Shown: positions 1-40,637 of the stretch, piece by piece
Numbering within the stretch: the stretch's first letter is position 1
Layout: every line of letters starts with the position of its first letter
Assembly: GCA_016278295.1 (NCBI GenBank)
Contig: JADQCC010000236.1
Coordinates: 1 to 40,637, forward strand
From: Roseovarius sp.
GTDB lineage: Bacteria; Pseudomonadota; Alphaproteobacteria; Rhodobacterales; Rhodobacteraceae
Length of the DNA stretch: 40,637 nucleotides
Reading direction: 5' to 3'
The notes under the pieces: generated by a model
What the model was told of the DNA's origin: nothing
The model's input: only the letters and a program-made list of their open reading frames with translations
The model's database searches: none
Program-made: the position numbers and the translations under genes

Positions 1-55
1 CCGGAAAACGCCACGCGCAGCCAGATATGCAGGCCTCATGAATTATCCGGGCTAG
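1..55. mobile_element. possible terminal fragment of an IS1380-like insertion sequence
   Basis: The left edge carries CCTCATGAATTATCCGGG followed by CTAG (34-55). From memory, ends of IS1380-family elements in alphaproteobacteria look very similar. No transposase is in the window, so the element would lie to the left of base 1. The identification rests on recollection of a terminal repeat and is unverified. Confidence 0.35.
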
Positions 56-199
56 CAGATACCGCTCAAAAGCCGGTTCCGGTATTGAGCAGCATTCCTT
101 GGCGACTGTTGCGACGGCAGGCCCGTTAGGGCCAGCCGCGCTTTACACCCCGGCCCCGCGCGCCTAGCGTCTGCGCGACACTTGCAAGAGGGCCGAACC
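56..199. other. intergenic region with two small inverted repeats
   Basis: This 144-base gap precedes the GST gene. It contains GCTCAA/TTGAGC arms around 65-90 and a compact GGCCC-GTTA-GGGCC hairpin at 120-133. Neither is followed by a T run, so neither is a clear terminator. No tRNA fold or convincing promoter was recognised. Confidence 0.3.
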
Positions 200-802
200 A
201 TGCAACTCATCGCCTCCCCGCTCTCTCCGTTCGTGCGCAAGGTGCGCGTACTGTTGCATGAGACCGGGCTCATCCAGCAGGTCGAGGTGATCAACCTCGC
301 GACAACCCCGATCGAGACCGATCCGCGCGCCGCCTCGGCCAACCCGCTGGGCAAGATCCCCGCGCTGGTGCGCGAGGACGGCGCCACGCTCTATGACAGC
401 CGGGTCATCACCCGCTATCTGGACGACCTCGCTGGTGCCGGGCTCTACCCCGAAGCGCGGCTGTGGGAAATCCTGACGCTCGAAGCCACCGCCGAGGGTA
501 TCATGGAAGCTGCCGTTCTGATGACCTACGAGGGCCGCTTTCGCCCCGAAAATATGCAATACGCCCCCTGGGTCGAGGCGCAATGGGCCAAGATCGCGCG
601 CGCGCTCGACGCGCTCGAAACGCGCTGGATAAGCCACCTCTCCGGTCGGCTGGACATGGGTCAGGTCGCCACGGGCTGCGCGCTGGGATATCTCGATTTT
701 CGCCATGACGGACGCGGCTGGCGGCAGGGCCACCCCGCGCTGGCCGACTGGTTCACCGGGTTTGCGCAGCGTGAGAGCATGGCGGCGACGGCCCCCGTCT
801 GA
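200..802 (+). CDS. glutathione S-transferase family protein
   Basis: A 200-residue soluble protein with a GST N-terminal thioredoxin-like domain followed by an all-helical C-terminal domain. It should conjugate or reduce electrophiles with glutathione in the cytoplasm; the substrate cannot be told. The N-terminus has SPLSPFVRKVRV, where glutathione-activating Ser or Cys residues sit in this family. NPLGKIPAL (about 49-57) carries the cis-Pro, and LYDSRVITRYL (about 64-74) has the glutathione-binding D/E-S motif. The ORF track starts at a TTG at 182; the ATG at 200 is preferred because GAGGG lies about 8 bases upstream and the fold begins there. The gene stands alone, convergent with the outer-membrane protein gene. 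Confidence 0.88.
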   Translation: MQLIASPLSPFVRKVRVLLHETGLIQQVEVINLATTPIETDPRAASANPLGKIPALVREDGATLYDSRVITRYLDDLAGAGLYPEARLWEILTLEATAEGIMEAAVLMTYEGRFRPENMQYAPWVEAQWAKIARALDALETRWISHLSGRLDMGQVATGCALGYLDFRHDGRGWRQGHPALADWFTGFAQRESMAATAPV

Positions 803-829
803 CCGGGGCCGCCGCGCCCCGGTGCGACC

Positions 830-1522
830 TCAGAAGCTGTAGCTGATTCCCACGTTCACCGCATGGGTCACGAGTTCTGTCTTGAGTTCGCCCGCGCTCT
901 GCCCGGCAACGGCAGGGTCCGGGTCAATGGTGGCGTCGTTGTCGGACCACGTGATCTGGTACTCGCCAAAGAGGGCCCATTTGTCGGTAATCGCGTATTT
1001 CAGCCCGGCGATGCCACGCAGGGCGGGGCCCGTGGCCTCGAAATCAAAGGTGCGTCCCGTGGCACCGGTCACCTTGATGTCGACGTGCGGGATGGCCACG
1101 CCGACCCCGGCCCCGACATAAGGCGAGAATCGCGGCGTCTTGGCGAAGGCACCGGGAAAGCGCTTCATCACGTTGGCGGTGATAATGTTGTGCCCATCGG
1201 TGAATTCGAGCCTGTCGACGCCCAGCGCGGCGCGATCCGAGGCCGAGGCGATGGCCTTGGCATGGGTGCCCTCGACGCCGAAGCCAAAATCGCTCTGCGT
1301 CCACCATGTGGCGCGACCACCGTAATAGAGCGGGTTATCGAACGGTTTCACCCGCCAGTCGATGTCGCGGCTCACTGGCGTGGTCGCCCCCGGCAGACGC
1401 ACCGAGTCGCTGTCGCTGTAGGCACTCTGTGTGCCAAGATAGAGGCTCAGCTCAAGTTCGGCGGCGGCTGGTGTGGCCATCAGCATGAGCGCTGTTGCGG
1501 CGGTTTTGAATGAATCGAGCAT
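830..1522 (-). CDS. outer-membrane beta-barrel protein
   Basis: A 230-residue protein with a cleavable signal peptide (TALMLMATPAAA, cleavage near residue 21). Alternating aromatic/polar strands follow, including FSPYVGAGVGVAIPHV and WALFGEYQITWS, and the protein ends in ISYSF. A C-terminal Phe on an amphipathic strand is the usual outer-membrane barrel signature. Length and strand pattern fit an eight-stranded OmpA-like or OmpW-like barrel. A similar-sized enzyme family exists in alphaproteobacteria (LpxQ-type lipid A oxidase), so enzymatic activity cannot be excluded. No other domain is visible. It is transcribed divergently from petABC across a 224-base intergenic region. Confidence 0.75.
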   Translation of the reverse strand: MLDSFKTAATALMLMATPAAAELELSLYLGTQSAYSDSDSVRLPGATTPVSRDIDWRVKPFDNPLYYGGRATWWTQSDFGFGVEGTHAKAIASASDRAALGVDRLEFTDGHNIITANVMKRFPGAFAKTPRFSPYVGAGVGVAIPHVDIKVTGATGRTFDFEATGPALRGIAGLKYAITDKWALFGEYQITWSDNDATIDPDPAVAGQSAGELKTELVTHAVNVGISYSF

Positions 1523-1565
1523 GTCCAGGACCTTGCACTATGAGAGAATACGCGTCTGATGTGTC

Positions 1566-1592
1566 ACTATACCCCGAAATGCCCGCCGACAA
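1566..1592 (-). promoter_or_regulatory. candidate promoter for the outer-membrane protein gene
   Basis: On the minus strand TTGTCG (1592-1587) is followed after 15 bases by TATAGT (1571-1566), a good -10 box, about 45 bases upstream of the start codon. The spacing is one or two bases short of ideal, so the -35 assignment is tentative. Confidence 0.35.
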
Positions 1593-1681
1593 GCGCGACA
1601 CAAGCGCGCTTCGATCACATCTTGGGACGCAGCAGGCTGGACGCCTTGCCAAAGCCCCGCTAAATAGCCGCAGAGTAAGGT

Positions 1682-1714
1682 CGGGGAGAGTCCCCGGACA
1701 AAACCTCATGAGGC
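1682..1714 (+). promoter_or_regulatory. inverted repeats in the petABC leader
   Basis: CGGGGA-GAG-TCCCCG (1682-1696) can form a six-pair hairpin and is followed by the palindrome CCTCATGAGG (1705-1714), just upstream of the petA ribosome-binding site GGAG. These may influence stability or translation of the pet mRNA. No clear -35/-10 pair for petA was found. Confidence 0.35.
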
Positions 1715-1746
1715 CGTGACCGCCACTGACAGAATGGAGTAACCTC

Positions 1747-2310
1747 GTGTCCCACGCAGAAGATCACGAAGGCACCCGGAGGGATTTCCTCTACTACGCC
1801 ACAGCAGGGGCGGGTGCCGTCACCACAGGAGCGGCCGTCTGGCCGCTGGTCAACCAGATGAACCCGTCGGCGGACGTGCAGGCGCTGGCGTCGATCCGCG
1901 TGGATGTCGCGGGCATCTCCCCGGGCACGCAGTTGACGGTCAAATGGCTCGGCAAGCCCGTCTTCATCCGCCGACGCGCCGAAAAGGAGATCGAGGCGGC
2001 GCGCAGTGTCGATGTCTCGACGCTGCCCGACCCGCTCGCGCGGAACGCCAACATCTCCGGCGATGCACCGGCCACGGACGCGAACCGCACTCTTGACGAG
2101 GCCGGCGAATGGCTTGTCGAGATGGGGGTCTGCACGCATCTCGGCTGCGTTCCCATCGGCGACGGCGCAGGCGATTTCGGCGGCTGGTTCTGCCCCTGCC
2201 ACGGATCGCATTACGATAGCGCAGGCCGCATCCGCAAAGGCCCCGCGCCGGAAAACCTGCCGGTTCCGCTGGCCGAATTCGTCGACGACACGACGATCAA
2301 ACTGGGATAA
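1747..2310 (+). CDS. petA: ubiquinol-cytochrome c reductase Rieske iron-sulfur subunit
   Basis: The Rieske subunit of the cytochrome bc1 complex takes an electron from ubiquinol at the Qo site and passes it to cytochrome c1. It is anchored in the inner membrane with its cluster domain in the periplasm. The 187-residue protein starts with a twin-arginine signal-anchor ([10 protein letters not shown]) and one hydrophobic helix (about 15-38). Cluster ligands are in CTHLGC (Cys129, His131) and CPCHGS (Cys149, His152), with Cys134 and Cys151 forming the stabilising disulfide. Translation starts at GTG (1747) with GGAG seven bases upstream. It is the first gene of petABC, 12 bases before petB. All key residues are present. 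Confidence 0.97.
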
Positions 2311-2322
2311 GGAAACGCGCAA

Positions 2323-3645
2323 ATGTCCGGTATTCCGCACGATCATTACGAGCCCAAGACGAGCGGCGAGAAATGGCTTCATTCACGCCTGCCCATCGTC
2401 GGGCTGCTCTATGACACCATCATGATTCCCACCCCCAAGAACCTCAACTGGATGTGGATCTGGGGAATTGTCCTGACCTTCTGCCTCGCGCTGCAAATCA
2501 TCACCGGTGTGGTGCTGGCGATGCATTACACGCCGCATGTCGACATGGCCTTCGCCTCGATCGAGCACATCATGCGCAATGTGAACGGCGGGCACTTCAT
2601 CCGCTACCTGCACATGAACGGCGCCTCGCTGTTCTTCTTTGCCGTCTACCTGCACATCTTCCGCGGGCTTTATTACGGCTCCTACAAGGCCCCGCGCGAG
2701 ATCACCTGGATCATCGGCATGCTGATCTATTTGCTGATGATGGGCACCGCCTTCATGGGCTACGTGCTGCCCTGGGGGCAGATGTCGTTCTGGGGGGCCA
2801 CGGTGATTACCGGGCTCTTCGGTGCCATCCCGTGGATCGGCGAGCCGATCCAGACCTGGCTTCTGGGCGGACCGGCGGTGGGCAACCCGACGCTCAACCG
2901 TTTCTTTTCGCTGCATTACCTGCTGCCCTTCGTGATCGCCGCGCTGGTCGCGCTGCATATCTGGGCGTTCCACACCACCGGCAACAACAATCCCACCGGG
3001 GTGGACGTGCGCCGCACCTCCAAGGCCGAGGCTCAGAAGGACACGGTGCCGTTCTGGCCCTATTTCGTGATCAAGGATCTTTTCGCCCTCGCGGTGATCA
3101 TGGTGGTCTTCTTCGCGATCGTCGGGTTCATGCCCAACTATCTCGGGCATCCCGACAACTACATCGAGGCCAACCCGCTTCTGACCCCGCCAGAAATCGT
3201 ACCGGAATGGTACTTCCTGCCCTTCTATGCAATCCTGCGCGCCTTTACCGGTGACGTCTGGGTGGTGATGTTCGCAAGCTGGATCACCGGGGGGATCATC
3301 AACGCCAAGTTCTTCGGCGTGCTGGCGATGTTCGGCTCCATCGCGGTGATGGCTCTGGCTCCGTGGCTGGATACCTCCTCGGTGCGCTCGGGCCGCTACC
3401 GGCCGATGTTCAAATGGTGGTTCGCGCTTCTGTGCGTCGATTTCGTGGTTCTGATGTGGGCCGGCGGACGCCCCGCCGAACCGCCCTACTCCACCATCTC
3501 GCTTATCGGCGCGGCCTACTGGTTCGCCTATTTCCTGGTGATCCTGCCGCTTCTGGGCGTGATCGAGAAACCCGAGGCGCAGCCTGCCACCATCGAAGAG
3601 GATTTCGATGCGCATTACGGCAAGGCCCAAACGCCCGCCGAATGA
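2323..3645 (+). CDS. petB: cytochrome b of the bc1 complex
   Basis: This is the core membrane subunit of the bc1 complex, carrying hemes bL and bH and both quinone sites. The 440-residue length fits the bacterial cytochrome b family. Heme-ligand histidines are visible in RYLHMNG and VYLHIFRG on helix B and in FSLHYLLPF and VALHIWAFH on helix D. The Qo-site motif PEWY is in [16 protein letters not shown]. About eight hydrophobic segments are evident, and the C-terminus is a short acidic cytosolic tail. It lies between petA and petC with tight spacing, which indicates one transcript. Confidence 0.98.
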
Positions 3646-3655
3646 GAAAGGACAT

Positions 3656-4504
3656 ATGACAATGTTGAAGAAAACAGGCATTGCGGCCCTTGCGGCGCTG
3701 TCCCTCTCCACCGGCGGCGCGCTTGCCGCCGGGTTGGAAGGAGAAGTCGAGGATATCGCCTTCTCCTTCGAGGGGCCGTTCGGCAAATTCGACCAGATTC
3801 AGCTTCAGCGCGGGCTAAAGGTCTACACTCAGGTCTGCTCGGCCTGCCACGGGATGCAATACGTCCCGCTGCGCACGCTCGGCGACGAGGGCGGCCCACA
3901 ATTGCCCACCGATCAGGTACGAGCCTATGCCGAGAGATGGGAGGTCTATGACTCCGAGATCGACGATTTCCGGACTGCCAAACCCACGGATCACTTCCCC
4001 GGCTCGCAACTGGAAAACGCGCCCGATCTGTCGCTAATGGCCAAGAAGCGCGCCGGGTTCCACGGCCCCTACGGCACCGGTCTGGCGCAGCTTTTCCAGG
4101 GCACGGGCGGGGCGGAATACATCTACTCGCTTCTGACCGGCTATGAAGAGCCGCCGGAATGCGCGCCCGAGGATTTCCCCGGCAACTACAATACCGCCTT
4201 CGGTGCGGGCGGCTACCCCGAGGAATGCCGGGACGACAACGGCCACCCGACCGTGCCCGGAAGCTGGATCGCCATGGCGCAGCCGCTTTGGGGCGAGGAC
4301 GTGGAATTCGACGACGGTACCGAGGCGGCGCTGGAGCAGGAGGCCGAGGACGTGGCATCGTTCCTGATGTGGGCGGCAGAGCCCAAGATGATGGCGCGCA
4401 AGCAGGCCGGGCTCACCGGCGTGATCTTCCTCACCGTGCTGTCGGTGCTGCTCTACCTCACCAACAAGCGGATCTGGGCCCCGATCAAGCACCGCAAAGA
4501 GTGA
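3656..4504 (+). CDS. petC: cytochrome c1
   Basis: The heme-c subunit of the bc1 complex receives electrons from the Rieske centre and passes them to soluble or membrane-bound cytochrome c. The protein has 282 residues. A signal peptide ends near GGALAAG, the heme attachment site is CSACH (Cys61, Cys64, His65), and MAQPLWGED supplies the likely axial Met. A C-terminal helix ([14 protein letters not shown]) anchors it in the inner membrane with a basic cytosolic tail. The ORF track begins upstream inside petB; the ATG at 3656 is chosen because GAAAGGA precedes it and the signal peptide starts there. A terminator follows directly. Confidence 0.97.
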
Positions 4505-4530
4505 CACCGGCACCACAGCTCTGACAAAGC

Positions 4531-4566
4531 AAGGCCCCCGCCCGATCGGCGGGGGCCTTCTTTCTG
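4531..4566 (+). terminator. rho-independent terminator of petABC
   Basis: AAGGCCCCCGCC (4531-4542) and GGCGGGGGCCTT (4548-4559) form a perfect 12-pair stem with a five-base loop, followed by the T-rich CTTTCT. It lies 27 bases after the petC stop. On the minus strand it could also end alkB transcripts. Confidence 0.9.
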
Positions 4567-4577
4567 GGACGCCACCA

Positions 4578-4600
4578 TTTCTTCTTGGGGCAAATACCCC
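4578..4600. other. Rhodobacterales-type intergenic motif
   Basis: TTTCTTCTTGGGGCAAATAC followed by CCC resembles a short motif (TTCATCTTGG..AAATACTCC) recalled as frequent at transcription-unit ends in Rhodobacterales genomes. On the minus strand it can pair GGGG with CCCC around TATTTG. Its function is unknown and the match is from memory. Confidence 0.3.
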
Positions 4601-4637
4601 ACCCCGACGCTGCCTGCCGACGGTCCCGCCAGACAGC

Positions 4638-5777
4638 TCAGCGCGGCATCGGATTGGCCGCCTTGTTATAGGCGCGCCAGTCGGTGATCTCGGGGTAGTA
4701 CATCTGCCGCCAGCGCCGCACGCGCGGGTTCATGATCCGCCGCCACAGCCGCGGCACCATCGCCGCCATCGTCATGATCGGGTAGCCGTGGGGCAGCTGC
4801 GGTGCCTCGTCCGCCCTGTAATTCTGCAACAGCGGGAACCGGCGGTCAGGCTTGTAGTGGTGGTCGGAATGGCGTTGCAGGTTGATCAGCAGCCAGTTCG
4901 ACGCCATGTGCGCCGCGTTCCAGCTGTGGCGCGGCTGGACATGCTCGTATTTGCCATCGCCCAAATGCTTGCGGGTGAGCCCGTAATGCTCGATGTAATT
5001 CACCAGTTCCAGTTGCCAGACGGCAACGAAAGCCTGCAACAGGAACAGCAGCACCCCCACACCGCCGCCAATCAGAACCGCCAACAACAGCATGAATCCC
5101 TGCATGGCCCAGTAGCGCCAGAACGGATTGCGCGCATCGGTCCATCCGCCCCCCTTGCGCGCCAGCTTCTCGCGCTCGGCACGGAACGCCGATTGCCAAC
5201 ACTGCCGCAGCACCCGGGGAAAGAACCGGTGGAACCCCTCGTTATAGCGCGCTGTCACCGGGTCGCGCGGCGTGCCGACATAGCGATGATGCACCAGGAG
5301 ATGCTCGGACCGGAAATGCGAATAGAGCACCATCGCCAGCAGTACATCGCCCAGGAACCGCTCGCCGCGATCCTTCTGGTGCATCAATTCGTGGCTGTAA
5401 TTGATCCCCACCGTGCCGGTGACCACGCCGACCCCAAAGAACAGAACGACCGTCTCCAGCGCCCCGAGATGCGCATCCCCCGGCCCGGTGACATACCAGA
5501 TCATCCAGTAAAGCAGTGCGAACTGCACGGGCACCCAGGAGAGCGTGATCGCGCGATACCAGGTCAACCGGTCCTCTGGCGTCGCGGGATCGGCATTCTC
5601 GGTGTAGAGCCCGAGAAGCGCGTCGAGCAGCGTAAAGACATACCACGTGACCACTGGCAGCAGGATCACCGTCCAGCCGCCATGGATCGCCCCGAGCAGC
5701 GCGACGGGAACCAGCAGGAACGACATCCAGAATGGCAGCGCACGCTGGAAACGGGCGACCTGATCGGCGGGTATCAT
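4638..5777 (-). CDS. alkB: AlkB-type alkane 1-monooxygenase / membrane fatty-acid desaturase family
   Basis: A non-heme di-iron membrane hydroxylase of 379 residues. The family oxidises the terminal carbon of medium-chain alkanes with O2 and electrons from rubredoxin. Six hydrophobic segments are visible. The histidine boxes are HELMHQ, HLLVHHRY and QRHSDHHY, in the order and spacing of AlkB, and NYIEHYGL is also typical. The start at 5777 is preferred over the longer track ORF because GAGGAC lies upstream and the N-terminus then begins MIPADQVARF. It sits 26 bases downstream of mutY on the same strand. No rubredoxin, rubredoxin reductase or AlkS-like regulator is nearby, so electron transfer must come from elsewhere. 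Alkane specificity is inferred; another hydrocarbon or lipid substrate is possible. Confidence 0.88.
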   Translation of the reverse strand: MIPADQVARFQRALPFWMSFLLVPVALLGAIHGGWTVILLPVVTWYVFTLLDALLGLYTENADPATPEDRLTWYRAITLSWVPVQFALLYWMIWYVTGPGDAHLGALETVVLFFGVGVVTGTVGINYSHELMHQKDRGERFLGDVLLAMVLYSHFRSEHLLVHHRYVGTPRDPVTARYNEGFHRFFPRVLRQCWQSAFRAEREKLARKGGGWTDARNPFWRYWAMQGFMLLLAVLIGGGVGVLLFLLQAFVAVWQLELVNYIEHYGLTRKHLGDGKYEHVQPRHSWNAAHMASNWLLINLQRHSDHHYKPDRRFPLLQNYRADEAPQLPHGYPIMTMAAMVPRLWRRIMNPRVRRWRQMYYPEITDWRAYNKAANPMPR

Positions 5778-5802
5778 GGGATTGTCCTCGCGATTGCGCG
5801 TG

Positions 5803-6867
5803 TCACTGTTCCCCAGTGTCGAACGCTGTCCGCGCAAGGTCAAATACCTTTCGCATCACGGTGGGCAGCTCCGAGGGGCGAAACGCCGCGGGCGGCAGGA
5901 AATCCCCGCGCTCAGGCACCGCCCCGTGCGCCACTTCGGCGACATGCACACGCAGCCGCAGATGGAAATGGGTAAAGGTATGCCGCACCTCGACACCAGT
6001 GTCGCGCCAGTGCGCCGTGATCGGCGGAGCGGGGTCGGGATCCACACCCCAGTCGCTGCCCGGCCAGCCCAGCATCCCGCCCAGCAGACCGCTTTCCGCC
6101 CGCCGCTCCATGAGCCACGCGCCGTCGCTGCGCCGCGCGACATAGGTATGGCCCAGCCGCAGCGGCTTGGCCTTCTTCGGTGCCTTGGCGGGCAGATCGG
6201 CGGCCACGCCGGCCGCGCGGCCCGCGCAGGCCCCCATCCACGGGCAGACCCCGCAGGCGGGCGCGCGCGGCGTGCAGACCGTCGCCCCCAGATCCATCAC
6301 CGCCTGCGCATAGTCGCCGGGCCGGTCGGCTGGTGTGAGCCGCGCGGCCGCGGCGCGAATCACCGGCTTGGCGGCGGGCAGCGGCGTGCGGATATCCCAC
6401 AGCCGCGCCATCACCCGCTCGACATTGCCATCCACCACCACCTCTGCCCGGTCAAAGGCAATGGCCGCGATTGCGGCAGCGGTGTAGGGGCCGATGCCGG
6501 GCAGCGCCAGCAGGCCCTCGCGATTGTCGGGAAAGCGCCCGCCATGATCGGCCACCACCACACGCGCGCATTTCAACAGGTTGCGCGCCCGGGCGTAATA
6601 GCCCAGCCCCGCCCATTCCCCCATCACCTGCGCGTCGTCCGCCGCCGCAAGGTCGGCGACGGTGGGCCACAACGCGGTGAACCGCTCGAAATAGCCGCGC
6701 ACGGCGGCCACCGTGGTCTGTTGCAGCATCACCTCCGACAGCCACACGCGGTAAGGGTCGGGCCAAAGCCCGGTCGCCCGGTCGCGCGGCCCCACGCGCC
6801 ACGGCAAGTCGCGGGCTTGCGTATCGTACCATGCCAGGATCGGCCCCGGATCGGCATATTCACGCAC
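5803..6867 (-). CDS. mutY: A/G-specific adenine DNA glycosylase MutY
   Basis: A base-excision repair enzyme that removes adenine mispaired with 8-oxoguanine. The protein has about 354 residues. The helix-hairpin-helix GxG motif is LPGIGPYTAAAI, followed by the catalytic Asp in VVDGNVERV; EVMLQQTTV carries the catalytic Glu. The [4Fe-4S] ligands are in CTPRAPACGVCPWMGAC (C-x6-C-x2-C-x5-C). The C-terminal NUDIX-like domain that reads 8-oxoG is present (HFHLRLRVHVAEV). GTG at 6867 is chosen because AAGGGG lies about 8 bases upstream; the longer ATG-initiated form at 6918 would run into the divergent promoter region. It is divergent from the dciA-like gene. Confidence 0.95.
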   Translation of the reverse strand: MREYADPGPILAWYDTQARDLPWRVGPRDRATGLWPDPYRVWLSEVMLQQTTVAAVRGYFERFTALWPTVADLAAADDAQVMGEWAGLGYYARARNLLKCARVVVADHGGRFPDNREGLLALPGIGPYTAAAIAAIAFDRAEVVVDGNVERVMARLWDIRTPLPAAKPVIRAAAARLTPADRPGDYAQAVMDLGATVCTPRAPACGVCPWMGACAGRAAGVAADLPAKAPKKAKPLRLGHTYVARRSDGAWLMERRAESGLLGGMLGWPGSDWGVDPDPAPPITAHWRDTGVEVRHTFTHFHLRLRVHVAEVAHGAVPERGDFLPPAAFRPSELPTVMRKVFDLARTAFDTGEQ

Positions 6868-6948
6868 GGTTTGTCCCCTTGCCTGCAATCGGGTCTGGTA
6901 TCCCCTGCCACATGACATAGATTAGCGCCACGAGGGAGGGTGCCAAGC

Positions 6949-7476
6949 ATGGCCGCAGCCGCGCGCGGATCACGAGGCTTCAAACGCACCTCGGCGCTGT
7001 TGCAGCCGAGCATCCGCCGCGTCTCGGAACAGCGCGGCTTCGCGCAGTCGCGCCTGCTCACCCACTGGCCCGAGATCGCCGGCGACACGATCGCTGCCAT
7101 CGCCCGCCCCGTCGAGGTATCCTACGCCCGGCAGGGGATGGGGGCCACGCTCACCATCCTCACCACAGGGGCACAGGCCCCCATGCTCGAGATGCAGAAG
7201 GAAGCGCTGCGCGAACGGATCAACGCGATCTATGGCTACAACGCCATCTCGCGCATACGCCTGACGCAGACATCGCCCACCGGCTTTGCCGAGGGACAGG
7301 CGGATTTTGCGCATCGCAAGTCGACCGGCACCCCCACCGACCCTTCGCCCGAGGTGGCGGCCCGGGCGCACGACATGACCGCCCCGGTGGCCGACGAGGA
7401 TCTGCGCGCCGCGCTGGAACGGCTCGCGCGCAACGTATTGACCAGACCGACACGAACAAAAGGATCACCCGGATGA
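6949..7476 (+). CDS. DciA-like (DUF721) protein
   Basis: A 175-residue member of the DUF721 family. The family includes DciA, the ancestral loader or recruiter of the replicative helicase DnaB in bacteria lacking DnaC. The N-terminal domain has the family pattern with HWPEIAGDTIAAIARPVEV and a following two-stranded segment. The C-terminus is polar and probably disordered. ATG 6949 is preferred over the track's GTG at 6940 because GAGGGAGGG is correctly spaced for it. The stop overlaps the start of the next gene by four bases (ATGA). The family call is fairly safe; a helicase-loading role here is inference. Confidence 0.8.
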   Translation: MAAAARGSRGFKRTSALLQPSIRRVSEQRGFAQSRLLTHWPEIAGDTIAAIARPVEVSYARQGMGATLTILTTGAQAPMLEMQKEALRERINAIYGYNAISRIRLTQTSPTGFAEGQADFAHRKSTGTPTDPSPEVAARAHDMTAPVADEDLRAALERLARNVLTRPTRTKGSPG

Positions 7477-8090
7477 AACATCTCTTCGCCGCGGGCGTGC
7501 TCGCGCTTGCCACCCTGATCTCGCCCGCACAGGCACAGGAGGAAGGCGCCGAAACCACCGCGTCCGAGATCACCGAAATGGCCCTCGGCCCCGAGGACGC
7601 CAGCGTGACAGTGATGGAATACGCCTCCTTCACCTGCCCGCATTGCGCCAATTTCCACAAGGGGCCGTTCAAACAGCTCAAGGCCGACTATATCGACACC
7701 GGCAAGATCCGCTTCGTCTATCGCGACGTGTATTTCGACCGGTTCGGTCTCTGGGCGTCGATGGTCGCGCGCTGCGGCGGCCAGGAGAAATTCTTCGGCA
7801 TCGCCGACATGCTCTACAAACAGCAGCGCGAATGGACCCAGGGCGACCCGGCCGCAATCGCCGACAACCTGCGCCGCATCGGCAAGGTGGCGGGGATCGC
7901 GCCCGACGCGATCGAGGCCTGCCTCAACGACCGCGACAAGGCGCAGGCACTGGTCGCGTGGTATCAGGAAAACGCCAAGGCGCACGAGGTGAATTCCACC
8001 CCCACGTTCATCATCGACGGGCAGAAATACTCCAACATGCCCTACGACGAGTTCAAGGCCATCATCGACGAGAAGCTGGCGGCCGGATAA
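7473..8090 (+). CDS. DsbA-family thiol:disulfide oxidoreductase
   Basis: A secreted thioredoxin-fold protein of 205 residues. The signal peptide is MKHLFAAGVLALATLISPAQAQ. The redox motif is CPHC in FTCPHCANFH, the cis-Pro loop is NSTPTFIIDG, and a helical insertion lies between them, as in the Thioredoxin_4/BdbD-like branch of DsbA proteins. It should introduce or shuffle disulfides in periplasmic proteins; a DsbC-like or DsbG-like role cannot be excluded. The ATG overlaps the stop of the DUF721 gene, implying translational coupling. No DsbB partner is adjacent. Confidence 0.88.
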   Translation: MKHLFAAGVLALATLISPAQAQEEGAETTASEITEMALGPEDASVTVMEYASFTCPHCANFHKGPFKQLKADYIDTGKIRFVYRDVYFDRFGLWASMVARCGGQEKFFGIADMLYKQQREWTQGDPAAIADNLRRIGKVAGIAPDAIEACLNDRDKAQALVAWYQENAKAHEVNSTPTFIIDGQKYSNMPYDEFKAIIDEKLAAG

Positions 8091-8115
8091 GCGTCGGCAC
8101 GGGCGGCGCGGCGCC

Positions 8116-9126
8116 TCAGCGTGCCGCGCCGCCAATCCCGCAGCGGTCAAGCGCCGCGTCGAACGGCCCCCAATCCGCCACATCGAGCCGCACCGGCACC
8201 ACCATCACCTGCCGCCGCAGATCGGCAGGCAGGCGGACCGCGTCCTTTTCCGTGGTCACGGGCTGCGCGCCGCTCTCCGCCGCCTCGCGCAGCAATCGCG
8301 CCATCAGCGCCCGCGTCAGCGGCTGATGATCGGACAGCGCCACCTCGCGCACCGGCTCTGCCCCGAGCGCGCGCAGCGTCGCAAAGAACTTGGCCGGATG
8401 ACCGATCCCCGCAAAGGCCAGTACCCGCGCACCGGCCCAGTCCATACCAGTCTGCAACGGCGCCAGCCGCGCGCGGATATGCGGCACGGTGACGACCCTT
8501 CCCCATCGGTTGGCAAACACCTCCTGCGCCGCCGCATCCCCGACCGAGAGGGCCAGATCGGCCCGCGCCATGCCCGCCGCCACCGGCTCGCGCAGCGGCC
8601 CGGCAGGCAGGCAACGCCCATTGCCGAAACCGCGCGCGGCATCCACCACGAGGATCGAGATATCCTTGGCAAGCGCCGGGTCCTGGAACCCGTCATCCAT
8701 CACGATGCAATCCGCCTGCCCCGCCGCACAGATCGCACGGGCGCCGGCCACGCGATCGCGTGCCACCCACGTAGGCGCGAAGTCAGCCGCCAGCAACGGC
8801 TCGTCGCCCACGTCCCCGGCGCTGTGCGTTTTCGGATCGACACGCACCGGCCCGGCCAGCCGTCCGCCATGCCCGCGCGACAGGATCGCCGGGGCGAGGC
8901 CCCGGTCACGCAGCCGCATCACCACCGCCTGCACCGTCGGCGTCTTGCCGGTGCCGCCCGCGTTGATGTTACCCACGCAGATCACCGGCACCGGCACCTG
9001 CCAGCCGCCGCCCCGCGCCAGCCGTCGCGCCGTCGCCCGGGCATAGAGCGCCCCAAGCGGCGCCAGCAGCCGCGCGCGCAGGCCGGGCCGGTCCGGCGGC
9101 GCGTCCCAGAACGCGGGTGGTCTCAT
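8116..9126 (-). CDS. lpxK: tetraacyldisaccharide 4'-kinase
   Basis: LpxK phosphorylates the 4' position of the lipid A disaccharide precursor at the cytoplasmic face of the inner membrane. The protein has 336 residues with an N-terminal membrane-associating helix. The P-loop is [13 protein letters not shown] (about 52-64). Family motifs [17 protein letters not shown] and [10 protein letters not shown] are all present. Its start overlaps the stop of waaA by four bases, so the two are translationally coupled. This is the last gene of a DUF4170-waaA-lpxK operon. Confidence 0.95.
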
Positions 9127-10352
9127 GGCACCGCCGCCGCGCGCCGGTCGAGCGTGTCGAGCACCATCTCCACCGCCCGGTCGGTCACCTCTGCCCCGCG
9201 AAAGGCCACCTCCCAGGCCGCATGTGCCATGATCGCCGCACGATCAGGGGGCAGCAGCGCCTGAACGGCGGCAGCAAGTGTGTCGGTGTCGCGCACGATC
9301 CGCGCGGCGCCGGCCTCGGCATAGCGCGAATAGCGGTGCAGATAGCGCGCCACATTCGGCCCGTAGAGGATCGCCGAGCCATGCGCGGCGGGCTCGTCGG
9401 GATCGCGCCCGTGATAACCGGAGACAAGCGACGAGCCCATGAAACAGATCGGCGCCAGCCGGTACCACAGCCCCATCTCGCCGCTTGTGTCGGCAAGGAT
9501 CACCTGCGTCGTCTCGTCGGGCAACGTACCTTCGGACCAGGCGATGTATCGCCACCCCCGCTCCGCGATCCGTTCCGCAATCCCGGCGCTCTGGCCGGGG
9601 TCGTCCGGCACCACGACCAGCACACAGCGATGCGCCGCGCGGCTCGCGTCGCGATGTGCGCCCAACACGGTGTCGATCTCGTCTGGCTGTACCATCGCCG
9701 CGAGCCACACGGGCCGCGTACGCATGAGCTGCGCGAGGGTCTCGTGATCGTCCTCGCGATAAGGCAGCGCCAGCGCTTCCTCCTGAAGCACGCCGGTCAC
9801 GTGTACGCGGGTCGGGTCCGCGCCCATCCGCCGCGCCTGACGCGCCGCCGCCTCGTCGCGGGCGTGTATCTCGGTGAATTCGGCCAGCACCGCGCGCGGC
9901 AGATCGCGCAGCCAGGGCCAGCGCGACCGCTCCAGCAGCGCCTCCTCGGCATCCACGAGGCACAGCGGCACGCCCTCGCGCGCCGCGCAGATCAGCAGCG
10001 CCGGTCGCAGGTCGCCACCGCTCCACAGGCACAGGTCGGGCCGCCAATGGGCGAGAAAGACCTCGGCTGCCGGGATAGTGTCGGGCGGAAGCGTCTGGCG
10101 GATGGCCGGGCCGCGCAGCGCGCGCCCCTCCGCCCCCGTCCCGTCGGCAGGCACAGTCATCACCATCGAGATGTCCGGTCGGTGCTGCGCCAGTTGCCGC
10201 GCCAGCCCCGCAAGCGCGCGCGCGCGCCCCACGTCCACCGCATGGGCCCAGACCACACGACCGGCGGGCCGGAGGCTGTCGGGGGCGGCACCGGCCTGTC
10301 CGCCGCGCCGCGCGAGCGCGAGATAGGCCGCAAGGCCCAGCGAACGGCTCAT
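9123..10352 (-). CDS. waaA: 3-deoxy-D-manno-octulosonic-acid (Kdo) transferase
   Basis: WaaA/KdtA transfers Kdo from CMP-Kdo to lipid IVA, the first step of LPS core assembly. The 409-residue length matches the family. The N-terminus has a short hydrophobic anchor ([11 protein letters not shown]). The first Rossmann domain carries [13 protein letters not shown] and the second [20 protein letters not shown], and [21 protein letters not shown] is the recognisable acceptor/CMP-Kdo signature, with Gly replaced in a few positions. It lies six bases downstream of the DUF4170 gene and overlaps lpxK. Whether it adds one or two Kdo residues cannot be told. Confidence 0.93.
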
Positions 10353-10358
10353 GGCCGC

Positions 10359-10601
10359 CTAGCCAAGCTCTTCGGTGGACGAGGCTTCGCGCTCTTCATC
10401 GCGCAGCCGGTGAAGGTGGGCAATGAAATAGCGCGTGTGCGCATTGTCCACCGTGCGCTGCGCCTCGGCTTTCCATGCGTTGTGGGCGCTCGCGTAATCG
10501 GGAAAAATCCCCACGATGTGCAGGTCGTTCACGTCGCGGAATTCGGTGCGTGACGGATCGACCAGCTCGCCGCCGAAGACAAGGTGAAGACGTTGGGGCA
10601 T
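10359..10601 (-). CDS. DUF4170 domain-containing small protein
   Basis: An 80-residue protein of the DUF4170 family, found almost only in alphaproteobacteria and often beside LPS genes. It has no signal peptide or membrane segment and ends in an acidic tail. The sequence around LVFGGELVDP and GIFPDYASAHNAWKAEAQ is typical, as is the motif TRYFIAHLHRL. The track fuses it to an upstream open frame running to 11525; the real start is the ATG at 10601, with GAGGAT upstream. It is the first gene of the waaA-lpxK operon. The function is unknown. Confidence 0.85.
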   Translation of the reverse strand: MPQRLHLVFGGELVDPSRTEFRDVNDLHIVGIFPDYASAHNAWKAEAQRTVDNAHTRYFIAHLHRLRDEEREASSTEELG

Positions 10602-10730
10602 GGTGGGATCCTCGCTGTTGCAGGCACGCGCGCACCCTATTCCTTTCGCCCGCGGAATCAAGCCGCGCCCGCGCGCGCTTGACGAAACCGCGCGCCCGGG
10701 GCAAGCCTGTCGCAGCAGCCGGAGCCGCCG

Positions 10731-11471
10731 ATGACCAAGCCCTTTCTCGTCCTGCAATTGCGCCCCGAGACCGAAGCCGCCGACGACGAATTCGCCGCGA
10801 TCCTGCGAAAGGGCGGGTTGGCAAACGATCGCGTGCGCCGCATCCGCCTCGATCAGCAATCGCTGCCCGCCGACCTGCGGCTCGCCGACCATGCCGGGGT
10901 GATCGTCGGCGGCGGCCCCGGCTGCGTGAGCGACGCGACCGACGAGAAATCCCCCGCCGAGGCGCGCATCGAGGATCAGGTGCTGTCGCTCATGCCCGCG
11001 ATCACCGGGGGCGACCTGCCGTTTCTCGGCTGCTGCTACGGCATCGGCATCCTCGGCAAGCATCTCGGCGGAGACGTGAGCAAGCGCGCACATGGCGAGC
11101 CGGTGGGCACCGCCGAATGCGCCCTCACCGGCGACGGTGCCGACGACCCGCTGCTTGCCGGGCTGCCCGACCGATTCAGCGCCTTTGTCGGTCACAAGGA
11201 GGCGTTGCAGGAGTTGCCAGCGGGCTGCACCCATCTCGTCGCCTCGCCGACCTGCCCATTCCAGATGGTGCGCTACGGGCGCAACGTCTATGCCACGCAG
11301 TTCCACCCCGAGGCTGACGCCGCCGGGTTCGAGACGCGCATCCGCATTTACCGTCACAAGGGCTATTTCGCCCCCGAGACGGCCGATGACCTCGTCGCCA
11401 TGTGCCGCGCCGCGGATGTCCACGCGCCCGAGCACATCCTGCGGAATTTCATCATCCGCTACGGCGGCTGA
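10731..11471 (+). CDS. class I glutamine amidotransferase (GMP synthase-like domain)
   Basis: A stand-alone GATase of 246 residues. The nucleophile is the second Cys of GCCYGIG (G-x-C-x-G), and the His-Glu pair is in YATQFHPEAD. The oxyanion strand VIVGGGPG is also present. Such proteins hydrolyse glutamine and pass ammonia to a partner, or hydrolyse gamma-glutamyl compounds. No synthetase partner is nearby, so the acceptor is unknown; this branch is usually annotated as glutamine amidotransferase or GMP synthase-like. Its last 20 bases overlap the 3' end of the convergent Hen1-like gene. Confidence 0.85.
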   Translation: MTKPFLVLQLRPETEAADDEFAAILRKGGLANDRVRRIRLDQQSLPADLRLADHAGVIVGGGPGCVSDATDEKSPAEARIEDQVLSLMPAITGGDLPFLGCCYGIGILGKHLGGDVSKRAHGEPVGTAECALTGDGADDPLLAGLPDRFSAFVGHKEALQELPAGCTHLVASPTCPFQMVRYGRNVYATQFHPEADAAGFETRIRIYRHKGYFAPETADDLVAMCRAADVHAPEHILRNFIIRYGG

Positions 11472-12054
11472 AGACCGCCATCTGACTCGCGCCGCCCAGG
11501 TCGGGATGCGCGCCGCAGATGTCATGAAACATCACCGTATAGCCATTGCGTGCCGCCACCCCCCGCCCCCAGCGGGCAAAGCGCCCCCGGTCCCATTCGA
11601 AATGGTGGTCGGGATGGCGAAAGCGGTGCGGCGGCACACCGAGCACGGGGTTGTACTCGGCATTGGGCGTGGTCACGATCACGTGGCCAGGCCGCATCGC
11701 GGCAAACACCGCACGTTCCAGCCGGTTGATATCGGCTTGCGGCAGGTGCTCGATCACCTCCACCAGGCAGGCGCAGTCATAGCCCGCCAGATTGGGGTGC
11801 GCCTGCGTGAGCGAGGCACAGGCAAGCTGCACCCGCGCGCCCCCCGCAGGCACCCCGGCCAGCCGCGCCTGCGCGCGCCGGAGCCGTTCGGCGTCGATCT
11901 CGACCCCGGTGACCCGCCCGATCCCCGCCACGCCCGCCAGCCGCAACATCAGATCGCCATCGCCACAGCCCAGGTCGAGCACGGTGCGCGCGCCGGTCTC
12001 TGCCACGGCTGCAACCACGGTCGCCAGCCGTTCCTCGTGCAGCGCCGTGGTCAT
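11452..12054 (-). CDS. Hen1-like small-RNA 3'-terminal 2'-O-methyltransferase (single domain)
   Basis: A 200-residue class I SAM methyltransferase. Motif I is VLDLGCGDGDL and the acidic strand is VTGVEID. It matches the HEN1 methyltransferase domain beyond the generic fold: EVIEHL supplies the E-x-x-E-H metal ligands, TTPNAEYN matches the conserved STPN-x-E-[FY]-N, and RHPDHHFEWDRGRF matches the D-H-x-FEW motif with the fourth ligand. Hen1 enzymes methylate the 2'-OH of 3'-terminal nucleotides of RNA, protecting ends. Typical bacterial Hen1 has an extra N-terminal domain and a Pnkp partner for RNA repair; neither is present here. The gene overlaps the upstream zinc-ribbon methyltransferase by four bases. 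The family call is by eye against remembered sequences. The RNA substrate is unknown. Confidence 0.75.
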   Translation of the reverse strand: MTTALHEERLATVVAAVAETGARTVLDLGCGDGDLMLRLAGVAGIGRVTGVEIDAERLRRAQARLAGVPAGGARVQLACASLTQAHPNLAGYDCACLVEVIEHLPQADINRLERAVFAAMRPGHVIVTTPNAEYNPVLGVPPHRFRHPDHHFEWDRGRFARWGRGVAARNGYTVMFHDICGAHPDLGGASQMAVFSRRSG

Positions 12055-12707
12055 GGTCCCGGCACCCGCAGGAGCGCCACGTCCTTGCGCGGTACCTCGC
12101 AGACCCAGCCGCGCGCGGCAGCGAGGGTGGCAAAGGTCTCGGCACGGTAGAACACGACATGGGTGGGGTCCTTGCGGTAATGCCAGCCGCCGAACCGCGC
12201 ATCGTCGGTCTGGAAGCAGGTCATCACCGCCAGCCAGCCACCGGGACGCAGCATCGCGCCCAGCCGATCGAATTCCTCCGCCGGACGATGGAAATGCTCG
12301 ATCACCTCCGTGCAGGTAATGAAATCATGGGAATCGGCCAGCGGCGCGGGATCGGGGGCATAGAAGGGATCAAAGAGCGCCATCTCGTGCCCCGCATCGC
12401 GCAGCATCGCGGCCAGCGCAGGGCCCGGGCCGCAGCCATAATCGAGCCCCCGCGCACCGGGCGCGAGCCGCGCAAGAAGCGGCGAGGCGAGGCGGTCGAG
12501 AAACCGGCGGTAGCCGGGATCGTCCACCGCGTTCTCGTGCCGGTCATACTCGGCGCGCTCGACCGCCGCGCCCGGATAATGGCCGGGGTTCATCCCGCGC
12601 GCGCCGCAGGCGTCGCAGCGCCAGTATCCCTTGCCGCCGAACACCCCGAAATCCGCGAGCCTCTCGGCGCGGCAGACGGGGCAGCGGGCGGGCAAGAGGG
12701 ACTGCAT
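12051..12707 (-). CDS. zinc-ribbon class I SAM-dependent methyltransferase
   Basis: A 218-residue protein. It begins with a four-cysteine zinc ribbon (CPVC at 9-12, CDAC at about 31-34) and continues with a SAM-binding domain (motif I GLDYGCGPGPAL). TEVIEHFHRPAEEFDRL and LRPGGWLAVMT fit the Methyltransf_23/UbiG-like group. The family varies in substrate; a zinc ribbon before the catalytic domain occurs in some RNA methyltransferases such as RlmA, but the rest does not identify it. The four-base overlap with the Hen1-like gene suggests the two products are made together. The start at 12707 gives the complete ribbon. Confidence 0.75.
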   Translation of the reverse strand: MQSLLPARCPVCRAERLADFGVFGGKGYWRCDACGARGMNPGHYPGAAVERAEYDRHENAVDDPGYRRFLDRLASPLLARLAPGARGLDYGCGPGPALAAMLRDAGHEMALFDPFYAPDPAPLADSHDFITCTEVIEHFHRPAEEFDRLGAMLRPGGWLAVMTCFQTDDARFGGWHYRKDPTHVVFYRAETFATLAAARGWVCEVPRKDVALLRVPGP

Positions 12708-12824
12708 GACCCCGCTTAACGGCGCGGCGGCAAACGATCAAGCGGCGCACGGCATGGACAGCCGCGCCGCGATTGCCTAAGCCTCGACAGACCCACGCAC
12801 GGCAACGAGGCAGCGAGGCAGCAC

Positions 12825-13859
12825 ATGGCGCGGCGCACCCATTTCGAGATCGGCGGCCAGCGGGTCGCACCGGGCACCCGCGCCCGCGTCGATATCCCCG
12901 TGAGCCAGCTGTCCAATCACACGCCGGTGCACCTCTCGGTCGAGGTGATCCACGGGCGGCGCAAGGGGCCGGTGCTGTTCGTCTCGGCGGCGATCCACGG
13001 CGACGAGGTGATCGGGGTCGAGATCGTGCGCCGCCTGCTGCGCGCCACGCCGCTGCGGTCGATGGCGGGCACGCTGCTGGCGGTGCCGATCGTCAACACC
13101 TTCGGTTTTCTCAACCATTCTCGCTACCTGCCCGACCGGCGCGACCTCAACCGCGTCTTTCCGGGCCTCTCGGCAGGCTCGATGGCCTCGCAACTGGCGC
13201 ATATCTTCATGGAAGAGGTGGTACGCCGCTCCGACGTGGGGATCGACCTGCACTCGGCGGCGATCCACCGCTCCAACCTGCCGCAGATCCGCCTCACGCC
13301 GGACAACGAGCGGCTGGCCGATCTCGGCGCTGCCTTCGGTGCGCCGGTGATGATGGAATCCAGCCTGCGCGACGGCTCGCTGCGCATGGCCGCCGAGGAG
13401 GCTGGCGTCGACGTCCTGCTCTACGAGGGCGGCGAGGGGCTGCGCTTCGACGAGGCGGCGGCGCGCGCCGGGGTGGCCGGCACGCTGCGGGTGATGCGCC
13501 GGCTGGGCATGATCGCGGCCAAGGGCGTGCCGCGGGCCAAGGCACGGCCGGTACGCGCACGCACCTCGTCGTGGTATCGCGCGCCGCGCGGCGGGCTGTT
13601 TCGCGGCTTCGTGGGGCTTGGGGATGCGGTCGCGCCGGGCACCGTGCTGGGGGCGGTGGCAAATGCCTTCGGCGATGTCGAGAGCGAGATCGTCAGCGAC
13701 CAGACCGGCATCCTGATCGGACGCACAAACATGCCGGTGGTCTACGAGGGCGACGCGCTCTTTCACGTCGCCGAAACCGCCCGCGCCGCGGCCGCCGCCG
13801 AGGGTATCAGCGCCCATCTCGACGTGGGCGCGCTCTTTGACGAGGATGAGATCATCTGA
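12825..13859 (+). CDS. succinylglutamate desuccinylase/aspartoacylase family zinc deacylase
   Basis: A 344-residue M14-like zinc hydrolase of the AstE/AspA superfamily. Zinc ligands are in AIHGDEVIG (His, Glu) and DLHSAAIHR (His), and NTFGFLNHSRYLPDRRDLNR is the arginine-bearing substrate loop usual in the family. The C-terminal part (RTSSWYRAPRGGLFRGF to LIGRTNMPVVYEGDALFHV) is the beta-rich domain of this group. It should cleave an N-acyl or amide bond of a small molecule. No arginine succinyltransferase genes are near, so a role in arginine degradation is not supported. GAGG lies about six bases before the ATG. Its stop shares one base with the start of the next gene. Confidence 0.83.
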   Translation: MARRTHFEIGGQRVAPGTRARVDIPVSQLSNHTPVHLSVEVIHGRRKGPVLFVSAAIHGDEVIGVEIVRRLLRATPLRSMAGTLLAVPIVNTFGFLNHSRYLPDRRDLNRVFPGLSAGSMASQLAHIFMEEVVRRSDVGIDLHSAAIHRSNLPQIRLTPDNERLADLGAAFGAPVMMESSLRDGSLRMAAEEAGVDVLLYEGGEGLRFDEAAARAGVAGTLRVMRRLGMIAAKGVPRAKARPVRARTSSWYRAPRGGLFRGFVGLGDAVAPGTVLGAVANAFGDVESEIVSDQTGILIGRTNMPVVYEGDALFHVAETARAAAAAEGISAHLDVGALFDEDEII

Positions 13860-14572
13860 TGACCGACGGACGCCGCACCACCGACCTCAACGACGTGGCC
13901 TTTGCCGTGATCCGCGCGCGGATGCGGCTGCATTTCCTCTTCACGCCCAAGGGCGACCGGCAGGCGATCAAATACTTCGTCATCGGCCACCCGCGCTGCG
14001 GCACCACCTCGCTGCACAAGCTGTTCGAGGCCAACGGATTGCACAGCTTTCACGATTCCAGGGACTGGCAAACCGGGCGTTACGACGCGTTCTCTGATTT
14101 CGGGCAGGTGCGGCCGGTGGCGGCCTACGACCGGACCTATCCCAACGCCCGCTTCATCCTGAATTTCCGCCCCCTGCGCCCCTATCTCGTCAGCATCGCC
14201 GCACATCACCAAAAGGTGTTCAGCGTGCAGAACTTCATCAACGAGGCGCACCGCCGCGCCGCCTGGTTCGCCTGGGTGCTGGCGCATTTCGAGGGGCGGC
14301 GCGATTTCATGGCCGTGAATATCGAGGCCGAGGGCGCACTGCCTGCCGTGGCAGATCATTTCGGCCTCGCCCGCCCCGAGCCCGAAGGCGGCAGCCGTCA
14401 CAACATGGGCCAGCGCCCGCGCCTGGCCGAGAACGCCGCCAATATCGAGACCGCGCTCGACGCGCTCGGCCTGTCCGACGAGGCCGCGCAGGGCGTGCTC
14501 GTCTCAAGGCTGCACGGGCCGCGGCAGGCCGCACTGTCCCGCGCGCGGGACAGCGTGCGCGTGGTGGAGTGA
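13859..14572 (+). CDS. sulfotransferase-like P-loop protein
   Basis: A 237-residue protein. VIGHPRCGTTSLHKLFE (about 42-58) is a P-loop that fits the 5'-phosphosulfate-binding loop of PAPS-dependent sulfotransferases. RFILNFRPLRPYLVS (about 98-112) fits the 3'-phosphate-binding segment. No signal peptide or membrane helix is visible. The family transfers sulfate from PAPS to hydroxyl or amine groups of lipids, sugars or small molecules; the acceptor is unknown. The start codon overlaps the stop of the deacylase (TGATG), so the two are probably coupled and may act on one pathway. It is convergent with the membrane-protein pair, only 13 bases away. Confidence 0.7.
   Translation: MTDGRRTTDLNDVAFAVIRARMRLHFLFTPKGDRQAIKYFVIGHPRCGTTSLHKLFEANGLHSFHDSRDWQTGRYDAFSDFGQVRPVAAYDRTYPNARFILNFRPLRPYLVSIAAHHQKVFSVQNFINEAHRRAAWFAWVLAHFEGRRDFMAVNIEAEGALPAVADHFGLARPEPEGGSRHNMGQRPRLAENAANIETALDALGLSDEAAQGVLVSRLHGPRQAALSRARDSVRVVE
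14534..14553. repeat. 20-bp perfect palindrome at the end of the sulfotransferase-like gene
   Basis: CTGTCCCGCG followed by CGCGGGACAG is a perfect dyad inside the last codons of the gene, just before the convergent gene ends. As RNA it forms a very stable hairpin. No T run follows on either strand, so a simple rho-independent terminator is not shown; it may block read-through between convergent genes or protect a 3' end. Confidence 0.55.
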
Positions 14573-14585
14573 ACGCCCTGCCCGC

Positions 14586-15266
14586 TTACGTGACCTTTGC
14601 AGCGTTGCGTGGCCGCAGGAAGATCGACACCGTCAGCAGGCTGAACACGAACTCGTAGCTCTCCCACTTGGTCATCATCTGTACCGCCACGATCACCACC
14701 GTCGCCACCAGCGCGAGGATAACGTGCCGTGTATCCGCCACCGGGATCGCAAGCCGGTCCACAAGACGCGCCAGCGCCCCCACCCGCCCATAGACCAGCG
14801 GCAGCACCAGCAGGTAGAGCAGCATCACCAGCGACAACCCCCCGCCGAACAGCGTCTTGACGAGCTTGACATCACCCACCACGAGGTTGTGGATATTGGT
14901 CTCGCCCTGCGCGTTGTTCTCGCGAAAGAATTCCGTCGCCTCCCAATCGAGCAGCCGGTAGCCCCAGGATATCTCCTCGCCCGCGGCAAAGAAGAAGGCG
15001 AGCGCGTAAAGAACCGTCATCGCCACCGCCAGCACGCCGCGCCCGCGCAGGACCCACGCATTGCGCAGCAGCACCAGCGACGACAGCATCAGGCACACCG
15101 CCGTGCCCCATTCCGCCGGGCCGTCCTCGATGGCAAACCCTGTGCGAAACGCATCGTGCAGACCGGTGACGTAATAGCCCACGGTAAAGATCAGCGTGGC
15201 ATAACCGATGCCGAAGAGCACGGCATCGGCGTGGCTCAGATTCGAACGATCCGTGAGGCGAAACAT
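14586..15266 (-). CDS. tandem-paralogue membrane protein of unknown function (copy 2)
   Basis: A 226-residue protein with about five or six hydrophobic segments. It shares a distinct pattern with its upstream neighbour: EDGPAEWG after the first helix, then FFFAAGEEISWGYRLLDW, then ETNIHNLVVGDVKLVKTLFG, and SIFLRPRN near the C-terminus. The charged and polar residues (E-E-S-W-G-R, E-x-N-x-H-N) lie between membrane segments and are fully kept between the two copies, which suggests a membrane enzyme or binding site. The family was not recognised by name. The start at 15266 (MFRLTDRSN) is internal to a longer track ORF. The two copies probably arose by tandem duplication and form one operon. Confidence 0.7.
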   Translation of the reverse strand: MFRLTDRSNLSHADAVLFGIGYATLIFTVGYYVTGLHDAFRTGFAIEDGPAEWGTAVCLMLSSLVLLRNAWVLRGRGVLAVAMTVLYALAFFFAAGEEISWGYRLLDWEATEFFRENNAQGETNIHNLVVGDVKLVKTLFGGGLSLVMLLYLLVLPLVYGRVGALARLVDRLAIPVADTRHVILALVATVVIVAVQMMTKWESYEFVFSLLTVSIFLRPRNAAKVT

Positions 15267-15325
15267 GGGCGCGACCTTCCATGAGGGATACGATGACGGG
15301 CGGATATCCCAAGCCGCGCCGCGCA

Positions 15326-16039
15326 TCAAGCGTCGCGCGGCTCGACTGTCGCATCCCCGCGCACCGGGTTCGACTTGCGGGCGAATACATGACCGTTCTG
15401 CGGGTAGAGAAAGATCGACAGCGCCACGAAACTGAAGATTGTTTCGTAGATTTCCCACTTGCGCTGCAGGTCCACGACCGCGATCACCACCGATGCGGCC
15501 AGCACCAGCACCGCGTGGCGATAGCCCGCCACCGGAACGGCCCAGCGGTCCGCCAAGGCCGCAACCCGTGCCGACCGGCTGTAAAGGACCGTCAGCCCCA
15601 CCAGCCAACCCAACAGCACCACCGTCAGCACGTTGCCGAACAGCACCTTGACGAGCTTGACCTCCCCCACCTTGAGGTTGTGCAGGTTGGTCTCGGAACG
15701 AAAGCTGTTGTCGGTGATGATCTCGGGCGCCTGCCAGTCGAATATCCGCTGCCCCCAGGAAATCTCCTCGCCCGCGGCAAAGAAGAACAGGGCCGCACCT
15801 ACCGCCATTGTCACCACAGCCCGCCGCTCGCCCGCCCCGGCAAAGCGGAGCGCCTGCCGCGCCAGCACAGTGAAAGAAAGAAACAGCAGCACAATCGTGG
15901 CCCATTCCGCCGGCCCATCCTCGGCGGCATAGACGGTTTGGAAGACATCCGTCTGAACGAAGTGAAAGACGATCAGTGCGAAGATGTTGGCGACGACGAG
16001 CGCCAGAAGCACCTTGTCGAAAACGGGCGGTTTGATCAT
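15326..16039 (-). CDS. tandem-paralogue membrane protein of unknown function (copy 1)
   Basis: A 237-residue polytopic membrane protein, paralogous to the next gene downstream. Shared blocks are EDGPAEWA, FFFAAGEEISWGQRIFDW, ETNLHNLKVGEVKLVKVLFG and SIFLYPQN. It has about five or six predicted membrane helices and a longer hydrophilic C-terminus. The ATG at 16039 is chosen because AGGAG is well placed, rather than the track start at 16084. Fifty-nine bases separate it from copy 2. The function is unknown; the invariant acidic, Trp and His residues could bind metal or a lipid head group. No known partner gene is adjacent apart from the convergent sulfotransferase-like gene. Confidence 0.7.
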   Translation of the reverse strand: MIKPPVFDKVLLALVVANIFALIVFHFVQTDVFQTVYAAEDGPAEWATIVLLFLSFTVLARQALRFAGAGERRAVVTMAVGAALFFFAAGEEISWGQRIFDWQAPEIITDNSFRSETNLHNLKVGEVKLVKVLFGNVLTVVLLGWLVGLTVLYSRSARVAALADRWAVPVAGYRHAVLVLAASVVIAVVDLQRKWEIYETIFSFVALSIFLYPQNGHVFARKSNPVRGDATVEPRDA

Positions 16040-16283
16040 GCCGGGTCTCTCCTCACAAAGGGCGCCCGGCTCTTCGGGCCTCATCGGGCCGTGCGGAGTT
16101 AAAGATGGATCCGCACCGTTTTACACACCTGATACATTCCCGTCATGTATACGACACATACCCATCGCGTTCCAGCACCAGGCGTATCCGCCCGGTCCGG
16201 CTCAGGACATCGTGATGTCCCTCAACGCGAACAGGCGCGCCCGAAAGGACGCGCCCGCCAGTCAATTCCGCAGATTGGGGCCT
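16040..16283. other. asd downstream / membrane-pair upstream intergenic region with several inverted repeats
   Basis: This 244-base gap contains no plausible gene. It holds GTGCGGA/TCCGCAC arms (16091-16116), ATACAT/ATGTAT arms (16132-16150), a compact GGACATC-GT-GATGTCC repeat (16205-16220) and GGCGCG/CGCGCC arms (16234-16255). The last two lie just after asd and may terminate its transcript, although no T run follows. The ATACAT repeat lies upstream of the membrane-protein pair and may mark its promoter or an operator. Confidence 0.4.
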
Positions 16284-17306
16284 TCAGCCCTTCTTCAGCA
16301 CCCGCTGCCCCAGCGTCTCGGCGATCTGCACGGCGTTGAGCGCCGCGCCCTTGCGCAGGTTGTCGCTGACGCACCACAGGTTGATGCCGTTGTCGATGGT
16401 GGGGTCCTGCCGGATGCGGCTGATGAAGGTGGCGAAATCACCGACGCATTCGATCGGCGTGACGTAACCGCCATCCTCGCGTTTATCGACCACCATGATT
16501 CCCGGTGCCTCGCGCAGGATATCGCGCGCCTCGGCCTCGTCGAGATGGTCCTCGAACTCGATATTGATCGCCTCGGCGTGGCCGACGAACACCGGCACCC
16601 GCACGCAGGTTGCGGTGACCTTGATCTTCGTATCGACGATCTTCTTGGTCTCGGCCACCATCTTCCATTCCTCCTTGGTCTGCCCGTCCTCGAGGAAGAC
16701 GTCGATATGGGGAATGACGTTAAAGGCGATCTGCTTCGGATAGACCTTGGCCTCGTAGTCGTCGGTCGGGTTGTAGACCGCCTTGGTCTGATCCCACAGC
16801 TCGTCGATGCCGTCCTTGCCCGAGCCGGAAACCGACTGGTACGTCGAGACGACGACGCGCTTGATCCGCGCACGGTCGTGCAGCGGCTTCAGCGCCACCA
16901 CCATCTGCGCGGTCGAGCAGTTGGGGTTGGCGATGATGTTTTTCTTGGCATAGCCCTCGACGGCCTCGGGGTTCACTTCCGGAACCACCAGCGGCACGTC
17001 CGGGTCGTAGCGATAGAGCGACGAGTTGTCGATCACGATGCAGCCCGACTTGGCCGCCTTGGGCGCGTAGATCTTGGTCGCGTCCGAACCGATGGCGAAC
17101 AGCGCGATATCCCAGCCGGTGAAATCGAACGTGTCGAGGTCTTGCGTCTTCAGAGTTCGGTCGCCAAAGCTCACCTCGGTGCCGAGCGACCGGCGCGAGG
17201 CAAGCGCGGCGATCTCGTCCACCGGAAACTCGCGTTCGGCGAGGATGTTGAGCATTTCGCGGCCCACGTTGCCCGTGGCGCCGACGACGGCGATTCTGTA
17301 ACCCAT
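16284..17306 (-). CDS. asd: aspartate-semialdehyde dehydrogenase
   Basis: This cytoplasmic enzyme reduces aspartyl phosphate with NADPH to aspartate semialdehyde, feeding lysine, diaminopimelate, methionine and threonine synthesis. The protein has 340 residues. The N-terminal nucleotide-binding motif is VVGATGNVGREM, the catalytic Cys is in ANPNCSTAQM, and the substrate-binding segment with the catalytic His region is VFVGHAEAINIEF. The ATG at 17306 is preferred over the track's TTG at 17315 because AGGAGG is ten bases upstream of the ATG and only one from the TTG. It appears to be monocistronic. Confidence 0.96.
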   Translation of the reverse strand: MGYRIAVVGATGNVGREMLNILAEREFPVDEIAALASRRSLGTEVSFGDRTLKTQDLDTFDFTGWDIALFAIGSDATKIYAPKAAKSGCIVIDNSSLYRYDPDVPLVVPEVNPEAVEGYAKKNIIANPNCSTAQMVVALKPLHDRARIKRVVVSTYQSVSGSGKDGIDELWDQTKAVYNPTDDYEAKVYPKQIAFNVIPHIDVFLEDGQTKEEWKMVAETKKIVDTKIKVTATCVRVPVFVGHAEAINIEFEDHLDEAEARDILREAPGIMVVDKREDGGYVTPIECVGDFATFISRIRQDPTIDNGINLWCVSDNLRKGAALNAVQIAETLGQRVLKKG

Positions 17307-17379
17307 GTTTATCAAGCCTCCTGAGCGGGGTTGCGGGGCGGGTCATACAGGGAATGGTGAGGGGATAAAAGCGGTTTGC

Positions 17380-18552
17380 TCAGCCCATGCTGTCGCGGCT
17401 GAAGAGATAGCTCAGCAACCCCAGCGCCAGTGCCCCGGCAAACAGCCCGAAGATCGCCACATGACCGGCCAGCGCCCCCTGCGCCGCCATGCTAGCATGG
17501 AGCGGCCCGGTTGCAAACTGCGCCACGCCCACCCCGCCGATGCCGAAGAGATTGAGCAGCGTCACCCCCCGCCCCGCCAGATGTGCCGGGATGAAGGCCC
17601 GCCCGTGCGCCACGATCACCGGAAAGGACGCCCCGGCAAAGCCAATCACCGCCAATAACGCCACCGACAGCCCAAGGCTCCGGTCAGGCCACAGGATCAG
17701 CGCCACCAGCGCCAGCGCCGCCAGCAGGTTGCCGCCGAAGATCACCCATTTTCGGCTGCCCACCAGCCGGTCGAGCGGGCCATAGGTCAGCGTTCCGGCG
17801 ATCATCGCCACGCCCATCACCAGCGTCGCCTGCCCCACCGCCCCGGTATCGAGCGCGAACACGTCGCGCAAATAGGGCCCCGCCCACAGCCCGCGCAGCG
17901 CCGCCGAGGGGGCGTAGGCCACGAACATCAGCGGCAGGATCGCCCACAGCACGGGCATTCGCAAAAGATCGAGCACCGAGCCGCGCGCCTCGCCCGTGAC
18001 CGCCTCGGGGTCGCGCACCAGCGCCGCGATTCCCGCCGCCACCGCCGCCGAGATCACCGCCAACCCCCACAGCGCCGCACGCCAGCCCATCGTTTCGGCG
18101 GCCCACGCCATCGGGTACGAGGCCACGAGGTTGCCCACCGAGCCCACGCCCAGCATGAGCGCCGCAAGCGTCGCGAACCTGGCGGGCGGAAACTGCCGCG
18201 CAAAGATGTAGTAGGACGCCATCAGCACCGGCGCGCAGCCCACCCCGATCAGCGCCATCGCGATACTCACATGCAGCGGCTCCGTGGCCACGGCAAAGAG
18301 TGCCGCGCCCCCACCCCCGCCGACCAGCAACAGCACCGCAGCGGTGCGCCGCGGTCCCACGCGGTCCAGCGCCCAGCCGACAGGCAGCTGCATCGCTGCA
18401 AAGACGAGGAACCACAGCCCCGAGGCGAATGCCAGGTCGTCTGGTGTCGCGCCCAGGTCACGCTCCAGCGGGCCGCTCAGAACGGCGAGAAAGGCGCGAA
18501 AGAATTGGCTCAGCACATAGGCGAGACACAGCAGGATCAGCCCGGCGCGCAT
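17380..18552 (-). CDS. MFS transporter
   Basis: A 390-residue polytopic membrane protein with about twelve hydrophobic segments. The loop 2-3 motif of the major facilitator superfamily appears as GWALDRVGPRRTAAV. The family exchanges small solutes using the proton gradient; the substrate cannot be predicted. The start lies five bases after the upstream HDAC-family gene, so the pair is probably co-transcribed. By arrangement it might move the substrate or product of that hydrolase, for example an acetylated amine, but this is inference only. Confidence 0.85.
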   Translation of the reverse strand: MRAGLILLCLAYVLSQFFRAFLAVLSGPLERDLGATPDDLAFASGLWFLVFAAMQLPVGWALDRVGPRRTAAVLLLVGGGGGAALFAVATEPLHVSIAMALIGVGCAPVLMASYYIFARQFPPARFATLAALMLGVGSVGNLVASYPMAWAAETMGWRAALWGLAVISAAVAAGIAALVRDPEAVTGEARGSVLDLLRMPVLWAILPLMFVAYAPSAALRGLWAGPYLRDVFALDTGAVGQATLVMGVAMIAGTLTYGPLDRLVGSRKWVIFGGNLLAALALVALILWPDRSLGLSVALLAVIGFAGASFPVIVAHGRAFIPAHLAGRGVTLLNLFGIGGVGVAQFATGPLHASMAAQGALAGHVAIFGLFAGALALGLLSYLFSRDSMG

Positions 18553-18557
18553 CCCCC

Positions 18558-19487
18558 TCAGCCCAGCCCGCGCGCGATGAGCCGATCGACATGCGCCGCG
18601 GCACTCTCGGCCAGCGCGTCGAGGTCATAGCCGCCCTCCAGGCAGCTCACCAGCCGTCCGCCGCACAACGTGTCGGCGAGATCGCACAGCCGGTCGGTGA
18701 TCCAGACGAAATCCTCGGTCTCCAGCCGCAAATCGGCCAGCGGGTCGTCGCGATGCGCGTCGAACCCGGCCGAGACGAGGATCAACTCCGGCGCGAACGT
18801 CTCGATCCGGGGAAACACCTTGTCCTCGTAGAGCCGACGAAACTCCTCCGAGCCGGTGCCCGGCGCGATGGGCAGGTTCATCACCGTGTCATGCGGCCCG
18901 GTCTCGTCCGCCGTGCCGGTGCCGGGCCAGAGCGGGAACTGGTGCGACGAGATGAACAGCGCCCGTGCCTCGTCCTCCAGCAGGTCCTGCGTGCCGTTGC
19001 CGTGATGCACGTCGAAATCCACCACCGCCACCCGCGCCAGCCCGTGATGGTCGAGCGCATGTTTCGCCGCCAGCGCCACGTTGCCAAAGAGGCAGAACCC
19101 CATCGGCGTCTCGCGCTCGGCATGGTGGCCGGGCGGGCGCGTGGCGACAAAGGCGTTACCGGCCTCGCCCGCAAGCACCAGATCGACCGCCCGCACCGCG
19201 CCCCCGGCAGCGCGATGCGCGGCGGAGAGACTGCCGGGCGACATCCAGGTATCGGCGTCAAGCTGCGCGATCCCCTCTGCCGGAGCGGCGGCGCGGATGC
19301 TGTCCACATAACTCTTGGGATGCACCCGCAGCAGATCATCCTCGGCCACCAGCGGCGCGGTCACGCGGACCACCGCCTTGCCCTCCAGCGCCGCCAGCAC
19401 CCGTACCAGCCGCGCCACCTGCTCGGGATGGCCCTGCGGCGTCTCGTGGTGCAGGCAATCGGGATGGGTGATCAGGGCTGTGGTCAT
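18558..19487 (-). CDS. histone-deacetylase-family hydrolase (AcuC/acetylpolyamine amidohydrolase type)
   Basis: A 309-residue zinc-dependent deacetylase. RPPGHHAE supplies the catalytic His pair, VDFDVHHGNGTQD the Asp and His zinc ligands, SAGFDAHRDDP the third ligand, and EGGYDL the catalytic Tyr. Bacterial members deacetylate acetylpolyamines, acetyl-lysine in proteins or related amides. The GGAGG site before the ATG at 19487 is well spaced. It is upstream of, and nearly touching, the MFS gene. No acetyltransferase is adjacent. The substrate is unknown. Confidence 0.9.
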   Translation of the reverse strand: MTTALITHPDCLHHETPQGHPEQVARLVRVLAALEGKAVVRVTAPLVAEDDLLRVHPKSYVDSIRAAAPAEGIAQLDADTWMSPGSLSAAHRAAGGAVRAVDLVLAGEAGNAFVATRPPGHHAERETPMGFCLFGNVALAAKHALDHHGLARVAVVDFDVHHGNGTQDLLEDEARALFISSHQFPLWPGTGTADETGPHDTVMNLPIAPGTGSEEFRRLYEDKVFPRIETFAPELILVSAGFDAHRDDPLADLRLETEDFVWITDRLCDLADTLCGGRLVSCLEGGYDLDALAESAAAHVDRLIARGLG

Positions 19488-19582
19488 GGCGCTCCTCCGT
19501 ATCCGGCAGGAAAAGACCCGGATTCCCGGCTCTTGTCCAGTGCTGGCTTGTGGCGATGCGGGCCGCGTGCCACTCTCTGCGG

Positions 19583-20896
19583 ATGGAAGGCGACGCCGTC
19601 ACCCTCACTCACGACATCGCGCTCGGGCTCTGGGCGCAGGCAGAGCTGTTCCTGCGCGGGCTTCTGCGCCCGTGGAACGCCTACCAGGTCGGTATCGCCG
19701 TGGTCCTCTTCGCCGCCGCGCATCTCGCCAACCGAATACTCGGCCCGGTCTGTCACGACTGGATGCGGCGGCGCGAGGGCTGGCCAAAATGGCGGATGCG
19801 GCTGCTGGTGATGCTGCACCGGCGGCTGCGGCTCGTCTTCTTCGTCATGCTCACGTGGCCCGCGGTATGGATCCTGCGCGCCACCACATGGCCAAGCCGG
19901 TCCTACCTGCTCGCGATCTTCGCCGAGCTGGCGCTGGCCTGGCTCACGATCACCATCCTGACCCGGCTCATCGCCAACGGTTTCCTGCGGGCGCTGGTGC
20001 GCTATGCCGGGTGGACATGGGCGACGCTCATCATCCTGAACCTCACCGACGAGGCACGAACGCTGCTCGACGGCTGGGCCTTCGAGCTTGGCGAGGCGCG
20101 GCTCTCGGTGTGGCTCCTCGTGCAGGCGGTGATCGTCATCGGCGTGCTGTTCGCGCTGGCGCGCTTCGTCTCGACGGCAAGCGCCGCGCAGGTGCGCAAG
20201 AACCAGGACATCTCGCCCTCGATGCAGGTGCTGGTGGTCAAGTTCCTGCAAGTGCTGCTCTACGGCGCGGCGTTCTTCATCGGGCTGCGCACGGTCGGGG
20301 TGGATCTGACAGGGCTGGCGGTGCTGTCGGGCGCGATCGGCGTTGGCCTCGGCTTCGGCCTGCAAAAGGTGGTGTCCAACCTCGTATCCGGTGTCATCAT
20401 CCTGCTCGACAAGTCGATCAAGCCCGGCGATGTCATCAGCCTTGGCGAGACCTTCGGCTGGATCAACAGCTTGGGCGCGCGCTACGTCTCGATTACCACG
20501 CGCGACGGGCGCGAATACCTCATCCCCAACGAGGACCTGATCACCGGACAGGTGGTCAACTGGTCGCATTCCAACGATTTCGTGCGGCTCGACATCCATT
20601 TCGGCACCGCCTATGGCGACGATCCGCACAAGGTACGCAAGATCGCGAGAGAGGCGGCCAGCGCCGTGACCCGCGTGCTGGCCAGCCCGGCACCGGTCTG
20701 CCACATCACCGGCTTCGGCGACAGCAGCGTGGATTACATCCTGCGCTTCTGGATCCGCGATCCCACGCAGGGCCTCACCAACATTCGCGGCAATGTCTAT
20801 CTGGCCCTGTGGGACGCATTCCAGGAGCACGGCATCTCCATCCCCTTCCCGCAGCGCGAGGTGCGAATGCTAGAGGACGGGCCGCGGGGTGGGTAA
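19583..20896 (+). CDS. MscS-family mechanosensitive ion channel
   Basis: An inner-membrane channel that opens on membrane tension to release solutes during hypo-osmotic shock. The protein has about 437 residues. Several N-terminal helices precede the pore-lining helix and the conserved GAIGVGLGFGLQKVVSN. The MscS beta domain follows (DKSIKPGDVISLGETFGWI, then RDGREYLIPNEDLI) and then the C-terminal alpha/beta domain. The longer N-terminus places it with YbdG/YjeP-like or medium MscS members rather than the minimal 286-residue MscS. The start is uncertain: no clear ribosome-binding site precedes the track's GTG (19550), ATG 19556 or ATG 19583. Confidence 0.92.
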   Translation: MEGDAVTLTHDIALGLWAQAELFLRGLLRPWNAYQVGIAVVLFAAAHLANRILGPVCHDWMRRREGWPKWRMRLLVMLHRRLRLVFFVMLTWPAVWILRATTWPSRSYLLAIFAELALAWLTITILTRLIANGFLRALVRYAGWTWATLIILNLTDEARTLLDGWAFELGEARLSVWLLVQAVIVIGVLFALARFVSTASAAQVRKNQDISPSMQVLVVKFLQVLLYGAAFFIGLRTVGVDLTGLAVLSGAIGVGLGFGLQKVVSNLVSGVIILLDKSIKPGDVISLGETFGWINSLGARYVSITTRDGREYLIPNEDLITGQVVNWSHSNDFVRLDIHFGTAYGDDPHKVRKIAREAASAVTRVLASPAPVCHITGFGDSSVDYILRFWIRDPTQGLTNIRGNVYLALWDAFQEHGISIPFPQREVRMLEDGPRGG

Positions 20897-20944
20897 ATTT
20901 CACGCACGTTCCCGCGCGATCGCCCCACAAGCCTGCGCGTTTCA

Positions 20945-20973
20945 TTGAAAAGTCGCATTTCTCTTGCTACCTT
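20945..20973 (+). promoter_or_regulatory. candidate promoter of rsfS-rlmH
   Basis: TTGAAA (20945-20950) and TACCTT (20968-20973) are separated by 17 bases, about 55 bases before the leader ORF. A GCACCG/CGGTGC stem (20987-21006) and a repeated GCGTAGC lie between the promoter and the ribosome-binding site. Confidence 0.4.
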
Positions 20974-21022
20974 GATCTCATGCCCGGCACCGGGGCGTAG
21001 CGGTGCGTAGCCAAGGAGGACG

Positions 21023-21082
21023 ATGTCCTGTCTCTCATGTCTCACGCGGCCCCTGCCGCTGATTCCCCGGCGGCCCATATGA
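21023..21082 (+). CDS. putative 19-codon leader ORF of rsfS
   Basis: The strong ribosome-binding site AAGGAGGA lies three bases before ATG 21023. This opens a short frame (MSCLSCLTRPLPLIPRRPI) ending in TGA at 21080-21082. That TGA overlaps an in-frame ATG of rsfS at 21079 in the ATGA arrangement typical of translational coupling. The usual rsfS start at 21037 is 17 bases from the same ribosome-binding site, which is too far. Too short for the ORF track. Translation is not shown. Confidence 0.35.
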   Translation: MSCLSCLTRPLPLIPRRPI

Positions 21083-21441
21083 CCTCGCCGCATCAGGCCG
21101 ATAGCGAAACGCAGCTGGCCGCCATTCTCAAATCCCTCGACGATGACAAGGCCGAAGACGTCGTGCAGATTGATCTGCGCGGCAAGACGGCAATGGGCGA
21201 TTACATGGTGATTGCCTCGGGCCGCTCCTCGCGCCAGGTCTCGGCGATCTCGGAAAAGCTGGTCGACCGGCTCAAGCGCGAGCACGGCGTGCCAGCCCGC
21301 ACCGAGGGGCGCGAAACCGGCGACTGGGTACTGATCGACACCGGCGACGTGATCGTGCACGTGTTTCGCCCCGAGGTACGCGAATTCTACCAGCTCGAAA
21401 AGATGTGGCTGCCCGCCGGGCAGGCGAAAGCCCGGGGCTGA
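21037..21441 (+). CDS. rsfS: ribosome silencing factor RsfS
   Basis: RsfS binds ribosomal protein L14 and blocks subunit joining, lowering translation in starvation. The core domain (from about residue 25) shows SLDDDKAEDVVQIDL, GDYMVIASGRSSRQVSAI and GDWVLIDTGDVIVHVFRPEVREFYQLE, all diagnostic. The track start gives 134 residues, but the family core begins only after MTSPHQADSE, so ATG 21079 (120 residues) may be the true start; see the leader ORF. It is immediately followed by rlmH, a conserved pair, with the stop TGA directly abutting the next ATG. Confidence 0.93.
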   Translation: MSHAAPAADSPAAHMTSPHQADSETQLAAILKSLDDDKAEDVVQIDLRGKTAMGDYMVIASGRSSRQVSAISEKLVDRLKREHGVPARTEGRETGDWVLIDTGDVIVHVFRPEVREFYQLEKMWLPAGQAKARG

Positions 21442-21912
21442 ATGCGCGTGCATGTCTGCGCGGTGGGCCGGTTGCGCACCGGCCCGGAACGCGCATTGAT
21501 CGACGATTACACCACCCGATTCGACCGAACCGGGCGCGGCCTCGGGCTCGGTCCGCTTGCCTATCACGAAGTCGAGGACCGCAAGGGCGGCGGCATGGAC
21601 GCCGAGGCCACCCTGCTGGAGCGGGCGATCCCGCGCGGCGCTGTGGTGGTGGCCCTCGACGAACGGGGGCAGGCGTTGGGCTCTCCCGATTTCGCGGGGC
21701 AACTCGCCGGGTGGCGCGACAGCGGGCGCGCCGACGTGGCCTTTCTCATCGGCGGGGCCGACGGGCTCGCCCCCGATCTGCGCGCGCGGACCGATTTTGC
21801 GTTCTCGTTCGGACGCATGGTCTGGCCACACATGCTCGCCCGCGTGATGCTCGCCGAACAGCTCTACCGCGCCGCCTCGATCCTCGCGGGCAGCCCGTAT
21901 CACCGGGCCTGA
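21442..21912 (+). CDS. rlmH: 23S rRNA (pseudouridine1915-N3)-methyltransferase RlmH
   Basis: A SPOUT-class methyltransferase that modifies pseudouridine 1915 in helix 69 of assembled 70S ribosomes. The 156-residue length is exact for the family. The knotted SAM site shows VALDERGQALGSPDFA, FLIGGADGL and SFGRMVWPHMLARVMLAEQLYRA (read in parts), ending in the conserved SPYHR. It directly abuts rsfS and is therefore translated from the same mRNA. All family landmarks are present. Confidence 0.97.
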   Translation: MRVHVCAVGRLRTGPERALIDDYTTRFDRTGRGLGLGPLAYHEVEDRKGGGMDAEATLLERAIPRGAVVVALDERGQALGSPDFAGQLAGWRDSGRADVAFLIGGADGLAPDLRARTDFAFSFGRMVWPHMLARVMLAEQLYRAASILAGSPYHRA

Positions 21913-22025
21913 CGACTTGACAGTTTCCAGGCTTCGGGCCCCGGCGCATCTGGCGGGGACAAGCCGGATTGCGCCGCACCGCGCCGCGCCGCATACTGCG
22001 CGCAAAGCGGGCAGGAGATCGGGCA

Positions 22026-22907
22026 ATGGAGAACTGGGACGAGGTGCGCACCGCATTTCACGTGGCGCGGATCGGCACGGTAAGCGGGGCGGCAGAGGTG
22101 CTGGGCGTGCACCATGCCACCGTGATCCGCCATATCGACGCGCTCGAGGAGCGCCTGGGCGTGCGACTGTTTCAACGCCATGCGCGGGGCTACACCCCTA
22201 CCGAGGCGGGCGACGACCTGCTGCGCGTGGCGCAGGCGACCGACGACCAGTTTCACCAGTTGGCGGGCCGGATCAAGGGGCGCGGCAACGAGGTATCGGG
22301 CGAGTTGGTCGTGACCTCGATCGGCGGGCTGAGCCATCTGCTCGCGCCGATGCTGGCAGAATTCCAGCAGGACTACCCTGATCTCGTGGTGCGATACCTG
22401 ATCGGCGACCGCCTCTTTCGGCTGGAATACGGCGAGGCGCATGTCGCAGTACGCGCGGGCAGCGCGCCGGATCAACCCGACAACGTGGTACAGCCGTTCT
22501 TCCGGCAGGATTTCGCACTCTATGCCAGCGAGGGTTACGTGGCACGGCACGGAATGCCGGAGGGCTGCGAGGATTTCGTCAGGCACCGTTTCGTCGGACC
22601 CGACGATCCCGAGGCGCGAGCGCCGTTTCATCGCTGGCTCAGGCAAACCGTGCCGGCTGCCAATATCGTATTCCGCTCGGGCGATGTACACGCGCAACGC
22701 AACGCGATCCTTGCCGGGGCGGGGATCGGCTTTGTCTCGGCGTTGCAGGCGGCAGAGGTGCCGGGGCTGGTGCGGGTAACGCCACCGCGGCCCGAATGGG
22801 CGGCGCCGCTGTGGCTGGTTACACATATGGATCTGCACCGCACCACCAAGGTGCAGACTTTCCTCGCCTTCCTAAAAGAGCGCGCGCGCGGCTGGCAGGA
22901 AGCATAA
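22026..22907 (+). CDS. LysR-family transcriptional regulator
   Basis: A 293-residue regulator. The winged helix-turn-helix is at about residues 4-60 (GTVSGAAEVLGVHHATVIRHIDALEERLG), followed by the LysR effector-binding domain. It should bind DNA as a tetramer and respond to a small molecule. The ATG at 22026 has AGGAG seven bases upstream; the longer track start is rejected. No divergent target gene lies upstream, since rlmH reads in the same direction, so its regulon cannot be guessed from position. The effector is unknown. Confidence 0.9.
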   Translation: MENWDEVRTAFHVARIGTVSGAAEVLGVHHATVIRHIDALEERLGVRLFQRHARGYTPTEAGDDLLRVAQATDDQFHQLAGRIKGRGNEVSGELVVTSIGGLSHLLAPMLAEFQQDYPDLVVRYLIGDRLFRLEYGEAHVAVRAGSAPDQPDNVVQPFFRQDFALYASEGYVARHGMPEGCEDFVRHRFVGPDDPEARAPFHRWLRQTVPAANIVFRSGDVHAQRNAILAGAGIGFVSALQAAEVPGLVRVTPPRPEWAAPLWLVTHMDLHRTTKVQTFLAFLKERARGWQEA

Positions 22908-22916
22908 GCGCCCCGC

Positions 22917-23894
22917 TCAGAGAAAGCGCGCCGCCTGCAATTCGCGGCGCAGTTGGTAAAGCTCGGGCGGCAGGGCCGATATGTCCTCCGCGGGCGCGGG
23001 CAGGCGGGCGAGCGCGGCAGTGGTCCACGGCGTGATCCCGGCAAAACCCGCGACCTGACGCGCGATGGCATCGAACGCCGTTTGCCGCGTACGGCGCTGA
23101 ATGAGGCCCACGCGCGCATCAGGCTCGATCACGAAGGGCGCGAGGTGAAAGGCCGAGCCGTCGGGACCGACGATCGCCTTGGCGGCGCGGTAGCACGCGA
23201 TCTGCTCGGTGATGGTATGACGCTCGGGATGCACGATGCCATAGCCCCCCCGCGACATCCATTTCTCGATCCGCCGCTCGTGGGGCACCTGCTGCGCCGG
23301 GCTCTTGAGGCGGCGGCGCGAGACATAGAGCCGCTCGGGGCCGTCGGGAGCGACGGCGGCACACAGATGGCGGCGCATGTAGGCGCGGGCCTCGGGCGTG
23401 CCGTGGCTCCACTCGCGGTGGCCAAAGCCCTGCGAGGGCACGAGCACCGCGTCAACGCGGGTGGGCCGCTGGACCAGATGCACCGGCAGCCCCTGCCCGA
23501 GGATATCGAGCAACGGACGCAGGCGACGGGCGAGCACGGCGGCGATATCACGCCCGGCCATCGGAACAAGCGCGATTCCGTCGGGGCGTGGCGCGCCAGG
23601 ATGGTCGAGCGCCCAGAGCCGCGGCAGCGCCTCGAGCAGGAAATGCCCGAAATGGTGCCGCCCCACCCCGGCATAGAGCCAGCACCCCGGCAGGTGATCG
23701 GGCGCGTCGGCGGGCGCGGCGGGATCGGCGGTGAACAGTCGCGGGCCGATACGCGTGCGCGCTGCCGGGACCGCGCGACCCTCGGCATCGAGCACACCAC
23801 AGGCATGGCTGCGTCCCGGCACCATCGGCATGAGGACCGCGCCGTTCACCGTTTCGATACGCGCCGGGGGCAGGTGGCGCGGATCAGGGTTCAT
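22917..23894 (-). CDS. GT61-family (DUF563) glycosyltransferase
   Basis: A 325-residue protein. The pattern is HHFGHFLLEALPRLWAL near residue 80, LYVSRRRLKSP, and IVHPERHTITEQI followed by GPDGSAFHLAPF, which is the order of motifs in glycosyltransferase family 61. Bacterial members act in capsule, exopolysaccharide or LPS synthesis. No signal peptide is seen. The start at 23894 lies within the end of the upstream ArsR gene (11-base overlap), implying co-transcription with that regulator. The sugar donor and acceptor are unknown, and no other polysaccharide genes are adjacent. Confidence 0.8.
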   Translation of the reverse strand: MNPDPRHLPPARIETVNGAVLMPMVPGRSHACGVLDAEGRAVPAARTRIGPRLFTADPAAPADAPDHLPGCWLYAGVGRHHFGHFLLEALPRLWALDHPGAPRPDGIALVPMAGRDIAAVLARRLRPLLDILGQGLPVHLVQRPTRVDAVLVPSQGFGHREWSHGTPEARAYMRRHLCAAVAPDGPERLYVSRRRLKSPAQQVPHERRIEKWMSRGGYGIVHPERHTITEQIACYRAAKAIVGPDGSAFHLAPFVIEPDARVGLIQRRTRQTAFDAIARQVAGFAGITPWTTAALARLPAPAEDISALPPELYQLRRELQAARFL

Positions 23895-24219
23895 CGGGCA
23901 ACTCGTCCCGCAGAAACCGCTCGAACGCGTCGAGATGCACTGCCTCGAACTGGCCAAAGCCCTGCATCCAGATCGAGGCGTCACGCAGCGCGTCCGGCTC
24001 CAGCTTGCACCACTTCACGCGCCCGCGCCGCTCCTGGCTGATGAGCCCGGCGCGGGTAAGGATCGCGAGATGCTTGGAGATGGCCGCGAGGCTCATCTCG
24101 AAGGGCTCGGCCACATCCGTCACGGCCATGTCGTCCTCGAGCAGCATGGCGAGGATCGCGCGGCGCGTGGGATCGGCGAGCGCGGCAAAGACCATGTCGA
24201 GGGCGTGGGTCTTGTCCAT
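23884..24219 (-). CDS. ArsR-family winged-helix regulator
   Basis: A DNA-binding protein of about 111 residues. ALADPTRRAILAMLLEDD is the classic ArsR N-terminal helix, and VAEPFEMSLAAISKHLAILTRAGLI (read in parts) is the recognition helix region. There is only one Cys (VKWCKL), so the metal-thiolate site of ArsR/SmtB sensors is absent; the subgroup usually pairs with SRPBCC/AHSA1 proteins or enzymes. The start is uncertain: MDKTHALDM at 24219 fits family length, MSVDAG at 24261 is possible, and neither has a good ribosome-binding site. It overlaps the GT61 gene. Confidence 0.85.
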   Translation of the reverse strand: MDKTHALDMVFAALADPTRRAILAMLLEDDMAVTDVAEPFEMSLAAISKHLAILTRAGLISQERRGRVKWCKLEPDALRDASIWMQGFGQFEAVHLDAFERFLRDELPDEP

Positions 24220-24319
24220 GCCGGTCTTAAGCCCGAGGGGGCGGCCCGCGTCAACGCTCATCCCCGCCCGTTCGGGGCGAACCATGCCGTTTTTCGCAGC
24301 ATTTTGGCCGGAATGGGGT

Positions 24320-24333
24320 TTGATTTGGGACAA
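24320..24333 (+). promoter_or_regulatory. possible FNR/FixK-type half-conserved operator
   Basis: TTGAT-TTGG-GACAA has one perfect half-site of the FNR consensus TTGAT-N4-ATCAA and three of five bases in the other. It lies 64 bases before the universal stress protein start. FnrL control of usp genes is known in Rhodobacter. The match is partial. Confidence 0.3.
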
Positions 24334-24396
24334 GGCAATGTCAGGTTGAGGCGGTTACGGTCCGCAGACCAAACAGGAAACGCGAAAGGAAAGCAC

Positions 24397-24810
24397 ATGT
24401 TCTCCAAAATCATGGTTCCCGTCGATCTGGTTAACAAGGACACGCTTGCCAAGGCGCTCGACGTGGCCGGCGACATGGCCAAACATTACGGCGCGAGCAT
24501 CGACGTGGTCAGCGTGGGTGGCGAGCTTCCCGGCGAGCTTGGGCACACACCGCAGGAATTCGGTGACCGGCTGCAAGGTTTCGCGAACGATCTGCGCGAA
24601 AAATACGGCGTGACGGTAAAGGCCGATCCGATGATGGCGCACGACCCGGCGGTCGAAACCACCGCGGAACTGATGAAGGCGATCGACAAGGTTGGCGCGG
24701 ACCTCGTCATCATGGCCAGCCACAAGCCCGGCTTTTTCGAGCATATATTCAGCTCGCATGGCGGCTATATCGCGCAGCACGCCAAGTGCTCGGTTTTCGT
24801 GGTGCGCTGA
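24397..24810 (+). CDS. universal stress protein (UspA family)
   Basis: A 137-residue cytoplasmic protein with the Usp alpha/beta fold. It begins FSKIMVPVDL and ends in SHGGYIAQHAKCSVFVVR (read in parts). The ATP-binding G-x2-G-x9-G-S/T motif is modified (MASHKPGFFEHIFSSHGGY), close to the UspF/UspG type. Such proteins help survival under oxygen limitation or stress. The ATG at 24397 has AAAGGAAAG upstream; the longer track ORF to 23731 is spurious. It is preceded by a possible FNR site and followed by a palindrome. Confidence 0.92.
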   Translation: MFSKIMVPVDLVNKDTLAKALDVAGDMAKHYGASIDVVSVGGELPGELGHTPQEFGDRLQGFANDLREKYGVTVKADPMMAHDPAVETTAELMKAIDKVGADLVIMASHKPGFFEHIFSSHGGYIAQHAKCSVFVVR

Positions 24811-24813
24811 AAC

Positions 24814-24829
24814 TCAACCGTTCGGTTGA
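24814..24829. repeat. 16-bp palindrome TCAACCGTTCGGTTGA
   Basis: A perfect dyad just after the usp stop codon. It resembles operators of TetR-type repressors, and as RNA it would form TCAACC-GTTC-GGTTGA. No T run follows, so it is a poor terminator. It lies about 140 bases upstream of the atpI promoter candidate. Confidence 0.5.
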
Positions 24830-24954
24830 ACATGGCGCGGCCGCCCGCCACGAGCGCCTGACGGCCGCGCCGGGAAATAATCTCATATTCACTTTTCCAA
24901 AAATATTCGATATATCAACTGGTTGAACGCAAATCGCCTGCGCGGATCGCGCGC

Positions 24955-24983
24955 TTGACTCCGGCTCTCTCTGACCGTAGCAC
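24955..24983 (+). promoter_or_regulatory. promoter candidate of the F0 ATP synthase operon
   Basis: CTTGACT with the -35 hexamer at 24955-24960, 17 bases, then TAGCAC (24978-24983). CTTGAC is the usual alphaproteobacterial -35. An AT-rich stretch (24886-24930) lies just upstream and may act as an UP element. The start codon of atpI is about 28 bases beyond the -10. Confidence 0.5.
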
Positions 24984-25011
24984 CTACCGCAGGTTCCGAG
25001 AGGGGGCGCAG

Positions 25012-25353
25012 GTGTCCGATCCAGACGACAGCGAGCGGCTCAGGCAACTCGACGCACGGATCGCCAGGCTGCGAGGCGGCAAGACGACGCGCCCTCATCA
25101 GGAAGAGCACTACAGCCAGGCGCAGCATGGCTGGCGGATGGTGATCGAGCTTGTTGTCGGTCTATTGATCGGCTTCGGCATGGGGTACGGGCTGGACAGC
25201 CTGTTCGGCACATTGCCGGTATTCCTTGTCGTGTTCACATTGCTGGGCCTCGCGGCGGGCATCAAGACGATGATGCGCACCGCGGCAGAGCTCGCCAAGG
25301 ACATGAATGCGCCCGGCTCGGGCGGAGACGAAGGGGCGAAGGATGGCGACTGA
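25012..25353 (+). CDS. atpI: F0F1 ATP synthase subunit I (AtpI)
   Basis: A 113-residue membrane protein with two hydrophobic helices ([19 protein letters not shown] and [16 protein letters not shown]) separated by the short DSLFG loop. The family (AtpZ/AtpI) assists c-ring assembly or ion supply. GTG at 25012 is chosen with AGGGGG six bases upstream; the track start at 24955 is the -35 box. The C-terminus is polar. Its end overlaps atpB by 11 bases. First gene of the F0 operon. Confidence 0.9.
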
Positions 25354-26125
25354 AGCACAAGGGGCCGACAGCGGCGGTCTGTTGTTCCACCCGATGGATC
25401 AGTTCATCGTGCGGCCGCTCTTTGGCGACGGGGCCGTGGGCCTGTTCACGCTGACCAACGTGACGCTGTGGATGGCGATCGCGGTGGCGGCGGTGTTCGC
25501 CCTTCTGGTGCTGGGCACGTCCAAGCGCGCGATCGTGCCGGGGCGCACCCAATCCATCGCCGAACTGGCCTATGACTTCGTCCGCAAGATGGTAGAGGAT
25601 GTGGCGGGCAAGGACGCGTTGCCGTTTTTCCCCTACATCATGACATTGTTCATGTTCATCGTTTTCGCCAATTTCCTCGGGCTGCTGCCGATGGCCTTCA
25701 CCACCACGAGCCACCTCGCGGTGACCGTCGTGCTGGCGCTTCTGGTCTTTGTGACTGTGACGGTTCTGGGCTTCGTCCGGCATGGCGCGGGGTTCCTGGG
25801 CCTCTTCTGGATCACCGCCGCGCCGTTGCCGCTGCGGCCGATCCTCGCGCTGATCGAGGTGATTTCCTACTTCGTGCGCCCGGTCAGCCACTCGGTTCGT
25901 CTCATGGGCAACATGATGGCGGGCCACGCCGTCATAAAGGTGTTCGCGGCATTCGCGCCGATGATCGCACTGTCGGTAGGGGTGGGCATCCTTGTCACGC
26001 CGCTGTCGATCCTCGCGATCTCCGCGGTCTATGCGCTCGAAGTGCTGGTGGCCTTCATTCAGGCCTACGTGTTCACGATCCTGACATGCGTGTATCTGCG
26101 CGACGCGCTGCATCCGCATCACTGA
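25343..26125 (+). CDS. atpB: F0F1 ATP synthase subunit a
   Basis: The stator subunit that forms the proton half-channels beside the c-ring. It has 260 residues and five or six hydrophobic helices. The essential Arg is in [14 protein letters not shown], and [16 protein letters not shown] in the last helix carries the conserved Gln. The ATG at 25343 follows GAAGG within the end of atpI. All catalytic landmarks are kept. A hairpin lies 31 bases after the stop, before atpE. Confidence 0.97.
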
Positions 26126-26156
26126 GCCGGGCCGCGCGCCCCTGACAAAGACAAGC

Positions 26157-26172
26157 GGCGGGTTCGCCCGCC
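26157..26172 (+). other. UUCG hairpin upstream of atpE
   Basis: GGCGGG-TTCG-CCCGCC makes a perfect six-pair stem with a stable UUCG loop, between atpB and atpE. No T run follows. It probably stabilises or delimits the atpE mRNA segment rather than terminating transcription. Confidence 0.6.
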
Positions 26173-26219
26173 TGACGACCAACAGACCAATGCCAATTCC
26201 AGCGTAAGGAGAGATCACT

Positions 26220-26456
26220 ATGGAAGGCGATATCGTTCAAATGGGTGCCTACATCGGTGCAGGCCTGGCATGTACCGGCATGGGCGGCGCCGCCGTCGGT
26301 GTGGGCCACGTCGTCGGCAACTACCTGTCGGGCGCGCTGCGCAACCCGTCGGCAGCCGGCGGCCAGATCGCGACCATGTTCATCGGCATCGCGTTCTCGG
26401 AAGCGCTCGGGATCTTCTCGTTCCTCGTCGCACTTCTGCTGATGTTCGCCGTCTGA
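26220..26456 (+). CDS. atpE: F0F1 ATP synthase subunit c
   Basis: The proteolipid of the rotating c-ring; 78 residues forming two helices. The proton-carrying carboxylate is Glu61 in [14 protein letters not shown], and the polar loop is RNPSAAGG. The first helix is rich in Gly and Ala ([16 protein letters not shown]). A strong AAGGAG site lies nine bases before the ATG. The gene is framed by two RNA hairpins, which would suit the need for many more c than a or b subunits. Confidence 0.98.
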
Positions 26457-26480
26457 TCGCTCAGGGCCCGATCCTTGCGG

Positions 26481-26512
26481 CCGGGTGGCGGCCATGCTTG
26501 CCTGCCACCCGG
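26481..26512 (+). other. hairpin downstream of atpE
   Basis: CCGGGTGGC and GCCACCCGG form a perfect nine-pair stem with a 14-base loop, 24 bases after the atpE stop. No T run follows. It may stop 3' exonuclease decay of the atpE segment or partly attenuate transcription into atpF'. Confidence 0.6.
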
Positions 26513-26547
26513 AATTCGCGGAAAGTTCCTGAGGGAGGACGTCTGTC

Positions 26548-27093
26548 ATGGCAACCGAAACGCATGAAGCCACAAGCGCCTGCGTGAACAGCAGCGGCAA
26601 TGCCGTTGGAATGCCGCAGCTTTGCGGCGACTGGTTCGGCAACCAGATCTTCTGGCTCGCCATCGCGCTTGTCGTGCTCTACTTCATCCTGTCGCGCATT
26701 GCGCTTCCACGCATCGCGGCGGTGCTGGCAGAGCGGCAGGGCACCATCACCAACGATCTCGCCGCCGCCGAGGATCTCAAGGCACGGGCCACCGAAGCGG
26801 AAGAGGCCTACAAGCAGGCACTCGCCGATGCCAAGGCCGAGGCACAGAAGATCATCGCCGAGACCAAGGCCTCGATCAAGGAAGACCTCGACCGTGCCAA
26901 CGAAGAGGCCGATACCAAGATCAAGGCCAAGACCGCCGAGGGTGAGAAGAAGATCGCCGAAATCCGCGAAGGCGCGCTCGACGCCGTCAAGGAGGTGGCC
27001 AAGGACGTCACCGCCGAGCTTGTCGCCTCGATGGGCCAGAAAGCCGACGGTCGCAGCGTGAGCGCAGCGGTCAACGCCCGGATGAAAGGATGA
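26548..27093 (+). CDS. atpF': F0F1 ATP synthase subunit b'
   Basis: The second, divergent b-type stator subunit found in photosynthetic bacteria and alphaproteobacteria. It has 181 residues: a polar N-terminus, one membrane helix ([16 protein letters not shown]) and a long charged coiled-coil rich in Ala, Glu and Lys (about 70-160). It pairs with subunit b to hold F1 still. GAGGGAGGA precedes the ATG. The stop overlaps the next start (ATGA). Confidence 0.93.
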
Positions 27094-27659
27094 GTGCGAT
27101 GCGCAAGCTGACCCTGACTGCCGCCGCCACGCTCACTACCGGCCCCGCCTTCGCGTCGTCCGGCCCGTTCGTCTCGCTGTTCAACACCAATTTCGTGGTG
27201 CTGATCGCGTTCCTGATCTTCATCGGGGTGCTGGTCTACCTCAAGGTTCCGGGCCTCCTGGGCCAGAAACTCGACGAGCGCGCCGCGTCTATCAAGTCCG
27301 ATCTCGACGAGGCCCGCCAGCTTCGCGAAGAGGCGCAGAAGGTGCTGGCCAGCTACGAACGCAAGCAGAAAGAGGCGCAGGAGCAGGCTGACCGCATCGT
27401 CGTGCAGGCCCGCGAGGAGGCCGAGCAGGCCGCCGTCGACGCCAAGGAAGAGATCAAGCGCTCGATCGCGCGCCGGCTTCAGGCCGCCGAGGACCAGATC
27501 GCCAGCGCCGAGTCGCGCGCCGTGCGCGACGTGCGCGACCAGGCGATTGCCGTGGCCACCGCCGCCGCGCGCGACGTGATCGCCAAGCAGATGAGCGCCG
27601 CCGATGGCGACGCGCTCATCGACGCGGCGATCGGCGAGGTCGAATCCAAGCTGCACTGA
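27090..27659 (+). CDS. atpF: F0F1 ATP synthase subunit b
   Basis: A peripheral stalk subunit of 189 residues. The N-terminus [26 protein letters not shown] looks like a cleavable signal peptide. The membrane helix [20 protein letters not shown] and the family motif [17 protein letters not shown] (read in parts) follow. A long coiled-coil runs to the C-terminus. It overlaps atpF' by four bases and is the last gene of the F0 operon; a strong terminator follows. Confidence 0.95.
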
Positions 27660-27681
27660 CACCGCAATGCGAGAGAGATCG

Positions 27682-27725
27682 CAACGGGGCCGCGTTCCGA
27701 AAGGATCGCGGCCCCGTTGTTTTTT
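27682..27725 (+). terminator. rho-independent terminator of the F0 operon
   Basis: CAACGGGGCCGCG (27682-27694) pairs with CGCGGCCCCGTTG (27707-27719), a perfect 13-pair stem with a 12-base loop, followed directly by TTTTTT. Confidence 0.96.
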
Positions 27726-27800
27726 GGCAGTGCGATTGGGGGTTTCACATTGCCGCGTTGCTGAGATATGTCGGCGGAGCAAGGTAGGGAGCCGACTGGC

Positions 27801-29156
27801 ATGTCATTCGACTACGACCTTTTCGTGATCGGCGGCGGTTCGGGCGGGGTGCGCGCGGCGCGCGTCGCGGCCCAGGGCGGCGCGCGCGTCGCGCTCGCCG
27901 AGGAAAGCCGCTATGGCGGCACCTGCGTGATCCGCGGCTGCGTACCCAAGAAGCTGATGGTCTTTGCCTCGGAATACCCCGAGGCCATCGCCGAGGCGCA
28001 GGCCTATGGCTGGACGGTGCACGCGGGCGGCTTCGACTGGGCGACGTTCCGGGCCAAGCTCGATGCCGAGCTCGACCGCCTCGAAGGCGTTTATCGTGGC
28101 ATCCTGAGCAATAATGGCGTGACCACATTCGACATGCGCGCGCGGCTCGCCGATCCACATACGGTCGAGCTGGCCGATGGCACGCGGGCCAGCGCGCGGC
28201 ACATCCTGGTTGCCGCCGGCGGCCACCCCGTCCGGCCCGACCTGCCCGGTGCCGAGCACGCGCTGGTCAGCGACGACATCTTCCGCCTCGATCGGCTGCC
28301 GAAATCCATCCTGGTCATCGGCGGCGGTTATATCGCCTGCGAGTTCGCCTGCATCCTCAACGGTTTGGGCGTTGAGGTGACGCAGTTCTACCGCGGCGCA
28401 CAGATCCTCCGCGGATTTGACGGCGAGGCGCGGGGCCTTGTGTCGGACGAGATGATCCAGTCGGGGATAAACCTGCATCTTGGCACCAATATCGAGGCGA
28501 TGGAGCCCTTCGAGGGCGGCTATCGTGTCACCGCCACCAACGGCACCGAGGCCACGTTCGAAGAGGTGATGTTCGCCACCGGACGCGCGCCCAACACGCG
28601 GGACATGGGGTTGAAAGAGGCCGGGGTGAACCTTGGGCGCAAGGGCGAAATCGTGGTCGATGACTACAGCCAGACAAGCGTGCCCTCGATCTACGCCATC
28701 GGCGACGTGACCGACCGGGTAAACCTCACGCCCGTGGCGATCCGCGAGGGCATGGCCTTCGTGGAAACCGTCTTCAACGGCAACCCGACGCCGATTGACC
28801 ACGACCTGATCCCTACCGCGATCTTTACCCAGCCCGAGATGGGCACCGTGGGCCTGAGCGAGGAGGACGCCCGCGAGCGCGGGCCGGTGGAGATCTACGC
28901 CACCTCGTTCAAGCCCATGCGCGAGAGCTTTGCCGGGCGCGGCGCGCGGGTTCTGATGAAGCTGGTGGTCTGCGCCGAGACGCGCCGCGTTCTGGGCTGC
29001 CATATCGTCGCCCCCGGCGCGGGCGAAATGATCCAGCTCGCCGGAATCGCTGTGAAAATGGGCGCGACCAAAGAAGATTTCGACCGCACCGTGGCGGTGC
29101 ACCCGACCATGTCGGAAGAGATCGTGACGATGAAAACACCTGCGCGAATCGCTTGA
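27801..29156 (+). CDS. gor: glutathione-disulfide reductase
   Basis: An FAD enzyme that reduces oxidised glutathione with NADPH. It has 451 residues. The FAD site is VIGGGSGGVRAAR, the redox-active disulfide is GGTCVIRGCVPKKL, and the second Rossmann site is ILVIGGGYIACEFA. The C-terminal dimer segment with the catalytic His-Glu is HPTMSEE. ATG 27801 is chosen (AGGGAG upstream); the track start at 27768 would add 11 residues without a family counterpart. It lies after the F0 terminator and 68 bases before hflK, so it may share a transcript with hflKC. Confidence 0.95.
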   Translation: MSFDYDLFVIGGGSGGVRAARVAAQGGARVALAEESRYGGTCVIRGCVPKKLMVFASEYPEAIAEAQAYGWTVHAGGFDWATFRAKLDAELDRLEGVYRGILSNNGVTTFDMRARLADPHTVELADGTRASARHILVAAGGHPVRPDLPGAEHALVSDDIFRLDRLPKSILVIGGGYIACEFACILNGLGVEVTQFYRGAQILRGFDGEARGLVSDEMIQSGINLHLGTNIEAMEPFEGGYRVTATNGTEATFEEVMFATGRAPNTRDMGLKEAGVNLGRKGEIVVDDYSQTSVPSIYAIGDVTDRVNLTPVAIREGMAFVETVFNGNPTPIDHDLIPTAIFTQPEMGTVGLSEEDARERGPVEIYATSFKPMRESFAGRGARVLMKLVVCAETRRVLGCHIVAPGAGEMIQLAGIAVKMGATKEDFDRTVAVHPTMSEEIVTMKTPARIA

Positions 29157-29189
29157 TTTTTCAGGGTCGGCGCACAGGTAGAAAGCATG

Positions 29190-29205
29190 TCCGCCCGCGG
29201 GCGGA
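29190..29205. repeat. 16-bp palindrome upstream of hflK
   Basis: TCCGCCCGCGGGCGGA is a perfect dyad 20 bases upstream of the hflK start and next to its ribosome-binding site (GGGAAGG). As RNA it forms a TCCGCC/GGCGGA stem. It could be an operator or a translation-modulating hairpin between gor and hflK. Confidence 0.5.
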
Positions 29206-29224
29206 ACAGCAAGGGAAGGTTAGC

Positions 29225-30394
29225 ATGGCTGGAAATAATGGCGGCCCGTGGGGCGGTGGCGGCAATCGCGGCGGCGACGATGACCGTCGCCCGCCAAGCG
29301 GCGGCAGGCGCCCCCCCGAAGGCGGGCAACTCCCCGAGATCGACGAGCTTGTGCGAAAGGGGCAGGATCAACTCCGTGTGCTGATGGGCGGTCGTGGCGG
29401 CGGTGGCCGGGGCGATTCCGGCGGCGGCGGAGGCCCGCAATTCGGCCGCGGCACCATCGGCCTCGCGGCACTGGGCGCCGTGGCGCTGTGGCTTTTCGCC
29501 AGCGTCTACACGGTCAAGCCAGAGGAGCAATCGGTCGAGCTGTTCCTCGGCGAGTATTACGCGACCGGCAATCCCGGCCTCAATTTCGCACCGTGGCCGG
29601 TGGCGACCTACGACATCGTCAACGTCACCTCGGAGCGGACCGAGAATATCGGCCAGCGCAGCAATGTCGGCAACGAGGGGCTGATGCTGACCACCGATGC
29701 CAATATCGTGGACATCAATTTCCAGGTGGTCTGGAACATCGCGGACCCATCGAAACTGCTCTTCAACATCCGCGACCCGCAACTCACGGTGCAGGCGGTG
29801 TCTGAATCGGTGATGCGCGAGATCATCGCCGCCTCGAACCTTGGGCCGATCCTCAACCGCGACCGCGGGATCATCGCGGACAGTGCGATGGAGAACATCC
29901 AGGCGACGCTGGACGAGTACGAGAGCGGCATCCGTATCGTGCGCGTCAACCTCGACAAGGCTGACCCGCCGCGCGAGGTGATTGATGCGTTCCGCGAGGT
30001 GCAGGCCGCCGAGCAGGAGCGCGACCGGCTGCAACGGCAGGCCGACGCCTATGCCAACCGGGTGCTGGCGGAGTCGCGCGGTGAAGCCGCGCAGATCCTC
30101 GCCCAGGCCGAAGGCTATCGCGCCCGCGTGGTCAACGAGGCCCGCGGTGACGCGAGCCGTTTCACCTCGGTCCTGACGGAATATACCAAGGCCCCCGAGG
30201 TCACCCGCAAGCGCCTCTATCTAGAGCGGATGGAGCAGGTACTCGGTGACATCGACAAGACGATACTCGACCAGGCCATCGTCGGCACCGACGGCGGCAG
30301 CGGTGTCGTGCCCTACCTGCCGCTGAACGAGTTGCGCCGCAGCAACGCGTCCAGCGATGGAAACCGCAGCAACACGACAAGCGAAGGAAACTGA
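29225..30394 (+). CDS. hflK: FtsH protease modulator HflK
   Basis: An SPFH/band-7 membrane protein that forms a large periplasmic cage with HflC around FtsH and tunes proteolysis of membrane proteins. It has 389 residues. The N-terminus is Gly/Arg/Asp-rich and cytosolic, as in other HflK proteins, followed by one helix (GLAALGAVALWLFASVYTV). The SPFH domain includes LGEYYATGNPGLNFAPWPV, and a coiled-coil is at about 270-330 (AEQERDRLQRQADAYANRV). The ATG at 29225 has AAGG upstream; the track start is longer. It precedes hflC. Confidence 0.95.
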   Translation: MAGNNGGPWGGGGNRGGDDDRRPPSGGRRPPEGGQLPEIDELVRKGQDQLRVLMGGRGGGGRGDSGGGGGPQFGRGTIGLAALGAVALWLFASVYTVKPEEQSVELFLGEYYATGNPGLNFAPWPVATYDIVNVTSERTENIGQRSNVGNEGLMLTTDANIVDINFQVVWNIADPSKLLFNIRDPQLTVQAVSESVMREIIAASNLGPILNRDRGIIADSAMENIQATLDEYESGIRIVRVNLDKADPPREVIDAFREVQAAEQERDRLQRQADAYANRVLAESRGEAAQILAQAEGYRARVVNEARGDASRFTSVLTEYTKAPEVTRKRLYLERMEQVLGDIDKTILDQAIVGTDGGSGVVPYLPLNELRRSNASSDGNRSNTTSEGN

Positions 30395-30398
30395 GATC

Positions 30399-31277
30399 AT
30401 GGGCAAGATCAAATTCCTCATCCCGTTCCTCGTGGTCGCCGTGTTCCTCGCACTGTCGTCGGTCTTCGTGGTAGACGAGCGCGAGAATGCGCTGGTGCTG
30501 CAATTCGGCCAGATCAAGGCCGTTCACGCCGATCCGGGGCTCAACTTCAAGATCCCCTTCATCCAGGAGGTGGTGCGCTATGACGACCGCATCCTGTCGC
30601 TCGACACCGACACGATCGAGGTGACACCCTCCGACGACCGCCGGCTGATCGTCGATGCCTTCGCCCGCTACCGCATCCGCGACGTGGTGCAATTCCGGCA
30701 AGCGGTCGGCATCGGTGGCATGGCCGTGGCAGAGGACCGGCTTGCGTCGGTGCTCAACGCGCAGATCCGCGAGGTGCTGGGTGCCGACCAGGTGACATCC
30801 GACTCGATCCTGTCGCCGGAACGCCGCGACCTCGCCAAGCGCATCCGCGCACAGGCGCGCACCAGCGCAGAGGGCCTCGGGTTGGAAATCGTCGACGTGC
30901 GGCTCAAGCAGACCAACCTGCCCGACCAGAACCTGGACGCCACATTCGCCCGGATGCGGGCCGAGCGCGAGCGCGAGGCCGCCGACGAGATCGCCCGCGG
31001 TAACGAGGCGGCGCAGCGCGTGCGCGCGCAGGCCGACCGGACGGTGACCGAAACGGTGTCGGATGCCGAGCGCGAGGCGCAGGTGATCCGCGGCGAGGCC
31101 GATGCCGAGCGCAACGCAATCTATGCCGAGGCCTATGGCAAGAACAAAGAATTCTTTGCCTTCTATCGTTCGCTTCAAGCGTATGAGAACGCGCTCAAGG
31201 GCGAAAATTCCTCGATCGTGATGACACCGGACAGCGAGTTCTTCGAATACCTGCGCTCGGGCACCGCATCGCAATGA
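30399..31277 (+). CDS. hflC: FtsH protease modulator HflC
   Basis: The partner of HflK, a 292-residue SPFH protein with an N-terminal helix (FLIPFLVVAVFLALSSVFVV). The family motifs are ENALVLQFGQIK, HADPGLNFKIPF and DRRLIVDAFARYRI. The coiled-coil region is rich in Glu and Arg (MRAEREREAADEIARG). The ATG follows AAGGAA, four bases after the hflK stop. The last four bases overlap the DUF2065 start (ATGA). With hflK it forms the conserved HflKC complex. Confidence 0.95.
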   Translation: MGKIKFLIPFLVVAVFLALSSVFVVDERENALVLQFGQIKAVHADPGLNFKIPFIQEVVRYDDRILSLDTDTIEVTPSDDRRLIVDAFARYRIRDVVQFRQAVGIGGMAVAEDRLASVLNAQIREVLGADQVTSDSILSPERRDLAKRIRAQARTSAEGLGLEIVDVRLKQTNLPDQNLDATFARMRAEREREAADEIARGNEAAQRVRAQADRTVTETVSDAEREAQVIRGEADAERNAIYAEAYGKNKEFFAFYRSLQAYENALKGENSSIVMTPDSEFFEYLRSGTASQ

Positions 31278-31471
31278 TCGAAACGGCCCTTCTGGCCCTC
31301 GGGCTGGTGCTGATCGTGGAGGGGCTGGTCTATGCGCTGGCCCCTTCGCTCATTGACCGGATGCTGGTAGCGCTGGCGGCCTTCCCCCCCGAGGCGCGTC
31401 GACTGATGGGGCTGCTGGCGCTGGTATGCGGACTTGTGCTCGTCTGGGCGGCCAAGACGCTGGGGGCTTGA
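31274..31471 (+). CDS. DUF2065 small membrane protein
   Basis: A 65-residue protein that is almost wholly hydrophobic, with two helices (LLALGLVLIVEGLVYALAP and LMGLLALVCGLVLVWAA) and a short basic loop with the family's PPEARRLMG. DUF2065 (YjeT-like) genes lie next to hflC in many proteobacteria. Its function is unknown. The start overlaps the hflC stop, so it is translated from the same message. Confidence 0.85.
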   Translation: MIETALLALGLVLIVEGLVYALAPSLIDRMLVALAAFPPEARRLMGLLALVCGLVLVWAAKTLGA

Positions 31472-31494
31472 ATTCACGGCGCCGGAACGGTCAC

Positions 31495-31530
31495 ATCACC
31501 GTGATCAAATGTTACAGCCTTTGCGAAAGG
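31495..31530. promoter_or_regulatory. two small palindromes upstream of the DegP-type gene
   Basis: ATCAC-C-GTGAT (31495-31505) and CCTTT-GCG-AAAGG (31518-31530) lie 90-125 bases before the start codon. They may be operators for the protease gene. A weak TTGCGA/TACATC pair overlaps the second; no sigma-32-like or CpxR site was recognised. Confidence 0.3.
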
Positions 31531-31619
31531 GGCGGCGACACTTACATCTGATCCATCCACCGGGAGCGGCGCGGCCTTCGCGCGCGATCCCGACGACACG
31601 AACCAGAGGAGATTTTGGC

Positions 31620-33080
31620 GTGACCAATCCGAACATTGCCGCTACGCGATCTGCAACCGGGGCCGCGCGGGCCGTCTGGCTCATGGCGCTGGCCGTGGCG
31701 CTTGTGCTGGCGCAGGCGATCACCGCGCGCGCGTTGCCACAAAGCTTTGCCGACCTCGCCGACGACATCAGCCCCGCCGTGGTCAACATCACCACCTCGA
31801 CCCTGGTCGAGCAGGGCACAACGCCGTTGCCGATGGTACCCGAGGGCTCTCCCTTCGAGGACTTCTTCGAGCGGTTCCGCGACCAGATGCCCGAAGGCGA
31901 TCAGCAGCGCCGTTCCACGGCGCTGGGCTCGGGCTTCGTGATTTCCGAGGATGGCTACGTGGTCACCAACAACCACGTCATCAAGGACGCCGACGAGATT
32001 GATATCGAGTTCTTCTCGGGCGAGAAACTGTCCGCCAAGGTGGTCGGCACCGATCCCAAGACAGATATCGCGCTCCTGAAGGTGGAACCGAAAAAACCGC
32101 TCCCGTTCGTCAAGTTCGGTGACAGCGACACCGCCCGCGTGGGCGACTGGGTGCTGGCGATGGGCAACCCGCTGGGACAGGGCTTCTCGCTCTCTGCCGG
32201 CATCGTCTCGGCGCGCAACCGGGCTCTGTCGGGCACCTATGACGACTACATCCAGACCGACGCGGCGATCAACCGCGGCAACTCCGGCGGGCCGCTGTTC
32301 AACATGGAGGGCGACGTGGTCGGCGTGAACACCGCGATCCTCAGCCCCACCGGCGGCTCCATCGGGATCGGTTTCTCTATGGCCTCGAACGTGGTCAAGC
32401 GCGTGGTCGATCAGCTCAAGCAATACGGCGAGACACGGCGCGGCTGGCTGGGCGTGCGCATCCAGGACGTGACCGAGGACGTGGCCGAGGCGATGGGCCT
32501 CGAAAAAGTCGCCGGCGCTCTGATCACCGACGTGCCGGAGGGCCCCGCCGCCGAGGCCGGGATGAAGGCCGGCGATGTGATCCTCAGCTTCGATGGTCGT
32601 GACGTCAAGGATACCCGCAGCCTCGTGCGGCAGGTGGGCAACACCGAGGTCGGCAAGACCGTGCGCGTCGTGGTCTACCGCGACGGCCAGACCACGACGC
32701 TCAAGGTGACGCTGGGCCGCCGCGAGGAGGCCGAGGGCTCGATCGAGGTGGCGCAGCCCGGCGCGCCCGAGGCCCCGCAGGAGAAATCCATGATGGGCCT
32801 GACGCTCAAGCCGCTCGACGACGAATTGCGCGCACAGCTCGAACTGGACGCGAATGCAACCGGGCTCGTGGTCATCGAGGTGGACGAGATGTCCGAGGCC
32901 TATGAAAAAGGCCTGCGCGCGGGCGATATCATCACCGAGGCCGGCCAGCAGAAGATCGCGAGCATCTCCGATCTTGACACGCGCATTGCCGAGGCGCGCG
33001 ACGCGGGGCGCAAGTCGCTGCTGCTCTTGGTGCGCCGCGCGGGCGAACCGCGCTTCGTGGCCCTGAACATCGCGAAATAG
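31620..33080 (+). CDS. Do/DegP-type periplasmic serine endoprotease
   Basis: An HtrA-family protease and chaperone of 486 residues. The signal sequence (VWLMALAVALVLAQAITARA) is followed by a trypsin-like domain with His in NNHVIKDADEIDI, Asp in DPKTDIALLKV and the nucleophile Ser in RGNSGGPLFN. Two PDZ domains follow (GWLGVRIQDVTEDVAEAMG and MMGLTLKPLDDELRAQLEL). It degrades misfolded periplasmic proteins. GTG at 31620 is chosen because AGGAG is nine bases upstream; the track start at 31434 lies inside DUF2065. A terminator follows. Whether it corresponds to DegP or DegQ was not decided. Confidence 0.94.
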   Translation: MTNPNIAATRSATGAARAVWLMALAVALVLAQAITARALPQSFADLADDISPAVVNITTSTLVEQGTTPLPMVPEGSPFEDFFERFRDQMPEGDQQRRSTALGSGFVISEDGYVVTNNHVIKDADEIDIEFFSGEKLSAKVVGTDPKTDIALLKVEPKKPLPFVKFGDSDTARVGDWVLAMGNPLGQGFSLSAGIVSARNRALSGTYDDYIQTDAAINRGNSGGPLFNMEGDVVGVNTAILSPTGGSIGIGFSMASNVVKRVVDQLKQYGETRRGWLGVRIQDVTEDVAEAMGLEKVAGALITDVPEGPAAEAGMKAGDVILSFDGRDVKDTRSLVRQVGNTEVGKTVRVVVYRDGQTTTLKVTLGRREEAEGSIEVAQPGAPEAPQEKSMMGLTLKPLDDELRAQLELDANATGLVVIEVDEMSEAYEKGLRAGDIITEAGQQKIASISDLDTRIAEARDAGRKSLLLLVRRAGEPRFVALNIAK

Positions 33081-33097
33081 GCGCCCCCCGCGTCGGC

Positions 33098-33130
33098 AAG
33101 GGCCCCGCGTCGCGGGGGCCTTTGTCGTTT
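33098..33130 (+). terminator. terminator of the DegP-type gene
   Basis: AAGGGCCCC (33098-33106) pairs with GGGGCCTTT (33115-33123), with GTTT further on. It is a GC-rich stem with a seven- or eight-base loop, 17 bases after the stop codon. Confidence 0.75.
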
Positions 33131-33158
33131 GGCGGTGCGGTTCATCAGGGGCGGTTCT

Positions 33159-33222
33159 GGCCTGGAGGGGACGTTGGGGAGAGCCGCGCCGGGACCAAAT
33201 CCCCAACGTCCCCTTCCAGGCC
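33159..33222. repeat. long inverted repeat between degP-type gene and DUF1643
   Basis: Arms of 22 and 23 bases (33159-33180 and 33200-33222) are reverse complements with a single extra T. They start GGCCTGGAGGGGACGTTGGG on the left and are separated by 19 bases. The structure lies between convergent genes and is far larger than a terminator needs. It may be a bidirectional terminator, a small non-autonomous repeat element, or an RNA hairpin. Confidence 0.75.
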
Positions 33223-33271
33223 AACATCCCCCCGTCCATCCCGCCAGATCGCGCTGTGGCCTTGCGTGCCC

Positions 33272-33835
33272 TCAACCCGGCAGCGGAAACTCCGCGAGGG
33301 CTGCGTCCTTGCGCAGATAGAGCGGATGCTTGGCCGAGCCATCCTTGTTGAGACCAAAGCATTTGAGCGGGCGCCCGGTGGCAGCAAGCGCGGCGACGGC
33401 GGCGCGCACGGTGCCCGCGTAACGGGGGTGCAGGCGGCCATAGGCCATGACCACCAGTTCCGCCTCCCGCGCCATCGCCACCAGCGCGGGGATGTTGGCG
33501 GGGCTGCACGCCGCGTCCGGGTCGGCGGGCAGGTCTCGCGGCGAGGTCGCGCGCCAGTCGAGCACATTGCCCTTGAGATAGCGGGTATACCCCCAGTCAC
33601 GGGCAAAGGTCAATTCGCGGTGACAGGTGGGGTCCGAGGCTGAGGCGCTCGCCACCGACGGGTTCATACCCACGAAGAGAACGGCGCGCGGCGCCTCTCC
33701 GGGCGCGGTCCAGTCGCGAGAAAGCGACTGGCGATAGCGCCCGCACGGGGAAAAACCGGCCGCGCCGCGCACGCCTTCGGGCAGGCGCAGACGCACCTTG
33801 CCGCCCGGGTCGTGCCGATCCTCGGGCGCGGTCAT
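33272..33835 (-). CDS. DUF1643 domain-containing protein
   Basis: A 187-residue protein of the DUF1643 family. Its hallmarks are [53 protein letters not shown] and a C-terminal HPLYLRKDA. The family is widespread and uncharacterised. No signal peptide is present. The ATG at 33835 overlaps the stop of truB by four bases. It is the last gene of the rbfA operon. Confidence 0.85.
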
Positions 33836-34737
33836 CGGTTGAACACGCGCGAGGGATGCAGCTCGCCCGCCTTGTAGCGGCCCACGGCGATGGCGCGCCC
33901 GTCCTCGGCGGCCCAGCACTCCTCGCCATACTCGACGCCCGAGGCGATCACCATGCCGGGGTTGCCGTTGCGCAGACGCGCCGCGCCCTCTGGCGTGGCG
34001 GCGAGCATGGGCAGATCGGCGAGCCCCTCTTCGAGCGGACGAAGATGCGCATCGAGATCGGGGCCGCGCGCCAGCGCTTCTATGGTCTCCATGCTCACCC
34101 CGTCCTCGGCGTGGAACGGGCCGGACCAGGTGCGGCGCAGCGTCACCACGTGGCCGAAACAGCCCAGCGCGCGGCCCAGGTCGCGGGCGACGGACCGCAC
34201 GTAGCCGCCCTTGCCACAGGTCATCTCGATCACCGCGTGGTCGGGGTCGGGGCGGTCGGCGAGCACGATTTCCTCGACCCATAGCGGGCGGGCCGCAACC
34301 TCGAAATCCTCGCCCTCGCGGGCGCGCTTGTAGGCGCGCTGCCCGTCGATCTTGACCGCAGAGAAGCGCGGCGGCACCTGCATGATCTCGCCCAGAAAGG
34401 CACCGAGCGCGTCCTTGATCTGGTCGTCCGAGGGGCGCGCGTCGCTCGCGTCGGTCACCTCGCCCTCGGCGTCGTCGGTATTGGTGCCCTGCCCCAGCCG
34501 CACGGTAAAGCGATAGGCCTTGAGCGCGTCGGTGATATACGGGACGGTCTTGGTCGCCTCGCCCAGCGCGATGGCGAGCACGCCGGTGGCCTCGGGGTCA
34601 AGCGTGCCGGCATGGCCCGCCTTGCGCGCATCAAGCGCCCATTTCACCTTGTTCACCACAGCGGTGGAGGTCAGCCCCGCGGGCTTGTCCACCACCAACC
34701 ACCCGGAAATGTCGCGGCCCTTGGGCTTTCGTGCCAT
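33832..34737 (-). CDS. truB: tRNA pseudouridine55 synthase TruB
   Basis: It makes pseudouridine 55 in the T-loop of tRNAs. The protein has 301 residues. The catalytic Asp is in [14 protein letters not shown], the N-terminal landmark is [16 protein letters not shown], and [20 protein letters not shown] and [12 protein letters not shown] follow. A PUA-like tail ([15 protein letters not shown]) ends the protein. ATG 34737 is chosen over the longer track frame; GACAGGAACG lies upstream. It is in the rbfA operon, a known association. Confidence 0.96.
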
Positions 34738-34777
34738 TCTTCGGTCCCGTTCCTGTCCCTCGATCAGGCGCAAGGGC

Positions 34778-35620
34778 CTAGTCGAGCGGCGCACCCTCGT
34801 CAACCACGACACCGAGGATGGGGCCGAGCGGCAGAAAGCTCCCGTCCGACCGCCCGAGCCCCGGTGCGTGGAGACGCGACACCTTGCCATCGAGATAAAG
34901 CGCTTGGCGCGCGCCGAGATAGTCGCGGAAGACGCGGGCGAAGCGGTGGAGATTCACCGGCGCATCGGAGATGAGAAACCACACGCGCCGCCCGTCGGCG
35001 GAGGTGCCCACACCGTTGCGGATAAAGCGGCTGTCGCTGTCCTCGATGAAGCGCGGGTGCAGCGCCCCGTCGATCACCAGCATCGGCCCCGATTGGGTGG
35101 CATGGCGGCAATCCGGGTCGGTACGGGCAAAGTCGCGCGTTTCCATCACGTCGGCGCGCCCTTTGCGCACACAGAACACGCCGTTGGGCAGCATCCCGAA
35201 ATTGCCGGGACCGGCGCGGGTGACAAGCGGAGCGGTCTTGCGCCCCGCCTCGACATAGAGGCCGACGGGGCGACGGTCGGGGTGGTACATGCCGCCATTC
35301 ATGGCAAAGGCGAGGCGCTTGCCCTGTTTCTCCAGCAGCCGCTCGACATTGGCAAAGCTGCCGAGAAGCGTATCGCTGCCGGGATCGTTGAGAAACAGGC
35401 GGATATCGTCGCGCGCGGCGTCCGCCTCGCACAGCGTGTAACCCGCGCCCTCGACGGTGATCGCGCGACACGATGCAGCGGATGCAGGGGCGCCGAGAGC
35501 CAGGACGAGGGGGGCGAGAAGGACGGCGGCGATTGGGTGGCCGCGCAAGAAGGCGCACAGAACCCGGTACAAGCTCAATGGACCGAGCCTACCCCTCCAC
35601 ATCCCGGCGCACCTTTTCAT
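34778..35620 (-). CDS. phosphodiester glycosidase (NAGPA) family protein
   Basis: A 280-residue exported protein with a hydrophobic segment ([19 protein letters not shown]) acting as signal peptide. The domain matches the NAGPA/DUF2233 family: [39 protein letters not shown] and [23 protein letters not shown] (read in parts). Family members cleave phosphodiester-linked N-acetylglucosamine or related glycosides in wall polymers. The start is uncertain: MKRCAG at 35620 lies inside the end of rbfA, and ATG 35602 is an alternative. It sits between rbfA and truB, which is unusual; a cell-envelope enzyme in a ribosome-maturation operon. Confidence 0.82.
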
Positions 35621-35984
35621 CCTCGAAGAGCCGGCGCGTCTCGTCCATCTGGTCGAAGGTCTCGTCGAGGCGAAAGCGCAGGTCGGGCGTGAACTTGAGC
35701 CCCGCCTTGCGGCCGATGATGCGGCGCAGCTCGGCCTTGTTGCGCGCGAGGAACTCGATTGCCGCGCCCTGCGCCTCGCCGCCCAGCGGCATCACATAGG
35801 CCGTGGCGATCTTGAGATCGGGCGAGCAGCGCACCTCGCCCACCGTGATCGACAGGCGGTTGAGCTCGGGATCGTGGATGTCGCCGCGCATCAGCACCTC
35901 CGACAGCGTGCGGCGAACGAGTTCACCGACGCGGAGTTGCCGTTGCGAGGGACCGGGGCCGTCATGTGTGCGGTTCTTTGCCAT
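35589..35984 (-). CDS. rbfA: ribosome-binding factor A
   Basis: RbfA binds the 30S subunit and helps 16S rRNA maturation, notably in cold. It has 131 residues with a KH-like fold: [18 protein letters not shown] at the N-terminus, [23 protein letters not shown] in the centre (read in parts), and [18 protein letters not shown] in the C-terminal part. First gene of the rbfA-NAGPA-truB-DUF1643 operon. Its last 32 bases overlap the following ORF if that starts at 35620. Confidence 0.95.
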
Positions 35985-36032
35985 TGCGCCGATCTAATCC
36001 TTCGCGCGGGCCGTGCCAAGCGGCGGCAGGGC

Positions 36033-36821
36033 TCAATCGTCGAGATCGGCGAAGAGATTCTCGCTCTCGACGAAATCTATCCGTTCCTCGGCCACGGTGC
36101 CGTCGTTGATGTCGCGGGTTTCCACCCGGCCATCGCCAAAGCCGAGAATCACCACGTCGCAGATATCGAGGAACAGGCCGTTCTCGACCACCCCCGGCAT
36201 CTGGTTGAGCGCCATCGAAAGCCGGTGCGGGTGGCCGATGCGGGCAAGATGCAGATCGACGATGTAATTGCCCTCGTCGGTGACGAAGGGGCGGTCGCCG
36301 TTCATCCGCAGCGAGGCGTCGCGCCCGAGCACGTCCATGTTGATGAGCAGCTCCTCGATCAGCGATTTCGTGGTCTGCCAGCCGAACGGGATCACCTCGA
36401 CCGGCAGGGGAAAGGCCCCGAGATGCTCGACCTCCTTGCCGATATCGGCGATCACGATCATCTGGTCGCTGGCGGTTGCGACGATCTTTTCCTGCAACAG
36501 CGCCCCGCCGCCGCCCTTGATCAGGTTGAGGTTGGCATCGAACTCATCCGCGCCGTCGATGGTCACGTCCAGCCATTTCGCCTCGTCGAGGCTGATGACC
36601 TCGATGCCCACCTCGCGGGCAAGCTCGGCGGTGCGGGTGGAGGTGGGCACGCCCTTGATCTTGAGCCCGTCCTCGCGCACCATTTCGCCTAGGCAGCGCA
36701 CCATCCACGCCGCGGTAGACCCGGTGCCAAGCCCCACGCGCATCCCGTCCTCGATGTAGTCGACCGACCGTTTGGCGGCGACGAACTTGGCCTTGTCGAT
36801 GGGCGAAAGCTCTCCGGTCAT
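36033..36821 (-). CDS. rpiA: ribose-5-phosphate isomerase A
   Basis: It interconverts ribose 5-phosphate and ribulose 5-phosphate in the pentose phosphate pathway. The protein has 262 residues. Active-site motifs are GLGTGSTAAWMV, TIDGADEFD and IKGGGGALLQEKIVA, with DEGNYIVDL near the C-terminal part. An acidic tail (ENLFADLDD) extends beyond most homologues. Stands alone, between rbfA and the TerB-like gene. Confidence 0.97.
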   Translation of the reverse strand: MTGELSPIDKAKFVAAKRSVDYIEDGMRVGLGTGSTAAWMVRCLGEMVREDGLKIKGVPTSTRTAELAREVGIEVISLDEAKWLDVTIDGADEFDANLNLIKGGGGALLQEKIVATASDQMIVIADIGKEVEHLGAFPLPVEVIPFGWQTTKSLIEELLINMDVLGRDASLRMNGDRPFVTDEGNYIVDLHLARIGHPHRLSMALNQMPGVVENGLFLDICDVVILGFGDGRVETRDINDGTVAEERIDFVESENLFADLDD

Positions 36822-36902
36822 GGCGGCGTCCCTCCGGGCTGTGGCACCTGACGTTATAGGCGCGTTGCGGTGGCGGCGCGAGTGGCAATCGCCGTCCCGC
36901 GC

Positions 36903-37328
36903 TCAGATCGTAAGGTGGCGCGCGCGCGCGCCACGCTCGATGGCGGCGGCGTGCAGCCGGTCGATATCGAGCTCGTAGCGCATTTCCTCCAACAGCCGCA
37001 ACTCACGGTCGTTGAGCGTACCATCCGCCGCCGCCACGTCGCAGGCAAGCGCATAGGCGGTCTCGTTCAGCGCCTCGGGCAGGTTGGCACGCATGAGACC
37101 AAATAGCGCGTCGAGCCCGTCCTCGACCGAAAACAGATCGAACACGGTCTGCGACATCACGCGCAGCCGATCGAGATCGTAGCTGGCAAAGATGGGCAGG
37201 TTGTTGATCGTGCTCTCGATCTTGACGAGCTCGGCGGTGCGCATGTTCTCGTCGGAGGCGGAAACCGCGATCATCAGGGCGACGAGGCAATCCTGCGGCG
37301 ACAGCGAGTGGGGGATCTGGTCTGACAT
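36903..37328 (-). CDS. TerB-like (tellurite resistance TerB family) protein
   Basis: A 141-residue helical cytosolic protein. It has the two-repeat pattern of TerB-like domains: LVALMIAVSASDENMRTAELVKIE (read in parts) and, later, YALACDVAAADGTLNDRELRLLEE, each with an acidic D/S-G-x-L-x-x-x-E turn. TerB domains bind metal ions and occur in stress or membrane-linked complexes. The ATG at 37328 has AAAGG upstream; the track start is too long. Divergent from lysS. No other ter genes are present, so tellurite resistance is not implied. Confidence 0.75.
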   Translation of the reverse strand: MSDQIPHSLSPQDCLVALMIAVSASDENMRTAELVKIESTINNLPIFASYDLDRLRVMSQTVFDLFSVEDGLDALFGLMRANLPEALNETAYALACDVAAADGTLNDRELRLLEEMRYELDIDRLHAAAIERGARARHLTI

Positions 37329-37367
37329 GGGGGGCCTTTCAGGGGGCGCGTGTTGCGGTGCAGAATA

Positions 37368-37396
37368 TTGACTGTCCCGCGCCCCGGCAATAGGAA
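37368..37396 (+). promoter_or_regulatory. promoter candidate of lysS
   Basis: TTGACT (37368-37373), 17 bases, TAGGAA (37391-37396). The start codon lies 50 bases further. The -35 and spacing match the atpI candidate. Confidence 0.45.
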
Positions 37397-37446
37397 CCCG
37401 CAATGTCGCGCGGGCCATTGCCTGCGACAAAACCGGAGTTTGAGCA

Positions 37447-39021
37447 ATGTCCGATCTGCGCGAAGCGGCGATGAATTCAAAGGCGTGGCCTTTTGAAGAG
37501 GCGCGCCGCGTGCTCAAACGCTACGAAAAGACCCCGCCGGAAAAGGGTCATGTGCTGTTCGAGACCGGCTATGGACCGAGCGGATTGCCGCATATCGGCA
37601 CCTTCGGCGAGGTGCTGCGCACCACCATGATCCGCCGCGCCTTCGAGGTGATCAGCGATATCCCCACGCGGCTCATCTGTTTTTCTGACGATCTCGACGG
37701 GATGCGCAAGGTGCCGGGCAACGTGCCCGACCGCGAAATGCTGGCCGAGCACCTGCAAAAGCCGCTCACATCCGTGCCCGACCCGTTCGGCACGCACGCG
37801 AGCTTTGGCGCGCACAACAACGCCATGCTGCGGCGGTTCCTCGATACGTTCGGGTTCGAGTACGAATTCGTCAGCGCCACGGAATTCTACCGCTCCGGGC
37901 AGTTCGACGAGGTGCTGCTGCGCGCCGCCGCGCGCTATGACGACATCATGAAGATCATGCTGAAATCGCTGCGCGAAGAGCGTCAGCAGACCTATTCGAT
38001 CTTCCTGCCCATCCACCCCGAGACGGGGCGCGTGCTCTACGTCCCGATGAAGCATGTGGACGGCGCCAGGGGCGAAATCACCTTCGACGACGAGCAGGGC
38101 CGCGAATGGACGCTTCCTGTCACCGGCGGTCGGGTAAAGCTGCAATGGAAGCCCGATTTCGGGGCGCGCTGGGCGGCGCTGGGCGTCGATTTCGAGATGT
38201 ATGGCAAGGACCATTCCACCAACACGCCGATCTATGACGGCATCTGCCGGGCGCTGGGCATGCGCCCGCCCGAGCATTTCACCTACGAGCTGTTCCTCGA
38301 CGAGAGCGGGCAGAAGATCTCGAAATCCTCCGGCAACGGCATCTCGATCGACGAATGGCTGCGCTATGCCGCGACCGAGAGCCTCAGCTATTTCATGTAT
38401 CAAAAGCCCAAGACCGCCAAACGGCTGCATTTCGACGTGATCCCAAAGGCGGTGGACGAGTATCACCAGCAATTGCGCGCCTATGCCGGTCAGGACGCGG
38501 CACAGCGGGCGGCCAACCCGGTCCATCACATCCACAACGGCGACGTACCCCAGAGCCGGATGGTGGTGCCCTTCTCGATGCTGCTCAACCTCGCCTCGGT
38601 TTCCGCTGCCCATGACAAGGAGACGCTCTGGGGCTTCATCCGCCGTTACGCGCCCGAGGCAAACGCCGCGACGCATCCCGATCTCGATGCCGCGGCGGGC
38701 GGGGCGGTGCGCTATTACGAGGATTTCGTCGCCCCCGCCAAGGTCTATCGCGCGCCCACCGATCTGGAGCGTGAGGCGCTGACCGATCTGCGTGACCAAC
38801 TGGAAGCCTATGACGGGCCCACGGATGACGAAGCGCTGCAATCCATCGTCTACGCCGTGGGGCGCGACCGGTTCGACCCGCTCCGCGACTGGTTCAAGGC
38901 ACTCTACGAGGTGCTTTTGGGGGCCTCCCAGGGCCCGCGCTTCGGCGGGTTCATCGCGCTTTACGGCGTGGCAGAGACGGTGGCGCTGATCGACCGGGCG
39001 CTGGCGGGCGAACTGGCTTGA
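37447..39021 (+). CDS. lysS: class I lysine--tRNA ligase
   Basis: It charges tRNA-Lys with lysine. The protein has 524 residues and belongs to the class I (Rossmann-fold) LysRS otherwise typical of archaea and found in alphaproteobacteria and spirochaetes. The HIGH motif is [14 protein letters not shown], and the KMSKS motif is [32 protein letters not shown] is a conserved segment of the class. No class II LysRS is seen in the window. CGGAG lies eight bases before ATG 37447. The gene (also called lysK) is followed by a cytochrome c gene 65 bases later. Confidence 0.96.
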
Positions 39022-39086
39022 TCGGGATCATTGCGCGGGGCGCGCCGCGCGGATAGCCTCGGATGCAAAAGCAAATGAGGCCCACG

Positions 39087-39491
39087 ATGCAGACCCGTCC
39101 CCTGTTCCTTGTCACCGTGCTGGGCGTTGCCGCCTGCGTGCAGGCCGTTTCCATGCCCGATGCAAGCGAAGGCGCGGCGATCTATGCCGAGAACTGCGCG
39201 CAGTGCCACGGCACTTCGGGCAAGGGCGACGGACCCTGGGCCGCGGGGGTGACCCCCCCGCCCGCCGATCTGACCCGACTTTCCGCGGATGGCACCTTCC
39301 CGCGCCGTCATGTGCTGTCGGTGATCGACGGCTACGACCGCACCGGCCTGCCGGGGCAGGACATGCCGGAATTCGGCCTGCTGCTGGAGGGCGAGACGGT
39401 GCCGGTGGATGTGGGCGACGGGGTGCTCACGCCCACACCGCGCCCGCTCGCGGCCCTGATGGCCTACCTGGAGAGCATCCAGGAGGGGTGA
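39087..39491 (+). CDS. c-type cytochrome lipoprotein
   Basis: A small class I cytochrome c of 134 residues. The N-terminal hydrophobic segment ends in a lipobox (LGVAAC), so it should be a lipid-anchored periplasmic protein. The heme site is CAQCH, and the axial Met is probably in GQDMPEFG. The family role is electron transfer to or from a membrane complex; the partner is not shown. ATG 39087 with TGAGG seven bases upstream is chosen over the track start at 39063. Same strand as lysS. Confidence 0.85.
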   Translation: MQTRPLFLVTVLGVAACVQAVSMPDASEGAAIYAENCAQCHGTSGKGDGPWAAGVTPPPADLTRLSADGTFPRRHVLSVIDGYDRTGLPGQDMPEFGLLLEGETVPVDVGDGVLTPTPRPLAALMAYLESIQEG

Positions 39492-39507
39492 GGGTGGCCC
39501 GCAACGG

Positions 39508-39834
39508 CTAGCCGCCGCGGATCAGGTCGTCCTCATCCTCCGCCGCCGACAGTCCGAGCGCATCCAGCCCGTTCTCGAGGTGATCCGACAGGTGCGGCGT
39601 GCCGATCAGGTAGTCGGCGCAAGGCGTCGTCGCCTCCTCAAAGGCGGTGCGCCTTGCCTCCTCGAACTCCTCGGCCTCAAAGCTGCCGCGCCCGACCCAC
39701 ATGACCGCGACAAGGCTTGCCTGTTCCTCCTCGGTCAACCGGTCGATGAAGGCACGCAACTCGCCCTCGGCACGGCCAAGCTCGCGCGCCATGAGAACGA
39801 TCTGAGCGATCTTGTAAACGGTGATGTCCAGCAT
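39508..39834 (-). CDS. DUF3775 domain-containing protein
   Basis: A 108-residue acidic helical protein of the uncharacterised DUF3775 family, common in alphaproteobacteria. It begins MLDITVYKIAQIVLMAREL and has LVAVMWVGRGSFEAEEFEEA and PHLSDHLENGLDALG. No signal peptide is present. GAGGAGG is seven bases upstream of the start. The function is unknown. Convergent with the cytochrome c gene. Confidence 0.85.
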   Translation of the reverse strand: MLDITVYKIAQIVLMARELGRAEGELRAFIDRLTEEEQASLVAVMWVGRGSFEAEEFEEARRTAFEEATTPCADYLIGTPHLSDHLENGLDALGLSAAEDEDDLIRGG

Positions 39835-39899
39835 GGGCGGCCTCCTCGCGCACGATCATGCCACAGATTTGCCCGCACGCAGAGACCCTTTCCTTGATC

Positions 39900-40634
39900 T
39901 CACGCAAACAGGCGATAATAGAGCCCGTCCGGCAAAAATCGCGACAGGCGAAACACGTAGCTGAAAAGCCGGGGAAAATGGCGCTGAAAGGTGCCCGCGT
40001 CGCACATCAGCTCGAACATTTCCTGCGCGGCGGCCTCGGGCGACATGATGAATGACATGTGAAACGCGTTCTTGTCGGTGAGCCGTGTCCTGATAAAGCC
40101 GGGATTGGCAAGCTGCACGCGCACGCCGCTGCGCCACAGATCGGCGCGCATCGATTCGGCGAGGCTCATCACCCCGGCCTTCGACGCCGCATAACCGATG
40201 GCACCGGGCAAGCCGCGAAACCCCGACAACGAGCCGGTCAGCACGATATGCCCCGCGCCCTTCGCCACCATACCGGGCACAACATGGCCCAGAACCCGCA
40301 CAGCGCCGGTGAAATTCACATCGGCCATCGCCGTGGCCTCGTCCGCGCGCCATCCGGTGGCGGGCATCGGCCAGTAGACGCCAGCGAGGTAGACCAGACC
40401 GTCGATCTCGCCCACGGCTTCAGCCGCCTGTGCCACGCTGGCATCGTCGCGCACGTCCACCGGCACGGCGCGCGCACGTCCCGGCAGGGCGGCGACAAGC
40501 TCCCCGAGCCGCGCCTCGTTGCGGGCGGACACGATCACCTCCGCCCCCGCCGCGTTCAGCTTGTGCGCCAGCGCCGCGCCCAGCCCCTCGCTCGCCCCCA
40601 CCAGCCAATAGCGCTTGCCCTGCCAATCGGTCAT
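39900..40634 (-). CDS. short-chain dehydrogenase/reductase (SDR) family protein
   Basis: A 244-residue NAD(P)-dependent oxidoreductase. The cofactor motif is LVGASEGLGAAL (G-x3-G-x-G), the catalytic Ser is in LTGSLSG, and the Tyr-Lys pair in YAASK. The substrate is unknown. The C-terminus (SRFLPDGLYYRLF) is hydrophobic and may bind the membrane. It starts three bases from the right edge, so upstream regulation is outside the window. Confidence 0.9.
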   Translation of the reverse strand: MTDWQGKRYWLVGASEGLGAALAHKLNAAGAEVIVSARNEARLGELVAALPGRARAVPVDVRDDASVAQAAEAVGEIDGLVYLAGVYWPMPATGWRADEATAMADVNFTGAVRVLGHVVPGMVAKGAGHIVLTGSLSGFRGLPGAIGYAASKAGVMSLAESMRADLWRSGVRVQLANPGFIRTRLTDKNAFHMSFIMSPEAAAQEMFELMCDAGTFQRHFPRLFSYVFRLSRFLPDGLYYRLFA

Positions 40635-40637
40635 GGC

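Follow-up and report, generated by a model that had tools for sequence, protein, structure and literature searches.

A stand-alone Hen1 methyltransferase translationally coupled to a zinc-ribbon methyltransferase in Roseovarius: a candidate Pnkp-independent RNA 3'-terminal 2'-O-methyltransferase

Results

Organization of the locus

The window, that is, the whole 40,637-nucleotide stretch of Roseovarius sp. DNA analysed here, carries two overlapping methyltransferase genes, hen1 and a gene that we call ZnMT. The features of the locus are as follows (positions in the window, strand, description, basis).

10731-11471, plus: class I glutamine amidotransferase, convergent, downstream (NF005743, 9.7e-98)
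11452-12054, minus: hen1, assigned to the methyltransferase half of bacterial Hen1, 200 aa (TIGR04074, PDB, AlphaFold2/Foldseek, dN/dS)
11593-11619, minus: RHPDHHFEW, the Hen1 signature, which holds H150 as fourth metal ligand (alignment)
11746-11760, minus: EVIEH, metal ligands E99/E102/H103 of Hen1 (alignment)
12051-12054, minus: ATGA stop/start overlap of ZnMT and hen1, 4 bases (read directly)
12051-12707, minus: ZnMT gene, zinc-ribbon class I methyltransferase, 218 aa, 5' partner of hen1
12606-12683, minus: zinc ribbon of ZnMT, C9-x2-C12 ... C31-x2-C34 (22-homologue alignment)
12825-13859, plus: AstE/AspA-type deacylase, divergent flank, upstream (PF24827, 5.8e-37)

Both open reading frames lie where the original prediction had placed them, on the minus strand with a 4-base overlap, and the motifs read in their translations are present (EVIEHL, TTPNAEYN and RHPDHHFEW in the 200-residue protein, CPVC and CDAC in the 218-residue protein). 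The ATGA overlap couples the two genes translationally. The glutamine amidotransferase gene overlaps the 3' end of hen1 by 20 bases and also adjoins Hen1 at locus L023, and the AstE/AspA-type deacylase is the usual Hen1 neighbour in Roseovarius (synteny in L024-L031 and L035). We considered AstE, a sulfotransferase and the glutamine amidotransferase as members of the unit and rejected them as bystanders, their recurrence being confined to Roseovarius. Elsewhere the window (14586-16084) encodes a tandem set of paralogous membrane-like proteins for which Pfam gave no match; at the equivalent place, relatives have as many as three copies (L027, L035).

The 200-residue protein belongs by sequence and predicted fold to Hen1

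Profile search, solved structures and predicted fold all put Hen1 far ahead of other families, in keeping with the predicted membership. The protein matched TIGR04074, the equivalog model for bacterial Hen1 of RNA repair, at 2.9e-58 and 197.5 bits over model positions 264-462 of 462, below the curated cut-off of 340 bits. No other methyltransferase family outranked this match; the next best, UbiG, scored 3.6e-08 and 33 bits, below its own cut-off of 102.95 bits. The best PDB sequence matches were solved Hen1 methyltransferase domains (3jwh, 1.6e-40). Moreover, the top 11 Foldseek matches of the AlphaFold2 model (mean pLDDT 92.8) were all AvHen1-C, CtHen1-C or human or Arabidopsis HEN1 (TM 0.83-0.89), with AvHen1-C first (TM 0.87). 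Judged from its sequence and modelled structure, the protein is the methyltransferase half of a bacterial Hen1 and a member of the HEN1 superfamily.

The metal ligands of HEN1 are Glu796, Glu799, His800 and His860 in Arabidopsis and Glu132, Glu135, His136 and His181 in human (PMC10781085). They correspond to E99, E102, H103 and H150 of the Roseovarius protein, which in our alignment are identical in all 70 stand-alone and all 19 two-domain Hen1s; the motif-I Asp is also conserved in Hen1. All four ligands expected from the motifs are there, and the alignment refines the position of one: with the H150 region aligned to SDHKFEW of human HEN1, the fourth ligand is His150, the first H of the HH in RHPDHHFEW, and not the leading RH.

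Between Roseovarius relatives, dN/dS was 0.10-0.21 for hen1 and 0.17-0.28 for ZnMT, and this purifying selection indicates that both are real genes. A frame break in ZnMT of one relative (G015) falls on an N in the assembly and is likely an artefact.

Stand-alone Hen1s form a clade apart from Pnkp-linked Hen1

We scanned one genome per GTDB species, and the best 80 matches gave 80 named loci, which together with the Roseovarius loci comprise 71 distinct stand-alone and 19 two-domain Hen1s. In a maximum-likelihood tree, one branch splits the stand-alone proteins from the two-domain and human HEN1 sequences (UFBoot 99, FastTree 1.0). On this phylogenetic evidence, the stand-alone Hen1s are a single coherent clade apart from Pnkp-linked Hen1, and the Roseovarius protein is not a lone truncation. 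Among the matches listed, the hosts are Alpha-, Beta-, Gamma- and Deltaproteobacteria and one acidobacterium; they include many Rhodobacteraceae, Rhizobiales, Parvibaculum, Nitrosomonas halophila, Thiobacillus, Rhodoferax, Vreelandella, Chromatiaceae, Desulfuromonadales and a Bryobacteraceae MAG.

Several other origins were considered and rejected. The single clade, purifying selection and the invariant active site rule out a two-domain Hen1 that was truncated or became a pseudogene. No phage record was matched, the lone viral contig match reaching 25% identity over 138 residues, and the single PADLOC match was to the generic methyltransferase core of mad2, which removes an anti-phage system from consideration. 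An apparent 572-aa Hen1 fusion at L071 is an antisense-type open frame whose first 370 residues have no Pfam family.

The N-terminal half is absent from the 200-residue protein, as predicted: the TIGR04074 match begins only at model position 264, and the gene 5' of hen1 is ZnMT. The predicted absence of Pnkp likewise held. No full Pnkp was found in the genome of the window (G000, 89% complete), where only weak matches to phosphatase- or kinase-module fragments appeared, nor, with the Pnkp model in 60 relatives, in any relative with a stand-alone Hen1, where only isolated phosphatase- or kinase-like fragments were seen. The one relative of the 60 with a full Pnkp, G027, is also the only sampled genome of the genus with a two-domain Hen1 (470 aa), and that Hen1 lies close to Pnkp. 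The ligase domain of the Pnkp model had no match in stand-alone-Hen1 relatives, although Rnl, about 20% identical to the model, could escape this search. Among the matches listed, 17 of the 19 two-domain Hen1 genes have Pnkp beside them, versus none of the 71 distinct stand-alone genes (Fisher 2e-16). Two-domain Hen1 genes with no adjacent Pnkp occur at L102 (Planctomycetota) and L109 (Oscillochloris).

ZnMT resembles nucleotide-sugar C-methyltransferases in fold

ZnMT matched Methyltransf_23 at 8.2e-28 and is distantly similar to UbiG (21.4 bits, below the cut-off of 102.95 bits). Its four zinc cysteines are identical in 22 of 22 homologues in the family alignment. The top 16 Foldseek matches of the AlphaFold2 model (pLDDT 91.8) were all nucleotide-sugar C-methyltransferases, with E values from 4e-9 to 6e-7 and TM 0.58-0.70. 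Like TcaB9, KijD1 and MtmC, ZnMT places a zinc module N-terminal to a Methyltransf_23-type core, a similarity of fold only. Unlike these enzymes, it has 218 rather than about 405 residues, lacks the C-terminal half and shares 12-19% identity with them. Neither the zinc domain nor the C-terminal Pfam domain of the sugar enzymes was among the families listed for 16 ZnMT members at E up to 1. We found no link of ZnMT to RNA beyond its coupling to Hen1.

ZnMT and stand-alone Hen1 are associated and separable

The overlapping pair is conserved in relatives, as the original prediction required. ZnMT adjoins 25 of the 71 distinct stand-alone Hen1 loci among the matches listed, the other 46 having no adjacent ZnMT, and 20 of the 25 linked pairs keep an exact 4-base overlap (ATGA, GTGA or TTGA). 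The remaining linked pairs comprise one single-base overlap, three gaps of 4 to 211 bases and one arrangement with ZnMT downstream. However, the unit reaches beyond the Rhodobacterales of the original prediction, with linked pairs also in Hoeflea, a Mesorhizobium MAG, Nitrosomonas halophila, Chromatiaceae and Bryobacteraceae.

In an even set of 385 alphaproteobacterial genomes, ZnMT was present in all 6 genomes with a stand-alone Hen1 versus 7 of the 379 others (Fisher 4e-10), and the co-occurrence persisted when counted by genus with Roseovarius left out (Fisher 3e-5). None of the 6 genomes of this set with a two-domain Hen1 carried ZnMT. ZnMT and hen1 lie on different contigs in four of the six stand-alone carriers of this set, so the association is not due to linkage alone. 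A phylum sample of 319 genomes had ZnMT in 4 of 5 stand-alone carriers (the window included, three being of one genus), or in 3 of the 4 carriers other than the window, and in 0 of 6 two-domain carriers.

The two genes also occur apart. ZnMT was found in 29 of the 319 phylum-sample genomes, mostly with no Hen1, and ZnMT without Hen1 is common, especially outside Alphaproteobacteria. Within Roseovarius, 5 of 12 Hen1 carriers have ZnMT and 7 lack it wholly; R. azorensis, for example, carries the pair and R. lutimaris has only Hen1. Two loci hold decayed copies: at L049 (3500-3943) the 5' ZnMT gene has a large internal deletion and hen1 is intact, and at L050 (5444-6004) SpdS/ZnMT remnants stand beside an intact hen1. 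Carriers of either gene alone, together with ZnMT decay beside an intact hen1, indicate that Hen1 and ZnMT each work without the other. The proposal that both enzymes act jointly on RNA ends or tRNA fragments is not supported: ZnMT is missing from beside the majority of stand-alone hen1 genes, most Roseovarius carriers have no ZnMT at all, and ZnMT is common without Hen1 and nearest in fold to solved nucleotide-sugar C-methyltransferases. ZnMT is probably a functionally allied yet separable enzyme with its own substrate, co-translated with Hen1 in this lineage.

Other recurring neighbours

A spermidine-synthase-like protein is encoded 5' of ZnMT at L045 (4605-5321), L061, L070 (4593-5321), L079 and L095, adjoins Hen1 at L087, and pairs with ZnMT in two genomes with no Hen1 (G128 and G217). 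Its family has no Pfam family and no NCBIfam match above cut-off, and it was absent from 13 of 13 Roseovarius genomes tested. A SulP anion transporter and a universal stress protein are encoded no more than a few kb from stand-alone Hen1 at seven loci (L045, L047, L052, L084, L089, L097 and L144), hosted by Rhodobacteraceae, Thiobacillus/Hydrogenophilales and a Comamonas plasmid. A DksA/TraR-type zinc-finger protein occurs near stand-alone Hen1 in four unrelated genomes (L061, L085, L097 and L144), directly 5' of ZnMT in Nitrosomonas halophila and directly 5' of Hen1 in Comamonas. These SulP/universal stress protein and DksA/TraR neighbours, counted at Hen1 loci with no background rate, hint at stress islands. 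In the neighbourhoods examined, no RNA-processing gene was constant beside stand-alone Hen1, and no biosynthetic cluster was found.

Discussion

Bacterial Hen1 has been described as a component of RNA repair, either Pnkp-Hen1 or Pnkp1-Rnl-Hen1, and its N-terminal domain activates the ligase in both known complexes (PMC4411300). An early survey with six bacterial sequences urged the study of short bacterial Hen1 forms (PMC1397878). We found no paper on the stand-alone clade or the ZnMT-hen1 pair in the openly searchable literature, subscription papers lying outside it. The stand-alone Hen1s appear to be a widespread, overlooked bacterial branch. A clade that keeps the catalytic site and has neither the ligase-activating domain nor the ligase would imply that methylation of RNA 3' ends serves some other purpose in bacteria.

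Compared with known systems, stand-alone Hen1 shares with AvHen1 and CtHen1 the methyltransferase fold, about 37% identity, the four metal ligands and the RHxDHxFEW and TTPNxEYN motifs, but it differs in the missing N-terminal ligase-activating domain, the missing Pnkp gene, the separate clade and a score of 197.5 bits against a cut-off of 340. The Capnocytophaga Pnkp1-Rnl-Hen1 system (4xrp) is similar in catalytic fold and in having hen1 unlinked from the repair genes; however, its Hen1 is a two-domain protein that spans about 424 residues in the structure and is about 20% identical to stand-alone Hen1, and in the carriers studied here neither Pnkp nor a match to the Pnkp-model ligase was found (a match that Rnl, as noted, could escape). 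Animal HEN1/HENMT1 (5wy0, 4xcx) has a similar methyltransferase domain and metal site (TM 0.83-0.85), but shows 29-30% identity, falls outside the stand-alone clade and is tied to Piwi/Argonaute RNAs, Piwi being absent in 12 carriers.

Taken together, we favour, with somewhat better than even confidence, the reading that the Roseovarius Hen1 is a Pnkp-independent, metal-dependent RNA 3'-terminal ribose 2'-O-methyltransferase, translationally coupled to a separable ZnMT. By analogy with its family and given the intact residues, Hen1 would bind SAM and a free RNA 3' end, the latter via Mn2+ (or Mg2+) held by E99, E102, H103 and H150, and by homology would use SAM to methylate the terminal 2'-OH. 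The missing domain and the missing Pnkp support an action outside Pnkp-driven ligation repair. Clostridial Hen1 is catalytically active in vitro as an isolated methyltransferase domain. We speculate that the methylated end may resist 3'-5' exonucleases, tailing and re-cleavage, and the biological role, at a guess, would most likely be protection of RNA ends during stress. More tentatively, and with appreciably less than even confidence, we propose for Proteobacteria a dedicated ligation- and Argonaute-independent system of 3'-end 2'-O-methylation, consisting of the stand-alone Hen1 clade with a coupled ZnMT in part of its range, that may mark or protect a class of RNA ends under stress.

Against the RNA-end methyltransferase stands the lack of a constant RNA-processing neighbour, together with a ZnMT that folds most like sugar C-methyltransferases and is common without Hen1. 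In addition, the descent of Hen1 from small-molecule methyltransferases, HEN1 being nearest to UbiG-type enzymes (PMC1397878), leaves room for a changed substrate. Carried further, this descent and the fold of ZnMT would make both proteins small-molecule methyltransferases, with the Hen1-like protein retargeted off RNA. We regard this as quite improbable, given that the RNA-end metal site and its surrounding signature are invariant, that RNA-acting Hen1s resemble the protein far more than any small-molecule enzyme does, and that no biosynthetic cluster surrounds it. A repair function in trans, in which Hen1 supplies the methylation step alongside a ligase encoded elsewhere, either RtcB or a distant Rnl, has a precedent in the split Pnkp1-Rnl-Hen1 system, where Capnocytophaga hen1 lies far from pnkp1-rnl (PMC4411300). 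The absent ligase-activating domain, the lack of a Pnkp ligase-domain match in stand-alone-Hen1 relatives and the separate clade make it unlikely. Least probable by far is a role in small-RNA silencing, in which Hen1 would mark Argonaute guides like eukaryotic HEN1. Single-stranded small RNA is also a substrate of animal HEN1, whose catalytic domain is active when isolated (PMC8220740); however, human HEN1 lies outside the stand-alone bacterial clade, and no Piwi domain was found in 12 of 12 Roseovarius carrier genomes, the control genome M. jannaschii being positive. An Argonaute link for Roseovarius Hen1 is strongly disfavoured.

A different question is whether the coupling itself carries meaning. 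Hen1 and ZnMT could be accessory genes in horizontally moving stress islands, joined incidentally and with no common substrate or pathway, and we give this explanation a substantial chance, a little short of even. It fits the many ZnMT genomes with no Hen1, the 46 stand-alone loci among the matches listed with no adjacent ZnMT, the ZnMT remnants 5' of intact hen1, and the generic stress character of the other recurrent neighbours. On the other hand, co-occurrence holds where the genes are unlinked (G050, G222, G316, G394, G477, G537 and G570), and the 4-base overlap is retained across orders in 20 of 25 pairs. The pairwise distances of Hen1 and ZnMT also correlate (r 0.69, 0 of 2000 permutations), although shared ancestry alone would give the same.

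Stand-alone Hen1 is nearly invisible in annotation because the curated model requires both domains; the one annotated member seen, from Comamonas, bears the RefSeq label "methyltransferase domain-containing protein". Judged by organism names alone, carriers often come from soda or hypersaline lakes or salterns, including Natronohydrobacter, Alkalilacustris, Rhodovulum steppense, Rhodovulum tesquicola, Nitrosomonas halophila, Roseibaca and CSSed/GSL MAGs.
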